From Hippopus hippopus (lineage: Eukaryota > Mollusca > Bivalvia > Cardiida > Cardiidae), in NCBI GenBank assembly GCA_946811185.2, contig OX328107.1:13481565-13545564 (forward strand): DNA of 64,000 nt, given 5' to 3'. The notes under the pieces were generated by a model, which saw nothing but the letters and a program-made list of their open reading frames with translations, made no database searches and was not told where the DNA came from. Positions 1-64,000 of the stretch are shown piece after piece. Both the position numbers and the translations under genes were made by a program. The first letter of the stretch is position 1. Each line of letters begins with the position of its first letter.

Positions 1-925
1 TCCTAAGTGATTGACAATTTCATCGTGCGTGTCCGGAAAAGAAAGCGAATAAAAGGCTGTCAGATTGATAACGTCATTAATTACTAAAATGACGGCAATG
101 ACAAAAAAGGTACATCTGATTTGAAATCTGTATAAAAGTGCGTAATGTTATGACAATTAAATGAAATTACCAGACAAAAAACTTGCATATTTTATTTACA
201 TATATGCTTATTTCTATCTCTTTATTTGATTTTTAAAGCCATGCTATAAATGAACAAAACTGTTACCTTACTTTCCGGACACCCTGTATTATATTTCAGT
301 TGACAAACAGTTCGTACATTCATTTTTTTAACGTGGTTTATCAGTTCCGTTTGAATTTTTCACCGATAAAAAGATAGATGTGAATAACTCATGGATGTTT
401 TTTATATCGTTGCTAAACGACTTACAGTGGCGCCGCCATATATAAGATTACGTGATTGGCAGTTCAAATGGAAACGACAGTTATAAAGACAAGGTTAAAT
501 GTAGGGACGGAATCGGCCGAGTTGTGACGAGTGCCTGTTTATATCTAACAGAATATCCCATGCAATCTCAGTCGCAATTTTCGGACGTTTAATGACTACC
601 ATAAAGTACTATATAAGGGTAATTCTGAAATGGGAGTTCCGATAGAAACGATCTTTCAACTTGTATTTTTCAGCCACATGTTAACAATATAATAAACATC
701 AACAGATAAGACGTTAAAAGATAAATAGAATACGTTTATATTGTTGTCGTATATCAAAAATATCTAACTCGGTTGTGAGAATTGATCATTGTCTCGCCAA
801 AGCTCGATAATTATCAGTTCTCTCAACCTCGTTAGATAATACGACAACACTATGTACATATTCTTTATACGGTATATATCATAGAATATTGATTAGTGTA
901 AATCAAAGATCATATAGCCTTTTTT
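1..925. other. AT-rich non-coding stretch
   Basis: No exon or long open frame is recognisable. Positions 464-532 resemble the reverse complement of 41086-41155, sharing the core ggaatcggccgagttgtgac, so this is part of a dispersed repeat. The stretch ends in half of a family A hairpin (about 926-951) cut off by the next repeat. Confidence 0.5.
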
Positions 926-956
926 TAAGTCTGATCTTGATCTGCACTGTCAATTT

Positions 957-2440
957 TTAGCTCCACTGGCCGAAGGCCAGCGGGCTTATGTCATGGCCCG
1001 GTGTCTGTCGTGCGTCCGTGCGTGCGTGCGTCCGTCCGTCCGTGCGTGCGTGCGTTAACTTTCATTTCAAACATCTTCTTCTCTGAAACTACCCACCCAA
1101 TTTTGATGAAACTTCACAGAATTGATTCTGCCATGGTCCTCTTCAGAATTTCTTGAAAGAATTTGATTCCTTCAAAAACTCTGGTTGCCATGGCAACAAA
1201 ACTGAAAAATATTGAAATTCTTTGAAAATCTTCTTATCTGAAACCACAAGGCCCAGGGCTACCAAATTTGGCATGTAGCTTTATCTAGTGGACCTCTACC
1301 AAGTTTCTTCAAATTATAGCCCTGGGTCAAATTTGGCCCCGTCCAGGGGGTCACAAGTTTTATATGGGGTTATATAGGGAAAAGTTTAAAAATCTTATTG
1401 TACCTAGCCATAAAACCCTAGGGCTACCGAATTTTGCATGTAGCTTTATCTAGTGGGCTTCTACCAAGGGGGCCCAAAGTATAGCCCTGGGGTCAAGTTT
1501 GGCCCTGCCCCGGGGGTCACAAGTTTTACATGGGCTAATAAAGGGAAAACTATATAAATCTTCTCGTACCTAGCCATAAGGCCCTAGGGCTACCGAATTT
1601 TGCATGTAGCTTTATCTAGTAGGCCTCTACCAAGAGGGCCCAAAGTATAGCCCTGGGGTCAAATTTGGAACTCTCCCCCGGGGCCACAAGTTTTATATGG
1701 GTTTATATAGTGAAAACTTAAAAAATCTTCTTGTACCTAGCCATAAGGCCTAGGGCTACCAAATTTTGCATGTTGCTTTATCTAGTGGGCCCCTGCCAAG
1801 AGGGCCCAAATTGTAGCCCTGGGGTCAAGTTTGGCCCTGCCCCGGGGGTCACAAGTTTTACATGGGCTAATAAAGGGAAAACTATATAAATCTTCTCGTA
1901 CCTAGACCATAAGGTCTATGGCTACCAAATTTTGCATGTAGCTTTATCTAGCAGGCCTCTACCAAGAGGGCCCAAATTATAGCCCGTGGGTCAAGTTTTG
2001 CCCCTCCCCAGGGATCACAAGTTTTACGTGGGCTCATATAGTGAAAACTTTAGAAATCTTCTTATCACTAACCATAAGGGCTACTAAATTTAGCCCTGTT
2101 TCACGGGTCTTATATTTATACAGGGCCATTTATTTAGGAAACTTTTAAAATCTTCTTGTTTATAACAACACATTCTAGACCTGTATTATTTGGTATGGGG
2201 CTTTATCTTGTGGACCTCCACCAGGATTCCAGTAATGTTAGCTCTGTGGTCAAAAACGGATGTGTCCTGAGGTCATAACTTTCTCGTAGGATTTTATAAA
2301 AAAAAAATTGTATGTCTTCTAGTTTGAAACCAATTTGCCAAGTATTGTAATGTTTGGCTTGTATTGTTTTTACTTATTAGCCAGTGGTGCGATGCAGGGC
2401 CATCATGGCCCTCTCGTTAATGATTCGCTTACCTTAATTT
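957..2440 (+). repeat. Tandem-unit dispersed repeat, 166-bp period
   Basis: The head is ctccactggccgaaggccag followed by a GTCC/GTGC-rich run. The body is diverged units: the phrase tttgcatgtagctttatcta recurs with gcatg at 1271, 1436, 1602, 1768 and 1934, a spacing of 165-166 bp. It ends near 2435 with a short palindrome around gggccatcatggccctc. Architecture (head, GTCC run, tandem units, ggccatcatggcc tail) matches the element at 7504-9031, so both belong to one structural class with different monomers. There is no coding capacity. Confidence 0.75.
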
Positions 2441-2503
2441 GAAGATATAAATTTATGGCGACAATGGATTATTTTTGCTTTTTCTTTCTTTTTTCTCTTT
2501 AAG

Positions 2504-2561
2504 CCTTTCATTTCCATCCTTGCACGCGTCATCGACAGCCTATGGAATGCTTTATCTATTT
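2504..2561 (+). CDS. Phospholipid phosphatase, exon with catalytic motif C2
   Basis: A 58-bp internal exon between a polypyrimidine tract ending ctctttaag and the donor gtaagtatt. After one base completing a split codon it encodes LSFPSLHASSTAYGMLYLF. This fits the lipid phosphate phosphatase C2 motif (usually PSGH): Pro, Ser and the catalytic His are kept, while Gly is Leu here. It ends in phase 0, matching the phase-0 start of the exon at 10224. The family is a six-TM enzyme of the plasma membrane or ER that dephosphorylates phosphatidate, lysophosphatidate and sphingosine-1-phosphate on the outer or lumenal face. The exon with motif C1 (KxxxxxxRP) is not in the window and should lie upstream. 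Whether it is a PLPP1-3 type or another PAP2 branch cannot be settled. Confidence 0.72.
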
Positions 2562-2693
2562 GTAAGTATTTCTATCAATATCGGTATCCTCGCTTATAAA
2601 TAGAGAATAATATGTTAGTGTCTACAAATACCAGTGACATCTAACGAAGTTGGGAAAATGTATCATGAAGGACCTTCTTTTTGCCATAATTAT

Positions 2694-2907
2694 TTAACCC
2701 TTCTCCTGCTAAATGATTTACTTGTAAATGAAACTTTCAAGCCGATAGTAAAAACCCGAATGATGCTATTTCAAATTCATTTTTTTGGAGAAGAATATCT
2801 CCTGATCGGACAGTGTAGATCCAAGATCAGACTGCACGTTCTGTTCAGGCTTAATTTGATCTACACTGTCCGCAAAAGGTCAGTAAGTAGCGCAGTCTAA
2901 AGGTTAA
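2694..2907. mobile_element. Family A MITE, full length
   Basis: Starts ttaaccc and ends ggttaa. The right half is a hairpin built from cggacagtgtagatccaaga and its diverged complement. It lies in the first visible PLPP intron. Confidence 0.75.
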
Positions 2908-3712
2908 CATATAACACTTATGGATATATTTTTAGACACTAACATATAATTTTGTGTTCTATTTATCTGTTTACGGTTTTCAGAAAACTCGATTAATGTA
3001 GGTCATAAATTTTAATCAATATTTACGTCTGACAATTGATACCTGACTCAAATTCTAGGTATTTCTGCGGTTCACAACACAGGAAGGAATAAAAAGACAC
3101 GAGACAAAACCTTGCGGTGCAAGCTTAATTCTATTTAACTGAAGACAAGTTTGATGAAAGTTGATCTCAAAACCAAACGAATCTCGGATTTTTTGTAGAT
3201 CTATCACAAAACGAATTTTATTGAAGATTTCTTTAAACGAAATTGATTAAAGTTTATATCAAAACTCTACGAATCTCAGATTTTTTGTATCACAAAACAG
3301 AATATCACCGACTAGACTAAAGGACAAAATGTTCAACAGCAAAAAATCGCACATGGAAATTTTCATTTATAAAACCCATCTTACTTTCAAAAATAAATAC
3401 TTCAATATTACTTTTTTTCATGAGCATTGGCGAGTTCTGATTGGCTGAAAAATTTTTTTCATAGCTCCATGAAAAAAAAAATTAAGCAGTGCCGGAACTA
3501 CTTTTGCAGTCAAACTAATGTAAACATACATGTATACGAGATTCCATAATGTTTTTCTGTCTGATTTTATATCCAGTCCGAATTTCAAATTGCTAGCTCA
3601 ATTTATTTTCTCTGAACATTGAAAAAAATATCATACAGTAAATTCAAAGAGACAGCTTACACTCATTGTCACTTTGCTATGTCCTAACAAACTTATTTTC
3701 AACTTACTTCTA
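2908..3712. other. Intron sequence without recognised features
   Basis: AT-rich intron. A Kpn-like internal duplication (about 3150-3300, two copies of an 'aaccaaacgaatctcggattttttgta'-type phrase) is visible; nothing else is recognised. Confidence 0.4.
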
Positions 3713-6700
3713 CACGGGTAGGAAACTTCATATTCAGAGCCAATGGCTCTGACGAGAAAATGTTGTGTTGGTCTTCCGTTTCCGAAGATGTCGGCTGAAA
3801 AACAAACAAAAAACAGGTAAGCTTGTCATTATTTGCAATCATGTGTTCTTATGTCTTTGAAATTCAAAAAAAGGAGAATGTCATGCAATGCCCTGGTCTT
3901 TCAACGTGTTTTCTACACTACGGAAAGTTGTAACAAGTGTACGATGTTGTCTGAATCATTTGTGGCGTGGGTTGACCTTAGCTAAAATAATACGTCACGG
4001 ACCTAAATTCAGTCTATTATTGCCATATAATTGGCAATTAAAAGAGAGTCTTGCTGTCCTAAAAGCGTGAATTAATGTCTTGAAATGTTACATTCACTGC
4101 TGGTAAAGAATTGAAAAGAAATAGCACAAAATGATGAAAATAAAGAAGGGCTCTGATTATGTGGACCGGCTCTGAAAAGTGAGTCGGCACCGATTAATGA
4201 GGGCTTCCTTTCGAAAATTTAGTTTTCTGTAAAAATTTACTTGGGAAGTAGGCTTTGTTTTTCCGTTAATACCTTTTAGTCCAAAATGTAGTACTTCTGT
4301 TGGATGGAACATGACCGAATTTATGAAAGTACAAAGGACTGGTATTGTCACGATTGAAAAATCCTGTCGAAAATTAGTCTATCTGACTTTTGAAAATACT
4401 TTTGTGTAGCTTTTGATTAACAGAATGGTCTATACATGTATATAGCATTTGTCATGCTTTCGTCGTAAGTGCAGTCCACATGTAAGCAAAAAAAGAAAAA
4501 GAAAAATATTTGGCATTTTCGGAAAACTATCTGGTCTTGAAACAGGTATTAAAAAGCTAAATGGAAAATGTACCGACCGTAGCAGAGATATTAAACAGAA
4601 AAAGAAAACTTTTACAGAGCGTGAGAAATACAATTGACCTATTCGCATTACACGTCTAGGGTATGTGTGTGAACACTCTTAACTCTTTCAACACCTAACA
4701 CGACACAACACTATGTCAGGTGGGTGGGGTATATACAAGTCTTTAAATTCACAAGCACGTCAAGACCAAAAATGTTCATAGATCCCTGATTTTGATTGTA
4801 CTCACTCAGATCTTTCAATGCTCATTTAACCAAACGCATATTAGATCAGAATATGTCATATATTAGTTATTTTCTAAGCCGATGAGAAACAAACATCCAT
4901 CCAAGCGAACGATCACGTTTTGTTCAGTCTAATATTGATCTACACTGGCTGCAGAACCAACTAAAGTTGTGACAGGCACTTTAAGGGTTCATAATGAATA
5001 GCTTCGAGTTATTTATTTTTCTTTTTCCGTCCTAGATTTTTGTATGAATGTCCTAAACATTGTCGTTTGCACCTCTTTTCAAGAAATGTCGCGCCGACCC
5101 CTCCCCATTTCTAATGTAGAAATCATTCACTTTACGCCGTAATTAGATTGAGATTCTAGCTCCAATATCATGATATAATGAGTGTGTATGTGAATTAGCT
5201 GTTTTGAGTCATTATTGAGGAGAAAAAGGCAGTTTGAAGGGTCTTTGAATGGATTATGTAAACTTTGCACCTTCTTTGTCGTGGGTTTTCGTGTTTTGCC
5301 GTGCCGAGTAATTTTGATTAAGTAAAAAGTAAAATTCTGAAAAAAAAACCTGCGTATCGTCATTTTTTCGAACAGTTTAGGGAATTTTCATGGTGTATTT
5401 TACGTGTACGTCTGCTTAAAGAAAGCATTAAAAGTCTTAAAGTTTTGAAAAACCTTGCTCCGAAAAACAATCCGATGTCCGAAATTCTTTTAAGCATGTG
5501 CAGACAAAATGGATACGAATAAAACGGGACAATACGAAAGTTTTTTTTTCAGAGTTTTACTTTTTACTTAATCAAAATTACTCGGCACGGCAAAACACGA
5601 AAACGCACGACAAAACAGGAGCCAAATTTACATAAATCGCTCAAAGACCCTTCAAACTGCCCTTTTATCCTATATAATGACTCAAAACAGCTAATTGCAT
5701 ACATATTCAGTAAATCATGATATTGGAGCTGCAATCTCAATCTAATTACGGCGTAAAGTGAATGATTTCTACATTAGAAATGGGGAGGGGTCGGCGCGAC
5801 ATTTCTGAAACAAGTGCAAACGACAATGTTTAGGACATTCATACAAAAATCTAGGACGGAAAAAGAAAAATAAATAACTCGAAGCTATTCATTATGAACC
5901 CTTAAAGTGCCTGTCACAACTTTAGTTGGTTCTGCAGCCAGTGTAGATCAATATTAGACTGCACAAAACGTGATCGTTCGCTTGGATGGATGTTTGTTTA
6001 TCATCGGCTTAAAGGTAACTGATATGTAACATTTTCTGATCTAATATGCATCTGTTTAATTGAACATTGAAAGATCTGGGTAAGTACTATCAGAATCAGG
6101 GATCTATGAACATTTTTTGGTCTTGACGTGCTTGTGAAATAGATTCTTTTTTGTTGTAAAAGACTTGTATATACCCCACCCACCTGACATACTGTTGTGT
6201 AGTGTTAAGTATTAAAAAGAGTTAAGAGTGTTCACACATATACCCTAAGGCGTGTATTGCGAATAGGTCAATTGTATTTCGCACGCTTTGTAAAAGTTTT
6301 ATTTTTTTCTATTCATCATCTCTGCCTAGGTCGGTACATTTTCCATTTAGCTTTTTAATGACTGTTTCAAGATGCCAAATATTTTTCATTATTTTTCTTA
6401 CTTGTAGGCTGCACTTACGACGAAAGCATGACAAATGCTATATACATGTATAGACCATTCTGTTAATCAAAAGCTACACAAAAGTATTTTCGAAATTCAG
6501 ATAGACTAATTTTCAACAGGATTTTTTAATCGTGACAATACCAGTCCTTTGTATTTTCATAAATTCGGTCATGTTCCATCCAACAATAGTACAACATTTT
6601 GGACTAAAAGGTATTAACGGAAATACAAAGCCTACTTCCTAAGTAAATTTTTACAGAAAACTAAATTTTTGAAAGGAAGCCCTCATTAATCGGTGCCGAC

Positions 6701-7172
6701 TCACATTTCAGAGCCGGTCCACATAATCAGAGCCCTTCTTTATTTTCATCATTTTTTGTTTTATTTCTTTTCAATTCTTTACCAGCAGTGAATGTAACAT
6801 TTCAAGACATTAATTCACGCCTTTAGGACAGCAAGACTCTCTTTTAATTGCCAATTATATGGCAATAATAGACTGAATTTAGGTCCGTGACGTATTATTT
6901 TAGCTAAGGTCAACCCACGCCACAAATGATTCGGACAACATCGTACACTTGTTACAACTTTCCGTAGTGTAGAAAACACTTTGAAAGACCAGGGCATTGC
7001 ATGACACTCTCCTTTTTTTGAATTTCAAAGACATAAGAATACATGATTACAAATAATGACAAGCTTACCTGTTTTTTGGTTGTTTTTCAGCCGACATCTT
7101 CGGAAACGGAAGACCAACACAACATTTTCTCGTCAGAGCCATTGGCTCTTAATATGGAGTTTCCTATCCGTG
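3713..7172. mobile_element. 3.46-kb foldback element (family D)
   Basis: The ends are cacgggtaggaaac and its near complement. The two arms (about 3713-5360 and 5535-7172) are inverted copies of about 1.65 kb around a spacer of about 170 bp. A direct repeat TTCTA flanks it (3708-3712 and 7173-7177), so it moved as a unit. No transposase frame is visible; the small frames in both arms are mirror images and not convincing genes. Family A-like hairpin sequence (about 4920-4975) sits inside each arm. A second, internally deleted copy lies at 34713-37100. Confidence 0.85.
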
Positions 7173-7389
7173 TTCTAGCGTATTGAACTTCTAATGATAA
7201 ATCTACTAAATCTGCCAATGTTCAATACTATAATGACGTCATGAATTACCTCATTATTACGTCATGAACGAGCAGATATACCGCGCTATGAATTATCAAT
7301 GAAATGGGCATTAAATAAATACGCAATGTTGGATTTACAAAATAAAGCAGTTACAGTAAAATTTAAGTACATATTTGTTGTCTGTGATA

Positions 7390-9085
7390 TTGAATTATAA
7401 GAAATGAAGAGAATTTTTTTTTTTTTTTTTTTTTTTTTTTGTTTTCATGGAGGTATGAAAAAAAAAAAACCTAAGCACACTTTTCAGTGTGATGAGGTTT
7501 TTTTAGCTCACCTGAGCACGAAGTGCTCATGGTGAGCTATTGTGATCGTGCTGTGTCCGGCGTCCGGCGTCCGTCGTGCGTCGTCCGTCGTGCGTCGTGC
7601 GTCGTCAACTTTTACCTTGTGTACACTCTAGAGGCCACATTTTCAGTCCGATACTTGTGAAACTTGGTCAGAATGTTTGTCTTGATCATATCTCGGACGA
7701 GTTCGAAAATGGGTCATGTCGAGTCAAAAATTAGGTCACTAGGTCAAATCTTAGAAAAACATTGTGTACGCTCTAGAGGCCATATTTTCAGTCCAATACT
7801 CCTGAAAGTTGGTCAGAATGTTTGTCTTGATGATATCTCGGACGAGTTTGAAAATGGGCCATGTCGGGTCAAAAACTAGGTCACCACGTCAAATCTTAGA
7901 AAAACCTTGTGTACGCTCTAGAGGCCACATTTTCAGTCCAATACTCTTGAAAATTAGCCAGAATGTTTGTTTTAATAATATCTCAGATGAAATCGAAAAT
8001 GGATCATGTCGGGTCAAAAACTAGGTCACCAGGTCAATTATTAAAAAAACCTTGTGTATGCTCCAGAAGCCACATTTTCTGTCCAATACTCTTGAAATTT
8101 GGTTAGAATGTTTGTCTTGATAATATTGCAGACGAGTTGGAAAGTGGGCCATGTGGGGTCAAAAACTAGGTCACTAGGTCAAATCTTTGAAAAACCTTGT
8201 GTACGCTCCAGAAGCCACGTTTTCAGTCCAATGCTCTTTAAAGTTGGTCAGAATGTTTGTCATGATGATAGCTTGGATGAGTTTGAAAATGGGTTATGTC
8301 AGGTCAAAAACTAGGTCACCAGGTCAAATCTTAGAAAAACCTTATGTAAGCTCTAGAGGCCACATTTTCAGTCCAATAATCTTGAAATTCGGTCAGAATG
8401 CTTGTCTTGATAATTTCTTAGACTAGTATGAAAATGGGTCATGTTGGATAAAAAACTAGGTCACAAGGTCAAATCTCGGAAAAACCTTTCGTACTATAAT
8501 TACAGTCCAATATTCTTTAAACTTGTATTAGAATGTTTGTCTTGATGATATCTTGCATGAGTTTGAAAATGGGTCACGTGGAATAAAAACTAGGTCACCA
8601 AGTTTCATCCTTGAAAAACCATGTGTACGCTCTAGTAGGGCCACATTTTCTGTCCAATAATCTTGAAATTTGCTATGAAATGTTTGTCTTGATAATATCT
8701 TAGACTAGTAATATGGATCATACTGGATAAAAAACTAGGTCACTAGGTCAAATCTCGGAAAAACCTTTTATACACCCTACAGGCCACATTTTCTCTCAAA
8801 TACTCTTGAAAGTTTGTCGGAATGTATGTCTGGATAATTTCTACATGTCAAGTAGGCCGCTGAGACAAATTCTAGAAAAAGCTTGTGTGTACTCTAGAGG
8901 CCATATTTGTAAGCCCAATACTAATGAGTGTTTGTCAGAGTGTTTGTCTTAATATCTCTGAAGAGATTGGAAATGGGTCATGTTTGATCAAAAGGCTCAG
9001 GTGACTTCAGGGCCACCATGGCCTTCTTGTTTTTCATACCTCCATGAAAACAAAAAAGTTCTCTTCATTCCTTAAGTGTTAAATT
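7390..9085. mobile_element. Inverted-repeat shell around the 145-bp tandem element
   Basis: Sequence at about 7395-7475 (gaagagaa, T-run, ttttcatggaggtatgaaaa) returns as its complement at about 9030-9085. The pair brackets the tandem element, as though it lies within a larger non-autonomous DNA element. A poly-T run of about 30 bases sits in the left arm. Confidence 0.5.
7504..9031 (+). repeat. Tandem-unit dispersed repeat, 145-bp period
   Basis: The head is agctcacctgagcac with its hairpin complement gtgctcatggtgagct, then a GTCCGTCGTGCG-rich run. About nine diverged 145-bp units follow; equivalent positions fall at 7664, 7809 and 8099. Each carries phrases such as ctctagaggccacattttca and aaaactaggtcac. 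The tail is caggtgacttcagggccaccatggcc. Open frames of 71 codons here come from the repeat period and are not genes. Confidence 0.85.
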
Positions 9086-9109
9086 ACGTCACATGTGACG
9101 TCACGCAGT

Positions 9110-9485
9110 GCTTATCTCAGACATATAGGATTTTTTCTTTATTGATGTATGAAAACAGAGGTAGTTATCAGATATCACATAAGTTGGCGTTTAAGCTGAA
9201 AATTTATCAAACGGTTCTAGGAAAAATGTTATTTAGTTAGCCTTTGGCGAGCTTGATATTTTTTCTTGACGAGTTTAATAAATTTTTTATTTCGAACGCC
9301 AACGAACACTTCACAAATTATAGATCAGAAGATGCAAAACCATCTACAGATGTACGTGCGGTAATATCCATAAAAACCCATTCACTTATATGAAATAGGT
9401 ACATTGTGATATCAAACGTGTATAAGAAAATTCGTGATGGGTATATTACAAGGGAGGTTATGTGACAATACAATATCTTCAGAGT
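9110..9485. mobile_element. Family F inverted-repeat element
   Basis: Shares phrases with 48520-49415, including tatcacataagttggc, cgagtttaataaa and taatatccataaaa. An internal hairpin of ggaaaaatgttatt against the downstream attttttcttgacgag is visible. It ends near gggaggttatgtgac. Confidence 0.6.
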
Positions 9486-9499
9486 AGAAACTAACAATG

Positions 9500-9590
9500 A
9501 TTGCTTCAGCTCTTTGCCAGACAAAAAAAAAATTAACTTGTCCCTACTGGAAGCTAATTGCAGACGACAAATCAAATGTGCCTTATATGA
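9500..9590 (-). mobile_element. Family B MITE fragment
   Basis: Reverse-orientation end piece: ctctttgccagacaaaa, then gcagacgacaaatcaaatgtg, as in the 3' half of family B. Confidence 0.5.
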
Positions 9591-9771
9591 CGGGAATACT
9601 GTTTGGAGAGGATATAATAGGTTTTGGTAACCAGCAATTTCCTCTTTTATACAACATTTTCAAACTCCCTCTTCGTCACCTGTTGTGCTGGTGCTGGGAC
9701 GTTAAATCTAGGAAGAGTATGTTAAAGGATTAACTGAACCTTCCAAAAATCTGGATATTCCAAGGTCACCT

Positions 9772-9973
9772 TTAACCCTTAGGCAGCTCACTGACCCTTT
9801 GTGGACAGTGTAGATCAAGATCAGACAGTACAGAACTTGCAGTCTGATCTTTGATCTACAATGTCCGATAAGGAGATGTTTTCCCCCACAAAAATGAATT
9901 AAGATAACATTATTTGGGGTTTTATCATTGGCTTGAAATTTCCGTTTCATTTATTTAAGAGGATAAGGGTAAA
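9772..9973 (-). mobile_element. Family A MITE, full length
   Basis: Bounded by ttaaccctta and ataagggtaa; the central hairpin is gtgtagatcaagatcagac against gtctgatctttgatctaca. Confidence 0.75.
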
Positions 9974-10223
9974 CGGCTCAGCCAATCAGAGTTGTCAATA
10001 AAAAGTCGTTCGATTTATCTTTCCAATGGAGAACTTCCATAGTTTCAAGAATTAGATCTAGATGCTTTCCGTAGGTCTACTTCTGCTTTCAAAAACGTTG
10101 AGGCAATGGTTAAGAAAGCTAAACAGCAAGGTGACTGTCCTGCGCCTGTACTCGGATCTAGGCATAATTGAGCGAGAATGGAGTGGGGGCGCTGATTTTA
10201 ATGAGATTTCTATTTTCAAACAG

Positions 10224-10412
10224 ATATTTTTGTGCCAAAGAGACAACTACTGGACACGGACCTACGTGATAAATTTGTGTACTGCCATCATACAGTGTTT
10301 TGCAGTAACTTGGGTAGTGTTTGTAGCTGTGTCACGTGTTAACGACAACAGACATCATGTACGTGACGTCATCGCCGGAAGTGTATGGGGATTTGTATTT
10401 TGCCTGATACTG
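10224..10412 (+). CDS. Phospholipid phosphatase, exon with catalytic motif C3
   Basis: A 189-bp, 63-codon exon in phase 0 at both ends, after acceptor tctattttcaaacag and before donor gtacgc. It contains a hydrophobic segment followed by SRVNDNRHHVRD, which fits the PAP2/LPP C3 signature SR-x5-H-x3-D. The His (eighth residue of that string) is the phosphoryl-accepting nucleophile of the family and the Asp supports it. A last hydrophobic segment follows the motif (TM6). It joins in frame to the C2 exon at 2504-2561 and to the tail exon at 12282. The open frame extends upstream to 10062, but that part shows no family resemblance and the acceptor explains the true start. All three core residues visible in the window are kept, so activity is expected. 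Confidence 0.85.
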
Positions 10413-10913
10413 GTACGCTTTTTTTCGATATGTCTCTTATTTCTCTTATGTCTCTTATAACTTTACCAGGATGCCAGTCAATATAACAATTGGTGCTGGC
10501 ATTTTTGGCGACGCCACTCTCACTAAAGCAACTCGTTTTACATCAGAGTTGCAGTGAGGTATTTGTTGAATAACGTCTACGTTTTCCAATGCTTTAAATA
10601 TTCAATGAATAGAAAACCTATCTAGTCTAAGTCATTGCTTCTGAATCTTAGCCAGGCAGAGCTTAGAAATCAAACTCCTAAAGGAAGGCCGCGGAAATTA
10701 TCACAGCCATTTTAGCTAGCAGTTCATATCCAAGCCATTGCTAAGTTGCTAAGCCATTGCTTAGTTGCTTCTTTACGGCTATGTGTCCGCTTGTCGAAAT
10801 TTGGAGCTAGCAACATCTTTGTGCAAGTACTGGCTTTCTATTGTTTCGTTTTGCTTATTTTTCTTCTCTTATGACCGGCAGATATAAAGGTCCTAATTCG
10901 AAACGTATCCTCT

Positions 10914-11220
10914 GTTTCAACCAGATTAGCTCAGGTGGTAAAATACTATAATTGTTATCTTGGAATACTTGAGGATGTGTATTGGATTCCCACGTCCGGT
11001 AAACTTAAAATTACCAATGATTGAGTCTTTCGGATTTGATTTTAAAACCTAGGGTGCTATACACCGAGAACCAGGCGTAACTTAGGATGGGTTTCGTCTG
11101 TCATCTTTCACTATTCCCGCATAACATAAAGTTTAAAACTTAAGCAGTCTTGGGTGCGTTGCCCATGTGCCCATGTGTGCAACCGGTGACGACAATAAAT
11201 ATACCAAAAATCGACCTTAT
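10914..11220 (+). mobile_element. tRNA-derived SINE
   Basis: The head gattagctcaggtggtaaaa resembles a pol III A box, and ggattcccacgtcc stands where a B box would. A central region with gtctttcggatttga resembles the core of the SINE near 61.5 kb. It lies in the last PLPP intron. Confidence 0.55.
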
Positions 11221-11639
11221 CCTTTAATGTTGTTTTTTTTTTTTTAGGTTTAGCTATCTAAGCTGGACTTGCACTGTATGAAATCCATTGCTTAATATCG
11301 ATCTGTGAATATAGTTAAGAAAAAACTTTCTTGAGTCACTTTTGCTAGTTTTATGGGTGCCTGCTTAGAGCAGATCTGACTAGATACCATTATGTATACT
11401 TTTCTGTAATTTAATACACATGTATAGTTTATCATGTAATTTTCAATGGCATAACAATTTTTACATTTGCGTTTGTTATCAAAAATGTTATGAAATTGGA
11501 AACATCATCGAGTATGATTTAAAATGTTGTACTTATTTCACAATCTATGTAAAATGTATCTCAGTAAGATTAACTCATTAATTTCATATGTATTTGCATC
11601 GTTTTGAGTCTGATCTTTCATGCTTTTTCGAAAATGAAA

Positions 11640-11690
11640 TTATATATATATATATGTGTGGGTGGGGGGGGGGGTGTGTGTGTGTGTTTT
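11640..11690. repeat. (TA)n-(G)n-(TG)n microsatellite
   Basis: Adjacent TA, G and GT runs next to a family A copy. Confidence 0.8.
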
Positions 11691-11696
11691 GTGTCA

Positions 11697-11907
11697 TTTA
11701 CCCTTAGGCTGCAAAGCGCGACTCAAGGATCTTTTTCACAAAGAGTAGATCGAGATCAGACTGCACAAAACGTGATGTCTGATCTTGGATTTACACTGTC
11801 CGATACGGAGATATTTTTCCCTAAAATATACCTTTGAAATAGCAACATTTGGGTTTTTGCTATCGGCTTGAAAGTTTCCTTTTAATATCTAGCAAGTTTA
11901 GGGTTAA
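11697..11907 (-). mobile_element. Family A MITE, full length
   Basis: Ends acccttaggctgc and tttagggttaa; the hairpin is tagatcgagatcagactgca against gtctgatcttggatttacac. Confidence 0.7.
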
Positions 11908-12059
11908 GATCTGTAAGGACTCTCCTATGGCCACTTTTTTAAGTAAAATATTTCCTAAACATGTTTTTTTTTTCCTATCATTGGCTGAAAAAGACTCCTT
12001 GTCTTGAAATATTACCCTTGTACATGTATTTGTTAAAGTTTTTGTTTTATTCACTATAT

Positions 12060-12226
12060 GTTATATTGTAAAGGAGAAAATGCTGGTAACCAACCAGCAT
12101 TTTCTCATTTTCCCAAAATGTTTTCTACACTTTCAAAGACAAATCCCGTCGTTTGACCTACATTGAAACCGTCGTTTGTTTCCAACTTAATACATCTAAA
12201 ATTTTGTCGTCTGATAAAGAGTTAAA
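12060..12226 (+). mobile_element. Family B MITE, 5' shortened
   Basis: The central palindrome gaaaatgctggtaaccaacc is followed by the complement agcattttctc, and the copy ends gtctgataaagagttaa. It sits just before the last PLPP exon. Confidence 0.7.
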
Positions 12227-12281
12227 TACATGTATACCGTACAGTCATTGTTTAATTTTAGCCGTTTGCTTACCGTTTCAG

Positions 12282-12389
12282 GTTTTCAGGTGTTCAGGGA
12301 TGCACATATACCCTAACAACCCGCGTCAACCAGCCGACAAGGTAAATCCGCACTATGGCAGAATGAGGATGCCAACGAGTGAGACTTAG
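12282..12389 (+). CDS. Phospholipid phosphatase, terminal exon
   Basis: The acceptor is ccgtttcag, with a second possible cag eight bases later; only the first keeps phase 0 with the exon ending at 10412. The exon encodes a 35-residue hydrophilic tail starting VFRCSGMHIYP, rich in Pro, Arg and Asn, with the stop TAG at 12387. LPP proteins end in a short cytoplasmic tail after TM6, and this position and character fit that. The tail sequence itself is not conserved enough to assign a subtype. With 2504-2561 and 10224-10412 it gives about 117 residues of the protein's C-terminal part. A polyadenylation signal was not identified. Confidence 0.65.
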   Translation, partial: VFRCSGMHIYPNNPRQPADKVNPHYGRMRMPTSET

Positions 12390-12472
12390 CCAGGCCTGTT
12401 ATGTGAAACAAATTGTGAAACGGTATCATCGTGCATCGAACAATGTACACTTGTCCTACAGTCCAACCTGCA

Positions 12473-12702
12473 TTAACCCTTCTGCCACACAACCACGTGT
12501 TTTGATGACCCCCGATGATTTATTTTAAAACTTGTTGGAAAAGGAGAAAATGCTGGTAACCAGCATTTTCATTTTTTCCCGTAATGTTTCGTTCGTTTCA
12601 AAGTCAAATCTCATAATTTGAGCCACATTACCGGTATATTTCTCGTCTGCAAAAGTTTTGAATATGGACAAGTCTAAAGTTTTGTTGTCTGTTAAAGAGT
12701 TA
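12473..12702 (+). mobile_element. Family B MITE, full length
   Basis: Starts ttaacccttctgcc and ends gttaaagagtta; central palindrome gaaaatgctggtaaccagca. Confidence 0.8.
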
Positions 12703-12844
12703 GGCAATCGCAATATGGATGCTCGACGTCTGCTTGTTGAACTTTTTACCAAACAACAACATTTTGGACTGCTCCAAATTGAAAGCATTTCCAGACGACG
12801 GATTAAATGCGGCTTAAATAATGGACGTTAACTCTGAGAGCAGG

Positions 12845-12950
12845 AAACATTGTTGGATAAAAGAGAAAATGTTTATAATATTTTCTTCTTTCTCCGGCAA
12901 TGATTTCAAAAGCTTTCTTCCTTAGGGTCGTTAAAACACGGGCTGACACA
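12845..12950 (-). mobile_element. Family B MITE fragment
   Basis: Keeps the half-palindrome around agagaaaatg...tttctccgg and the phrase cttagggtcgttaaaacacg, in reverse orientation. Confidence 0.5.
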
Positions 12951-12952
12951 GT

Positions 12953-14947
12953 TGAGTTATAGTTCAACACGTTTGGGAATTCAGTGTAATTATGCTTGAT
13001 TAAGGCAGGCTGCTTGTTTAAAGTGGCATTTTTAGATTATTTTTATGCTTAGAATTATTTATTTATTTTTTTTTTTTGTCAAACCCGTAAAATACTGCAA
13101 TATATACATGTATATATATCTCTGCAAATGCAAAGAAACTGGAAGGTGATATGGTGTAATCAAAGGACTCAAAGTACGAAAAGCGGATATGCGGAACAGT
13201 ATTAAGCTATGATATGGTGTAATGAAAAATAAAATTTCAATTACGTGTATTACATGTACATGTACATGTATATGTATATAGCTAGTTGAATCAGCAAGGG
13301 TAAGGAAAGTCGAAGCGCACTAACTGTTATTCCATTACTCATAAAGGGGTAGCAATTAGATCCATCAATCTGACGTGGTTCTCTGCTGGTAAAAGATTTA
13401 GGACTGTTTATTATACTGCAAAGAAATTTCTTGCGATCTGATTGGATAATATGCCCCGAACATACAGTCATGTACACTGGCAAAATCCACATAAAAGCAG
13501 TTTCCCCTTTGAAGGTCCCGTATACATGACTACACTTTCAACACAACATCCAAAATGGCGGCGTCGACTGATACGAGCCGTCACAAGACAAACATAATGA
13601 GTAGCCTGCACCATATTATTTCTAGTTTACCGTGATGGTTGTCATTAAAGTGGAAAGAATGGATAATTTTTGAAAATAAATGAATATAGTTGCAAAATTA
13701 TCGTTTGCTGTCATTCTAAAACAAATACACGGGGTTAAAACGAGCCATCCCTTCGTCAGGTAAGTAAATTGTTAAGTGTCGAAACTCATTCATGTTAACG
13801 TTAAAAGGATAACCTAATGGTCGTTTTAGGTACCTAACGGTCGTTTACTTTTTGACAACAAATCATTAAAATGCATTGTTACTTACCTTGAAGTTGTATA
13901 AATCTATGTTTGAATAAAAATATGACGAATGTCTGTCGCGGTGACATCATCAAGTTCATCCACCAAACTGCACGTTTTACCAAGGTTTCAGTGACGTCAC
14001 TTTTCAATGACGTCACTTTTCCTTGAATTGGGGCACTCAGGAGGGAAATTCTATGTAGTCAGCGTACCCAATTCGTGAGGACATAAAACGGGGAAATTTC
14101 GCTGAATACACATTCGAATGGTAAATCTTTGCAGTATAATAAATTCGTTGTACGATCAGGTGGCAGGGGACTTGGAAGCTCGGGGTGACATATTCGCCAC
14201 AGCCGTGAACAAGTTTCCAAGTCACCTGCCACCTGACCGTAAAACTAATAATGTACACGTGCAGGACTGTATATACAGACGTGACAAAAACGAGGCCGGG
14301 GTGCACCAGCTAAAACTGAAAGTAGAATGAATAGAGCGCAAGCGTGTATGTCGGTATAATTGGTTCCGGTCAAACTGATAACAGAGTACAGACCAGCTAT
14401 TCAAAACTAGGAGTGAGCGCGCATGCGTTGTTACACATGATGTATTTGGTTCCGGCAAGTTCTATCACAGTAAGCGGGTTTGCTATACAAATCTGTTAAA
14501 AAGGTGTTAAATTGGCTTTCAGCAAAAAGGGGATGGTCGCTTTGCAATCGGTAGCTTCATCTATTTTTATGAGATCAGATATGACCTCGTTGTAGTTGTT
14601 TGAATATGATCGTACACAATCGATAAATGTTATTGACCACGTGACATTCCCGGAATAATTCTAGAAATGCTGACGCGAATTCCCTTTTCTTTTTTTTTTA
14701 GCGGCTAAGGAGAGCTTTAAGCATAATTTAGTTGCTTTAGCGCCAAAAATGATACTGATATCTTGTATTTTGTCATGCTTATGTTTCATAAAAATACCCG
14801 GGGAGGTTTATGATTTACAAGACTGTTTACATTCTTTACTTAACACCGCTCGTATTTTGTGAAATATTCTGGTAACTACAGCTTTGAAAAAGGAAACACT
14901 TGCGGGTTTATTTTGTCTTTCTGTCGTGCCAAATTTAAACTGTCTAA
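12953..14947. other. Intergenic, no recognised gene
   Basis: Contains a tacatg-repeat tract (about 13245-13280), a YY1-like start context caaaatggcggcg at 13550-13562 that could mark a promoter but opens only a 26-codon frame, and an imperfect hairpin between about 14155-14178 and 14213-14236 (caggtggcag arms). No splice-supported exon was found. Confidence 0.4.
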
Positions 14948-15155
14948 TTAATCCTAAAGCTGCTAGGCGCGACTCACTGACCTTTTACGGACACTGTATA
15001 TCAAGATCAGACGGAACAGAACGTGCAGTCTGATCTTTGATCTACACTGTCCGATAAGGAGATTTTTTTCCCAAAAGATAAGTTTGAAATATCATTATTC
15101 GGGTTTTTACTATCTGCTTGAAAGTTTTATTTAACTTATTTAGCAGGATAAGTGT
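14948..15155 (-). mobile_element. Family A MITE, full length
   Basis: Has gctgctaggcgcgactcact and the hairpin atcaagatcagacgg against gcagtctgatctttgatc; ends near agcaggataagtg. Confidence 0.7.
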
Positions 15156-15698
15156 TGGTTTATTTAGCCCTGAATGGTTAAGACAGTCTATCTTGCTCAA
15201 TCCCTTGTTCGACAAGACGGTCCAGTGTATAAGCCGTTGTCTGCGCATGTCATTTTCTTCGAAGATTCGGACTGTCTGCTTGATGCAACACTATCCTGTA
15301 AAGGATAAATATTAATACGTGGTGTGTAAACTAAAACTCGCCGCTAATAAAGTAGCAGTGGAGAAAATGGCTATAAACAATACCTCTGTGGAAAAATCTA
15401 ACCTGTTTTTCGCTCCAAATTTCTTAGAAATTTAATTATTTCAAATTGGAAAAATAGTTTTTACAAATACTTTTGTTTTACTGCACATCTTTGAATGCAG
15501 TTTCTAAATATAGACATTAGGGAAAACCAGGATTCGTGCAGGGTTTTTTCCACAAACTTATCAACAAGAAGTGTCTGGGCTTATACCGAAGCTATAACCC
15601 AAGCCTGTAGGGGCTGTTTTTATAAATGGCTGGTGCATAGGTTACATGTTAGCTGACTATAGCTGAATAAATCGTACCAGGACTTTTTCATTGAATAA

Positions 15699-16304
15699 CC
15701 CTACGTTTACGCCATGTTCCCAGAAGCCACGACAGCCCCGTTTGCCCGAAACGTGGTGTGCCGTGAGATTTTGTTCGTTTTTCCTCCATTTACCAAGTTT
15801 AGTTAAGTCTCTTTACGGTACCTCACGGCATCCGTGACAAGCCGTGGAGGGAACCCTACGTTTACACCATGTTCCCGGCAGCCACGTTTCTGAAAACCGT
15901 GGACAAAACAGGATTGACGTAATCATGAAAACGCAGAGGAACGGGATAAGCAAACTTGTCAGACCGTGATCGCCGGGGTAGCCGTGCCAGATTTTTTGAC
16001 TGTCAAAAAATTTGCCACGGCAGTCCCGGTGCTAATGAGAAACCTAACAGACCGTAACGGAACGGGTTGATCGTTGCGTTCTACCACGGCTTGATCGATA
16101 CCGGTGAAAAAAAGGCTTTCACGTCCAAACATGGATCGCCTCTGAGTCTTGTTACGGCTTGTTACTTGCTGGTAAGTTCTGATGCGATCAAGTTTGCTTA
16201 TCCCGTTCCTCTGCGTTGTATTACGTCAATCCCGTTTTGTACACGGTTGTCTGAAACGGGGCTGCCGTGGCTGCCGGGAACATGGTGTAACGTAGGGTAA
16301 ACAT
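15699..16304. mobile_element. Non-autonomous DNA transposon with ccctacgttaca termini
   Basis: The phrase ccctacgtttacaccatg followed by ttcccggcagccacg opens at 15854 and is mirrored by cgtggctgccgggaacatgg and tgtaacgtaggg at about 16266-16298. A second left end (15699, ccctacgtttacgccatg) suggests a nested or duplicated copy. No transposase frame is present. Confidence 0.65.
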
Positions 16305-16631
16305 TTATTTTAGTTTGAAATTCGAAGTCACGGTTGTCGTTTTGAAAAATAGTCCGGTTCTGTACACAGAATGCACAAATGAGATAGGTCTGTATTTGAA
16401 AAATGTCACCTAGCGGAAGATAATGGTGTATAAGCCTCCGTTCTTACACGGGGATAATCACGTTTTTTTTTTTCTTTCTCTCTCTTTTGTTACACAGCAC
16501 GAAAAAATAATTTAAATGTTAAGGTAAATGGCTATCTCTGTCTTTCATGGTTAATGTTATAGCTCGATCTATGCACCAGCTTTCACTGGGCTAGCATCTG
16601 AATTTTACAGAAGTAGACCTGCGCGTATATT

Positions 16632-16937
16632 TGAGCCATGCAATGTGAAAATAAGGTTTAATGCATCTGCTGTAAATATCGACTAGTGTCAGCCTTCGCA
16701 GTCTGCGCAACATGGGTCAAAACTTTTTCATTTTAGTATGTTTTTTGCATGTCCAACTACTTGTACCATTCTACCTCATAATTCAGCTGGTTGTTGGAGA
16801 AAATGCCCGATTTTATGAATCTTTTGATATGTGATGACGTGCTTGATATAGTGATGACGTGCTTGATATAGTGATGACGTGCTTGATATAGTGCATCCCG
16901 GAAATACATTAAACCCCCTTGTACCAGAACATGGCGC
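16632..16937 (+). mobile_element. Family C MITE
   Basis: Starts tgagccatgcaatgtgaaaa and ends gtaccagaacatggcgca. Inside, a 20-bp unit (tgatgacgtgcttgatatag) is repeated three times at about 16822-16882. Confidence 0.75.
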
Positions 16938-17293
16938 ATTTCTGAAATAAATTTCGAGAAAAAAAAGAAAACGTCTCTTTTTACGGAATAATGCAAGATG
17001 GAAAACCAAGAGTCCCCACTGTTTGCAACTTTTAAATGTCAGACTACCGCTGATTCTGCTCGGCAACGATGTTTTAAAGTTATATGCCAAGTGACAGGGG
17101 TTGATCAACCGTGAAAAGATTCATATCTGATCGTATGAGATACATTCTGAACCCAGACAATTAATTAAATTTACGTCCTACTTCAGATTATTTCAGTGGA
17201 CTTTTTCCCCAAATGATGGAAGGGAAAATTTCAAAATGGAGTCTAAAGACCGGAAGTCTAATCTTGAATCAGTACTCTCTGTTACGTACTAGG

Positions 17294-17533
17294 ATATGAG
17301 CCATGCTCTAGAAAAAGGGGTTTAATGCATCTCTGTGATGTATGATACCAAACCATTTAGTCGAACAATTGACTAAATCTCCAGGTTGATTGGTCCTTGG
17401 TTAGGCAGAAAATCTAAAGGTAGCAAAAAGTATGGACCCATGTCAGCCTGCGCGGACTGCGCAGGCTGTCATGACTCGATATTTTTTGCAGATCTATGTA
17501 TTAAGACCACTTTTCACAGAGCATGGCTCATAT
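17294..17533 (-). mobile_element. Family C MITE
   Basis: Starts tgagccatgctctag and ends cacagagcatggctca. The hairpin gtcagcctgcgcggactgcg with its complement gcaggctg lies near the right end. Confidence 0.8.
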
Positions 17534-17635
17534 ATTTCCCCAAACACGTTAAAAAATGCTTTTTTTGGATTCTGATTTTGAAAATGGGAAAGTCCATTTG
17601 AGCAATCAATTTAAAGTAATGAACGTTTAAAGGTC

Positions 17636-17860
17636 CGACCCTTTACCAAACAATTCCGTGTTTTAACGATCCTGAGGATGCAGACTTTTGAAAATATTAC
17701 GGGAAAAGGAGAAAGACAGCATTTTCTCCTTTCCCCAAAATGTTTTCAAAAGTCTTCCTTGTCAGGATCGTATGATGGATGTGTTTCGTAAGGCGTTTGA
17801 ACGCTTAACGTTCATTACGTTGAATTGCCTTACAAATGCTTTCCTGGAGTTTCTTTTACT
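17636..17860 (+). mobile_element. Family B MITE, diverged
   Basis: ccctttaccaaacaattccg, then ggagaaagacagcattttct with a shortened palindrome, then ccttgtcaggatcg. Confidence 0.6.
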
Positions 17861-18264
17861 AGTGCTTTGCGCAATATTTCCCACGCCACTGCCTACTTTC
17901 CAACGAAACCATCGTCGAAGCAATGAGCAGCAGCGAGACTGAAATGAATCATGTCGCAAGGACTATTATTAATCTTCCTCGGAAAGAAATTGACCGTGCC
18001 TCGGATTCGAAGCACCGATCCCCGCTTTCAAACCATGTTCGTTACCGACCGAGCTATCGGCCTCAAACTGAAGCACTGAATTATTGTTTGGGCCCTTTGA
18101 GCACGATACGCTAACATCCTTATACCATTTTGGTTGCTTTAGTGTAAGAAACCACTTGTTTAATCAGTTGTGATGGTCAAGCTATAGCCATTAAATAGGT
18201 GTCTTGAATTGAAATCTTTTCCAATAACACTCCACAACCTTCTCATTTACTGTAATTTTTCAGC

Positions 18265-18482
18265 GATTAGACCCAGGTCAGCCTTCGCAGTCCTCGCAGG
18301 CCGAACTGGCTGGATACTTTTTGCTTCTTGTAAATTTTCTTTGTGTCGAAGGACCAGTGTAACTCATGATACACATGGTTGTTATACAACATGGATTTTA
18401 TTTATCCGTAATAATGCGATGACTTGCTTGATATGATACATCATAAAAATTCATTAACCGCCCTTTTTTAGAGCACGACTCA
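18265..18482 (+). mobile_element. Family C MITE, 5' truncated
   Basis: From the hairpin region (cccaggtcagccttcgcag) through ttaaccgccct to the end tagagcacgactca. Confidence 0.65.
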
Positions 18483-18486
18483 CTTA

Positions 18487-18800
18487 GTGGCAATCCGAGC
18501 CCGGTAACTTGGTCGGTTATGTTCAGGGTTTTAAATCCAAGGTTCGCTTGTTCGATCCCCAACAGGGCATAAATTCTTCAAGTATTCATGATAGTCCTTG
18601 CGACAGGATTCTTTCTTCGCTCTCTTCGCTGAACATTGTTTCAACGACCTTCATATGGAAAAGGAGCCAATGGCTTGGAAACAATTTTTTGCAGGGTATT
18701 ATTAAAAGAATTTCCATGAAAGTATGGATAGGTGCATTGATGCCTTGATATAAATGAATTAATGTTGCAAACGGCGTTAAACACCGAGCAAACAATTGAA
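18487..18800 (+). mobile_element. tRNA-derived SINE (mollusc V-SINE-like)
   Basis: A B box-like gttcgcttgttcgatcccc lies near 18540, the body carries atgatagtccttgcgacagg, and the 3' end is gcaaacggcgttaaacaccg followed by an A-rich tail. The Polinton is inserted about 15 bp beyond this tail. Confidence 0.7.
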
Positions 18801-18813
18801 AAAAAAACTCAAT

Positions 18814-18819
18814 GGCGCC
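18814..18819. repeat. Polinton target-site duplication, left
   Basis: GGCGCC directly before the element's first base; the same six bases follow the last base at 32009-32014. Six bp is the usual Polinton target duplication. The hexamer is its own reverse complement, so it could also be read as part of the TIR. Confidence 0.85.
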
Positions 18820-18829
18820 AGTAGTATAG

Positions 18830-18880
18830 GACGCGTCTACACGGATCTGACAGGCCTGGTCAGATCCGTATAGACACGTC
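18830..18880. repeat. Near-terminal hairpin in left TIR
   Basis: The two arms, gacgcgtctacacggatctgac and its near complement (two mismatches), surround the loop aggcctg. The same structure occurs at 31948-31998, each starting about 10 bp from the element end. It could serve end recognition or replication. Confidence 0.8.
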
Positions 18881-19059
18881 CCTGTAGAGCCCTACGCTAC
18901 CTACCCTACAGAGAATTTGTCTCAGTTTGCCTACCCTGAAAGAATTTACATTATATCACTTCTACAAAAAATACCCAGTTTGCCTACCCTGAGGGGAATT
19001 TTTCTGCAATTAAAGGCTAAGTGACGGCCAAAAATGACACATTTTCTATTGTCAATCTT

Positions 19060-19655
19060 CTTTTCTCTCTAAAAGCCTGATCACTGAGTTGGACTTAGTT
19101 TTTTTACCCATATGCTTTTAGGATTGCTTTATTGTTTACTTCTATCCACTACTTGGCCTTTAAGTGGTTTCTCTCTCTCTAAAAGCCTGAGCACTGAGTT
19201 GGACTTAGTTTTTTTTACCCATATGCTATTAGGATTGCTTTATTGTTTACTTCTATCCACTACTTGACCTTTAAGTGGTTTCTCTCTCTAAAAGCCTGAG
19301 CACTGAGTTGGACTTAGTTTTTTATCCTATGAATGATTTTTTTCTCTAAAAGCTTGAGCACTGAGTTGGACTTAGTTTTTTCTGCATCTATGGATGATTT
19401 CTCTTTCTAAAAGCCTGACCCTTGAGTTGGACTTAGTTTTTTTCACCCTATGGATGATTTCTCTTTCTAAATGCCTAACCATTGAGTTGAACTTAGTTTT
19501 TTCTGCATCTATGAATGATTTCTCTAAAAAAAGCCTGATCACTGAGTAGGATATTTGCAATTAAAGGCTAGGTGACGACCAAAAAATGACACATTTTCTA
19601 TTGTCAATCTTTTTTTCTCTCTAAAAGCCTGATCACTGAGTTGGACTTAGACTTT
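19060..19655. repeat. Tandem array in left TIR (about 60-110 bp units)
   Basis: Eight or so units share aaaagcctgagcactgagtt followed by ggacttag, starting near 19069, 19178, 19288, 19346, 19408, 19468, 19527 and 19621. Early units are about 110 bp, later ones about 60 bp. The right TIR has only two (31622-31765). Short reading frames here are repeat artefacts. Confidence 0.85.
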
Positions 19656-19679
19656 TTTCTGAGTTTTTTTACTCTTTGG

Positions 19680-20000
19680 AGTGTAACTCTCTGGAGTGTA
19701 ACTCTTTGGAGTGTAACTCTTCTAAAAGAAAGAAGTTTGACAATTTGAAGAAATGACAATTTTGAAGATAGAACTTTCGTGGTAATGGTTAGTCCTGAAA
19801 AGGACTGTTGGGTTAGCTCTGAAAAGAGCTGTGACAATTTGAAGAAATGACAACTTGAAGATAGAACTTTCGTCTGACAACTTGAAGATAGAACTTTCGT
19901 CTGACAACTTGAAGAAATGACAATTTGAAGAAAAGATAGAACTTTCGTCTGACAATTTGAAGAAATGACAATTTGAAGATAGAACTTTCGTGGTAAATGG
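19680..20000. repeat. Second tandem array in left TIR
   Basis: Short units tctggagtgtaactct (about 19680-19730) and tgacaatttgaagaaatgac with gatagaactttcgtc (about 19738-19998), several copies each. The right TIR has a contracted version at about 31480-31605. Confidence 0.8.
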
Positions 20001-20066
20001 TTAGTCCTGAAAAGGACTGTTGGGTTAGCTCTGAAAAGAACTGTTGGGTTAGCCCTGAAAAGGGCT
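19791..20066 (-). terminator. Histone-type 3' stem-loops, five copies
   Basis: On the minus strand, downstream of the 101-codon gene, five 16-nt hairpins occur at 20066-20051, 20042-20027, 20018-20003, 19830-19815 and 19806-19791. Examples are agcccttttcagggct and agctcttttcagagct. They match the histone mRNA stem-loop core (YYYUHHUNARRR), with the basal G-C pair replaced by A-U. Trailing sequences include aaccca and aacca. The first lies about 50 nt after the stop codon. Confidence 0.6.
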
Positions 20067-20117
20067 GTTTTGTTTTGGAGGCTGTGTTTTTTCGTCTCAC
20101 GTTGTTTTTTTCCACTT

Positions 20118-20423
20118 CTAATGACAGCATCCGAAATTCGCTTGGCAAGTGGGGCATGCTTCAACTCTTTTTCTGATTACCATTGCTCCATTACCGAAAG
20201 TAATCTTCCTCCCAAATTCGATATCAACCAAAATGACATCCGGTGTTGTCTTTAAAAATAGTTGAACTAATCTTTCGCCGAGATCTTTGTATGTCTGTGT
20301 TATACGTTGTAGTTGGTTTTGTTCCTCCTCTCCTACGAAATGAGTGTTTAGTTGTAATAACTGTTGACCTGCATTTAGATATTCTTGGAGAGCCTCACGT
20401 AGTTGATAATTTATCTCCTCCAT
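20118..20423 (-). CDS. TIR-borne small protein, 101 aa, intact copy
   Basis: I do not recognise this protein. It begins MEEINYQLREALQEYLNAG, is rich in Gln/Glu/Leu and probably helical to residue 60, has a short beta-like stretch (PDVILVDIEFG, 61-71), and ends with four Cys (CPTC and a final CC). The Met at 20423 is preferred over the longer frame from 20660 because a TATA box (tataaaaccc, minus strand, 20520-20511) lies about 90 nt upstream. That box and its surroundings are conserved at the right TIR copy. Histone-like stem-loops follow the stop. Being in the TIR, the gene is present at both element ends, like duplicated ITR genes of some large DNA viruses. The terminal Cys cluster may bind zinc, but this is unproven. 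Confidence 0.65.
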   Translation of the reverse strand: MEEINYQLREALQEYLNAGQQLLQLNTHFVGEEEQNQLQRITQTYKDLGERLVQLFLKTTPDVILVDIEFGRKITFGNGAMVIRKRVEACPTCQANFGCCH

Positions 20424-20510
20424 ATTGATACTGCTTCCGAATATTGATACTGCTTTCGAAGTGTTCGTTAGCTGAGAGTCAAAAAATGATGAATGTATGG
20501 AAATAACGCT

Positions 20511-20520
20511 GGGTTTTATA
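20511..20520 (-). promoter_or_regulatory. TATA box of the left TIR gene
   Basis: tataaaaccc followed by agcgttatttcc on the minus strand; the same block occurs at 30934 before the right copy. A related plus-strand block (tttaaaacccagcgatattt) lies at about 20692, making 20424-20736 look like a divergent promoter region. Confidence 0.6.
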
Positions 20521-20710
20521 CGTTTAAGGAGGATTGAAATTTTTAAAGAGCGCGGACCTGACGGGAAACACCAGGATTGTACTGTGTGACACTGAGTTAG
20601 GAGTGGTAAAAACAGCATGAAACGCCAACGCGGGAAAAACATAGGAAAAAATGACGTCATGAGTCAATCAGTTCAACCCTCCTGTAAAGCTTTAAAACCC
20701 AGCGATATTT

Positions 20711-21289
20711 TTACATAAAATCATATTTGTTCCAGTATGGTTCGAATTCTTGTCTGCCCCCACTGCGCAAGCAGATGTCTGATAGAGTGTGGGAAATGTT
20801 TTGCCATACTTTTTTACCCTTGTGTTTTGTTGATTTGCAAAAGAAACAGTTCTTTGTTACTCGTTTTTTCTTCTTTTCGTTGTTTTGCTTTTTCTCCTCT
20901 TTTAGATCCAAAGTTTGTTGTTTTCTTAGATTATCGCTTGTAGATATTTTTTTCTCTGCCTGTTCTGTTATTTTGCAGATTTTTGAATCGGTGATATCCG
21001 TTGTGTCGGACTGCATGTCTACGGTCTGATTTTCAATCGGTGATATTGTAGTCTGTAGTGAACTTGTTTTCCATGTATTTTCGTTGTAGAATGAATTTAG
21101 TGTCCCGACGAATTTCGTATGTTGGAGACCGACAACGTTGTAAAACGATGGTGAAATTTCGATGTCATGACTGTGTGGGTTCACGTAGACAAAAAAACAA
21201 ATGTTCCTGTCTGATTTTCTTTTTTGGACAATTTCTGGACCAATGTCCTGCTTCGTTGCACGTAAAACAAATATTTGTTCTCTCACCAT
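20711..21289 (-). CDS. Polinton accessory protein, 192 aa, unknown
   Basis: Unrecognised. The N-terminal half (1-80) has mixed alpha/beta character. Residues 85-145 are Ser/Thr/Lys/Glu-rich and look disordered, with a KKKKR stretch that could be a nuclear localisation signal. A CFFC motif follows, with further His and Cys downstream (through about residue 172), so a zinc site is possible. A TATA-like tttataaatag lies about 70 nt upstream (21368-21358, minus strand). It is read divergently from the polB remnant and in tandem with the TIR gene. In related elements this left position can hold fast-changing accessory genes, so a host-interaction role is possible but unsupported here. A 68-codon frame on the opposite strand (20737-20943) was considered and set aside. 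Confidence 0.55.
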   Translation of the reverse strand: MVREQIFVLRATKQDIGPEIVQKRKSDRNICFFVYVNPHSHDIEISPSFYNVVGLQHTKFVGTLNSFYNENTWKTSSLQTTISPIENQTVDMQSDTTDITDSKICKITEQAEKKISTSDNLRKQQTLDLKEEKKQNNEKKKKRVTKNCFFCKSTKHKGKKVWQNISHTLSDICLRSGGRQEFEPYWNKYDFM

Positions 21290-21368
21290 TCATCCGATAT
21301 CGTTTGTCGAGCGTCGCTTGATCTAAAACTCTGTAGCTGATAGTACAGCGTATAGAGCTATTTATAAA

Positions 21369-21586
21369 AAAAAAAAAGCTTTACTACTAGACGCTGACGT
21401 AGTGTACCTCTACCCAATGGTCTATTTATAGCAACAGACGCTAACTATTGTGATCTAAGCCCCTGTCACACTAAACGGCGTTTCCACTGAGTTGCCACGG
21501 TGTTGTTTAAGTTCCCAGAGTACCAAGAGATCGCAGGAAAAATGCGAAGCTCCCGTGGCCTATTATCGCGTTCCTGATGTTGATGA
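21369..21586. other. Junction upstream of truncated polB
   Basis: Contains a plus-strand TATA-like ctatttatag near 21424-21433 and no coding match. This is where the missing N-terminal part of polB should begin, so a deletion breakpoint is expected between here and 21587. Confidence 0.4.
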
Positions 21587-22142
21587 AAAAAAAGCAAGAA
21601 GGAAATCAAGTACATTGATATCTGTTCTCTGTACCCTTATGTTTGTAAACACAAATCCTATCCTGTAGGTCAGCCAGAAATTTTGTCTGCTGAGAATATT
21701 GACATAAACAATATTCGACAATATGAGGGCTTAATCAAATGCAAAGTTTTACCTCCAACTGATTTGTTTCACCCCGTTCTCCCAGTTCACTGTAACAACA
21801 AAATGATGTTTCCACTCTGTATGAAATGTGCAGAAGAAAGTTCAAGTATTTGTAGCCATGGTAAAGAAGAGAGGGCTTTGGTCGGAACTTGGGTTACTTT
21901 TGAATTATTCAAGGCTCTTGACTGCGGTTATCGATTATTGCAAGTGTATGAAATTTGGCATTTCAATTCTGTGTCAGATCAGTTCTTTAAACGTTATGTG
22001 GACAATTTCTTGAAAATTAAGCAAGAAGCCAGTGGTTATCCAGATCGGTGTCAATCAGACTCAGAAAGAGCAATTGCACAAAGACATTACGGAATATGAA
22101 GACAAATGTGAAACTCGTGGTATTTGCGAATTTGCATTGTAA
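21587..22142 (+). pseudogene. polB: Protein-primed DNA polymerase B remnant
   Basis: A fragment of the Polinton pPolB. The open frame from 21587 holds polymerase motif A (DICSLYPYV, with the metal-binding Asp), and continues through a Cys-rich CMKCAEESSSIC segment to a KQEASGYP stretch, both typical of the metazoan family. Near 22080 the frame shifts to another phase (positions divisible by 3), where about 20 more codons run to a stop at 22140. The N-terminal exonuclease domain and motifs B and C (KxxxNSxYG, DTD) are absent. Only about 180 codons remain of an enzyme normally over 1000 residues, so the element cannot encode its own replication. Confidence 0.85.
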
Positions 22143-22295
22143 AAAAATATTTCAGTGTGATTTTTTTCATTGTCAAGAAAATGTTTTTTACGCTGTATTG
22201 TAAAAAAATGTTTCCTTATGAATTTTTTCATTGTCAAGAAAATTTTTTATGTTGCATTGCAAAAAATGTTTCATTGTTTAGTTCTGTTCAATAAA
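22136..22295 (+). terminator. 60-bp tandem repeat and shared 3' end with AATAAA
   Basis: A unit starting attgtaaaaaaat is repeated at 22136, 22197 and 22256. It runs into ttcattgtttagttctgttc and the signal aataaa at 22290. Nearly the same block ends the protease unit at 30724-30749, so this looks like a conserved polyadenylation region. Confidence 0.65.
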
Positions 22296-22362
22296 AATGC
22301 TTTCATTTTCAATGATGTTATCATTTTATCATTAGCCTTTAAAGAGTAAAGTAAAGTAAAAA

Positions 22363-23034
22363 ATGGATGTACAATCCATATTATTTCAACATCCTTGTAA
22401 TATTTTCATCACAGGGCCGAGCGGTTGTGGAAAAACAGAGTTCGTTCATAAATTAATTGAGTATCGAGAAGACTTGTTCAACATCGTTCCTGAAAGAGTT
22501 GTTTGGTGTTACAAAGAATGGCAACATGCCTACAGTGTTATGCAGGAAAAGTTTAATTCACAATTTGAATTGATAAAATTCGTGGAGGGGATTCCTGACG
22601 ACGAAAACGAAATTGTCAGTGATGTATCCATACCACATTTAATCGTCTTTGATGACATGTTGGGGGAAAAAGATGAGGAAAAAATTAAACTTTGGTTTAC
22701 AAGAAAAGGTCATCATCGTAATGCAAGTGTGATTTACATCACGCAAAATATGTTTCAACAATCGAAATCGAGTCGAACCATTAGCCTTAATTCTAGATAT
22801 ATGATTTTATTTCGAAATGAACGAGATAAGAATCAGATTAAAACATTAGCTCGACAAATGCAAGCCCCACATTTGGTACCTGCTTATGAAGATGCTACAT
22901 TGTCGGACCATGGATATCTAGTCGTAGATTTTCATTCACAAACAAACAAAGAATTAAGACTCCGAACAGATATATTTTACCGTTGGTATACACAAGGTAA
23001 TAAAAGAGGACCTGTTATTTATTCTTCTGCTTAA
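22363..23034 (+). CDS. A32-like genome-packaging ATPase
   Basis: 223 aa. FtsK/HerA-superfamily ATPase that pumps DNA into the capsid in Polintons and related viruses. The Walker A motif GPSGCGKT is at residues 18-25 and Walker B (HLIVFDD) at 92-98. A sensor-like block (HHRNASVIYITQN) follows at 117-129, with Arg residues at 138 and 145 that could serve in trans. Length is normal for the family and the frame is intact. The start ATG follows an A-run (aaaaaatgg). It is downstream of the polB remnant and upstream of core-protein genes, the usual Polinton neighbourhood. All core motifs are present, so activity is plausible. Confidence 0.93.
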   Translation: MDVQSILFQHPCNIFITGPSGCGKTEFVHKLIEYREDLFNIVPERVVWCYKEWQHAYSVMQEKFNSQFELIKFVEGIPDDENEIVSDVSIPHLIVFDDMLGEKDEEKIKLWFTRKGHHRNASVIYITQNMFQQSKSSRTISLNSRYMILFRNERDKNQIKTLARQMQAPHLVPAYEDATLSDHGYLVVDFHSQTNKELRLRTDIFYRWYTQGNKRGPVIYSSA

Positions 23035-23138
23035 AAAAGTTTCTTTAAGAAAAGTTTTTTACGCAAAAGTTCTTGCTTTAAAAGAGAATTACATTTTTAA
23101 ATATAAATCATCTTTATGATACCCATCCGTGAGTAAAC

Positions 23139-24081
23139 ATGGACTTACCACCTACACCAAGATCGGTTTTAGCTGCTTTGCGAAATTTAAGTCAACTAAC
23201 CGATAAACATGAAAGAGAAGCTGTGTTAAAAGCAGGATTAAAAGAAATTTTAAAATGGTTTACATTAGCTGCGCAAAACATCATCGAAAATAAAATCAAA
23301 TTACCAAAACAAACCATAACGTACATGACAAAACATAGAGCAGATATTGAACAGCTAGCAGATCCGTCCATAGATGAGGAAAGTAAACGTAAAATCATTT
23401 TAAAGCCTGGAGGGGGGTGGATTTCTAGGTGGTGTGATTATCAGAAGTTTGCTGAGATGGGATGGAACAAAAACCATCAGAAAATTTGGAGCTGAAAGAC
23501 AAACTCGAAAACGTGTTCCACGAAAGCGTGCTCCGCAAAAGAAGAAGTCTCCGAAAAAGAAAAAATCTCCAACAAAGAAGAAATCTCCAAAAAAGCTTAC
23601 TCCAAGAAAGCGTGCTCCACCAAAGAAAAAATCTCCAAAGAAGAAGAATTCACCACCAAAGAAGCATGCCCCAATTACGATTGATGAAAGATTTGTTACT
23701 ACCCGAAAACGAAGTTCTGTAGGAAGCAACATTTCAGAACATCAACAGTATCCGAAATCCGAAGAGGAAAGAATGAGAAAAAAACTGCAGGATTACGAAA
23801 GAAAGTATTCAAGATTCATATTACCAGGTAAAAAATTATCGTTTCAAGAAATCCCCTCCAGCACGGCGTCTCCAAAGACATTAGCTAAACATAAAAAAGG
23901 GTTAAAAAAATATAAACGAATGTTTTATGATATGGTGAAACACAACCTTGATACAGGGAGATATAATCTTGACGACAAAAATGAGGTGCTCCACCTTGGG
24001 AAAGGAAGATCTGTTCCCGTGGATTCATCTTTATCTACAGCCACTACATTAGCCGACGATCTCTATTCACAGTTTTCTTAA
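23139..24081 (+). pseudogene. Lys-rich core-like protein gene split by a frameshift
   Basis: The first frame (23139-23495) starts MDLPPTPRSVLAALRNL and is helical, leading to a PGGG motif encoded at a run of six G (23412-23417). After the run this frame becomes unlike any family. The overlapping frame ending at 24081 instead continues with a Gly-rich hydrophobic stretch, a region with at least six KKKSP-type repeats, and a structured C-terminal half (YERKYSRFILPGKKLSF). I read this as one gene of about 310 codons broken by an indel in the G run; an assembly error or slippage is also possible. The KSP repeats suggest a DNA-condensing protein comparable in character to adenovirus core proteins, inferred from composition only. 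Confidence 0.65.
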
Positions 24082-24132
24082 GAAATTTTAACAACAAATT
24101 TTGTCTACAAAAAAACATTATATTAGCTATAA

Positions 24133-24552
24133 ATGTTAGTGATATGGAACTTGTATTATCATTTAATCCGAAATCGAGATCAAGTCAACATGAAGAAGAA
24201 AACACCTCTGATAAAAAAACATGGTTCAATGGTTATGGCTATGATACAGGCTAAACCAAAAGCACGTAAAAAACTTGTAAAAGATTCATCACCTGAAGTG
24301 ATAAAATGCATATCGGAATGCTGTCATAATGTTTTAAAAGGCAATGTACATTTATCATCACCTCAGAAGAAGAAATTGTATTCAAGTAGGCAGCATCTCA
24401 GACGTTTAGCTTCGAAATCAGTCTCAGTAAAAAATAAAAAACAAATATTAAATCAAAAAGGTGGATTTCTTCAATTGCTTGGTCCTGCATTATTACCATT
24501 GTTAGGAAAAGCCGTTATCGGAGGAATAGGAGGAGCTCTTAAGGCCTTGTAA
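24133..24552 (+). CDS. Small basic 'KGGF' Polinton protein
   Basis: 139 aa as opened at 24133; the Met at residue 20 (followed by KKKTP) may be the real start because the family has a short basic N-terminus. It has a conserved ECCHNVLKGNVHLS block followed by KKKLYSSRQHLRRLA, then a KGGFLQLLGPALLPLLG motif leading into a Gly/Leu-rich hydrophobic end. Proteins with this layout recur in metazoan Polintons and adintoviruses; a core (pX-like) or membrane-active virion role has been proposed for such proteins, but none is proven here. The KGG could be a protease site, but it does not fit the adenain consensus (M/I/L)xGG exactly. Confidence 0.75.
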   Translation: MLVIWNLYYHLIRNRDQVNMKKKTPLIKKHGSMVMAMIQAKPKARKKLVKDSSPEVIKCISECCHNVLKGNVHLSSPQKKKLYSSRQHLRRLASKSVSVKNKKQILNQKGGFLQLLGPALLPLLGKAVIGGIGGALKAL

Positions 24553-24570
24553 TTTTATAATTTTTAAATT

Positions 24571-25455
24571 ATGTCTGTTAAAAAAATGGTTATTGTGCCT
24601 TACCAAACCTTAGAAAATATGAATCGTTGGAAAGCCGAACAAGCTCAAAGACCTCGTTTACCACCCAATCCACAAGTTGTAGATGTAGTACATCTTCAAC
24701 AGGACATGGGACATATTTTAAAAAACACCAATTTATCAGAATCGGAAAAAGCTCAAAAGTATGGTGAGACTTTGTTTAAGTTACAAAATTCTCTTCAAAA
24801 AGCAAGACCGACTTTGAACAATTTACTTTCAACGACAAAAAGTGATGATAGTGTACAGAAATCAACATCTGTTACCTTGCATGATCAAATTTTGCAAAGT
24901 GTACCAAAAACCATGAAAAGAAAAGCCGAGTTACTTTTGAATATGATAAAAGATAACAATAATTTAACTTGGGATGAACAAGGAGTTGTGTCATATAAAG
25001 GCGGACGCATTCATGGTTCCAATATCATCGATCTTATCAATGATGCAATACGTCAAAGAAAAGGTGTTGAACCCAAAGGCTGGAAAACTTTTTCAAAGGC
25101 ATTACATGAAAGTAATATTCCGCAAGAAGTCATTGGCAATCCAAGCAGATGGAGGTGGATGCATAAAACTTATGATAAAGCTTATGATAAGCCGCTGAGT
25201 GAAGATGAAGAATCCCATGGTGAGTCTGATTACTTATTTCACACACCAAAAAGTGTACAAAAAACTGCAAGGAAATCGCCTGCAAAAAGTGTTAAAAAAT
25301 CTACGATGAAAACTCCATACATGAAAACTCCATACATGAAACCTGAAGAAAAAGAAAGACTGAAGCAATTCTATACTAAAGAGTTGTTAACTCCACCAGA
25401 TTCTATAAAAAAGACCCCTAGTCGTAAAACGGCTCAGTCATGGGAGCCCTGGTAA
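24571..25455 (+). CDS. Conserved Polinton protein of unknown function
   Basis: 294 aa. The N-terminus (VKKMVIVPYQTLENMNRW) and a helical region (60-115, LQQDMGHILKNTNLSESEK) precede a compact domain at about 120-200 containing WDEQGVVSYKGGRIHGSNI and NDAIRQRK. The C-terminal 90 residues are basic and low-complexity with TPKS, KSPAK and a duplicated MKTPY. The central domain is a recurrent feature of metazoan Polintons, where it sits next to the integrase, as it does here. The duplicated TP/SP motifs look like kinase sites. Its stop overlaps the start of the integrase frame by 16 nt. Function is unknown; packaging or core association would be a guess. Confidence 0.75.
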   Translation: MSVKKMVIVPYQTLENMNRWKAEQAQRPRLPPNPQVVDVVHLQQDMGHILKNTNLSESEKAQKYGETLFKLQNSLQKARPTLNNLLSTTKSDDSVQKSTSVTLHDQILQSVPKTMKRKAELLLNMIKDNNNLTWDEQGVVSYKGGRIHGSNIIDLINDAIRQRKGVEPKGWKTFSKALHESNIPQEVIGNPSRWRWMHKTYDKAYDKPLSEDEESHGESDYLFHTPKSVQKTARKSPAKSVKKSTMKTPYMKTPYMKPEEKERLKQFYTKELLTPPDSIKKTPSRKTAQSWEPW

Positions 25456-26526
25456 AGCCTAAACTTGATTACGTGTTAAGAAAGTTATTTTATGATCCCA
25501 AAAGTACTGTCGCATTTACTGGAATAAACCAATTGTATCACGCTGCAAAATCTGTTTTGAAAGGAATAAGATACAAAGATGTTCAAGAGTGGTTACGAGG
25601 TGAATCCACCTATACCTTACACAAACCAATCCGTCGACGTTTCAAAAGACGAAAAACAACATTTAGCAAAACAAAATGATAACAAGAAATATTTACTTTG
25701 TGTAATCGACGTGTTTTCAAGATTTTCATGGGTTGTCCCTATTCCAAATAAAATGGGAAAAACTTTGATTCGAGCATTTCAATCTATTGTTCAGAAATCA
25801 AAACGAAAACCTTTGGCACTTCAAACAGATAAAGGTTCGGAATTCAAAAACAAATTGTTTCAACAATACTTGAAAAAGAGTCAGATTCATTTTTTCACCA
25901 CCGAAAATCCAGAGACAAAAGCAAGCCTCGTTGAAAGATTTCAACGAACTTTAAAATCGAGAATGTGGAAATACTTTACGTACAAGAAAACAAGACGTTA
26001 CATTGACGTATTGAATTCTTTAGTTCAGAATTACAATCATACTTTTCACAGAAGTATTAAAACATCTCCTGCAATGGTAACAAAATCAAATGAGGCAGAG
26101 GTTTCGAAAAATCTGTATCCTCGATTATCGACAATCGCTATGACGAAAAAGCCAAAATTCGAAATTGGAGATCGTGTTCGGATCAATAAAACAAAACGCA
26201 CATTTGATAAGGGATATTTACCAAATCGGACGCAAGAAATATTTGAAATCACTCATGTTAACAAGATATTTTCACCTATCACCTATAAAATAAAAGATTT
26301 ACAGGGTGAACAAATTTTGGGAACTTATTATGAATACGAACTTCAATTAATAAAAGATGATGAAGTCTATGAAATTGATTCAGTTCTTGATAGACGTACA
26401 AGGCGTGAGGGCAAAAAATTAATCAAAGAAATAAAAGTCAATTGGAAAGGTTATCCAAAAAAATTTCAAAGTTGGATACCAGAATCGCATTTGGTGTCTT
26501 TGAAGGGGAAAAAATCTTATAGATAA
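25440..26526 (+). pseudogene. Retrovirus-type integrase with chromodomain, broken
   Basis: The N-terminal part lies in the first frame (25440-25679: FYDPKSTVAFTGINQLYHA, then TYTLHKPIRRRFKR). The rest is in another frame, entering near 25650 with HLAKQNDNKKYLL and running to 26526. The segment expected between them, including the WQADL-type first catalytic Asp, is missing, so deletion and frameshift fall together at about 25640-25665. The second Asp (LQTDKGSEF) and Glu (SLVERFQRTL) remain, with 34 residues between them. The C-terminus is a chromodomain (from about 26368; VNWKGYP..FQSWIP), the part thought to steer integration to methylated histone. Loss of the DDE triad means it should not catalyse integration, so the insertion used another integrase or predates the damage. 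Confidence 0.88.
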
Positions 26527-26575
26527 AAAAATCTTATAGATAAAAAATCTTATAATAAAAAATCTTATAAAAAGA
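26520..26575 (+). repeat. Short tandem repeat with TATA box
   Basis: Three copies of an aaaaaatcttata-type unit between integrase and the next gene, the last running into cttataaaaag (26563-26573), a fair TATA box for the gene at 26586. Confidence 0.5.
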
Positions 26576-26585
26576 CAGTACATTT

Positions 26586-26891
26586 ATGATGAATTCACAG
26601 TCAAACATTGAGTGCGCAACAGAAAGTGTCGATAGTGTTGGTACTAAAAATTACAACTGCTGTGGAAATCGTGTTCCAAAGAATCAGTTTACATATATTT
26701 CACAGATAATAGTCATTTACGCAATTATTGCAACCTCCATAGTACATTTAAGTATTCAAAGTCAGGATCGTGAATTGTGGTTGATACTGTTAAGTAGTTC
26801 ACTCGGATATATTCTCCCATCTCCGGGGTTAAAATTCACAAAGACAGAACAAAAACAACCAGGACTTGATTTCATTGACAGTAAAAAATAA
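26586..26891 (+). CDS. Small two-TM Polinton protein
   Basis: 101 aa. A Cys-containing N-terminal region ends with CCGNRVPKNQF and is followed by two hydrophobic segments (about 38-56 and 65-82), the second carrying LLSSSLGYILPSPG. This layout (CCG-x-VPK, TM, LLSS-x-LGY-x-LP) is one I recognise as recurrent in metazoan Polinton/adintovirus elements. Its role is unknown; a membrane protein in assembly or release is an inference. A TATA-like element lies just upstream and penton-like protein follows 13 nt downstream. Confidence 0.7.
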   Translation: MMNSQSNIECATESVDSVGTKNYNCCGNRVPKNQFTYISQIIVIYAIIATSIVHLSIQSQDRELWLILLSSSLGYILPSPGLKFTKTEQKQPGLDFIDSKK

Positions 26892-26903
26892 AATATTTAA
26901 AAA

Positions 26904-27800
26904 ATGAATTCGTTTTATGTTACTTTACCTAGCGATAGTTCCATAAACCTTTATCCGAACAACACACAGTGCTGTTTTAAAGTTCATTTACCAAAGACAG
27001 TTCATATTGATAGGGAAAATTGGGAAGTTGCATTAGTTCAACTTATTACCCCCTCTCAGTTTTTAAACGTAAGTGAACAAGAAGCAAAGTTCGAAATTAT
27101 AACTGCAGATAACGCTTTATACAACGCAGTAACAGCGGTAGATAAAAAAAGAGATAATATGGAGATATCTGTATTAAGGCGAGACGATAAAGGTAGAGCA
27201 GAAAAATGGTCAATTCTATTTACCTTTCCACCGGGTAGTTACACTTCACCAAAGCATATTATAGAGGTGATCGATGATTTGGTTCAAAATAACCTATCGG
27301 GTGTCCTTCAAAAGAATTCAATGCTACTGTCTATTAGCTATTCAACCTCATCCAAACGTCCGAAACTTGCAATCAGAAATATTACAAAAACCGGAATCAA
27401 ATTCCACTCATCGCTGTTTTTAAAACTGGGAGGATCGCCAGAATTTCAAAACGAGGCGATTTATCCGGGTAGAAGATTTTTAAATGCATTTAAATACAGT
27501 CCTAACATCGATGCTGGCTACAACCATCTGTTTGTTTATTCAGATATTGCCGAACACACTATAGTGGGTGATACATTTGCTCCCATACTTCGTGTTTTAC
27601 CGTTCAAACCAACCGAATCAGTTGAAAATAATTATGAAACCCAACATATCAACCATGATATTACATTACCGCATTATATCCCCGTTTCGAAATCTGATTT
27701 CGATACTATTCACATTCAAATAACAGGGGATTCTGGCATATCGTTTCATTTCATTACTGGTAAGACAATCGTCAAGTTACATTTCAGACAGAAAAAATAA
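26904..27800 (+). CDS. Penton-like minor capsid protein
   Basis: 298 aa. It begins MNSFYVTLPSDSSINLYPNN and is beta-rich throughout. The block HLFVYSDIAEHTIVGDTFAP followed by LRVLPF is the most conserved feature of the Polinton family assigned as the minor capsid (penton) protein, a single-jelly-roll fold forming the capsid vertices. A second conserved block (LPHYIPVSKSDFDTIHI) sits near the C-terminus. Length is close to the family norm and the frame is intact. The ATG follows an A-run (ttaaaaaatg). It lies two genes before MCP, as expected. Assignment to penton rests on known family order and motifs. Confidence 0.82.
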   Translation: MNSFYVTLPSDSSINLYPNNTQCCFKVHLPKTVHIDRENWEVALVQLITPSQFLNVSEQEAKFEIITADNALYNAVTAVDKKRDNMEISVLRRDDKGRAEKWSILFTFPPGSYTSPKHIIEVIDDLVQNNLSGVLQKNSMLLSISYSTSSKRPKLAIRNITKTGIKFHSSLFLKLGGSPEFQNEAIYPGRRFLNAFKYSPNIDAGYNHLFVYSDIAEHTIVGDTFAPILRVLPFKPTESVENNYETQHINHDITLPHYIPVSKSDFDTIHIQITGDSGISFHFITGKTIVKLHFRQKK

Positions 27801-27847
27801 AAAATATTTGATATTTTGAAATAATTAAACTGATACATTGACAAAAA

Positions 27848-28228
27848 ATGCTGCCAGTTTATCGTGGCGTAAAACATCAGTATGGGTATGGATTAGGTTC
27901 CCTATTTAGATCAGCACTTAAAACAGTGACACCATTGCTTAAACCCTTAGTCAAATCTGGTTTTAATGCTATAAAAAAAGAAGGAATCAAACAAGGAATA
28001 CGTGCAGCAGAAGATATCCTTTTACGTGGTAAAAACCCCAAAAAAGTTACAGTCTCGCGGGGAAAACAATATGTTCATAATTTAGCGCAACAGTTAATAC
28101 CTGGGATAAATAAACGAAAATCACAAAAGACAAGTCATTTATCTTCTCGATCTCACAGGGCTAAGATTATTAATAAAAGACAAAGAAATCATTACACTAG
28201 ACCGAGACCTCTTGATATATTTGATTGA
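27848..28228 (+). CDS. pVI-like Polinton protein
   Basis: 126 aa, strongly basic. The N-terminus HQYGYGLGSLFRSALKTV starts an amphipathic helix (about 17-60: LKTVTPLLKPLVKSGFNAIK). The C-terminal half is Arg/Lys/Ser-rich and probably disordered (KRKSQKTSHLSSRSHRAK). A GYG-x-GS start followed by an amphipathic helix is common in this position in Polintons and recalls adenovirus pVI, which sits under the hexons and disrupts membranes once cleaved. That function is an inference from layout. The gene overlaps the longest open frame of MCP, but MCP probably starts at 28278, after its stop. Confidence 0.7.
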   Translation: MLPVYRGVKHQYGYGLGSLFRSALKTVTPLLKPLVKSGFNAIKKEGIKQGIRAAEDILLRGKNPKKVTVSRGKQYVHNLAQQLIPGINKRKSQKTSHLSSRSHRAKIINKRQRNHYTRPRPLDIFD

Positions 28229-28277
28229 GAGAAAAAATCTTTTGAAAAAATCTTTTTTTGAAAAATCTTTTTTGAAA

Positions 28278-29585
28278 ATGATGCAAAGCGGATCTTGCGA
28301 ATGCAGTAAATCAGAACTCGATGTTCTTTCTGTACCACCTACATTGACAACGATGCAAGAAAGTCAATGGGTTGAACATTTTCCAATATCATCTTTGACA
28401 AACAATTCACCGATAGAATTCATCATACCACCTCAAACCGAACATTGGACAGATTTATCACAATCGTATTTGTATATCAAATTCAAAATCGTTAAAGCAG
28501 ATGGCAGCAATTTAGATGCCGGCTCAAATGTAGCCCCTGTAAACAATTTCATGCACAGTATGTTTAGCAGTATCGATTTGTATCTAAATAATAAACTAAT
28601 CAACAGTAATTCAGACACCTATCCATACAGAGCATATATCGAAAATCTTCTGTCATATAATGCCGACTGTAAGACCACGTTTTTGAAAGGTGGTGTACTT
28701 TGGATCGAAGACACCAGTGGCCAATTCGGAGCACTCAACCATGATGGGAATAATGAAGGTTTACGAGGAAGAATCGCTGTAATCACACTAAGCAGAACTG
28801 CAGAGCTTTTCGGACGATTGCATCTTGATCTATTTCAGCAAGAAAAATATTTACCTAACGGTATTGAAATCAGACTTAGATTAAACAGAGCTTCATCAAA
28901 CTTTTGTCTTACGGGAGGTACTGGTGCACCAGCTGCAAAAATTGTATTGGAAACAGTCAGTTTACATATGCGAAATGTCGAATTGTTGCCTGTTATTGCG
29001 AATGATCTAAATCGAATTATTTCTCAGCAAAACATGAAAATTCCTATCCGCAGAGTAGAAGTAAAGACTTTTACCATTGGTAATGGACTTCAGTCTAAAG
29101 TTGAAGATCATTTGTTTCAAGGACAGCTTCCGAAACGTGTTTTCATTGCAATGGTAACAAATGCTAGTTATAATGGAGGTTATGATACCAATCCATTTTT
29201 CTTTCAACATTTCAATCTGTCAAAAATAGATGTATCATGTAATGGTCACAGTATTCATAACAGACCCTTTGAACCTGACTTTGAAAATGGCTTGTATTTG
29301 AAATCATATTTGTCAATGTATCAGGCTGTCTCAGCCTTCGGGCTCAATAAATCATTTGATATTGCCAAAGAAGATTATGCTGGTGGATACTGTTTGTGGG
29401 GGTACGATTTGACAGCTGATCAAGGTAGTGAAGAAGGTCAACTTCACCCTATAAAAACTGGAAGTCTTCGAATTGAGCTTCAATTCGCCCAAGCCTTGGC
29501 AGCAGTGGTCAACGTTATTGTTTTTGCTGAATTTGACAACCAGATCGAAATCAACAGTTTGAGAGAAATCATCACAGATTACTAA
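28278..29585 (+). CDS. MCP: Major capsid protein, double jelly-roll
   Basis: 435 aa from the ATG at 28278 (a second Met follows). The frame is open from 28212, but those codons overlap the previous gene and encode low-complexity sequence, and the A-run before 28278 fits the start context of neighbours. The signature SSIDLYLNNKLI...TYPYRAYIENLL (about residues 93-120) is typical of the hexon-like MCP of Polintons and adintoviruses. It should form trimeric capsomers with two upright jelly rolls. Length fits the family and no stop or frameshift is seen. A histone-like stem-loop lies 27 nt after the stop codon, unlike the other genes of the cluster. Confidence 0.93.
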   Translation: MMQSGSCECSKSELDVLSVPPTLTTMQESQWVEHFPISSLTNNSPIEFIIPPQTEHWTDLSQSYLYIKFKIVKADGSNLDAGSNVAPVNNFMHSMFSSIDLYLNNKLINSNSDTYPYRAYIENLLSYNADCKTTFLKGGVLWIEDTSGQFGALNHDGNNEGLRGRIAVITLSRTAELFGRLHLDLFQQEKYLPNGIEIRLRLNRASSNFCLTGGTGAPAAKIVLETVSLHMRNVELLPVIANDLNRIISQQNMKIPIRRVEVKTFTIGNGLQSKVEDHLFQGQLPKRVFIAMVTNASYNGGYDTNPFFFQHFNLSKIDVSCNGHSIHNRPFEPDFENGLYLKSYLSMYQAVSAFGLNKSFDIAKEDYAGGYCLWGYDLTADQGSEEGQLHPIKTGSLRIELQFAQALAAVVNVIVFAEFDNQIEINSLREIITDY

Positions 29586-29612
29586 CTTCGGAAAAAATCA
29601 CATCAGAAAAAC

Positions 29613-29628
29613 AGTCCTTTTCAGGACT
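29613..29628 (+). terminator. Histone-type 3' stem-loop after MCP
   Basis: agtccttttcaggact, preceded by aaaac and followed by aaagagc. It is identical to one of the TIR stem-loops and fits YYYUHHUNARRR. Its distance from the stop (27 nt) resembles histone mRNAs. The purine-rich aaagagc could act like a histone downstream element, although it lies closer than usual. Confidence 0.55.
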
Positions 29629-29651
29629 AAAGAGCATATATAGAAAAAACA

Positions 29652-30002
29652 ATGCTTGGACTCAGATTTGCTATATCACTGAGAGAAGAAGCAGAAAAAG
29701 TGAAATATTCTACTCCAAAGTGCATCTCTACTCGGAAAAATGACATTCACAATAGCTTCGAAAAACATATGATTGAAGAATTACAAAATCTTATTGCCAG
29801 TGAAGTTTGCAACCAGTGTTACGGATGTCAAGTGGACCACCCCAGTCAAATACAGCACGATCTGTGTTTATTCAAGAACAGACAAGAACATACGGATATG
29901 TTCATAGAAAAAGCTATGATGGAATTAAATCCATACAAAATGATGGAAAAATGGTATCCTGAATTAATGGAAATGAAACTCGATGACAGTGACTATGTGT
30001 AA
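29652..30002 (+). CDS. Small Cys/His Polinton protein
   Basis: 116 aa. The central motif CNQCYGCQVDHPSQIQHDLC has four Cys and two His spaced to coordinate zinc. The flanks are helical and acidic toward the C-terminus (MEMKLDDSDYV). Proteins with a CxxC-x-GC..HPSQ..H.C core recur between MCP and protease in metazoan Polintons; no function is established. A catatatag TATA-like element lies about 20 nt before the start codon, immediately after the MCP stem-loop, so it may have its own promoter. Confidence 0.65.
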   Translation: MLGLRFAISLREEAEKVKYSTPKCISTRKNDIHNSFEKHMIEELQNLIASEVCNQCYGCQVDHPSQIQHDLCLFKNRQEHTDMFIEKAMMELNPYKMMEKWYPELMEMKLDDSDYV

Positions 30003-30124
30003 ACCTACAGAATATGGCAAAATATAAAACAAAACATTTTATCTGAAATCACAGAATCGTACTTACAATACTGGTGTGACAAAGTAAAACAATCCTGGGA
30101 AGAAAGTGACTAAGAAGAAAAAAC

Positions 30125-30628
30125 GTGATGTATACTTCTGAAATTCAATACATATTGGATCACGGAACCTGGATAAAAAATCTACAGGCGAAAGTCTGTG
30201 CAAAAGACCAGTTGCCTCGACAGAAACCAAATCATGTGAAAGCCTACATTGTGAATACAGAGAGATCAAATAAACCAGGAGAACACTGGGTGGCGGTGAT
30301 ATTCAACAATAATGACAATGTACTATACTTTGATCCGTATGGACTACCACCACTTGAGCCAGAAATCATTAACTTTTTAGACAATCATTCTTCAACATGG
30401 AGATACAATCGACAAACTCTTCAGAGTCTACAGGGTAAAGTTTGCGGGCTTTACTGTATCTTTGTATTGGATGCTGCTGCTAGAGGATACAATATACAGA
30501 AATATCTTCAACAGAAATTCCTCTCAACGAAACACCATCGAAACGATCGAGATGTATCATTGTGGTTTAATCAACACTACGGGATTCTATACAAGAAAAT
30601 TTCAGAGACTCAAACCCACAAACAGTGA
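30125..30628 (+). CDS. PRO: Adenain-like (Ulp1-type) cysteine protease
   Basis: 167 aa, family C5/C48-like. The catalytic set is visible: His54 (GEHWVAV), Asp70 (YFDPYG), Gln103 and Cys107 (LQSLQGKVCGLYC). In adenoviruses and Polintons this enzyme cleaves capsid and core precursors during maturation. Length is a little under adenovirus protease but normal for Polintons, and the frame is intact. The Met pair at 30128-30130 is near; either start is possible, with the upstream ATG used here. It is the last plus-strand gene before the right TIR. Its 3' end carries the AATAAA block shared with the polB unit. Confidence 0.93.
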   Translation: MMYTSEIQYILDHGTWIKNLQAKVCAKDQLPRQKPNHVKAYIVNTERSNKPGEHWVAVIFNNNDNVLYFDPYGLPPLEPEIINFLDNHSSTWRYNRQTLQSLQGKVCGLYCIFVLDAAARGYNIQKYLQQKFLSTKHHRNDRDVSLWFNQHYGILYKKISETQTHKQ

Positions 30629-30884
30629 AAAATGATCTTTTTTTTTGCTATCAATTCATTGTGAATATTTCATTTTTTGTCTTTTTTTACAGGTCATTGT
30701 AAAATATGTTCATTGTAAATATGTTCATTGTTCAGTTCTGTTCAATAAATAAAAGTTCAAAAACAATAGAGTTCTTCATTCTGTTTTCCCCAAGACTTGT
30801 TCTGTCTACATTTTTTCCCATACATCGGGTCATAACTATTTTTGCTATATTAGTATGAAACGTAGGATGGGAAAAAATGTATGT
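30629..30884 (+). terminator. 3' region with shared motif and AATAAA
   Basis: The motif ttcattgttcagttctgttc followed by aataaa lies at 30724-30749, almost the same as at 22271-22295. A loose inverted repeat (cattttttcccatac and gtaggatgggaaaaaatg) lies at about 30809-30878, just inside the right TIR. Confidence 0.6.
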
Positions 30885-30933
30885 GCTTTCTGCCAGGTCC
30901 GAGCTCTTTAAAAATTTCAATCCTCCTTAAACG

Positions 30934-30940
30934 TATAAAA
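30934..30940 (+). promoter_or_regulatory. TATA box of the right TIR gene
   Basis: tataaaa followed by cccagcgatatttcc, identical in context to the left TIR box; 110 nt before the start codon at 31050. Confidence 0.6.
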
Positions 30941-31049
30941 CCCAGCGATATTTCCATACATTCATCATTTTTTGACTCTCAGCTAACGATCACTTCGAAA
31001 GCGGTATCAATATTCGGAAGCAGTATCAATATTCGGAAGCAGTATCAAT

Positions 31050-31363
31050 ATGGAGGAGATAAATTATCAACTACGTGAGGCTCTCCAAGAATATCTAAAT
31101 GCAGGTCAACTGTTATTAAGTTATTACAACTAAACACTCATTTCGTAGGAGAGGAGGAACAAAACCAACTACAACGTATAACACAGCCATACAAAGATCT
31201 CGGCGAAAGATTAGTTCAACTATTTTTAAAGACAACACCGGATGTCATTTTGGTTGATATCGAATTTGGGAGGAAGATTACTTTCGGTAATGGAGCAATG
31301 GTAATCAGAAAAAGAGTTGAAGCATGCCCCATTTGCCAAGCGAATTTCGGATGCTGTCATTAG
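31050..31363 (+). pseudogene. TIR-borne small protein, broken right copy
   Basis: Same gene as 20423-20118 minus. After about 20 matching codons, a net insertion of 8 bases near 31107-31116 shifts the frame to an early stop; the remaining codons continue in the displaced frame up to the TAG at 31361. Near its end CPTC has become CPIC. The TATA box and the stem-loops are kept, so a transcript may still form. Confidence 0.75.
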
Positions 31364-31414
31364 AAATGGAAAAAAACAACGTGAGACGAAAAAACACAGC
31401 CTCCAAAACAAAAC

Positions 31415-31478
31415 AGCCCTTTTCAGGGCTAACCCAACAGTTCTTTTCAGAGCTAACCCAACAGTCCTTTTCAGGACT
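31415..31478 (+). terminator. Three histone-type 3' stem-loops
   Basis: agcccttttcagggct (31415-31430), agttcttttcagagct (31439-31454) and agtccttttcaggact (31463-31478), spaced exactly 24 nt. The first follows the TIR gene stop by about 50 nt. The last is followed by aaccatttaccacgaaag, which resembles the ACCA plus purine-rich downstream element of animal histone genes. Confidence 0.6.
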
Positions 31479-31621
31479 AACCATTTACCACGAAAGTTCT
31501 ATCTTCAAAATTGTCATTTCTTCAAAATTGTCAAACTTCTTTCTTTTAGAAGAGTTACACTCCAAAGAGTTACACTCAAAAGAGCCACACTCCAGAGAGT
31601 AAAAAAAAACTCAGAAAAAGA

Positions 31622-31765
31622 CTAAGTCCAACTCAGTGCTCAGACTTTTAGAGAGAGAAACCACTTAAAGGCCAAGTAGTGGATAGAAGTAAACAATAAA
31701 GCAATCCTAATAGCATATGGGTAAAAAATCTAAGTCCAACTCAGTGATCAGGCTTTTAGAGAGAA
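31622..31765. repeat. Contracted tandem array in right TIR
   Basis: Two units with ctaagtccaactcagtg; counterpart of the expanded left array. Confidence 0.8.
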
Positions 31766-31947
31766 AAGAAGATTAACAATAGAAAATGTGTCATTTTTGG
31801 CCGTCACTTAGCCTTTAATTGCAGAAAAATTCCCCTCAAGGTAGGCAAACTGGGTATTTTTTGTAGAAGTGATATAATGTAAATTCTTTCAGGGTAGGCA
31901 AACTGGGACAAATTCTCTGTAGGGTAGGTAGCGTAGGGCTCTACAGG

Positions 31948-31998
31948 GACGTGTCTATACGGATCTGACCAGGCATGTCAGATCCGTATAGACGCGTC
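31948..31998. repeat. Near-terminal hairpin in right TIR
   Basis: Arms gtgtctatacggatctgac and its complement gtcagatccgtatagac around a short loop; counterpart of 18830-18880. Confidence 0.8.
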
Positions 31999-32008
31999 CT
32001 ATACTACT

Positions 32009-32014
32009 GGCGCC
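32009..32014. repeat. Polinton target-site duplication, right
   Basis: GGCGCC directly after the element's last base. Confidence 0.85.
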
Positions 32015-32483
32015 AAAATCGCTGACTTCTGCAGACGAATTCAATCGTCTTGTCGTAGAATGCTTTTGAAAATCTGAATACAAATAGAGAATTTGCCCGT
32101 GACCAGCATTTTCTCGTTTTCCCATAGTGTTTCACCATGCATTCAATCTTAACTCACTTACACAGCCCGATTTCTCTAATTTTACAAAGATCTTTTCAGA
32201 TAATTGATTTAATAAAAAGCTAGTTTTAACGGTTCAATTTCTTGTTCTGCCTGCACATGTTAGCCAGTAAATATTAAGAAAGAATTAACGACACGCCAAT
32301 CAATCGTGACGAAATACAACAAAACTCATTCTTCTACCCACAAATCCATTTCCGGATTCTCTATGACGTCATGAAATGTCCGATACAAAGGTGGTGTTCG
32401 TTTCAAGTTGACGGGTACTAGTTGTTGATAATTATCCGCTTATTATATTCGATAAAAGGTTTTTGAAAAGGACTTCATCTTAA

Positions 32484-32715
32484 TTAATCCTTAACCAAAC
32501 ATACCTGTAACGTAACGATACTGTGAAAAAAAGGACTTTTGAAAACTTTGTTAGAATAGGAGAAAATGCCGGTAACCAGCATTTTCTCCTTTTTCTGTAA
32601 TGACTTCTGTCCTAACAACGACAAAAATCGTTAATTTGTCAACATTTAATTATGTCGTCTGCAAATGCTTCCAGTATGGACGTGTGCAAAATTTTATTTT
32701 ATGGTAAAGAGTTAA
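32484..32715 (+). mobile_element. Family B MITE, full length
   Basis: ttaatccttaaccaaacata at the left, palindrome gagaaaatgccggtaaccag and complement, end atggtaaagagttaa. A further half palindrome (gtgaccagcattttctcg) lies at about 32100. Confidence 0.75.
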
Positions 32716-33225
32716 GGCGATTTTCACATTTGTCCGTATTGTTGATCCGCCTCTGAACAAAAAATAAATCTATATTCCAATAATAGATTTCTGTGAACGG
32801 TTTGGGCGCTAAATATGCAAAATCGATATGATATTTTTAGTCAGTAAATTACACCCTGATTTCCTCATTTCAAAACTAGATCTAGATTTGTCCGCGTATC
32901 TCATATAATATAAGTCATTTGTTGATAAGAATGTGCGACCTAATCTTTGATCTTCTGTGATCGCAAAAGCAACTTAAGCCAAATCCAGGGCTTTGAGGAT
33001 GAAACACATGCATGCAGTGATAGACTATTTTACATACTGATGACTTTCCGGCTCAAACACGGTCATCGTACTAGCATGCAAATAAAAGCGAACATGACGG
33101 AAAGTAATCCGTATCTAGATATTATCAAATACGGTCCCAAATATGGTATGAATATATAGCCTGCGCTTGGGCTACTTTCAGCCTGGTTTCTGATTTGATC
33201 GGTTAAAATATTACGTTTATATAAT

Positions 33226-33489
33226 TGAGTCGTGCTCTGGCAAAAGGGGGGGGCTTAATCTCCGTAATCCATCATACCAAGCAAGCAATCTTTTTTCTTA
33301 TGGATCCATGACAGCCACTTTTTTAACAACCGACGTAATCATGAGCTAGACTGGTCCTTGGACATGCAGAAATTTGACCAATAGCGAAAAATTTCCAACT
33401 AAGTCAGCCTGCTCGGACTGCCCAGGCTGACCTGGGTCGAAACTTTTCGCAGATGCATTAAGCCCCCTTTCCACAGAGCATGACTCGTA
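33226..33489 (-). mobile_element. Family C MITE, full length
   Basis: tgagtcgtgctctggcaaaa at the left, cacagagcatgactc at the right; hairpin gtcagcctgctcggactgcc near the right end. Confidence 0.8.
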
Positions 33490-33781
33490 TACGTTTCTCA
33501 TTCATGAAGAGGGTTTTTCATCCACTAAAGTCGTATCTCTATTTAATTTCATTACATTTTCGAATAGAATTGACCATATATGCATATATATTTTGAATAA
33601 GAAAATAGTGGGTATGTAATATAGAATATTAAGGTGTAGTAAGTGGGTGTCGCGAGATATCATTTTTTTTTTTGCACGTAGCTCGAAGCAAGCACAAACC
33701 CCAGGCAGGTTTATAAAACATAGTATTTCGTATTTAAGCAATGTGTGTTCTGATACAAGCACTGTGCAATGCCCCAAACAA

Positions 33782-34046
33782 ATGAGCCATGCTCAGTGAA
33801 AAGGGGGCTTGATGCATCTGCGAAAAGTTTCCACCAGGTCAGCCTGCACATTCCGCGCAGGCTAACCTGGGCCAAAACTTTTTTGCTATTGGTCAATTTT
33901 CTGTATATCCAAGGACCAGTCTACCTTATGATGAAGTCTTTTGTTAAAAAAACGGCTATTATGAATCCGTAATTATCTGATGGCTTGATTAGTATAATGC
34001 ATCACGCAGATACATGAAGAACCCTTTTGCCAGAACAAGGCTCAAA
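33782..34046 (+). mobile_element. Family C MITE, full length
   Basis: atgagccatgctcagtgaaa to ccagaacaaggctca, opposite in orientation to the copy at 33226. Confidence 0.8.
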
Positions 34047-34334
34047 TTTAAGCACCAAAGCTCGCTATCAGATCAGTTAGTTGATACTGGCAGATGGATA
34101 TGAGTGGTGTTGATTAACACTTAAGTGAATTACAAAATTTGAGACTTGTCCAGATTGAAAGAATTAGCAGAATTGCATCAAATGATGAAATTGTTCCTGT
34201 AAAGGGCAGAAAAGACTGTGGAAAAAGGTTACCAGCCAATGTTTTCGGTTTAGGCAAGTCTAAATGATATGCTTTGGATTACATAATCTTCAACTTTACA
34301 AAATTATGGTTGTCACGGATATTTCTCAATATCG

Positions 34335-34398
34335 GAAATTCAACAACACATGTACACATTCAACAACACATGTACACATTCAACAACACATGTACATG
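34335..34398. repeat. 20-bp tandem repeat
   Basis: acattcaacaacacatgtac three times. Confidence 0.8.
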
Positions 34399-34412
34399 TA
34401 TTTCAAAAATTA

Positions 34413-34662
34413 AATGAGCCATGCTCTGTGAAAAGGCGACTTATTGCATTCTCAAAAGGTCTCGACCTAGTCCTTGCAGGCTGACAAGGCCGATAGTTTT
34501 TGCTATTTGTTATTATTGTTGTTGTTTGCTATCTTCTGCATGGCAAAGGACCATTCTACCTCATGATTCAGTCCCCTGCTGTAGAATAAAATCGATTTTA
34601 TAGATCCATGTGATGACTTACAAGGTAACACGAAGATGCATTAAACCCCCTCTGTTCAAATA
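34413..34662 (+). mobile_element. Family C MITE
   Basis: atgagccatgctctgtgaaa to aaaccccctctgttc; the right terminus is lost. Confidence 0.7.
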
Positions 34663-34712
34663 TCAATAAAATAAATTAATCTATTATACCATTGAGCCAT
34701 GACACGGGTAGG

Positions 34713-37100
34713 AAACTTCATATTCGTAGCCAAACGCTCTGGCGAGAAAATGTTGTGTTGGTCTTCCGTTTCTGAAAATGTTGGCTGAAAAACAGCCAAA
34801 AAAGAGGTATACTTGTCATTATTTGTAATCATGTGTTTCTTATGTCTTTGAAATTCCAAAAAAGGAGAATGTCATGCAATGCTCTGGTCTTTCAACGGAC
34901 CTAAATTCAGTCTATTATTGCCATTTAATTGGCAAATAAGAGAGAGTCTTGCTGTCCCAAAAGCGTGAATTAATGCCTTGAAATGTTACATTCACTGCTG
35001 GTAAAGAATTGAAAGAAATAGCACAAAAACATGATAAAAATAAAGAAGGGCTCTGATTATGTGGACCGGCTCTGAAAAGTGAGTCGGCACCGATCGGTGA
35101 GGGCTTCCTTTCGAAAAAATTAGTTTTCTGTAAAAAATTACTTAGGAAGTAGGCTTTGTTTTTACGTTAATACCTTTCAGTCCAAAATGTAGTACTATTG
35201 TTGGATGGAACATGAACGAATTTATGAAAATACAAAGGACTGGTATTGTCACCACTGAAAAATACTGTCGAAAATTAGTGTATCTAAATTTTGAAAATAC
35301 TTTTGTGTAGTTTTTGATTAACAGAATTGTCTTTAAATGTATATAGCATTTGTCATGCTTTCGGCGTAAGTGCAGCCCACACGTAAGCAAAAATCATGAA
35401 AAATATTTGGCATCTTCGGAAGGCTCTTTGGTCTTGAAACAGTCATTAAAAAGCTAAATGGAAAATGTACCGACCGTAGCAGAGATGATGAAAAGAAAAA
35501 AAAAACTTTTACAAAACGTGAGAAATACAATTGACCTATTCGCAATACACGCTTTAGGGTATATGTGTGAACACTCTTAACTCTTTTTAATACTTAACAC
35601 TACACAACAGTATGTCAGGTGGGTGGGGTATATACAAGTCTATAACAACGAAAGAGTCTATTTCACAAGCACGTCAAGACCAAAAAATGTTCATAGATCC
35701 CTGATTCTGATTGTACTTACCCAGATCTTTCAATGTTCAATTAACCAGATGCATATTAGATCAGAAAATGTCACATATCAATTGTTTTCTAAGCCGATGA
35801 TAAACAAATATCCATCCAAACAAACGATCACGTTTTGTGCAATCTAATCTTGATCTACACTGGCTGCAGAAGCAACTAAAGTTGTGACAGGCACTTTAAG
35901 GGTTCATAATGAATAGCTTCGAGTTATTTATTTTTCTTTTTTCCGTCCTAGATACTTGTTTGAATGTCCTAAACATTTTCGTTTGCACTTGTTTCAGAAA
36001 TCTCACGCCGACCTCTCCCCCTTTCTAATGTAGAAATCATTCACTTTACGCCGTAATTAGATTGAGATTTTAGCTTCAATATCATGATTTATTGAGTGTG
36101 TATGCAAATTAGCTGTTTTGTGTCGTTATTTAGGATAATGTTCACACATATACCCTAAAGCGTGTATTGCGAATAGGTCAATTGTATTTCTCACGTTTTG
36201 TAAAAGTTTTTTTTCTATTCAATATCTCTGCTACGGTCGGTACATTTTCCATTTAGCTTTTTAATGACTGTTTCAAGACCAAATAGTCTTCCGAAGATGC
36301 CAAATATTTTTCTTTTTTTTTTTTGCTTACGTGTGGGCTGCACCTACGACGAAAGCATGACAAATGCTATATACATGTACAGACCATTCTGTTAATCAAA
36401 AGCTACACAAAAGTATTTTCAAAATTTAGATAGACTAATGTTCAACAGGATTTTTTAAACGTGACAATACCAGTCCTTTGTATTTTCATAAATTCGTTCA
36501 TGTTCCATCCAACAATAGTACTACATTCTGGACTGAAAGGTATTAACGGAAAAACAAAGCCTACTTCCTAAGTAATTTTTTACAGAAAACTAAATTTTTG
36601 AAAGGAAGCCCTCATCAATCGGTGCCGACTCACATTTCAGAGCCGGTCCATATAATCGGAGCCCTTCTTTATTTTCATCATTTTTGTGCTATTTCTTTTC
36701 AATTCTTTACCAGCACTGAATGTAACATTTCAAGACATTTATTCACGCTTTTGGGACAGCAAGACTCTCTCTTATTTGCCAATTAAATGGCAATAATAGA
36801 CTGAATTTAGGTCCGTGACGTATTATTTTAGCTACAGTCAACCCACGCCACAAATGATTCAGACAACATCGTACACTTGTTACAACTTTCCGTAGTGTAG
36901 AAAACACGTTGAAAGACCAGAGCATTGCATGACATTCTCCTTTTTTGGAATTTCAAAGACATAAGAACACATGATTACAGATAATGACAAGCTTACCTCT
37001 TTTTTGGTCGTTTTTCAGCCGACATTTTCAGAAACGCAAGACCAACACAACATTTTCTCGTCAGAGCCATTGGCTCTGAATATGAAGTTTCCTACCCGTG
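34713..37100. mobile_element. Foldback element family D, internally deleted copy
   Basis: Same ends as the 3.46-kb copy (cacgggtaggaaac and complement). The left arm is about 34713-36135 and the right arm restarts near 36137 at a point corresponding to mid-arm, so about 700 bp of the inner right arm is missing. ATGA borders both ends. Arms diverge from each other by several percent, as in the first copy. Confidence 0.8.
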
Positions 37101-37337
37101 ATGATAGCTTTATGAAGACAAGCTTTGTAAGGGAGAGGTTATGTATTAGCTAATTTGTGAAAACAAGTGCTTGTTCTACTGCAGGTCTATTGCATAAAAG
37201 CAATAGAAAATATATAGCAAAAGATAAATTGCACGTCACAAGCGATTTTTCTTTGTGCCGAGTTGTTTTAATAAGTGCTCAGCAAAACGAAAGCAGCGGG
37301 CCGAAGGTTGGAAAGTGTAGGTAACTGATATCTAAAA

Positions 37338-37585
37338 TTGAGCCATGATCTGGCAAAAAGGGATTTAATATGTCTGTGTGGTGCATTTTAACAAACAAGT
37401 CGTCACATAACTGTGGATCCATAAAATCCGTTTTGTCTGACAACTGACTGTATTACGAGGTAGAATGGTCCTTTAACATGCAGAAATTTTGAAGATAGCA
37501 AAGAGTTTTGACCTATGCGGCCTGGCTTTGGTCGATACTTTCCGTAAATGCATTAAATCCACTGCCCTTTTTCACCGAGCAAGGG
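37338..37585 (-). mobile_element. Family C MITE, diverged
   Basis: attgagccatgatctggcaa to tttttcaccgagcaagg. Confidence 0.6.
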
Positions 37586-37668
37586 GTTATTTTGCCTGGT
37601 AGCAGATTAGACCATGATTTTCTGCGTTCATATTCATGGTTGACCAGCTGTATCTATCACAATGAGTT

Positions 37669-37880
37669 TTAACCCTTAAGCTGCTATATAAATTAAATGA
37701 AACTTTCCAACCGACAGTAAAAACCCGAATGTTGTTATTTCAAAGTTAATTTGCGGGAAAAAATATCACCTTATCGGACAGTGTACATCCAAGATCAGAC
37801 TGCACGTTCCGTGTAGTCTGATCTTGATCTACACTGTCCGCAATAGGTCCTTGAGTCGCGCTTAGCAGCCTAAGGGTTAA
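37669..37880 (+). mobile_element. Family A MITE, full length
   Basis: ttaacccttaagctgc to gcctaagggttaa, with the hairpin gtccaagatcagactgcacg-type arms (here tacatccaagatcagactgc) and gtctgatcttgatctacac. Confidence 0.85.
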
Positions 37881-38144
37881 CAAACATAGATCAGGATAGA
37901 CCAAAACGACTTTTTACGACATCTCTCCCTGCCGTAATCCGTCTTGCAGAGTTATAATTGGCTCCTTTTTACTTGTATTTTATTATTTCACGTCTAATCA
38001 ACAAAGATCATTGGAAATAAAAAGAAACCTCAAGAGTGTTTGGTATGTAACCTTTGATTTTCCTATCGCTGGATTTTCACAATGTACCAGAGTAAGTTTC
38101 GTGATTGTCAGGGTGTTCCTTTCTTTCAAAACGAATTTCGGGGT

Positions 38145-38372
38145 CCTGCGAGGCTCGGTGGTAAAGTATGACACTCGTAACCTGGAGGCCCTGGGCTCGA
38201 GCTGCACTGGATACGCTGGGTTTCTCGTGGGAGTGTCCTTGGGCAAGACACTTCAGAGCCCTAGCCAAGTATTGGAAAACATGAATATGTGAACTGTCGC
38301 CGTGATATGACTGAAATAATGTTGAAAGCGGCGTAAAACACCATTCATTCAATCAATCAATCAATCAAAACG
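38145..38372 (+). mobile_element. tRNA-derived SINE with (CAAT)n tail
   Basis: Head gaggctcggtggtaaagta (A box-like), body with cttgggcaagacacttcaga, end gttgaaagcggcgtaaaaca followed by caatcaatcaat. The most complete SINE copy in the window. Confidence 0.75.
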
Positions 38373-38404
38373 AATTTCAGAACTAAATGTTTTTGATAGA
38401 ATTT

Positions 38405-38600
38405 TAAACTGTCTGGTTAACAGGTGTGAAGCTAACTCTTTACAAGGCGAAAAAAATGGCATGTTTGTCTATAATTCAAAGCAATTGCAGACTGATGACA
38501 AATGAAATACAGCTTAAATAGTAGCATTTGTTGTTAAAATGGTGTAAAATATTGTGGGAAACTGAGCAAATGCCTGTTATTGTAAGTAAGTTTACGTTTT
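38405..38600 (-). mobile_element. Family B MITE, diverged
   Basis: aactctttacaaggcgaaaa, caattgcagactgatgacaa, and attgtgggaaactgagcaaa; the palindrome is decayed. Confidence 0.45.
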
Positions 38601-38824
38601 GCATGACCCCGATTATGAAACAAGCATTACACTTTTTACTTCACACCCCATTTACTCGAGGAGTATCAACAGTGAATGCGTTTAGATGACAGCATAAGTA
38701 AATTTACTCATGTGAGAAAACTAAATTTCGTATGTACGTAGGCCTACCTGTAGACTTGTGATGGTGCAATAGGGTTTAACAATGATGTGGTGCATTATTA
38801 ATATTACGTCATTTATATTTCACG

Positions 38825-39020
38825 TGAGCAGTGCATCTGAAAAATGAGGTTTACTGCATCTTCCTAATGCATGTAACATGCAAGTCGTTGCATTATATTA
38901 TAATGGATGCACTTTGTTTGAAACCCAGCTGAATCATGAAGTAGAACGGTCCTTTGACACCCAGCAAGAATACCAATGTCAAAAATTTTCGACCCATGTC
39001 GGACTGTGCAGGTAGACACG
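38825..39020 (-). mobile_element. Family C MITE, truncated
   Basis: gcagtgcatctgaaaaatga, taatgcatgtaac, and gacccatgtcggactgtgca. Confidence 0.6.
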
Positions 39021-39532
39021 AATTAATACTAAGTATAAATATGTCATTTTTCTTTTTCAATATGTATGAAAATATTTGCAAAACATTCAGTAATATATCG
39101 TCGTTCTTCAAAACCGTTTTTATTTTTCATCAATTTGTATTGAAGAAATCAAAATGACTGTGCAAGGTAAGTCCATTTGGAATGCCTTTTAGTTGATATA
39201 AATACAGCAACCCAGTCCAGCCGGAAACAGATTTTTATGTACAGAACAACATAATGGCCGAAAATATATTAATGGCGTTCAAATATATGAAATTTCAAAT
39301 TTTGCAAATTTTGGTTACACTCGATTTTTTTTTTTTTTTTAATTGTCGCACATTTAACTTATTATTATCATATGCCGTAAGACTGATTTCGTGACAATTA
39401 TAAAAAGGCTCATATGTATAGGCTGTATTTTATGGCGTTCAAAAATTTGAAATTTCAAATTTTGCAAGTACATGTATTGCTTAAACTCGTTTTTTTTTTT
39501 TAATTTTCACTCATATAACTTATAATTATTTT

Positions 39533-39717
39533 ATTCCTTTACCACACAATCACGAATTTTGACGACTCTAAACGACAAGGCTATTGAAAACATGGTAACA
39601 ATGTTTTCTTCCCTATCTCAGAATATTCTATCATTCGAGCCACATTTAATTTGTCGTCTGCAGATGCTTTCAATTTGTACCAGTCTAAAATTTTGCCGTG
39701 CGGTAAAGAGTTAAGGC
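39533..39717 (+). mobile_element. Family B MITE, diverged
   Basis: cctttaccacacaatcacga to ccgtgcggtaaagagttaag. Confidence 0.7.
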
Positions 39718-39784
39718 CGTAAGATTGATTTCGTGACAGTTATAACAAGGCTCATAGGTTCGATATATATGAAATACTGGAAAC

Positions 39785-40085
39785 CCTGGGAAAGAAGACT
39801 TTTGAAATCATTGTTAAAAAAGGGGGAAAATGCTGCTTATTATTCCACAATGTTTTCTGCCTCTTTCAGATAGAATGGTTTTTGAATGCCGCTTTCAATA
39901 ATATAGCAATATCACGGCGTTAGCTGATATATTCATGTGTGTACTGGGTTTCATCGGTACTAGCTGTGGCTTTTAAGTTTCTTGCCAACTGACACTATCA
40001 CCTAGCAGTCACTTAAAGCTTTATTTCGTCGTCTGCAAATGCTTTCAATTCTGAATATCCTAGAATTTTGTCGTCTGGTAAAGTG
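39785..40085 (+). mobile_element. Family B MITE with SINE inserted
   Basis: gaagacttttgaaatcattg at the left and gtcgtctggtaaagtgcc at the right. About 120 bp of foreign sequence (39890-40015) interrupts it. Confidence 0.7.
39890..40015 (-). mobile_element. SINE 3' part nested in a family B MITE
   Basis: Complement of the common SINE end: aatgccgctttcaataatat, then atcacggcgtta and atattcatgtg. Confidence 0.65.
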
Positions 40086-40479
40086 CCATGCAAAACTAAT
40101 TACTTCCCTCCTGCATTTTATTAATAACTGTATCCATTGCAATATTTAATATAAAATTATCATCTTTCCATAATTATATATGTGATAACATCTGGTTTAT
40201 TAATCCTGTGCTTTATATACATTGTAAACGTTGAAAATACTGTTTCTTTACAGAAGAATCAAATTTTGATATATTAAATAAGATTTGATACAGTAATTAT
40301 TGTGAAAAATGAAGGAATCGCTCTTACTTGAGGAACTGTTTTCATAAAAAAAAAAAACGCGACAAAGGGAGAAACTGCCAATTTTGAATTGATCTGTATA
40401 CATCGTCCCCAAAGGCAACTTCTCAGATTCACCATTCTAAAAATAATTTGTTTGCTAGGAATGAGAAAGAATATAAAAC

Positions 40480-40605
40480 ACATTTAACACTTTGTGGCTA
40501 AAGGCTAGCCAGTCAGCTGTTACAGACTTTGTTGATTAGGATCGGGCTGCACAGAACGTGCAGTCTAATCTTGTATCTACATTGTCCTACATGGTGAAAT
40601 GTTTT
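40480..40605 (-). mobile_element. Family A MITE, partial
   Basis: ttaacactttgtggctaaag, then ggctgcacagaacgtgcagt and ctaatcttgtatctaca. Confidence 0.6.
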
Positions 40606-40672
40606 GGGGTAATAGAACTCCGTGTAAATTGGGGCTTGTACTTTGCGTTGTATGGAGAACTAAGGTATTATA

Positions 40673-40895
40673 CTATTACCACACCACAATCCTGAGCTTT
40701 AACGATCCAGAAGACGAAAGCTTTTGAAAACATTATGGGAGAAGGAGAAAATGCTGGTAACCAGCATTTTCTCATTTTCCCACCATTTTTTTTTTTTTTA
40801 CCTTTCAAAACAACTTTCATTATTTAAGTCATAATAAATCGATAGTCTGCCATTGCTTTTGAATTGGACCAGTCTAATACTTTTACGTTTGGTTG
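40673..40895 (+). mobile_element. Family B MITE
   Basis: A perfect centre, gagaaaatgctggtaaccag plus cattttctc (about 40746-40774), one of the best preserved in the window. Confidence 0.8.
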
Positions 40896-42095
40896 GTATG
40901 TAAATGCATGGCAAACTAATCCTTTAAACTTTTGTAACAATGAAATTATGTCTAATGGAACATTTATGTCGTAATTGCAAACTCTTGATCTATACACCTT
41001 AACTCCTGTTAGAATAATTCTTGTTTTGCGGTTTATGGTAACAATGGTGTTGACCTTCACCTTCATATTCACACAGCCATGAACACTCGTCACAACTCGG
41101 CCGATTCCGTACCTACATCTAACCTCATCTGTATCAAGGGGATTTCCATTCTGAAATCCTGTCAGTCACATGATATTAAACATGGCTGTGCCCTGTAAAT
41201 CGATTAGTAACGGCAACAACAGCCATGGTGATAAGCAACCTATCGCTGAAAAATGCCAACGTAATTAATAAATCGAATTTGAAAATAAATGTACAAATTG
41301 TTTGACATGTGAAATGTACTTAGAGAGATTCCCACGTAAAATTGTGAGTAGTGTTTGCTTTCTCGGTGGCGTGTTACGATATCAAGAACGGTGAAGGGGT
41401 ATACTTCCGGCGAAGAAATGTACCGTGTAGTCATGTAGGTGCATATCATGCTACGTGATACAGCCGAGGGACTTGACCAACGGATCATCCGAGGATTTCC
41501 GAATGAGCCATGAAGAAACTTGCGTCATCTGCGTATTAGGAAAGATTTATTTGGGCTCAATAGTTGTGGAGACAGACAGGCAGACGGACAAGCGAACGGA
41601 TGAATGGACCCTCTGGTGGGAGAGAGTACATATACATCTTCTAAGCGGTACTGGGAACGGGAACCATCTATAGATGGCCACGACAAGCATCAGGTTACGC
41701 TGTAAAAATGGTACTGATTGAACTAGAACGAAACGTAATAAAACCGTCCTTTTTCTGTGTTATTATGACAGCTTTGAATGAAAATACGTTAGCATTACAG
41801 GTCCCTTGTCAATTGCATAAACCGAATTTCAAAGAAACTTATCTGATAATAATTAGGGCAATAATGAAGGAGGTGGCCCTAATTTTCCCAATTTATTAAC
41901 CCGTGCTGACACCCCGTCATAAGTCGCGTTACAATATTCGGAGGAAATAAACTCTCCAGAGAAAACTGTATTTTCTGTTGTTGTTTTATATTTCTCATGA
42001 ACACCTACAACTTTACGATCTGTTTTTTCTCTGCTCTGTATTCCTGAGCGGACAAAAGTAAGAACATAAGTACATACTGACACGGTTTCCTTTCT
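40896..42095. other. Intergenic, no recognised gene
   Basis: 41086-41155 is the inverted relative of 464-532. A CAGA/GGAC-rich simple tract lies at 41568-41605. No exon is supported. Confidence 0.4.
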
Positions 42096-42104
42096 TTTTG
42101 CGTT

Positions 42105-42185
42105 GCTTTAACGGACAGTACCGATCAATATCCAAATGCACAGAACGTGCAGTGTGACCTACTATCAGCACCATCCGATATTTTT
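42105..42185 (-). mobile_element. Family A MITE, diverged core
   Basis: ggacagtaccgatcaatatc and cacagaacgtgcagtgtgac. Confidence 0.5.
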
Positions 42186-42295
42186 GTGAGATATTTTGCC
42201 CATAATAATCTAGAAATTGGAACATCTTAGACCTCTTCATCGATTGAATATACATTGCTGACTAATTTGGCACTGGAAGGATTAAGTCTTTCTGT

Positions 42296-42530
42296 GCCAT
42301 ATAGCCCTTAACAAGATAATCCCGAGTTTTACCGACCATGAGGAAAAACACTTTTGAAGACATCTTCGGTAAAGAATAACATGCCTGGAACCAGCATTTT
42401 CTCCCTTTCCAAATATGTTTTTTACCTTTTCGAAGAAAAATTTCATTATTTGAGCTACTTTAATTTGCCGTCTGCAAATGCTTTCAAAATAGACGAGTCT
42501 AAAACTTGTCCGTCTGGTTAAATTAAGCGT
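42296..42530 (+). mobile_element. Family B MITE
   Basis: cccttaacaagataatcccg to gtccgtctggttaaattaa. Confidence 0.7.
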
Positions 42531-42605
42531 TAAATAAATGGAACCATTTTGAGTTCTTAAGGTAGCATTCTGCTCCGTTGCAGATGGATATTGTTTTTGT
42601 CATAG

Positions 42606-42717
42606 TTGCGCCTAAGGTAGTAGACTGTGTAGATTAAAGATCAGACTGCACAGAATATTGATCTTCCGCGGCCGTCCGCAAAACTTCTTCGGTCACTATT
42701 GGCATTCGAAGGATAAA
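42606..42717 (-). mobile_element. Family A MITE, partial
   Basis: tagattaaagatcagactgc and ccgtccgcaaaac. Confidence 0.5.
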
Positions 42718-42719
42718 CC

Positions 42720-42893
42720 TGGATCCGTATTCACTAACCATTCAATAACATTCTTAGCGTTGATATCAAGAATTTTCTAAATTTGAAGTGATGCAAATTT
42801 TTATTGGCTATATCATCTGAAGTTGAGTTACTTTCCAAATCAAGAATTACACTTAGAATGAAATTAAGAATGGTAGGTAAATATGGACCAAAG
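42720..42893. mobile_element. Family G MITE
   Basis: Ends ggatccgtattcactaacca and aagaatggtaggtaaatatg; compare 45620-45806. Confidence 0.6.
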
Positions 42894-45200
42894 ATAGCTA
42901 TTATGAAAGTCTTCACCTCTGTCAAACTTGGCTTTCTGTTAGTGGAAAACTGCCTGCTTGACTTTTCTACGCTATACACATTGGTTCATGTGATACTTCC
43001 GGAAAATATTCCTTTCAAATCGAGCGTCTAGAGTCTAAATCTTTGATTATATGACTTCCACGAATTCAAAGCCCTTCAATCAAATACATGTACATGATAA
43101 GGACAGACATTTGCACTCGCAAAGGAAACTGTCCATAAGCTCTCATTATTTAGGTCCCGTTATTTACTGCCTCTATCATCTTTACGAAATACATATACAA
43201 ACTTTGATATGACAGAATGAAAATTAATATTAGCCTGTGCAGTGATGGCTCAAAATATGGTTCGTAAAATAATTATGAAATGTCGAGTTGCAACATTTTA
43301 CCGCCCGTTACCTGGAATGTGTCCACAGGACGAGCGTAACAAAGAGAAAGCAATGAGACGGGATGGCCGGAAAAAATTAAATCCATTTTATTTCATACTT
43401 TTCGGTAATTTATCGGAAAATAATGGTGGATTGTGGTTTGATAATTCATGGTTAAGACCACTGAAATTAACCCATTTCATAGCAACCAGTACGATACTAC
43501 ATAGATTTAGTTTATAACTTCGCCCTTTCAAACGCATCAGATCTATTTCAGACTGTGATTAAATCCAGTAATCTAAAAAAAAAAATCACCTTGTCAAAAT
43601 GTTTATTAATCCTGTTAAATTCAGGTTTATGAATTTTGTTGATTTGTTGTGTCACTTTGAATGTAAATAAATGGCGGATACTAATGACACTAACGCGGAA
43701 GGATATATTTGGCAATCGGAAGGTTAAAGATTAAAAAAAAAAATCATTTTAAAAATGAATTTTTGTCTTTTTTAAATAATTCAAGGTACGTGAATTTCTC
43801 TCAAATTGATTAAAACATAATTTTGTCACAATTCTGGTCTATACAAACGATCTGTTTTCTTTGTGAACTGTTAAATACATTCTTATTGTAATGTGGACTT
43901 ATATGGGGGGAGACGCCACGGGGAATTACCGAAAACAACTGTACTAGATTTTGATAAAAATCTCAACAAAAAAGGGCTTAAAGAAGCATGAAATAATTAG
44001 ATTTTTTTTTTCGGTGAAAGATTGAAATTTATTTCGTCAACTGAACATCATACAGTAATATTTTCACTCGTGGCTTACCCCGAACTTTCCTTTCCACACG
44101 GCCTCATGAGAGGGGTGGCATCCACTTTTGTGCTTCACATAAATTCTCACCATCGGCGCTCTGTGAATATCTTTGGCTTTCTCTGGCCCTACCAATCAAT
44201 TTTCAAATGCCGACGAAGCCCAAAACAAAATCAATAACAAACTTAGCTTTTTAGTTAGTCAGTGGTGTTGCTTAGTGCCAAATTTTAAAATGTTTATCTG
44301 TATAAAACCACGCACGGCGACAGTTACATTGTATTATCGCTGTTGTCATCGATACAATGGAGCGTCGATAGCATCTTATTGGGCTCATGCGAACGCCTCG
44401 GTTATCATATCTGAGAGTATAGACAAGCGAGGATCGGATGTTAGTGATACTGTACTGTGCTAAACAGTTAGATTAAATTCTGGTTCCTTTATCAGTTTTT
44501 TTTTTTGTGTCATTCAAATTTCTTTAGTAGTTAATGTAGGTTTTCTTGTAGAAGTTTAGAATTCATTTGTTTGTTGAGCAGTGTTCTTAAACCTTGCGTG
44601 AGCAATACATTAATACATATTGAAATACTGTATCAAACCGAGGAAAGAACGCATTTGATAGATAGGAATGTGCAGTACCGCTAAGTTTTGAGATACTGTT
44701 TGACTTTTTGCTGCAAGACCCAAGGGAAGAATGACTTACTAACGTTTTATAACTGTGGTGTAAATCTCTTGGACAATCAACAAGAGAATTCTTTAATGTG
44801 CAACAAGCTTGCTCTTAACGATTAGATTTAATTTAAAACAAGTACAAGAAAAAATTACAATCGATGCAACCCGTTTTCTTTGTATGTAGAAACCTTCTTT
44901 TTGTACCATCTTTGTCATAAGAAATAAGATTTTAAAAACAGAGGTGAACGTACAAATGCTAAAAATAGGGACAAATTTTATCGCGTTGGAAAGGAATTAA
45001 CAGTTTTTTCCAGAGCTACAAGTGAAATTTAAATCAAGGCTTAATCTATTCTATAACTCGTTATAGTTACTGCGCTGTGAATTACGTTGACGAAGATTCG
45101 ACGAGAACCTTCATTTTAGAGTCTGGTATCAAGGGCGTCTTGATTTTGAAGGTTTTAATAATTGTCTCAAGAAACTTATAAGTGGTCGCCGGACCGTATT
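42894..45200. other. Intergenic, no recognised gene
   Basis: Several short open frames, none with recognisable protein motifs or splice support. A short start-like context (aatggcggatac, 43671) opens only 18 codons. Confidence 0.35.
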
Positions 45201-45208
45201 CGTCAGCC

Positions 45209-45275
45209 ATGCATCTTATCCGAGCTTCACTGTTTGTAACCAGTCTGTTCTTGGTTGTGATATACCCTTCAAGAG
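45209..45275 (+). CDS. Possible first coding exon with signal peptide
   Basis: ATG at 45209 opens a 22-codon frame that reads as a signal peptide: short basic start (MHLIRA), hydrophobic core (SLFVTSLFLVVIY), then PSR. It runs into a canonical donor (aagag|gtaaga) in phase 1. No following exon was found in the 18.7 kb downstream, so the gene would need a long intron or lie on outside the window. It could be chance. No promoter motif is evident. Confidence 0.3.
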
Positions 45276-45399
45276 GTAAGATATATGGACATTCATTTTT
45301 ATAACCAAAACACTATTTAAGCTATTTGAACCATGGTTTTACCCTTTACCTAACAATCCCGTGCTTTATGGTGGGAGTCAAAGTTTTTGTCGCCTGGTA

Positions 45400-45890
45400 C
45401 AGATTTAAGGCCGATCTGTTGGTAACTTACAGGGTTTGTTATCGAAGGGTTACTGGTTCAATTCTCAGTTCGGCCACATTCTTATCGGTGATTGATGATA
45501 GCCATTGCGACAGCATTTATTCCTTTCTAACCGTTGAATATTATTTTGACTACGTTTGAGTAGGCAAAGAGGTCGTGGCTTTGTGCGAATGTTGTACATT
45601 GTGCCGGAGAAACAAACTCAACGGTCCGTATTCACCAACCATGCTTGATGTCATTCTAAGTCTAATTCTAGATTTAGAAAATAACACAACTTCTGCTAAA
45701 CCTTTGATTTAGAGAATCAGAAATTGTGTTACTTTCAAATTCAGAAAATTCTTGAAATAAGACTAAGAATGTTTTATAAGAGTGGTTGGTGAATACGGCC
45801 ACAGGCGAGCATGGATAAGCCTACAAACAATGTTGAAAATGGCGTTGAGCACCAAACAAGAAACAAGACAAACAAACATTATCTCCGCAA
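45400..45890 (+). mobile_element. SINE with nested family G MITE
   Basis: B box-like ggttactggttcaattctca, body gatgatagccattgcgacag, and end gttgaaaatggcgttgagca, interrupted at 45620-45806. Confidence 0.65.
45620..45806. mobile_element. Family G MITE nested in SINE
   Basis: Terminal inverted repeats gtccgtattcaccaaccat and gtggttggtgaatacggccac; it separates two parts of one SINE. Confidence 0.75.
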
Positions 45891-46044
45891 ACAAATTTGC
45901 AGCCGTCGACTTTGACAACATTCTTGTGAAATGTAGATAATAAATGTTGTGACAAAAGTGAAAATTACATTACTTCTTACGATAAATTTCTCCAGTTGAC
46001 ACATTATTTATTATGAGTATGTTTTAAGACGCAGCCGGGTCAAA

Positions 46045-46231
46045 TGGAAAGCATTTGCAGGGGTCTATAAATGCTGATAAAATGATAGGTTTAGCCTCTC
46101 AAAGGGAACAAAACATTGTGTGACAGCGGAGAAAAATGCTGGTGACCAGCATTTTCTCCTTTCCCACAATGTTTTAAAAAGCCATTTTTCTGAGGGGGCG
46201 TTAAAACATGAAACTGTTTGGTAAAGGTTAA
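46045..46231 (-). mobile_element. Family B MITE
   Basis: gaaaaatgctggtgaccagc plus attttctcc centre, ending tttggtaaaggttaa. Confidence 0.75.
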
Positions 46232-46359
46232 ATGGGAATTACGTTTTAGTGCGAATTATCATTTTAGAGAAAAACTTTAGATTGTATCACCAACACTGCC
46301 GTGACGAAACATTAAAACACCGCGTTTTGTTCTAAAAACCTTCCACAAAAATCTGTCGA

Positions 46360-46576
46360 TTAACCCGTTTCCTGCTAAAAAAGTGAAATGAAACTTTCGA
46401 GCTAATATTAAAAACCCAAATTTTGCTATTTCAAAGGAATTGCGGGAGGGGGGGGAAGGGGGAGAGAGAGATCTCCTTATTGGGTAGTGTAGATCCAAGA
46501 TCAGACTGCAATCTGATCTTGATCTACACCATCCACAAAAGGTGATTTAGTCGCGCTTAGCAGCTCAAAGATTAGC
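46360..46576 (+). mobile_element. Family A MITE, full length
   Basis: ttaacccgtttcctgctaaa to gcttagcagctcaaagatta; hairpin gatccaagatcagactgcaa. Confidence 0.75.
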
Positions 46577-47370
46577 CCTTTTCCTGCTGCGAGTTATCAA
46601 GATAGTAGAGCTAGATCAGCCTGCACATACATGCTATACACTCTCTGCTTGTTTATGAATGGTTTTTAAGACATGGGATTTGCTTTTATTGTCAATTGAC
46701 TTGACAAAATCCGTTTTTGCCATCCCCTCTTCTTAATTTTCCCCCAAAATTTTGTTACAGAGGGTAAAATACATCAAGATTAAGTATGAAATAAATCGTA
46801 GAAATCGGTAATAGAAAACTGACGAGGCGCATTTTGTTCACGGAGATTCTGTCATAAAAATAGCCCACCCCAAAAAAAACTGAAGAGAAGACAGAAAGAT
46901 GCGCACGCATCGTAGGAAGCAAACAAAGTATGAAAGATGGTGTTAACAAGCAGCATCGAGCCGAGCAATGGCAACATTTCGGGGTAATATACGTTATACG
47001 CCCCTTTATTTATTCATTTATTTATATATTTATTTATTTATTCAAATACATTCCTGCAGTATGCAAATTAACTCACACCTAATTACCATATTTCAGGTCT
47101 TGCCTCCAAAAATGCATTAAGACGGTTTTCCGTAATTATCCTATCAATTTAAGCTTCAGTGAAGTAAACAACGTTCTCGTATCTTTTCCAAAACCAATGT
47201 CTTACTTTAATTGTCTTAATTTAATTTCTATGCCTTTTTATTTTTGAGGGGGAGGGGTCATCAAAAAAGGTATGGGGCTTTAAACTACTGAATATGTTGA
47301 TTGAAATTTCCAGTTGCTCATAAAAATCCAAAATTTGTCAGCAAGTTCAAAGACCCTTCAAGTCACCGAA
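46577..47370. other. Intergenic with (TTTA)n tract
   Basis: A TTTA/ATTT run at about 47006-47042; otherwise nothing recognised. Confidence 0.4.
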
Positions 47371-47374
47371 ACAG

Positions 47375-47485
47375 TCTCATCGTATCAGAACAGTGTTGAT
47401 TCAAGATCAGAGCGTACGTTTGGTGAAGTCTGATCTTGATCTACATTGTCCACACAAGAGCAATGAGTGACCCTTTGCACATTAA
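47375..47485 (+). mobile_element. Family A MITE, core
   Basis: gattcaagatcagagcgtac and gtctgatcttgatctacatt. Confidence 0.6.
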
Positions 47486-47649
47486 GTGTCAGCAATCCAA
47501 TCTACCGAGTTCAAAGCCGGTAATCAAGCTGTGATCAAATGAAAAATGCTTCCGTTTTCCTCAGCTTGTTGTTGATACGCGAACGAAATTTAAGCAGAAT
47601 TAAATATTATTGAGAAATATAACACATGTATGCCCAAACAGTAATAAAA

Positions 47650-48229
47650 TAATTTATTAACCTTAGCGCTTTCGGAGTAATGCCTTCGTTAGGCGTTTGA
47701 AATTAAATGAAAAACGTTTCAGGGGAAAAAAAAGTTTCGTTACGTTAGCGTCTACGTCTAGAAATAGCCCAGACATCGAATTTCTAGAATCGGGACAGAG
47801 ATCAAAGAACTGAAATAACTGCAAACTTTTGGACTCGTCTGCAGGCATCATCGAGATATGGTTGGTCGCGTTATCAGATGTCGTTTTTGCTGATTCCTGA
47901 AGGTTGCACTGTGCAAGATCTTCTTATCCAGTACGTTTTACGTTCTTTACGCAGTGTATTTAACCATACTTCTCTGGCTAAAATCATACAATGTTCTATA
48001 TCTTCAAAGAAGTGTCCTACGTGTCGAAGTGTTTTGCTACAGGGGACTTGTTGAACTTACGCGTTTTCCAGTCGGAGCGATGCAGATTCATGCGTTTATT
48101 CAAGGCCTCTTTATTTTTGTCAACATTACATAGCCTACTTTTTGTGCCATTTTTTGCAGCCATGACGTAAACAGCATTTATTGTTTTATAGCTGAAAGTG
48201 CCCTTGATAGAAGACGTAGCTCCAAGCAT
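47650..48229 (-). pseudogene. GIY-YIG remnant of a Penelope-like retroelement
   Basis: On the minus strand, a frame from 48229 reads INAVYVMAAKNG, then KRMNLHRSDWKTRKFNKSPVA, matching the GIY-YIG nuclease region that ends Penelope-like reverse transcriptases (typically xYVGxT...RxxxHxxd...VAxHF). The GIY and catalytic Arg regions are degraded. Stops follow at 48017 and beyond, with a later piece (YWIRRSCTVQPSGISKND, about 47950-47885) resembling the C-terminal W-x-R-x-L...P-x-G-x-N block. The reverse transcriptase itself is not visible. Further downstream on this strand, a hammerhead-like core lies at 47670-47693. Identification rests on motifs only. Confidence 0.6.
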
Positions 48230-48299
48230 TGATTTGAATCATTGTGCAGGATGCAAAATTTTACTTGACTTGAAAGATTTTTGTCTTAAGGACTTGACT

Positions 48300-48410
48300 T
48301 CACAAATGAACTGTGTAAATCCAAGATCAGACTGCAAACTCAATGCAGTCTGATCTTAATCTATGTCGTCCAAAGCACCTTCTTCTGCCCATGGGGCTAA
48401 AAGAGTCAAA
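48300..48410 (+). mobile_element. Family A MITE, core
   Basis: aaatccaagatcagactgca against tgcagtctgatcttaatcta. Confidence 0.65.
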
Positions 48411-48519
48411 GGTGTAAACTGTTGTGGAAATAATTGTGGTAATGATGAGGAATATGATACCGACGCCGTAAACAGTAATTTATGATAGTTATTTAATGAT
48501 AATAATAATAATAATAGAT

Positions 48520-49080
48520 AAATAGATAGATATACAGGATCTCACATGAGTGGTTATGGATTGTCATATTTATCAAACGAGTTGACTAAAATTATATGAC
48601 GCGAGCCTTGGCGAGCATCATATACATTTTAGTCAACGACTTTGATAAGGATGATAATACATGACCACGAATGTGACATTTTATTTATCACATAAACCGG
48701 ATGAAAGACATATATAGGATCTGACATGAGTTGGTGTCTGAGATAAAATTTTATCAAACGAGTCTAGGGAAAATGTTATTGAGCGAGCCTTTGGCAAGCT
48801 TAATAACATTTTTTCTTAACGAGTCTAATAAAATTTATCTGAAACGCCAATAAATGTCAGATTTTTTTTATCACATAACGATATTTCACAAATTATTGAT
48901 CAAAAGTTGTGAAACCATTCTCTGCACCCGCTGTAATATCCATAAAACCCATTTACTAGATCTGTGAAATACGTACAGAATGACGTCAAAATGACGTCAC
49001 ACAAATGTGATATCAAACGCGTATAAGATAAGAAAATTCGTAAGGGGTATGTTACACTGAAAACAAGGGAGGTTATGTGA
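48520..49080 (+). mobile_element. Family F inverted-repeat element
   Basis: Opens with tatacaggatctcacatgag; internal hairpins around aacgagtctaataaaattta; includes a gacgtcaaaatgacgtca pair near 48980. Confidence 0.65.
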
Positions 49081-49415
49081 TAAATATAGGATCTGACATG
49101 AGTTGGCTTTTGAGATGAAATTTTATTAACATTTTTCCTTGACGATTTTTATAAAATTTTCTCTTAAAAGTCAACGAATGTCAGATTCTTTTTATCACAT
49201 AACGATATTTCATGAAATATAGATCAGAATATGCAAAACCTTATATAGATGCACCTGCGGTAATATCCATAAAACCCATTCACTTCTGTGAAATACGTAC
49301 AAAATGACGTCAAAAATGACGTCACACAAATATGATATTAAACGTGTATAAGATAAGAGAATTCGTAATGGGTATAATACACCGAAAACAAGGGAGGTTA
49401 TGTGATAAATAAGTA
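49081..49415 (+). mobile_element. Family F element, second tandem copy
   Basis: ataggatctgacatgagttg to aagggaggttatgtgataaa; follows directly on the previous copy and shares taatatccataaaacccatt. Confidence 0.65.
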
Positions 49416-50425
49416 TACTGCATGATCACCTTCAACCTGTATACCGTTCATGGGTCTATATTTACAGATGTACTCGTAGTTCGGTTTGAAATGTGTACAT
49501 GCACAAGAAGATAGCGCTGTGACAGAGACATCGAAATTAGAATAACACTGTTTAAAATAGGGGGTAAATCGAACTAATTCCACAATTTCCGTGATGCTGT
49601 AGGTAGCGTAGGTAGGGATTTGTTTTTTTTTTCAAGAAACTTTTTACATGGACCATGTACTGAAATCACACCGGGCAGATTTTTTTTTTTTTCAATCGTA
49701 GCGTAAAAAGTTTAGGGTCGGCAGCATTTTCTAGGTAGAGTCGGGAAACCCTAAACGCAGATATTTCTTTGATAGGCCTTACACTGCATTTCTTGTTTTA
49801 TTGAATATGAAAATCATAGTATTTTCCCGCCCGTATACGTCTTAGAAACAACGAAGTCATTTCACCATAAACTGGTGCAGTAGTACAAATTCCTGCACAT
49901 GCTGCAGTTAGTTTCGCCGGCTTCACGCGCTCATAACAAAAATAACCAGAACCAGGACCAATGAAACGATAATACGCTAGTGTATTATCGGAAATAAGTC
50001 ATAGGTCTAGTACACTACTGGAGAAGGTTTTATGTGATAAAAATAAATCAAAATACTTTGAAAAACTCGAACATTTAAGTGTATCAGAAAGATTTCGTTG
50101 AAATGATAGTCCTTTTATAAGAATGATTTTGCTCGCTTGACGCTAGTCTCCATGGTGTCTAGAATATTCGGATCGTTGTACCTAGGTTAAGTTTGTCTAA
50201 ATTACTGTATCTAAAACATTTCAAACTATTTTAGGTCGAAATATTACAAGAAAAATCGTACCATTCAAAAGACTTCGCCACTTGTCCGACAACTTTTTTA
50301 ACACCCCTCGTATACACAAACCATATTATTTCTTTTTTTATTTATTACATTCATAATTATCCATTTTTTTTAATGTATAGAACAATGATTTGGTTTATAA
50401 ATCCGATTAGTTTTCTTCCTGCAAA
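49416..50425. other. Intergenic, no recognised gene
   Basis: Two T-runs and gtagcgtaggtagggatttg (49603) followed by related text at 49700-49760, apparently a degraded repeat. No exon is supported. Confidence 0.35.
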
Positions 50426-50430
50426 AATAG

Positions 50431-50691
50431 ATGAGCCATGCTCTGTGAAAAGGGGGCGTAATGCATCTGCAAAAAGTATCGTCCCAGGTCAGCCTACGCA
50501 CTTCGCGCCGGCTGACCTGGCCTGAAACTGTTTGCAATCGGTCCATTTTCTGCATGCTAAAAGACCGTTCTACCTCATAATTCAGTCGGTTGTTAGACAA
50601 AATGCATTTTATCCATGATCATGTGATGACTTGCATGGTATAAATGCACACGGAGATGCACTAAGCCCCCTTTTGCCAGAGCATGGCTCAA
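50431..50691 (+). mobile_element. Family C MITE, full length, best copy
   Basis: atgagccatgctctgtgaaa to ccagagcatggctca, with the internal hairpin ccaggtcagcctacgcactt and complement. Confidence 0.85.
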
Positions 50692-50809
50692 CTAATAATA
50701 ACAAGAATTTCCGGCTAGGTTTATTTCTCTCCGCATCACGTTTCCATTCATCTGTACATATTGTTTCGCCAAAGGAGGTCTGACTTATATGACCCTTTAT
50801 ATCTCCATG

Positions 50810-50905
50810 GACATTTTGAGTTGCCTTTACGGACAGAATAGATCAAGATCAGACTGCACAAAACGCGCACGTGATCTCTAAGCTACACTGTCCAACCTTT
50901 TAATC
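50810..50905 (-). mobile_element. Family A MITE, core
   Basis: tagatcaagatcagactgca, then acgtgatctctaagctacac. Confidence 0.6.
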
Positions 50906-50999
50906 ATATATTTAAGGCTTTTAAAGTCTTAAAAGATATATATCTTGGCTGATTAGTACTTATTTAATATGTCAGTTTCATCTATTTCTAGCGCCAAGG

Positions 51000-51185
51000 G
51001 TTTAACTCTTTTCTAGACAACAAATGTTTTAGACTCTTCCGAATTCAAGCCACATCAGTGTTACCCAAGTAACGTGGTTTGTCTTTCGAAGGGTTTAAAA
51101 CATTGTGAGGAAAGGAAAATATGATATCTACGAGCATTTTCTCTTTTTCCCAAGTTATTTTCCAAAGCTGTCTTCTGTAGTCTCT
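51000..51185 (-). mobile_element. Family B MITE, diverged
   Basis: ttaactcttttctagacaac to gcattttctctttttcccaa. Confidence 0.6.
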
Positions 51186-51377
51186 TAACTCTAATCCTGT
51201 TAAATATGTTAAATAAAACTTTCAAGCGGATGTACTTTTTTTTTGCGGCGGGGGTGGTGATATTTCCTTATCGGACAGTGTAAATCAAAGATCAGACAGC
51301 ACGCTCTGTGCAGTATTATCTTGATCTACACTGTCCGCAAAAAGTCAGTGAGTCCCGCTAGGCAGTGTAAGAGTTAA
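51186..51377 (+). mobile_element. Family A MITE, full length
   Basis: ttaactctaatcctgttaaa to ggcagtgtaagagttaa. Confidence 0.75.
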
Positions 51378-51714
51378 AGATACTGGGAGGTTTGGGACAA
51401 TGTTTACTAGTTCAGCCATGATGCAGTTTTGGGCTATTTCAAATGAGAGGCTTCGTATTACAATAAACGAGAGACAAATATTGTGCATGGTTTCATAGTT
51501 TATTGGAAAGGCTGATCTAATATCTATAGAAGTTCATCAAATAAAGTCTTCTCTTCTATGAAGAGTGATTGAGTGAAATATTGTGAAAAATGGAGAAAGT
51601 TCTTGAAACTATCCTGTCAATGTGTTTTCGAAAAGCATTCAATTTTAGGGAAATTTGTCGAAATTCATTTGATTGATGAACATGTCTTAGAAATGGGTCA
51701 GTAGCGTGGTTGGT

Positions 51715-51860
51715 AATTTGATGGATGGATGGGTGGTTGGGACGGACGGACGGACAAATGAACAAACTGACGGAGGGACAGAAGAATAGACGGCTGCAAG
51801 AATAGCGGCTGGATTGATGATTGAAGGATAGACAGATGGATTGACGGACAGATGGATGGA
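51715..51860. repeat. GGAC/GATG-rich simple sequence
   Basis: Degenerate tetranucleotide tract (gacggacggacgga, gatggatggg). Confidence 0.7.
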
Positions 51861-52018
51861 AAATTAACAAAATGCCGGTAACTCGCAATTCTGTATCTTC
51901 AGACGTCATTTTCTATCCTTTTAAAGAAAAAAAAAAAAAAACATCTTTAAACAACATTTAATTTGACGTCTGCTGGTGTTTCAATATAGACCAGTTTAAA
52001 ATTTTGTCGCCTGTTACG
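51855..52018 (+). mobile_element. Family B MITE, diverged
   Basis: aaaatgccggtaactcgcaa, then gacgtctgctggtgtttcaa and ttttgtcgcctgttacg. Confidence 0.5.
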
Positions 52019-52644
52019 AAAAGTAAACCAATATATTTCGAATTTTTGCGTGGTCGACAGATCGAGACTTCACTGTCTGTCGCGGCGAGGAAAAAAACCA
52101 AGGTAAGCCGCCTTTTTATCAGTCTTTTGCGGAGAAAATTAAAAAAACAAAATGTAATAAATTTGAAAATACATTTCAATTATGAAGCTGTAATGTTGTC
52201 ATCTGCCCGCCTGTTTTACGACATGCTGACAACTTAGGGAGGACGAACAGCTCGTAAAAGAGCAAACAAAGTCTTGATAAATTTATAATATTTTCGATAT
52301 TATAATTTCCTTATCTAATCTTTGTCTAGACAAAGTTTGGATCCACCCTGGAAAGAAATTTTCTGATACCATCAACACAATATTCAGACAATTTTTTTTT
52401 TATAAATTTGTTCAGAAATGACGGTGCATGACGTAAAATGTACCAGACGGATGGACGACTTTCTTAGATTAAAATCCTTTTGAGGTCTTGTTTGCTGTTA
52501 AACACCGTTTTCAGTTTTATTTCAGTGGCTTAAACATATTTATTTCCCTCAAATAACACGGAGAGGGGTTTTGTGGTCACAAGGTATGACAACAACAGAA
52601 ATCAGTCCTTCCCGTACAGAGAATATAACAATGCGTAGCAAAGA

Positions 52645-52673
52645 GAGAGAGACAGACAGACAGACAGACAGTT
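52645..52673. repeat. (GACA)n microsatellite
   Basis: gagagacagacagacagaca. Confidence 0.85.
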
Positions 52674-52877
52674 AGGTATACATATGGTAGTTTATCTTGA
52701 AATTATTGGAACGTAAAGCGGCCCTTTTGTTTAATGAACTCCTTGATTGTACTGAAAATTTCCTAATTTTTATGATCCGTTGCTAATGACTTTGCATGGA
52801 GCAGCAAATCATTTACATCAAGAGGAAAGTACTCTCAAAATGAGAACATTCTTCACCAAACGACAAAATCTCTTCTC

Positions 52878-53081
52878 TTAACCTGATAAATAAATTAAAT
52901 GAAATCTTCAATCCGATGGTAAAAACCCAACTGTTGCTATTTCAAAGTTATTTCTTGGGAAAAAAATATCTCCATCGGACAGTATATTTCCAAGATAAGA
53001 CTGCACGCTCTGTGCTGTCTGATCTTGATCGACACTATCGGCAAAAGGTCCTTGAGTCGCGCCATGCTGCCTAAGGGTTAA
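52878..53081 (+). mobile_element. Family A MITE, full length
   Basis: ttaacctgataaataaatta to gctgcctaagggttaa. Confidence 0.8.
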
Positions 53082-53369
53082 AGTTTGATGAATTTTGAAG
53101 CATTGGCAGACAACATAATAAATGTTATTTGAAATTTGTATTTGGAAGGATATAGGAAAAGGTTACCAAGCGAAAGAGGGATGGTTCTTGTTTCGTCAAA
53201 CCTCAAAAAAAAAAATTTTCAATCGGAAATGGATTCGAACTTAAAATCCTTTAATTGAAAGGCTTGTGCATTAGGTCAGAGCTGCAGGGTTTCAACTTAT
53301 TTTTTGTGTTTAGACGTCGTCTTCATTTTAAGCTTGTTTCAGTTTTGTTCGTTACGGATTGTTTCAACA

Positions 53370-53475
53370 CCTATTCATGGAACATGCGGGAGCTTGACAA
53401 GGCACTTCAGGGCCCCAGCCTAATACCGGTAAAGCCATTAAGGGAGCTGTCTCCGTTATTACTGAAATGATTTTT
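53370..53475 (+). mobile_element. SINE fragment
   Basis: gcttgacaaggcacttcagg, then attactgaaatga, as in the body of the SINE at 38145. Confidence 0.5.
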
Positions 53476-53904
53476 TAATTCCTCGTGAATTCACCACCCA
53501 AAGAATAATTATGAATTACTAACATTATTCATATTGCTTATTTTTATCGCATAGCTACCCTTATTTCAAGTGTAATACAGATATTGCGAGTTTTCTTAAC
53601 ATAAACACGTTTGAAATTAAAAGTGCCGTATAATGGTCAAAACTCTGTAACAACACGCCTCATTTCTAAAACATTGCTGACCCAGACTTCTCTGTGAAAT
53701 TAAACGTCAAAATTAAAGATAGCGACAAATCTGTAGATATTATCAATTTTTTTTTTAAAATCAAAATCAGTCTACGCAAGTTTCTTTGAAACTATTTTTC
53801 GTCCATGATATACACACGTGTCAAAGAATCGAATAAGTTGCAGGTAAATTTCAATACACCTACACGTAGGCTATAATGTTCTAACACATCACGAACTATA
53901 TAAT

Positions 53905-54300
53905 TCATGTGATAAGAAAATCTGACATTCGTTAGCTTTAGAGCTAAAATTTTACAAAATTAGTCGTCAAAAAAATGTTAATAAGCTTGCCAGAGGCTTT
54001 CTTAATTACGTAAATGTGGTGTCCGTGGTTGTGAGGTAGAGCGTCGGCCTTGTAACCAGAAGGTCCCGAGCTAGATACCCGGGAGCGGATGTCAACTTTG
54101 GGTCTGTTCATTGGCCCACACATTCGGTGTGAGTACTGATGTACTTTCCAGGAAGCAGAACCGAGAAGATTAGTATAAGTTGAAAAGAACGTGTTCCTCA
54201 ATAGATGTAAAATAAATATGTTTAAATCAAACTAATAACTTTTTTCTCTAGACGCGTTTAATAAAATTGTATCTCATATGCCAACTCATTTCAGATTTTA
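53905..54300. mobile_element. Family F element with SINE nested
   Basis: catgtgataagaaaatctga at the left; aataaaattgtatctcatat and gccaactcattt at the right; split at about 54005-54235. Confidence 0.55.
54005..54235 (+). mobile_element. tRNA-derived SINE nested in family F
   Basis: A box-like gttgtgaggtagagcgtcgg, B box-like gagctagataccc, and body tgggtctgttcattggccca; A-rich end. Confidence 0.6.
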
Positions 54301-54569
54301 TATATCTGTCGAAGAGAAAGAAACTTTCTCTGCATTATGTCAAAGTAACTTTAAGACATTGTAGCAGCTACGGTATTTTCGGGGTTTTATGCCCCCGATA
54401 TTGTCAGTATAGTTATTTTTGCTACCTCATTTACAATGTACTTAAATAACCTGTTTCAATACACTCGTTGAAAAAAAAAAAGATAGATCAAAGCTTTCGC
54501 CTAGGCGACAGTCGTAATCAGACGATACAATGACACCAGCTTGTCTGAGTCTACACGACTAAACCAGTT

Positions 54570-54685
54570 ACTCTTTCACTGCCAATGGTAACCAAAATAG
54601 CTTATGCAGACGGCGTAGATCAAGATCAGAGTGCACAAAACGTGCTGTCTAATCTTTGATTTACGCTGTCCGCTACCTGATGCTA
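54570..54685 (-). mobile_element. Family A MITE, partial
   Basis: gtagatcaagatcagagtgc and tgtctaatctttgatttacg. Confidence 0.6.
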
Positions 54686-54734
54686 AAGTATGTGCAAAAT
54701 CATATTCAGCTGTAGTTCAAAATCTATTTTTAGA

Positions 54735-54960
54735 CCTCAAAAACATTTCAGCGGCGCCTTAGGAAAACAGAGTTATATGCATTTTTCGTCATGCATCATA
54801 CCAAGGAAGTCGATGCATAATAACAAAGAATACATTTCGGCTGTATCATGGGGTAGAATGTTCCTTTCCATGTAGAAAATTTACCATGTTTACGCAGCCT
54901 GAAATTGGTCGATACTTTGTGCAGAAGCATTAAACCTCCTTTTCACAGAGCATAGCTCAT
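54735..54960 (-). mobile_element. Family C MITE, diverged
   Basis: ggtagaatgttcctttccat, ggtcgatactttgtgcagaa, end cacagagcatagctca. Confidence 0.6.
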
Positions 54961-54989
54961 CTTCTTTTCTACAGTTCAACCTGTATCAA

Positions 54990-55310
54990 ACAAGCTCCTT
55001 CCGCGCCCGGTAGCACAGTCCGCAGCATACGGGAACCGAGACCAGTGGGTTGCTAGTTCGAACCATCAGCTCCGACAATTTTTTTTCTTTTTCCTAAAGA
55101 TTCGTGATAGTCATTGCAACAGGATTCATACCTGTATCACTGCTGATGATGGCTATGTAGGAAAGCACCCAACTGCTCGTGAAGAAAATTGTGATAAGTA
55201 CCGGTTCAAAGAAACTCCAGGAAAGCATGGATAGGTGCGCTCGTCGCCACGATGTAACTGAAATAATATTTGAAACGAATTAAAACGCCATGCAATAAAT
55301 CACTTGTTTC
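54990..55310 (+). mobile_element. tRNA-derived SINE
   Basis: A box-like gcccggtagcacagtccgca, B box gggttgctagttcgaacc, and body attcgtgatagtcattgcaa; the end aaacgaattaaaacgcca is diverged. Confidence 0.65.
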
Positions 55311-55514
55311 GCAGGGGCCTTTGGTTGTAAGTTCGGACCTTGCCCAGGAAAAATCTCATCCTAAGTAACATTTTGGGCAATTCTAGTTACTTCTGGTTAC
55401 CAGCATTTTCTTCTTGTGCCTGAGTGCAATGTGTTCTAACTGTTCAGAAGATGGACTTTGAGTAATTTTGTCCAATGTAAATGACAGAACGATTAAGTGA
55501 ATTCTCTTAAACTC

Positions 55515-55615
55515 CCTTAACCAAATACTAGTTATCCGGCGAAATTTACACGGCCCAAATAAAGAAGGCCTTCGAAAACATTGTGGGAAAAGGAGAAAAA
55601 TAATACTGGTAACCA
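55515..55615 (+). mobile_element. Family B MITE, 5' half
   Basis: cccttaaccaaatactagtt to aatactggtaaccag. Confidence 0.55.
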
Positions 55616-55650
55616 GGGCTCATACACCATGACTGTGAGGATGGGGCTTA

Positions 55651-55876
55651 TTAACCCTTTACAACCCAATGTCGACTTTTCACGACCCTGAGAAAAAAGC
55701 CTTTTGAAAACATCGTGGGAAAAGAAGAAAATGCTGGGTACCAGTATTTTCTCTTTTTCCTGCAATGTTTTCTATCCTATGAATGAAAAAGTTTCTCATT
55801 TGAGCCACATTAAAATTGTCGTCTGCAAATGCTTTCAATTTGGACAAGGCTAAAATTTTGTTGTTTGGTAAAGGGA
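55651..55876 (+). mobile_element. Family B MITE, full length
   Basis: ttaaccctttacaacccaat to ttgttgtttggtaaaggga. Confidence 0.8.
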
Positions 55877-55902
55877 ACAAGGGGTTATGCTATCGACATT
55901 AA

Positions 55903-55903
55903 G

Positions 55904-55945
<42 letters not shown>
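55903..55945. repeat. (CT)n microsatellite
   Basis: Uninterrupted CT run of about 40 bp. Confidence 0.95.
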
Positions 55946-55947
<2 letters not shown>

Positions 55948-56079
55948 GCTTTCTGGTATTGTATAAATGCCCATGGGATCATTCAGCTGTCACTCACCCG
56001 ACTCCCTTTGTGTTATCTTACAATATAATTATAATGGATTTAATGTCCATTACAGATTGACCCTTGCAATTTTGAGCTA

Positions 56080-56165
56080 GTCCTTGGGTTATATTACGGA
56101 CAATGTAGATCAAGATTAAACTGCACAGAACATGCAGTCTGATCTTGGATCTACATTGTCTGTTT
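56080..56165 (-). mobile_element. Family A MITE, core
   Basis: gtagatcaagattaaactgc and gcagtctgatcttggatcta. Confidence 0.65.
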
Positions 56166-56539
56166 TTTTTTTGGGGGGGGGGGGTTTGTGTGTGAGTGAA
56201 ATTTTCTTACTAAAGTAGCTAAAAACTGCTACAGTTCTGATTTTTCTGACTGACTGAAAGTAATTGATTTATCTATTTATTATTTAAAGGGTGATCTATC
56301 TCATATCGGAGCAATCTGTTCATAAACGAAAAAAAAAAGATGTCTATCTTTTGTTAAATATGAAAAAGAAGAAAGAAACTTTCAGTGGTCATCAAAGGGG
56401 TAAATAGTAGTTTGTCATTGAGACAATAGAATATTTTCATTTCATTTTACATTCGCAATTGTAGTAAAATACATGTACGTTCTGACCTTATTTCGACTTT
56501 ATAATTTTCTGCTTGACCTTTAGATTGTCATGGACAATG

Positions 56540-56611
56540 AATAACGCTACCGTGGACAGTGCAGATCAAAATCAGACTTCACAGAACGTGCACTCCTATC
56601 TACGATGTCGA
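56540..56611 (-). mobile_element. Family A MITE, core
   Basis: gtgcagatcaaaatcagact and acagaacgtgcactcctatc. Confidence 0.55.
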
Positions 56612-56679
56612 CTATTTTGTGATTTATTCTTACCGACAGTAACAAGACAGCAATCGGGTATTTCCCTGCCCCCTTTAAC

Positions 56680-56902
56680 TGTTTACCAAACGACAAAAAA
56701 TTAGATTAGTCCAAATTGAAAGCATTTGCCAACGACAAAATAAATGTGACCAAAATTTGAAATTTGATTTGGGAAGGGTAGAGCACATTGTGGCAAAAGG
56801 ATGAAAAGTTGGTTACCAGCATTTTCTCTTTTTCCTAAAATATTTTCAAAATCCCTCTTTCTCAGGATAGTTAAAAGTCGGGATTGTGTGGTAAAGGGTT
56901 GC
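56680..56902 (-). mobile_element. Family B MITE
   Basis: tgtttaccaaacgacaaaaa to gggattgtgtggtaaagggt. Confidence 0.7.
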
Positions 56903-57009
56903 TTTTGTGAACTGTGTAGAACAAGATCATACAGACCGGAACATGCCGTCTCATCTTGTTTTAAATGAAAATAAGTATTTTTTCTGCAATATTCTGACCA
57001 AATCAACCA

Positions 57010-57242
57010 GACACCCTTTATTGTTTGACAAAATTTTAGAACCGTCAATATTGAAAGCATTTGCATACTAAATCAATATGGCTCCAACGGTTGGATTACC
57101 AATGGAAAAAGTAGAAAAACATTGCTGGGAAAAAAAAGGAGAAAATATTGGTTACCAGCTTTTTCTCCTTTTGCTACAATGCCTTCATAAGCCTTTCACT
57201 CTGGGGTCGTTAAAACTCGGGATTGGTTTGGTAACGGGTTAG
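57010..57242 (-). mobile_element. Family B MITE
   Basis: cctttattgtttgacaaaat to attggtttggtaacgggtta. Confidence 0.7.
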
Positions 57243-57473
57243 AGATATGACTGGTTAACAAACCTGTTTTTTGTTTCTCACCTTTCAGATAGTTCTGCCA
57301 TGCAACATTGACCTTAAAGTCGCGATTTCTTTGAAAGACTAAATCGTTCTATCATTTTTCTTTGATCTCGGATTATATTTTAACCCTTCACCATATAATC
57401 ACAAGTTCTGACGAGCTTTGTCATTTTTGACAAAGTAACGTTCGAATCATGATATCCTCTTCTTGAGAAATAT

Positions 57474-57640
57474 TAATTTTAATTGATATAATCCACAGCA
57501 TTTTTCGACGGTACAACCGTCTTCCTCAGGTGTAATCCTAGGCCTGTGATACAGTGTCAATGCATTGTATCACAGGATTACACCTGAGGAAGACGGTTGT
57601 ACCGTCGAAAGCTCGTGTGGATTATAATGATTAAAATTAA
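57474..57640. mobile_element. 167-bp perfect-arm palindromic element
   Basis: Two arms of about 75 bp, nearly perfect complements (caggattacacctgaggaag and gacggttgtaccgtcgaaag in the right arm), around a short loop. gttcgaat occurs at both sides (57440 and 57643). Probably a foldback-type MITE. Confidence 0.7.
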
Positions 57641-57750
57641 AGTTCGAATGATCGAAAAGGAAAAAGAAGAACGGACTGGAACCCAGGCTAAGGGCAGGTC
57701 ACGTGACCGACCAGCCTATTTGTCCACGTCTTTGAAAACCCATTACTTGA

Positions 57751-57855
57751 TTAACTCCTGAAGAGCTAAATGTGACTCAGTGTGCTTTTGCGGACAGTGT
57801 AGATCAAGATCAGACTGCACAGAACGTGCAGTCTGATCTTGGATCTACACAGCTA
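57751..57855 (-). mobile_element. Family A MITE, cleanest hairpin
   Basis: agtgtagatcaagatcagac and gcacagaacgtgc loop region, then gtctgatcttggatctacac; the palindrome at about 57796-57849 is almost perfect. Confidence 0.8.
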
Positions 57856-58522
57856 GCTGATGCTAAACTAATACCAGACAGTAACTATGTTTGCCTCGCG
57901 GAACTCATTCACATTTTAGCAAATGGATATAATAGAGAATAACCATTTTCTTGCACTAGATGGTGATTTAATTTTGTTTTATGCCTTAACCTGTGGCCCA
58001 TTAATGTACAGCCCCTTTTGATGCTAAATCATTTTGCCTATTGTCGATTTGGAAAAATTCTAGAAATATTATCACTAGAGACTCGATCAAACTATTTGAA
58101 AAAATCATCGTTCATTTTTGTTTCTTTGCCACTCAGAAAATACGAGGAGAACTTAAATAGCTCATGCCGTGAATGTTTTACTAATGTAGCTGTCATCATC
58201 CGGAGCAAATGTTTGTTCGATTACCTAACACACCGATACAAAATACAGAACAAAACGAACGTACAAAAATGGCGGTCGATTACAATCCCTTATAATAAAT
58301 GAAAGGAAATAATACCAATACGTAAATCAAGTTCGATGTAGTTTCGATATGACGTCCAAGAAAAGGTCATCCTTTGTACTCCGCTACTTGTCTCTCATTG
58401 TCGGAAGTGCGTCCGTCAAATAATTCCGGTTGAAAATGATAGTCAAAGCTTGGGTGAAGCATAGTATTATAATTATCATGCTGGAATTTTAATTCTGTAT
58501 CCCTTTGTTTCGCATTCTTATT

Positions 58523-58712
58523 GACCGTTTACCTAACACTTCCGAGTTTTAACGACCTTGAGAAAGGCGACTTTTGAAAACATTGAACGGGAAGGAAAAA
58601 CCGCTGGCCCCATAATGTTTTTTACCTTTTGAAAAGAAAAAGTTCCTTTGTTTAATTTATTGTCTGCAAATGCTTTTGGTTTCAGTAAGTCAAAATATTT
58701 TTGTTTTATGTC
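58523..58712 (+). mobile_element. Family B MITE, decayed palindrome
   Basis: ccgtttacctaacacttccg, then accttgagaaaggcgacttt and attgtctgcaaatgcttttg. Confidence 0.6.
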
Positions 58713-58761
58713 AAAAATCGTTCAGTAAGTTTCCAGAGATGACAGATATGTTGAAAAGGAA

Positions 58762-59045
58762 TGTAGGACGTTTTGGCCACGGTGGTTTTGGCCACGGACG
58801 TTTTGGCCAGGACGTTTTGGTCACGGTGGTTTTGGCCAGGACGTTTTGGCCACGGTGGTTTTGGCCAGGACGTTTTGGCCAGGACGTTTTGGCCACGAAC
58901 GTTTTGGCCAGCTCAAAATACAACGTAGGACGTTTTGGCCAAATGTATATTTTGTGAATTTTTGTCCCATTAAACATGATTTAAAAACATAGTTGGAAAA
59001 TGAGAAGTTAATATATATTTGACACACACACACACACACACACAC

Positions 59046-59100
<55 letters not shown>

Positions 59101-59590
59101 TTACAAATACTTATCTTCTTCATTTTTTAATTGACTGGTGTTACTGAATAAAATTACTTACTTTCAAGTGTAATTTTGCTTTTATACTCAACTAAGGACA
59201 AAACTGTGTTTGATCAGGGATCTTATATACACATATCTATATCCCTGGTTTGATGATTGCTTTAATTTTCAATTATCAATACTGTCAATTAATACTGATT
59301 GAACAATAACTTAAAATTTCTATTTGCAACAATAGTTTGCATAAAAGTATAAAAAAAATATAACCAGTTTGTTATAGAAGATTGCAAATCAAATTTAATG
59401 AATGTTTTGGCCAAATGTTATTTTAAAGTAAAAAATGCATGAAATGAACTGAATATGCTTTTCTGCGTCAAAAATGTAAACTTAAATGTATAGAAGGTTT
59501 AGTTATTGCATTTTTCTGTGTTAAAAAGCATTTGGCCAAAACGTCCTACTTTGCACATTTAGCTTGCCAAAACGTCCTGTACTAAGTAGG
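58762..59590. mobile_element. Element with gtaggacgttttggcc termini
   Basis: A left cluster of about ten 12-20 bp units (acgttttggccacggtggtt) lies at 58764-58940, and the complement ggccaaaacgtcctac lies at 59533-59548, with another at about 59564. A non-coding body and a (CA)n/(TG)n tract lie between. Frames of up to 100 codons here are repeat artefacts. Confidence 0.6.
59022..59100. repeat. (CA)n-(TG)n inverted microsatellite
   Basis: A CA run of about 24 bp, tatatg, then a TG run of about 50 bp: can form a hairpin. Confidence 0.95.
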
Positions 59591-59908
59591 CACATTTTTT
59601 GCGCCCTTTTGTGTTTTGCTGTAAGGCCCAGTAGCGGCCAAAAGTGAACAATGGTGGTGATAATTGCATTTAAGTTTGGAAAATTTTGTGAAGATTTTAT
59701 TGCACAGTCGGTTTAAGTGTTAGTCGCTGGCAGACAAATGAATTTTAAAAAAAAAACGGTAAAGAGAAAGAAGATAGAGCGTCACTTGGCAAATTTTCTC
59801 CTAGTTTTAAAATTCATTTTCCTGCCAGCGACTGACACCGACCGTACAATAATAGTTTGACATATTCACAATAATTTCATACTTGATATTGTTTGAATTA
59901 ATTTTAAA

Positions 59909-60176
59909 TGATCCATGCTCTGTGAATAGGGATTTAATGCATCTGTAAAAGTCTCGACCCTTGTCAGCCTTTGTAGTCCGCACAGACCGACCTGAGTCCA
60001 TACTTTTTGCTATAGGTCAATTTTCTTCTCGTCAAAGTACCGTTTTACCCAGTGATTCAGTCGGTTGTTAGACAATATGGATTTTACGGATGCATAATTA
60101 TGTGATGAGTGGCTTTTTATAATGTATCACGGAGATGTATTAACCCCCCCCCCCCTCTTCTGCCAGAGCATGGTTT
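59909..60176 (+). mobile_element. Family C MITE, full length
   Basis: atgatccatgctctgtgaat to gccagagcatggtt. Confidence 0.75.
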
Positions 60177-60251
60177 TAAATGCATTTAAACGCTGGCACT
60201 GTTTACTTTTTCACGCTACTGGACCTTTAATACATGTTGAACAGTATTTAA

Positions 60252-60490
60252 TCTACTAGATACCAAATAATCTCGATTTTCATGACCCTGAGGGGAAAGC
60301 TTATAAAACAAAAAAAGAAAAACAGTCGGGGAAAAGAAGAAGTGCTGGTAAGCAGCATTTTCTCTTTTTTCAACTTTTTTTACACTCTGTAAAAAAAAAT
60401 TAAACTCAATTGATTCAGTTTCAAGTTAGTCGCCTTAATATGTTTTAAATTTTGAAAAGACAAATGTTTGTCGTTTGGGAAAGAGCTAAA
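60252..60490 (+). mobile_element. Family B MITE
   Basis: aagaagtgctggtaagcagc centre, end gtcgtttgggaaagagctaa. Confidence 0.6.
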
Positions 60491-61133
60491 GGCCTCATTT
60501 CCATCCATGACGGATGTATTTTCTCGGTGGTGTTTTCTACCTGACCACCAACGATTATTCGAAATCGGTGAATGACGAATGCGTATCGTTTTCTGACGAT
60601 GCGTCATCACTCTTTGTATTTGACTCTAACCAAACCCCTTAAACAGCTCTTATTGCTCTTGATTAATGCTATAATGACTTGTGATATGACAAAGACCGGA
60701 AAAGCCAATCAGAGTTGATTTGCTTCCGGTTTTCGGTCACGTGACAGTAATCCTTGTTAACAGGCGCTGTTTATAGATATTTCGGGCGTGCAAACGATCC
60801 CGACCAGTTCCATTAAAGTCATTTGATTATTTATCATAATCAGTAAATATCTAATTAATAAGGATTGGCCAAATACCATGCAGTAAATAAGACCAGGAAG
60901 CGATTTTATTTTATCTGACTCTTAGACATAATCTGATTTAGAAAGTAGAAGTTAGACAATGCAATGGCACCGAAGGTTGTTCCAAGCAATGATTCATTAC
61001 CAACAATGTTTTCCATGTAATTTGACAAGAACACAGTATGCCTTTGTGAAGTATTTTTTTTAATATAAGTAAATCAAACGAAGGGTAATTATTTTATACC
61101 TGTCAATATCCTGTTTAGTATTCGCCCCAACAG
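60491..61133. other. Intergenic, no recognised gene
   Basis: Nothing beyond short palindromes such as ggtcacgtgac near 60735. Confidence 0.4.
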
Positions 61134-61323
61134 TTAACCCTTATCCTGCTGAGTAAGTTGAATGATACCTTCAAGTCGACAGTAAAAATCCATATGTTGC
61201 TACTTCAAGAATATTTTCGAACAGTGTAGATGCTCGATCAGACTGCATGTTCCGTGTAGTTTGATCTTGATCTACATTGTCAGCAAAAGACCGCTAAGTC
61301 GCGTTTAGCAGCTTAAGATTTAA
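61134..61323 (+). mobile_element. Family A MITE, full length
   Basis: ttaacccttatcctgctgag to tttagcagcttaagatttaa. Confidence 0.8.
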
Positions 61324-61524
61324 ATGTACCGATTACAGCATACAAAATAATGATATTCGTCGACTTAGTCTTTCTTGAAATCAGTTTTAATCATTTAAAA
61401 GAAATTATTTCAAAGTCTATGTTTATGAGAGAAATATGAAATATAAGACAGCATAAACACAAACCGATACTGTGCCATTTAGGTATGTAAATACATGTTC
61501 ATGTACTAGTATAGCTTGTACAGA

Positions 61525-61745
61525 CCAGCTCGCGTAGCTCAAGAGATAGAGCATAGGACTCGTAAACATCAAGTCTTGGGTCACTTGAGTGTGTGGGTTG
61601 GAGCCCCACGGCTGGCAATCTAAATTTACTAATAGTCTTTCGGATGAGACGTTAAAGCGAGGTCCCGTGTGACAGTGCTATACATGGACCACGTTAAAGA
61701 ATCATGCGTAACACTGAACGAGTTTCGTCCTGTATCTGGCACTAT
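61525..61745 (+). mobile_element. tRNA-derived SINE with conserved central domain
   Basis: A box gtagctcaagagatagagc, B box gggttggagccccacggc, and central block tctttcggatgagacgttaa followed by agcgaggtcccgtgt. Such core domains are shared widely among invertebrate SINEs. It lies directly upstream of the LINE remnant. Confidence 0.75.
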
Positions 61746-61749
61746 CATT

Positions 61750-62471
61750 ACACCTTTTTGACACTTTTATCTCTTCATTATTAAATTATGGAAGTCCGAT
61801 CTGGGGCTTCACCAAGTCTAAGGAACTTGAACGACTGCATCTGAAATTTCTTAAAAGTCTTCTCGGAGTTAAAGTATCTACGAGTAACACGGGTGTTTAT
61901 GCAGCAAAGGTGTAGGAAACTGGCTAAAGTAAGTTAAAGATATTTTATGCAACAATGGCTACCTCTTTGTATGGGAAAATCCATGGAGTGTAGATCAAGA
62001 TAAGTTTCCAATGCATTTTAAACAAATACTTATAGATACTTTTACACAGTGCGTACTTTCAGATCTGGAGGGAAACAGAGTATTGACACTTTATAAGGTA
62101 ATTAAGCCGCAATTTGGTTACGCACCGTATCTTGACTGTATACGCAGTAAGTGTTTAAGGGTACAGCTGACCAAAATACGTTTATCTTCTCACTCTTTGA
62201 GAATCGAATCTGGTAGATACGAAAGAAACCGTCTTGATAGATCTTTACGTACATGTCAAATTTGTAACTCCGGAGATATTGAGGACGAGTACCATTTTAT
62301 CTTTATCTGTAACCAGTATTTAGACTTACGGGTTAAATAAATCAAGAATTTTTACTATAAAAAACCAAGTATGTTTAAGCTAATTTCCCTACTGCAATCA
62401 ACTAACCACAGAACATTGTTCAATCTGTCTCTATTTTTAAAAGAGGCTTTCCACAGAAGAGCATCAATCTG
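61750..62471 (+). pseudogene. LINE ORF2 C-terminal remnant
   Basis: The first segment reads LLNYGSPIWGF, then LERLHLKFLKSLLGVKVSTS, the thumb-region pattern after the reverse transcriptase domain of non-LTR retrotransposons. A main open stretch (62011-62340) ends with a Cys/His knuckle (CQICNSGDIEDEYHFIFIC). An in-frame stop at 62338 interrupts the family pattern, which continues in the same frame (KNFYYKKPSMFKLISLL) to a stop at 62469. Another break lies near 61905-61985. The polymerase and endonuclease domains are not present. The clade cannot be fixed. Confidence 0.75.
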
Positions 62472-62474
62472 AGC

Positions 62475-62515
62475 AGGGATCTTATATACACTATATATAT
62501 AAGATCCCTGATCTG
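62475..62515. repeat. Short palindrome
   Basis: agggatcttatatacacta and its complement tagtgta-less arm tataagatccct; a related half occurs at 59216-59235. Confidence 0.5.
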
Positions 62516-63088
62516 AGTTGCATTTAGCGGCCTAAACGAAAGTTGTTAACATTTGTTACTTACGCTATCGTAAATTAAGTCGTTAATTTTTTACCCATCC
62601 TCTAACGTTACTTCTGTCTAACGTTTTAATTTCAATTTTTCATGCAATATTTAATTTCAGTATTTCTCCCCAACTGCATACGTTACGTTAAATGTCAGAT
62701 TCGTTTAATAAAAAAATTAAAATTTTACATTAACTATACTGATAAAGGGTTCAACTATTCTTATATCCAACTGATAGTGTGATAAGTTATTTTTTGTAAG
62801 ATGTACGAGAGATTGTGAGTGTGTCACGTGTCATTTACATTCTTTGTATTATTATGTTGTATGACGAAAAACTTTGTTTAAAGGGCAAATCAACAAGTTT
62901 CAGATATGGTTAATTTTCAAATCTACACTTATCAAATGGTAACCTGGTAATGTTGTAATTGGAAAAAAAAATTAGTAAAAGTACTTTTTTTCAATTCATA
63001 TTTCTGCTTATTAATTTTTATTGCATCGCTTATCTCCCTTACTTATTGTTGCGTCCCTTTGTGACGTCATAGGAGAGCTTGTTTCAAT

Positions 63089-63274
63089 ATGGACGTTGTT
63101 TACGATAGTGAACTGAGCGATATTGAAGACGAAGAAATAGACGATTCAAGGCCGGTAAGGCCGTACATGTCCGAGCCAATTTTTAAAGAAATTTATTAAG
63201 TTTCTGATGATAAGGATAAAAGTAACTTTTCGCCCACTGATGACGATGTTGTGCCGGACTTTTCAACGTGTTGA
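63089..63274 (+). pseudogene. Acidic open-frame fragment, broken
   Basis: ATG at 63089 opens MDVVYDSELSDIEDEEIDDS, then RPVRPYMSEPIFKEIY, ending at an in-frame TAA (63197). The same frame continues acidic (SDDKDKSNFSPTDDD) to a TGA at 63272. An acidic start followed by RPYMxEP resembles N-termini of multi-copy invertebrate proteins, some annotated P2X7-like, but I cannot confirm this. It may equally be the first exon of a transposon-linked gene. Confidence 0.3.
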
Positions 63275-64000
63275 GTATTGCGCGCTATTGAAATACGTCT
63301 ATTACGGGGCGAACATCGCTTACAGAAATATTATTCTATACATGATAAAATTAAGTGTATGGCAGTGCTCCAGCTAGCGGGGAATAGAAGGGCGTTGGGC
63401 CCTGCCCCCTCTTGTAGACGCCCTGCCTTTTTTCTTTGCGCCCTGCCCTTTTTCTGGACACCATGCCATATATCAGCGCCCCGGAGTGCCCTATGTTCAG
63501 TATTGTAACCTGTAATCTAAATTACGCCACGAGTCTGTTTAAGATGTCATTGATATCCGCCTCCGAATATACAATCCAATTAACAGCGTGTCACAAATCC
63601 CCTACAGTCAGCGAAGTGTGAAAAGATCAACCATGACTGTATATTACAAGTTCGTAATTTATTCATCAAAGTAGGCCTACACAAGTGCTGAGAACAATTG
63701 AGGCAATTAAACAGATTATCGTCTCTTTAAGATTATAGCCCATATTCAACAATACTTGAGGTTGTTCAGCTTGTTATCAATCGCAATTTATTGTTTTAGT
63801 CGTAAAAAAAAAATTATGTCCGACGAAGATCGATCTTATTTTCCTGTACCAAGTTACATGTACAAAGCTGAATCAAGGGTTAGTGATAGATAAAATTACC
63901 CTTTTTGAAGTGTGTTCTGTTCATAAGCAAAGTAACTTATTCTTAGATTAACCCCTGGTTTCAAAAATAATTGATAAAGTGATGTTAACGCTCAGGTAGA
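63275..64000. other. Intergenic, no recognised gene
   Basis: A GCCCTGCC-rich stretch (63400-63450) looks like simple repeat. No exon is supported. Confidence 0.35.

Follow-up and report, generated by a model that had tools for sequence, protein, structure and literature searches.

The question raised by this locus is whether a virus-like mobile element can have its own, non-histone genes expressed in the manner of the histone genes of its host. The DNA analyzed was a stretch of 64,000 nt from a contig of the bivalve Hippopus hippopus, called the window here, and a preliminary description made from its letters had read hairpins on a Polinton as histone-type mRNA ends. Among metazoan mRNAs, those of histones are described as forming a unique class, one without poly(A) (PMC12775136). 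No report of histone-type ends in Polintons was found in the titles and abstract openings listed by searches of the open-licence PMC literature.

The element and its nine hairpins

The element has the features of Polinton/Maverick elements, i.e., a pPolB (here fragmentary), a retroviral-type integrase, a packaging ATPase, a protease, a double jelly-roll capsid, and terminal inverted repeats. Pfam matches among the window proteins were DNA_pol_B_2 for the polB fragment, rve plus Chromo for a chromo-integrase, an A32-like ATPase, and an adenovirus-type protease. It is unlike such elements in its histone-type gene ends, of which none were found in three distant relatives of its major capsid protein (MCP). 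The element and the genes first considered are as follows.

18813..32015 (approximate), no strand, Polinton/Maverick element, the span between the outer inverted repeat arms (inverted repeats I1-I5), at C12:13.500-13.514 Mb of the host genome
28278..29585, + strand, MCP gene, double jelly-roll major capsid protein (AlphaFold model with pLDDT 83.9; best PDB match, the Sputnik virophage capsid, E 1.3e-17)
20118..20423, - strand, left terminal-repeat gene, 101 aa, the subject of a protein search

That search returned one candidate for the 101-aa protein and no significant homologues. An oyster MCP used as the query on the host genome led to the same abundant Polinton family, among the matches listed. 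MCP relatives of 58-86% identity came from another search, in which Mercenaria is named. IMG/VR gave no relatives, whether scanned with the MCP or with an alignment of MCPs, and a scan of genome contigs gave three distant MCP loci in bacterial MAGs, with 37-40% identity, which are apparently animal DNA, from other animals.

Nine 16-nt hairpins lie in the element, each with 6 of 6 pairs formed (G-U counted), the loop UUUC, and an orientation on the sense strand of the preceding gene; in all nine, a 6-pair stem with a 4-base U-rich loop stands shortly after a stop codon. About 0.03 such hairpins are expected by chance: when the element was dinucleotide-shuffled 1000 times, no hairpin arose in 971 of the shuffles, one in 28, and two in 1. 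The nine are all where the preliminary description had placed them, one past the MCP gene, three at the right terminal repeat and five at the left, all sense. It had also held the MCP hairpin to be identical to one terminal-repeat copy; the identity is real, and the number of copies is three (31463, 20003, and 19791). The hairpins and the elements downstream of them are listed below, with scores from a covariance model of host histone ends.

29613..29628, + strand, MCP hairpin, 27 nt past the MCP stop (which ends at 29585), without GAAAG and without TGTCA (22.3 bits, E 0.08)
31415..31430, + strand, right terminal-repeat hairpin 1, past the right terminal-repeat gene
31439..31454, + strand, right terminal-repeat hairpin 2, past the same gene
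31463..31478, + strand, right hairpin 3, with the complete downstream signal (51.0 bits, E 5.3e-8 for 31455-31528)
31491..31496, + strand, CGAAAG of right hairpin 3, offset 12
31510..31516, + strand, ATTGTCA of right hairpin 3, offset 31
20051..20066, - strand, left terminal-repeat hairpin 1, past the left terminal-repeat gene
20027..20042, - strand, left terminal-repeat hairpin 2, past the same gene
20003..20018, - strand, left hairpin 3, with the complete downstream signal (47.7 bits, E 2.7e-7 for 19954-20026)
19985..19990, - strand, CGAAAG of left hairpin 3, offset 12 past the hairpin
19966..19972, - strand, ATTGTCA of left hairpin 3, offset 30
19815..19830, - strand, left array hairpin 4
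19791..19806, - strand, left array hairpin 5, with the complete downstream signal (55.6 bits, E 5.4e-9 for 19742-19814)
19774..19779, - strand, CGAAAG of left hairpin 5, offset 11
19754..19760, - strand, ATTGTCA of left hairpin 5, offset 30

We considered the terminal-repeat hairpins as a minisatellite only and dropped this candidate.

Likeness to host histone genes

The general Rfam model of the histone stem-loop (RF00032) found six of the nine window hairpins at 19.6-24.4 bits, under its gathering score of 34; on C15, the contig with the host histone array, it gave 73 matches of 33.5-37.9 bits. With the covariance model, for which six host histone 3' ends were the sole input and whose E-values are rough (short calibration), 47 ends matched at E<0.01, the best at 1.3e-9. 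All belong to the window element or to L074-L081, related loci picked for holding hairpins, and 3 of the 47 fall in the window terminal repeats. L074 and L075 have polB frames that share sequence, by eye, with the window polB fragment; L076-L081 are tied to the family by their small genes only.

The Polinton hairpins share with replication-dependent histone 3' ends a 6-bp stem, a UUUC loop, a U-A closing pair, a G-C second pair, an AAC flank (present in 5 of 6 host ends), ACC or AACC past the stem, a GA-rich element 10-13 nt past the stem, and TGTCA at 27-40 nt. They are unlike histone ends in sitting on non-histone genes of a mobile element, often in tandem, under the RF00032 gathering score, and with A-U as stem pair 1 (nine of nine in the window, versus G-C in 6 of 6 host ends). 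Of the 67 hairpins in the window and in L074-L081 taken together, 60 have ACC or AACC past the stem, 41 have GAAAG or GAAAAG at 8-24 nt (26 are without it), and 39 have TGTCA 27-40 nt on (28 are without it). In the six host ends, TGTCA is always present, at offsets of 30-34, and the GA-rich element is an exact GAAAG in two, GAGAG in two, GAAAA in one, and GAATT in one. The ACCA-like sequence and CGAAAG that had been pointed out near the last right hairpin are present there, and the same kinds of element, with TGTCA, trail the hairpins of host histone genes. Many of the hairpins without TGTCA or GAAAG/GAAAAG are the first of a tandem pair.

Eight viral-contig stretches with the hairpin pattern were set aside as chance matches: none has ACC followed by a GA-rich element (two lie near a contig edge), and the host-histone model gives them at most 18.1 bits.

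The resemblance extends to the promoters. A loose promoter box was devised after host and Polinton sequences had been viewed, and a box defined on host sequences only was then used for the window match and for the comparison of H1 with L074. The sequences shared with host histone promoters are a GCTTTCGMCCRGGWMCGCGCT box (H1, H4, and H2B), GGTCAATCC (H2B and the array H2A) or TTCAATCC (H3 and the second H2A), and a TATA-like box with CATTC near the start. The box of the small genes is common to three of six host histone genes; the H3 and two H2A promoters are without it. Unlike the host promoters, those in the window carry 3 and 5 mismatches in the box and precede non-histone coding sequence.

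30885..30905, + strand, histone-type promoter box upstream of the right terminal-repeat gene (3 mismatches; TATAAA at 30934, CATTCA at 30959)
20549..20569, - strand, the same box, more diverged, upstream of the left terminal-repeat gene (5 mismatches; TATAAA at 20520, CATTCA at 20495)

The box at 30885 is the sole window match to the host-only box at up to 3 mismatches, with none in 100 shuffles; at 5 mismatches, the level of the left box, one unrelated window site (61656) matches as well. The host H1 and L074 promoters are identical at 34 of 37 positions. In the genome, of which the first 18 boxes and the first 100 hairpins listed were used for pairing and mirror counts, each of those 18 boxes has a same-strand hairpin within 1.5 kb downstream, and none has one on the opposite strand. 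To judge from these sequences, both ends of the terminal genes are copied after those of histone genes, and a promoter box and a predicted mRNA ending this close to those of host histone genes suggest that the element makes non-histone messages as histones are made in the cell while DNA replicates.

Conservation in the family and the capsid gene

The motif has 11,357 matches in the host genome and none in a reversed control. In related copies, five small-protein families recur with the hairpin past their stop codons, on the sense strand only. An open reading frame of at least 50 aa ends no more than 60 nt (19-51 nt) before 28 of 48 first-of-cluster hairpins on the same strand and before 0 of 48 on the opposite strand, a figure that is conditional because L074-L081 were selected as hairpin-bearing; random same-strand positions have such a frame in 229 of 2400 cases. 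No such frame precedes the other 20 of the 48, and some of those counted may be wrong or damaged frames. In pairwise comparisons of 22 genes, the hairpins are conserved between subfamilies, retaining 14-16 of 16 bases while identity drops to 0.42 between stop and hairpin and to 0.35 in the coding sequence, some of the low coding values stemming from unequal frame lengths. Base changes are also compensated: at stem pairs 3-5, 82 of 112 were fully Watson-Crick, compared with a mean of 40.7 and a maximum of 53 in 1000 shuffles. Histone-type 3' ends are strongly supported, as a reading of sequence, for the terminal-repeat and related small genes.

The MCP gene is the weakest case for a predicted histone-type end, having the hairpin alone; the earlier reading applies to the terminal-repeat and small genes, where model E-values go down to 1.3e-9 and hairpin, GA-rich element, TGTCA, and promoter box occur, and does not carry over in full to the MCP. 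A hairpin lies 21-29 nt past the stop in all 50 MCP copies (the window's own included), and 17 of 20 further copies have three, so that the MCP hairpin has been kept and multiplied. GAAAG and TGTCA are absent from all 50 MCP ends. We scored 30 of these ends (10 of the 30 loci L024-L053 and all 20 of L054-L073) with the host-histone model; 25 gave 18.2-25.0 bits, one gave 15.8, and four were unreported, versus up to 58.5 bits for small genes. Among the 50 hairpins, seven are mispaired, one has a loop insertion, and a ninth copy has a changed loop base; one mispaired hairpin is common to four of the 30 closest copies. These low scores, missing elements, and shared mispairing favor the possibility that full histone-type ends are confined to the small terminal genes, with the hairpin of the MCP left as a relic, degenerate or regulatory, and the MCP mRNA ending elsewhere, and the retention and tripling of the hairpin speak against it; we rate this a little short of an even chance. 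Related elements have such hairpins past the MCP and after small genes, and none was found in the three MCP relatives with 37-40% identity, for which the host-histone model gave no match up to E 10. Those three loci cannot date the trait.

A histone promoter and 3' end might instead have been captured once and spread passively with the element, the tandem copies being functionless repeat growth. The copies are many and often tandem, the 37-nt stretch nearly identical to the H1 promoter would fit a capture, and the module could stay uniform through sequence exchange among copies, with no need for selection on every single gene. Such carriage is nevertheless unlikely, given that the module stands in the correct orientation at the gene ends of the five small-protein families, with a bare hairpin past the MCP, and that the hairpins stay near-identical, with compensated changes, amid diverging neighboring sequence. 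Nor are there poly(A) signals around it: none of 28 hairpin genes has AATAAA or ATTAAA from the stop to the hairpin or in the 100 nt past it.

Poly(A) signals, host factors, and the proposed route

AATAAA is present at the polB and protease genes, in contrast to the hairpin genes.

22286..22295, + strand, GTTCAATAAA poly(A) signal past the polB fragment
30740..30749, + strand, GTTCAATAAA poly(A) signal past the protease gene

Hairpin-marked polyadenylation has been described for a large-virus group, the Mimiviridae (PMC4402537), where, as far as the account goes, the hairpin likewise marks the transcript end and viral enzymes add the poly(A). The element might use such a signal of its own, with viral enzymes cutting and adding poly(A) and the histone pathway unused, and its capsid fold is indeed nearest that of a virophage. 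We regard this as very unlikely: hairpin, flank, GA-rich element, TGTCA, and promoter box specifically match host histone genes, AATAAA stands at polB and protease, and a Pfam scan of ten window proteins found no nuclease or poly(A) polymerase, four of the ten having no Pfam match of any kind. That the hairpins are a DNA-level cruciform, a replication, recombination, or packaging signal unrelated to mRNA ends, would suit their concentration towards the element ends and their mirror arrangement in 9 of the first 12 clusters but is extremely unlikely in view of their strand-specific placement after stop codons and of a UUUC loop and downstream elements that fit an RNA signal.

The host has the SLBP RNA-binding domain (PF15247), found as two adjoining C11 matches of 60.7 and 33.1 bits, taken to be two exons, and in 0 of 14 control genomes. 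No host U7 gene was recognized by RF00066 or by pattern; RF00066 was uninformative, as it also matched 12 of 14 prokaryote controls, and an Sm-site pattern gave 11 matches versus 5 in a control, with no convincing U7 layout in the ten regions (10 of the 11 matches) examined.

The best explanation overall, which we consider probable, is that the small terminal Polinton genes are expressed like replication-dependent histone genes. Host factors would start them from the histone-type promoter box, and host SLBP and U7 machinery would cut the transcripts just past the hairpin. The resulting mRNAs would carry no poly(A) tails and would be favored in S phase, the time at which the element depends on host replication. 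Ordinary poly(A) signals would serve the polB and protease genes. Since the MCP message has only the hairpin, SLBP may bind it without the complete U7-directed cut. A broader proposal, to which we lean slightly, is that this Polinton lineage took over the whole outer shell, promoter as well as 3' end, of the host's histone genes and gave it to at least five non-histone families, with messages made in, or as in, the histone locus body, without poly(A) and only during host replication, the core transposition genes keeping poly(A) ends.

If expression does follow this histone-like route, a mobile element whose own genes are dressed up as histone genes would represent a new way of timing viral expression to S phase, and its messages would be natural non-histone clients of SLBP and U7, with which to test which sequence features command the pathway. 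TGTCA and the GCTTTC box are, in addition, candidate histone-gene elements in the host. The forms of the GA-rich element put forward as candidate U7 pairing sites are CGAAAG/CAAGAAAG.

Histone-type gene ends in the window element and its host

All nine 16-nt histone-type hairpins claimed for the window Polinton in a preliminary description are present as described, one after the MCP gene, three in the right terminal repeat and five in the left. Dinucleotide shuffles of the element (n=1000) held no hairpin in 971 cases, one in 28 and two in 1, and z-scores against shuffles were -2.1 to -3.9 for five stretches that fold with one hairpin each. Under the Rfam histone stem-loop model (RF00032), six of the nine score 19.6 to 24.4 bits, short of the curated 34. 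Stem pair 1 is A-U in the window copies, compared to G-C in 6/6 host histone ends, as the one constant difference. SLBP recognition depends chiefly on the loop and on the G-C at pair 2.

The host ends read were those of two H2A genes, H3, H4, H2B and H1 (H2B identified by start and position, the others by open frames). GA stands at offset 11-12 in all six (GAAAG twice, GAGAG twice, GAAAA and GAATT), and TGTCA, a block for which we know of no name, lies 30-34 nt past the hairpin in all six, covering five histone types (alignment A2). RF00032 has 74 matches in the host genome, 73 of them on contig C15 at 33.5-37.9 bits, in a histone array at 40.57-41.47 Mb plus one at 26.49 Mb. The last (31.4 bits; L084, contig C8, about 42.664-42.665 Mb) lies in an apparently non-histone stretch with repeated AGTCCTTTTAAGGACT-kind hairpins.

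Among 67 hairpins in the window and in L074 to L081, eight other host stretches chosen because they hold hairpins, 60 are followed by ACC or AACC. GAAAG or GAAAAG lies 8-24 nt past 41 of the 67, and TGTCA lies 27-40 nt past 39; several of those lacking the downstream signal stand first in a tandem pair. A covariance model built from the six host histone ends alone, searched against 201,569 bases, gave 47 sites at E<0.01 (best E 1.3e-9; E-values are rough), all in the window element or the eight stretches. Viral contigs with a bare hairpin reached at most 18.1 bits.

Host-model matches in the terminal repeats of the window element
19742-19814, minus strand, left terminal repeat, 55.6 bits
31455-31528, plus strand, right terminal repeat, 51.0 bits
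19954-20026, minus strand, left terminal repeat, 47.7 bits

Small terminal genes and their promoters

The hairpin motif AACAGYYCTTTTCARRRCT has 11,357 matches in the host genome, and its reversed control has 0. The first 100 sites listed form 12 clusters, nine of which run minus strand then plus strand across 7-15 kb, the others being one single site and two mixed clusters. Read for genes in front of the hairpins, L074 to L081 show them past the stop codons of five small-protein families, each in at least two copies, and past one 89-residue frame seen once; in the window one also follows the MCP.

Small-protein families with a hairpin past the stop codon
Family 1, terminal-repeat protein, ends FGCCH or FGCCN
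Family 2, cysteine-rich protein
Family 3, coiled-coil protein
Family 4, protein ending CPACxKVGGCA
Family 5, protein starting MKDNK

A same-strand ORF of at least 50 residues ends no more than 60 nt upstream of 28/48 first-of-cluster hairpins (window included), a count in which some frames may be damaged or wrong; the figure was 0/48 for opposite-strand ORFs and 229/2400 for random same-strand positions. The other 20 mostly stand in tandem arrays or have no such frame upstream. AATAAA or ATTAAA occurs in 0/28 hairpin genes from the stop to the hairpin plus 100 nt beyond, and neither was found within 300 nt of the MCP. One or the other lies within 30 nt after the integrase and after the gene at 26904-27800, and at about 200 nt after the ATPase, while GTTCAATAAA follows polB (22286) and the protease (30740). 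Metazoan histone mRNAs are described as being without poly(A) in PMC12775136.

The likeness extends upstream. A box precedes several hairpin genes and three of the six host histone genes, with GCTTTCGMCCRGGWMCGCGCT common to the H1, H4 and H2B promoters; it was not found in those of H3 and both H2A genes. GGTCAATCC stands ahead of a TATA-like box in H2B and the array H2A. Histone genes commonly carry a CATTC start motif. The host-only box at three mismatches has a sole window match, at 30885-30905 ahead of the right terminal-repeat gene, and none in 100 shuffles. The left copy (20549-20569) has five mismatches, a level that one unrelated window site also reaches, and the L074 copies have 0 and 2. 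A looser box has 1626 matches genome-wide (reversed control, 0); among the first 18 listed, a hairpin lies within 1.5 kb downstream on the same strand in 18/18 and on the opposite strand in 0/18.

Judged from these sequences, the small terminal genes imitate host histone genes both upstream and downstream; the preliminary description identified the correct type of signal but claimed too little for it. The likeness may have arisen by convergence but more probably by capture, given that 34 of 37 nt in one stretch of the host H1 promoter agree with the promoter of the L074 terminal-repeat gene. The SLBP RNA-binding domain has two neighboring matches in the host, and U7 was not recognized in host genome searches. 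According to PMC9756948, histone transcripts need for their processing a stem-loop together with a downstream element that base-pairs with U7.

Conservation of the hairpin and the MCP copies

Across 22 genes compared, the hairpin retains 14-16 of its 16 bases, with identity down to 0.42 in the stop-to-hairpin stretch and 0.35 in coding sequence, where some low values stem from unequal frame lengths. Pairs 3-5 are fully Watson-Crick in 82 of 112 hairpins collected without requiring pairing there, compared to a mean of 40.7 and a maximum of 53 for reshuffled 3' sides; because the copies are related, the 82 do not stand for separate events. Pair 3 is T-A in 43, C-G in 43 and T-G in 22, and pair 4 is C-G in 95 and T-A in 14. 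Exchange between copies could also play a part.

The MCP, the main case of the preliminary description, keeps its hairpin but is the weakest member. In the 30 closest copies, including the window's own, and 20 further ones, the hairpin lies 21-29 nt past the stop in 50/50 ends, with all six pairs in 42, a mispair in seven and a loop insertion in one; 17 of the 20 further copies have three hairpins before the next gene. GAAAG or GAAAAG within 60 nt past the first hairpin and TGTCA at 20-50 nt past it were each found in 0/50, and the window's MCP hairpin scores 22.3 bits (E 0.08) under the host model. In three MCP relatives at 37-40% identity (from MAGs, apparently animal DNA), neither a histone-type hairpin nor a host-model match was found.

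The Polinton element

Inverted terminal repeats bound the element at about 18813-32015. Pfam matches comprise a polB fragment (all that this copy holds of polB), an integrase with chromodomain, an A32-like ATPase and an adenovirus-type protease. The MCP, with no Pfam match, is a double jelly-roll capsid protein, given that its AlphaFold model (pLDDT 83.9) best matches the Sputnik virophage capsid (E 1.3e-17). A protein search gave 658 relatives. For the host's histone H1, the animals named among the listed relatives were molluscs and an annelid. The host genome (1.07 Gb, 34 contigs) has at least 97 MCP copies at 97-100% identity (97 scored among 2141 candidates), most with an open frame; such near-identical, mostly open copies point to a recently active family. 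Bacterial MAGs from symbionts of invertebrates (L021, L022 and L023) also contain Polinton MCP genes, as does the record of protein P0049, which is named as bacterial; these are probably host DNA in bins.

The 101-aa gene has a disrupted frame in the right terminal repeat (31051-31363) and an open one in the left. The ORF after the MCP (29652-30002) seems, by eye, shorter than its counterpart in some sister copies. Near both element ends (18829-18881 and 31947-31999) lie imperfect inverted repeats of 53 nt that can form hairpins and are 85% alike, and repeat units around AACTAAGTCCAACTCAGTG (19030-19660) number six on the left side and two on the right. An inverted repeat at 17666-17771 resembles a small hairpin transposon and has weak miRNA-model matches (mir-627, E 0.0006) under the curated cut-off.
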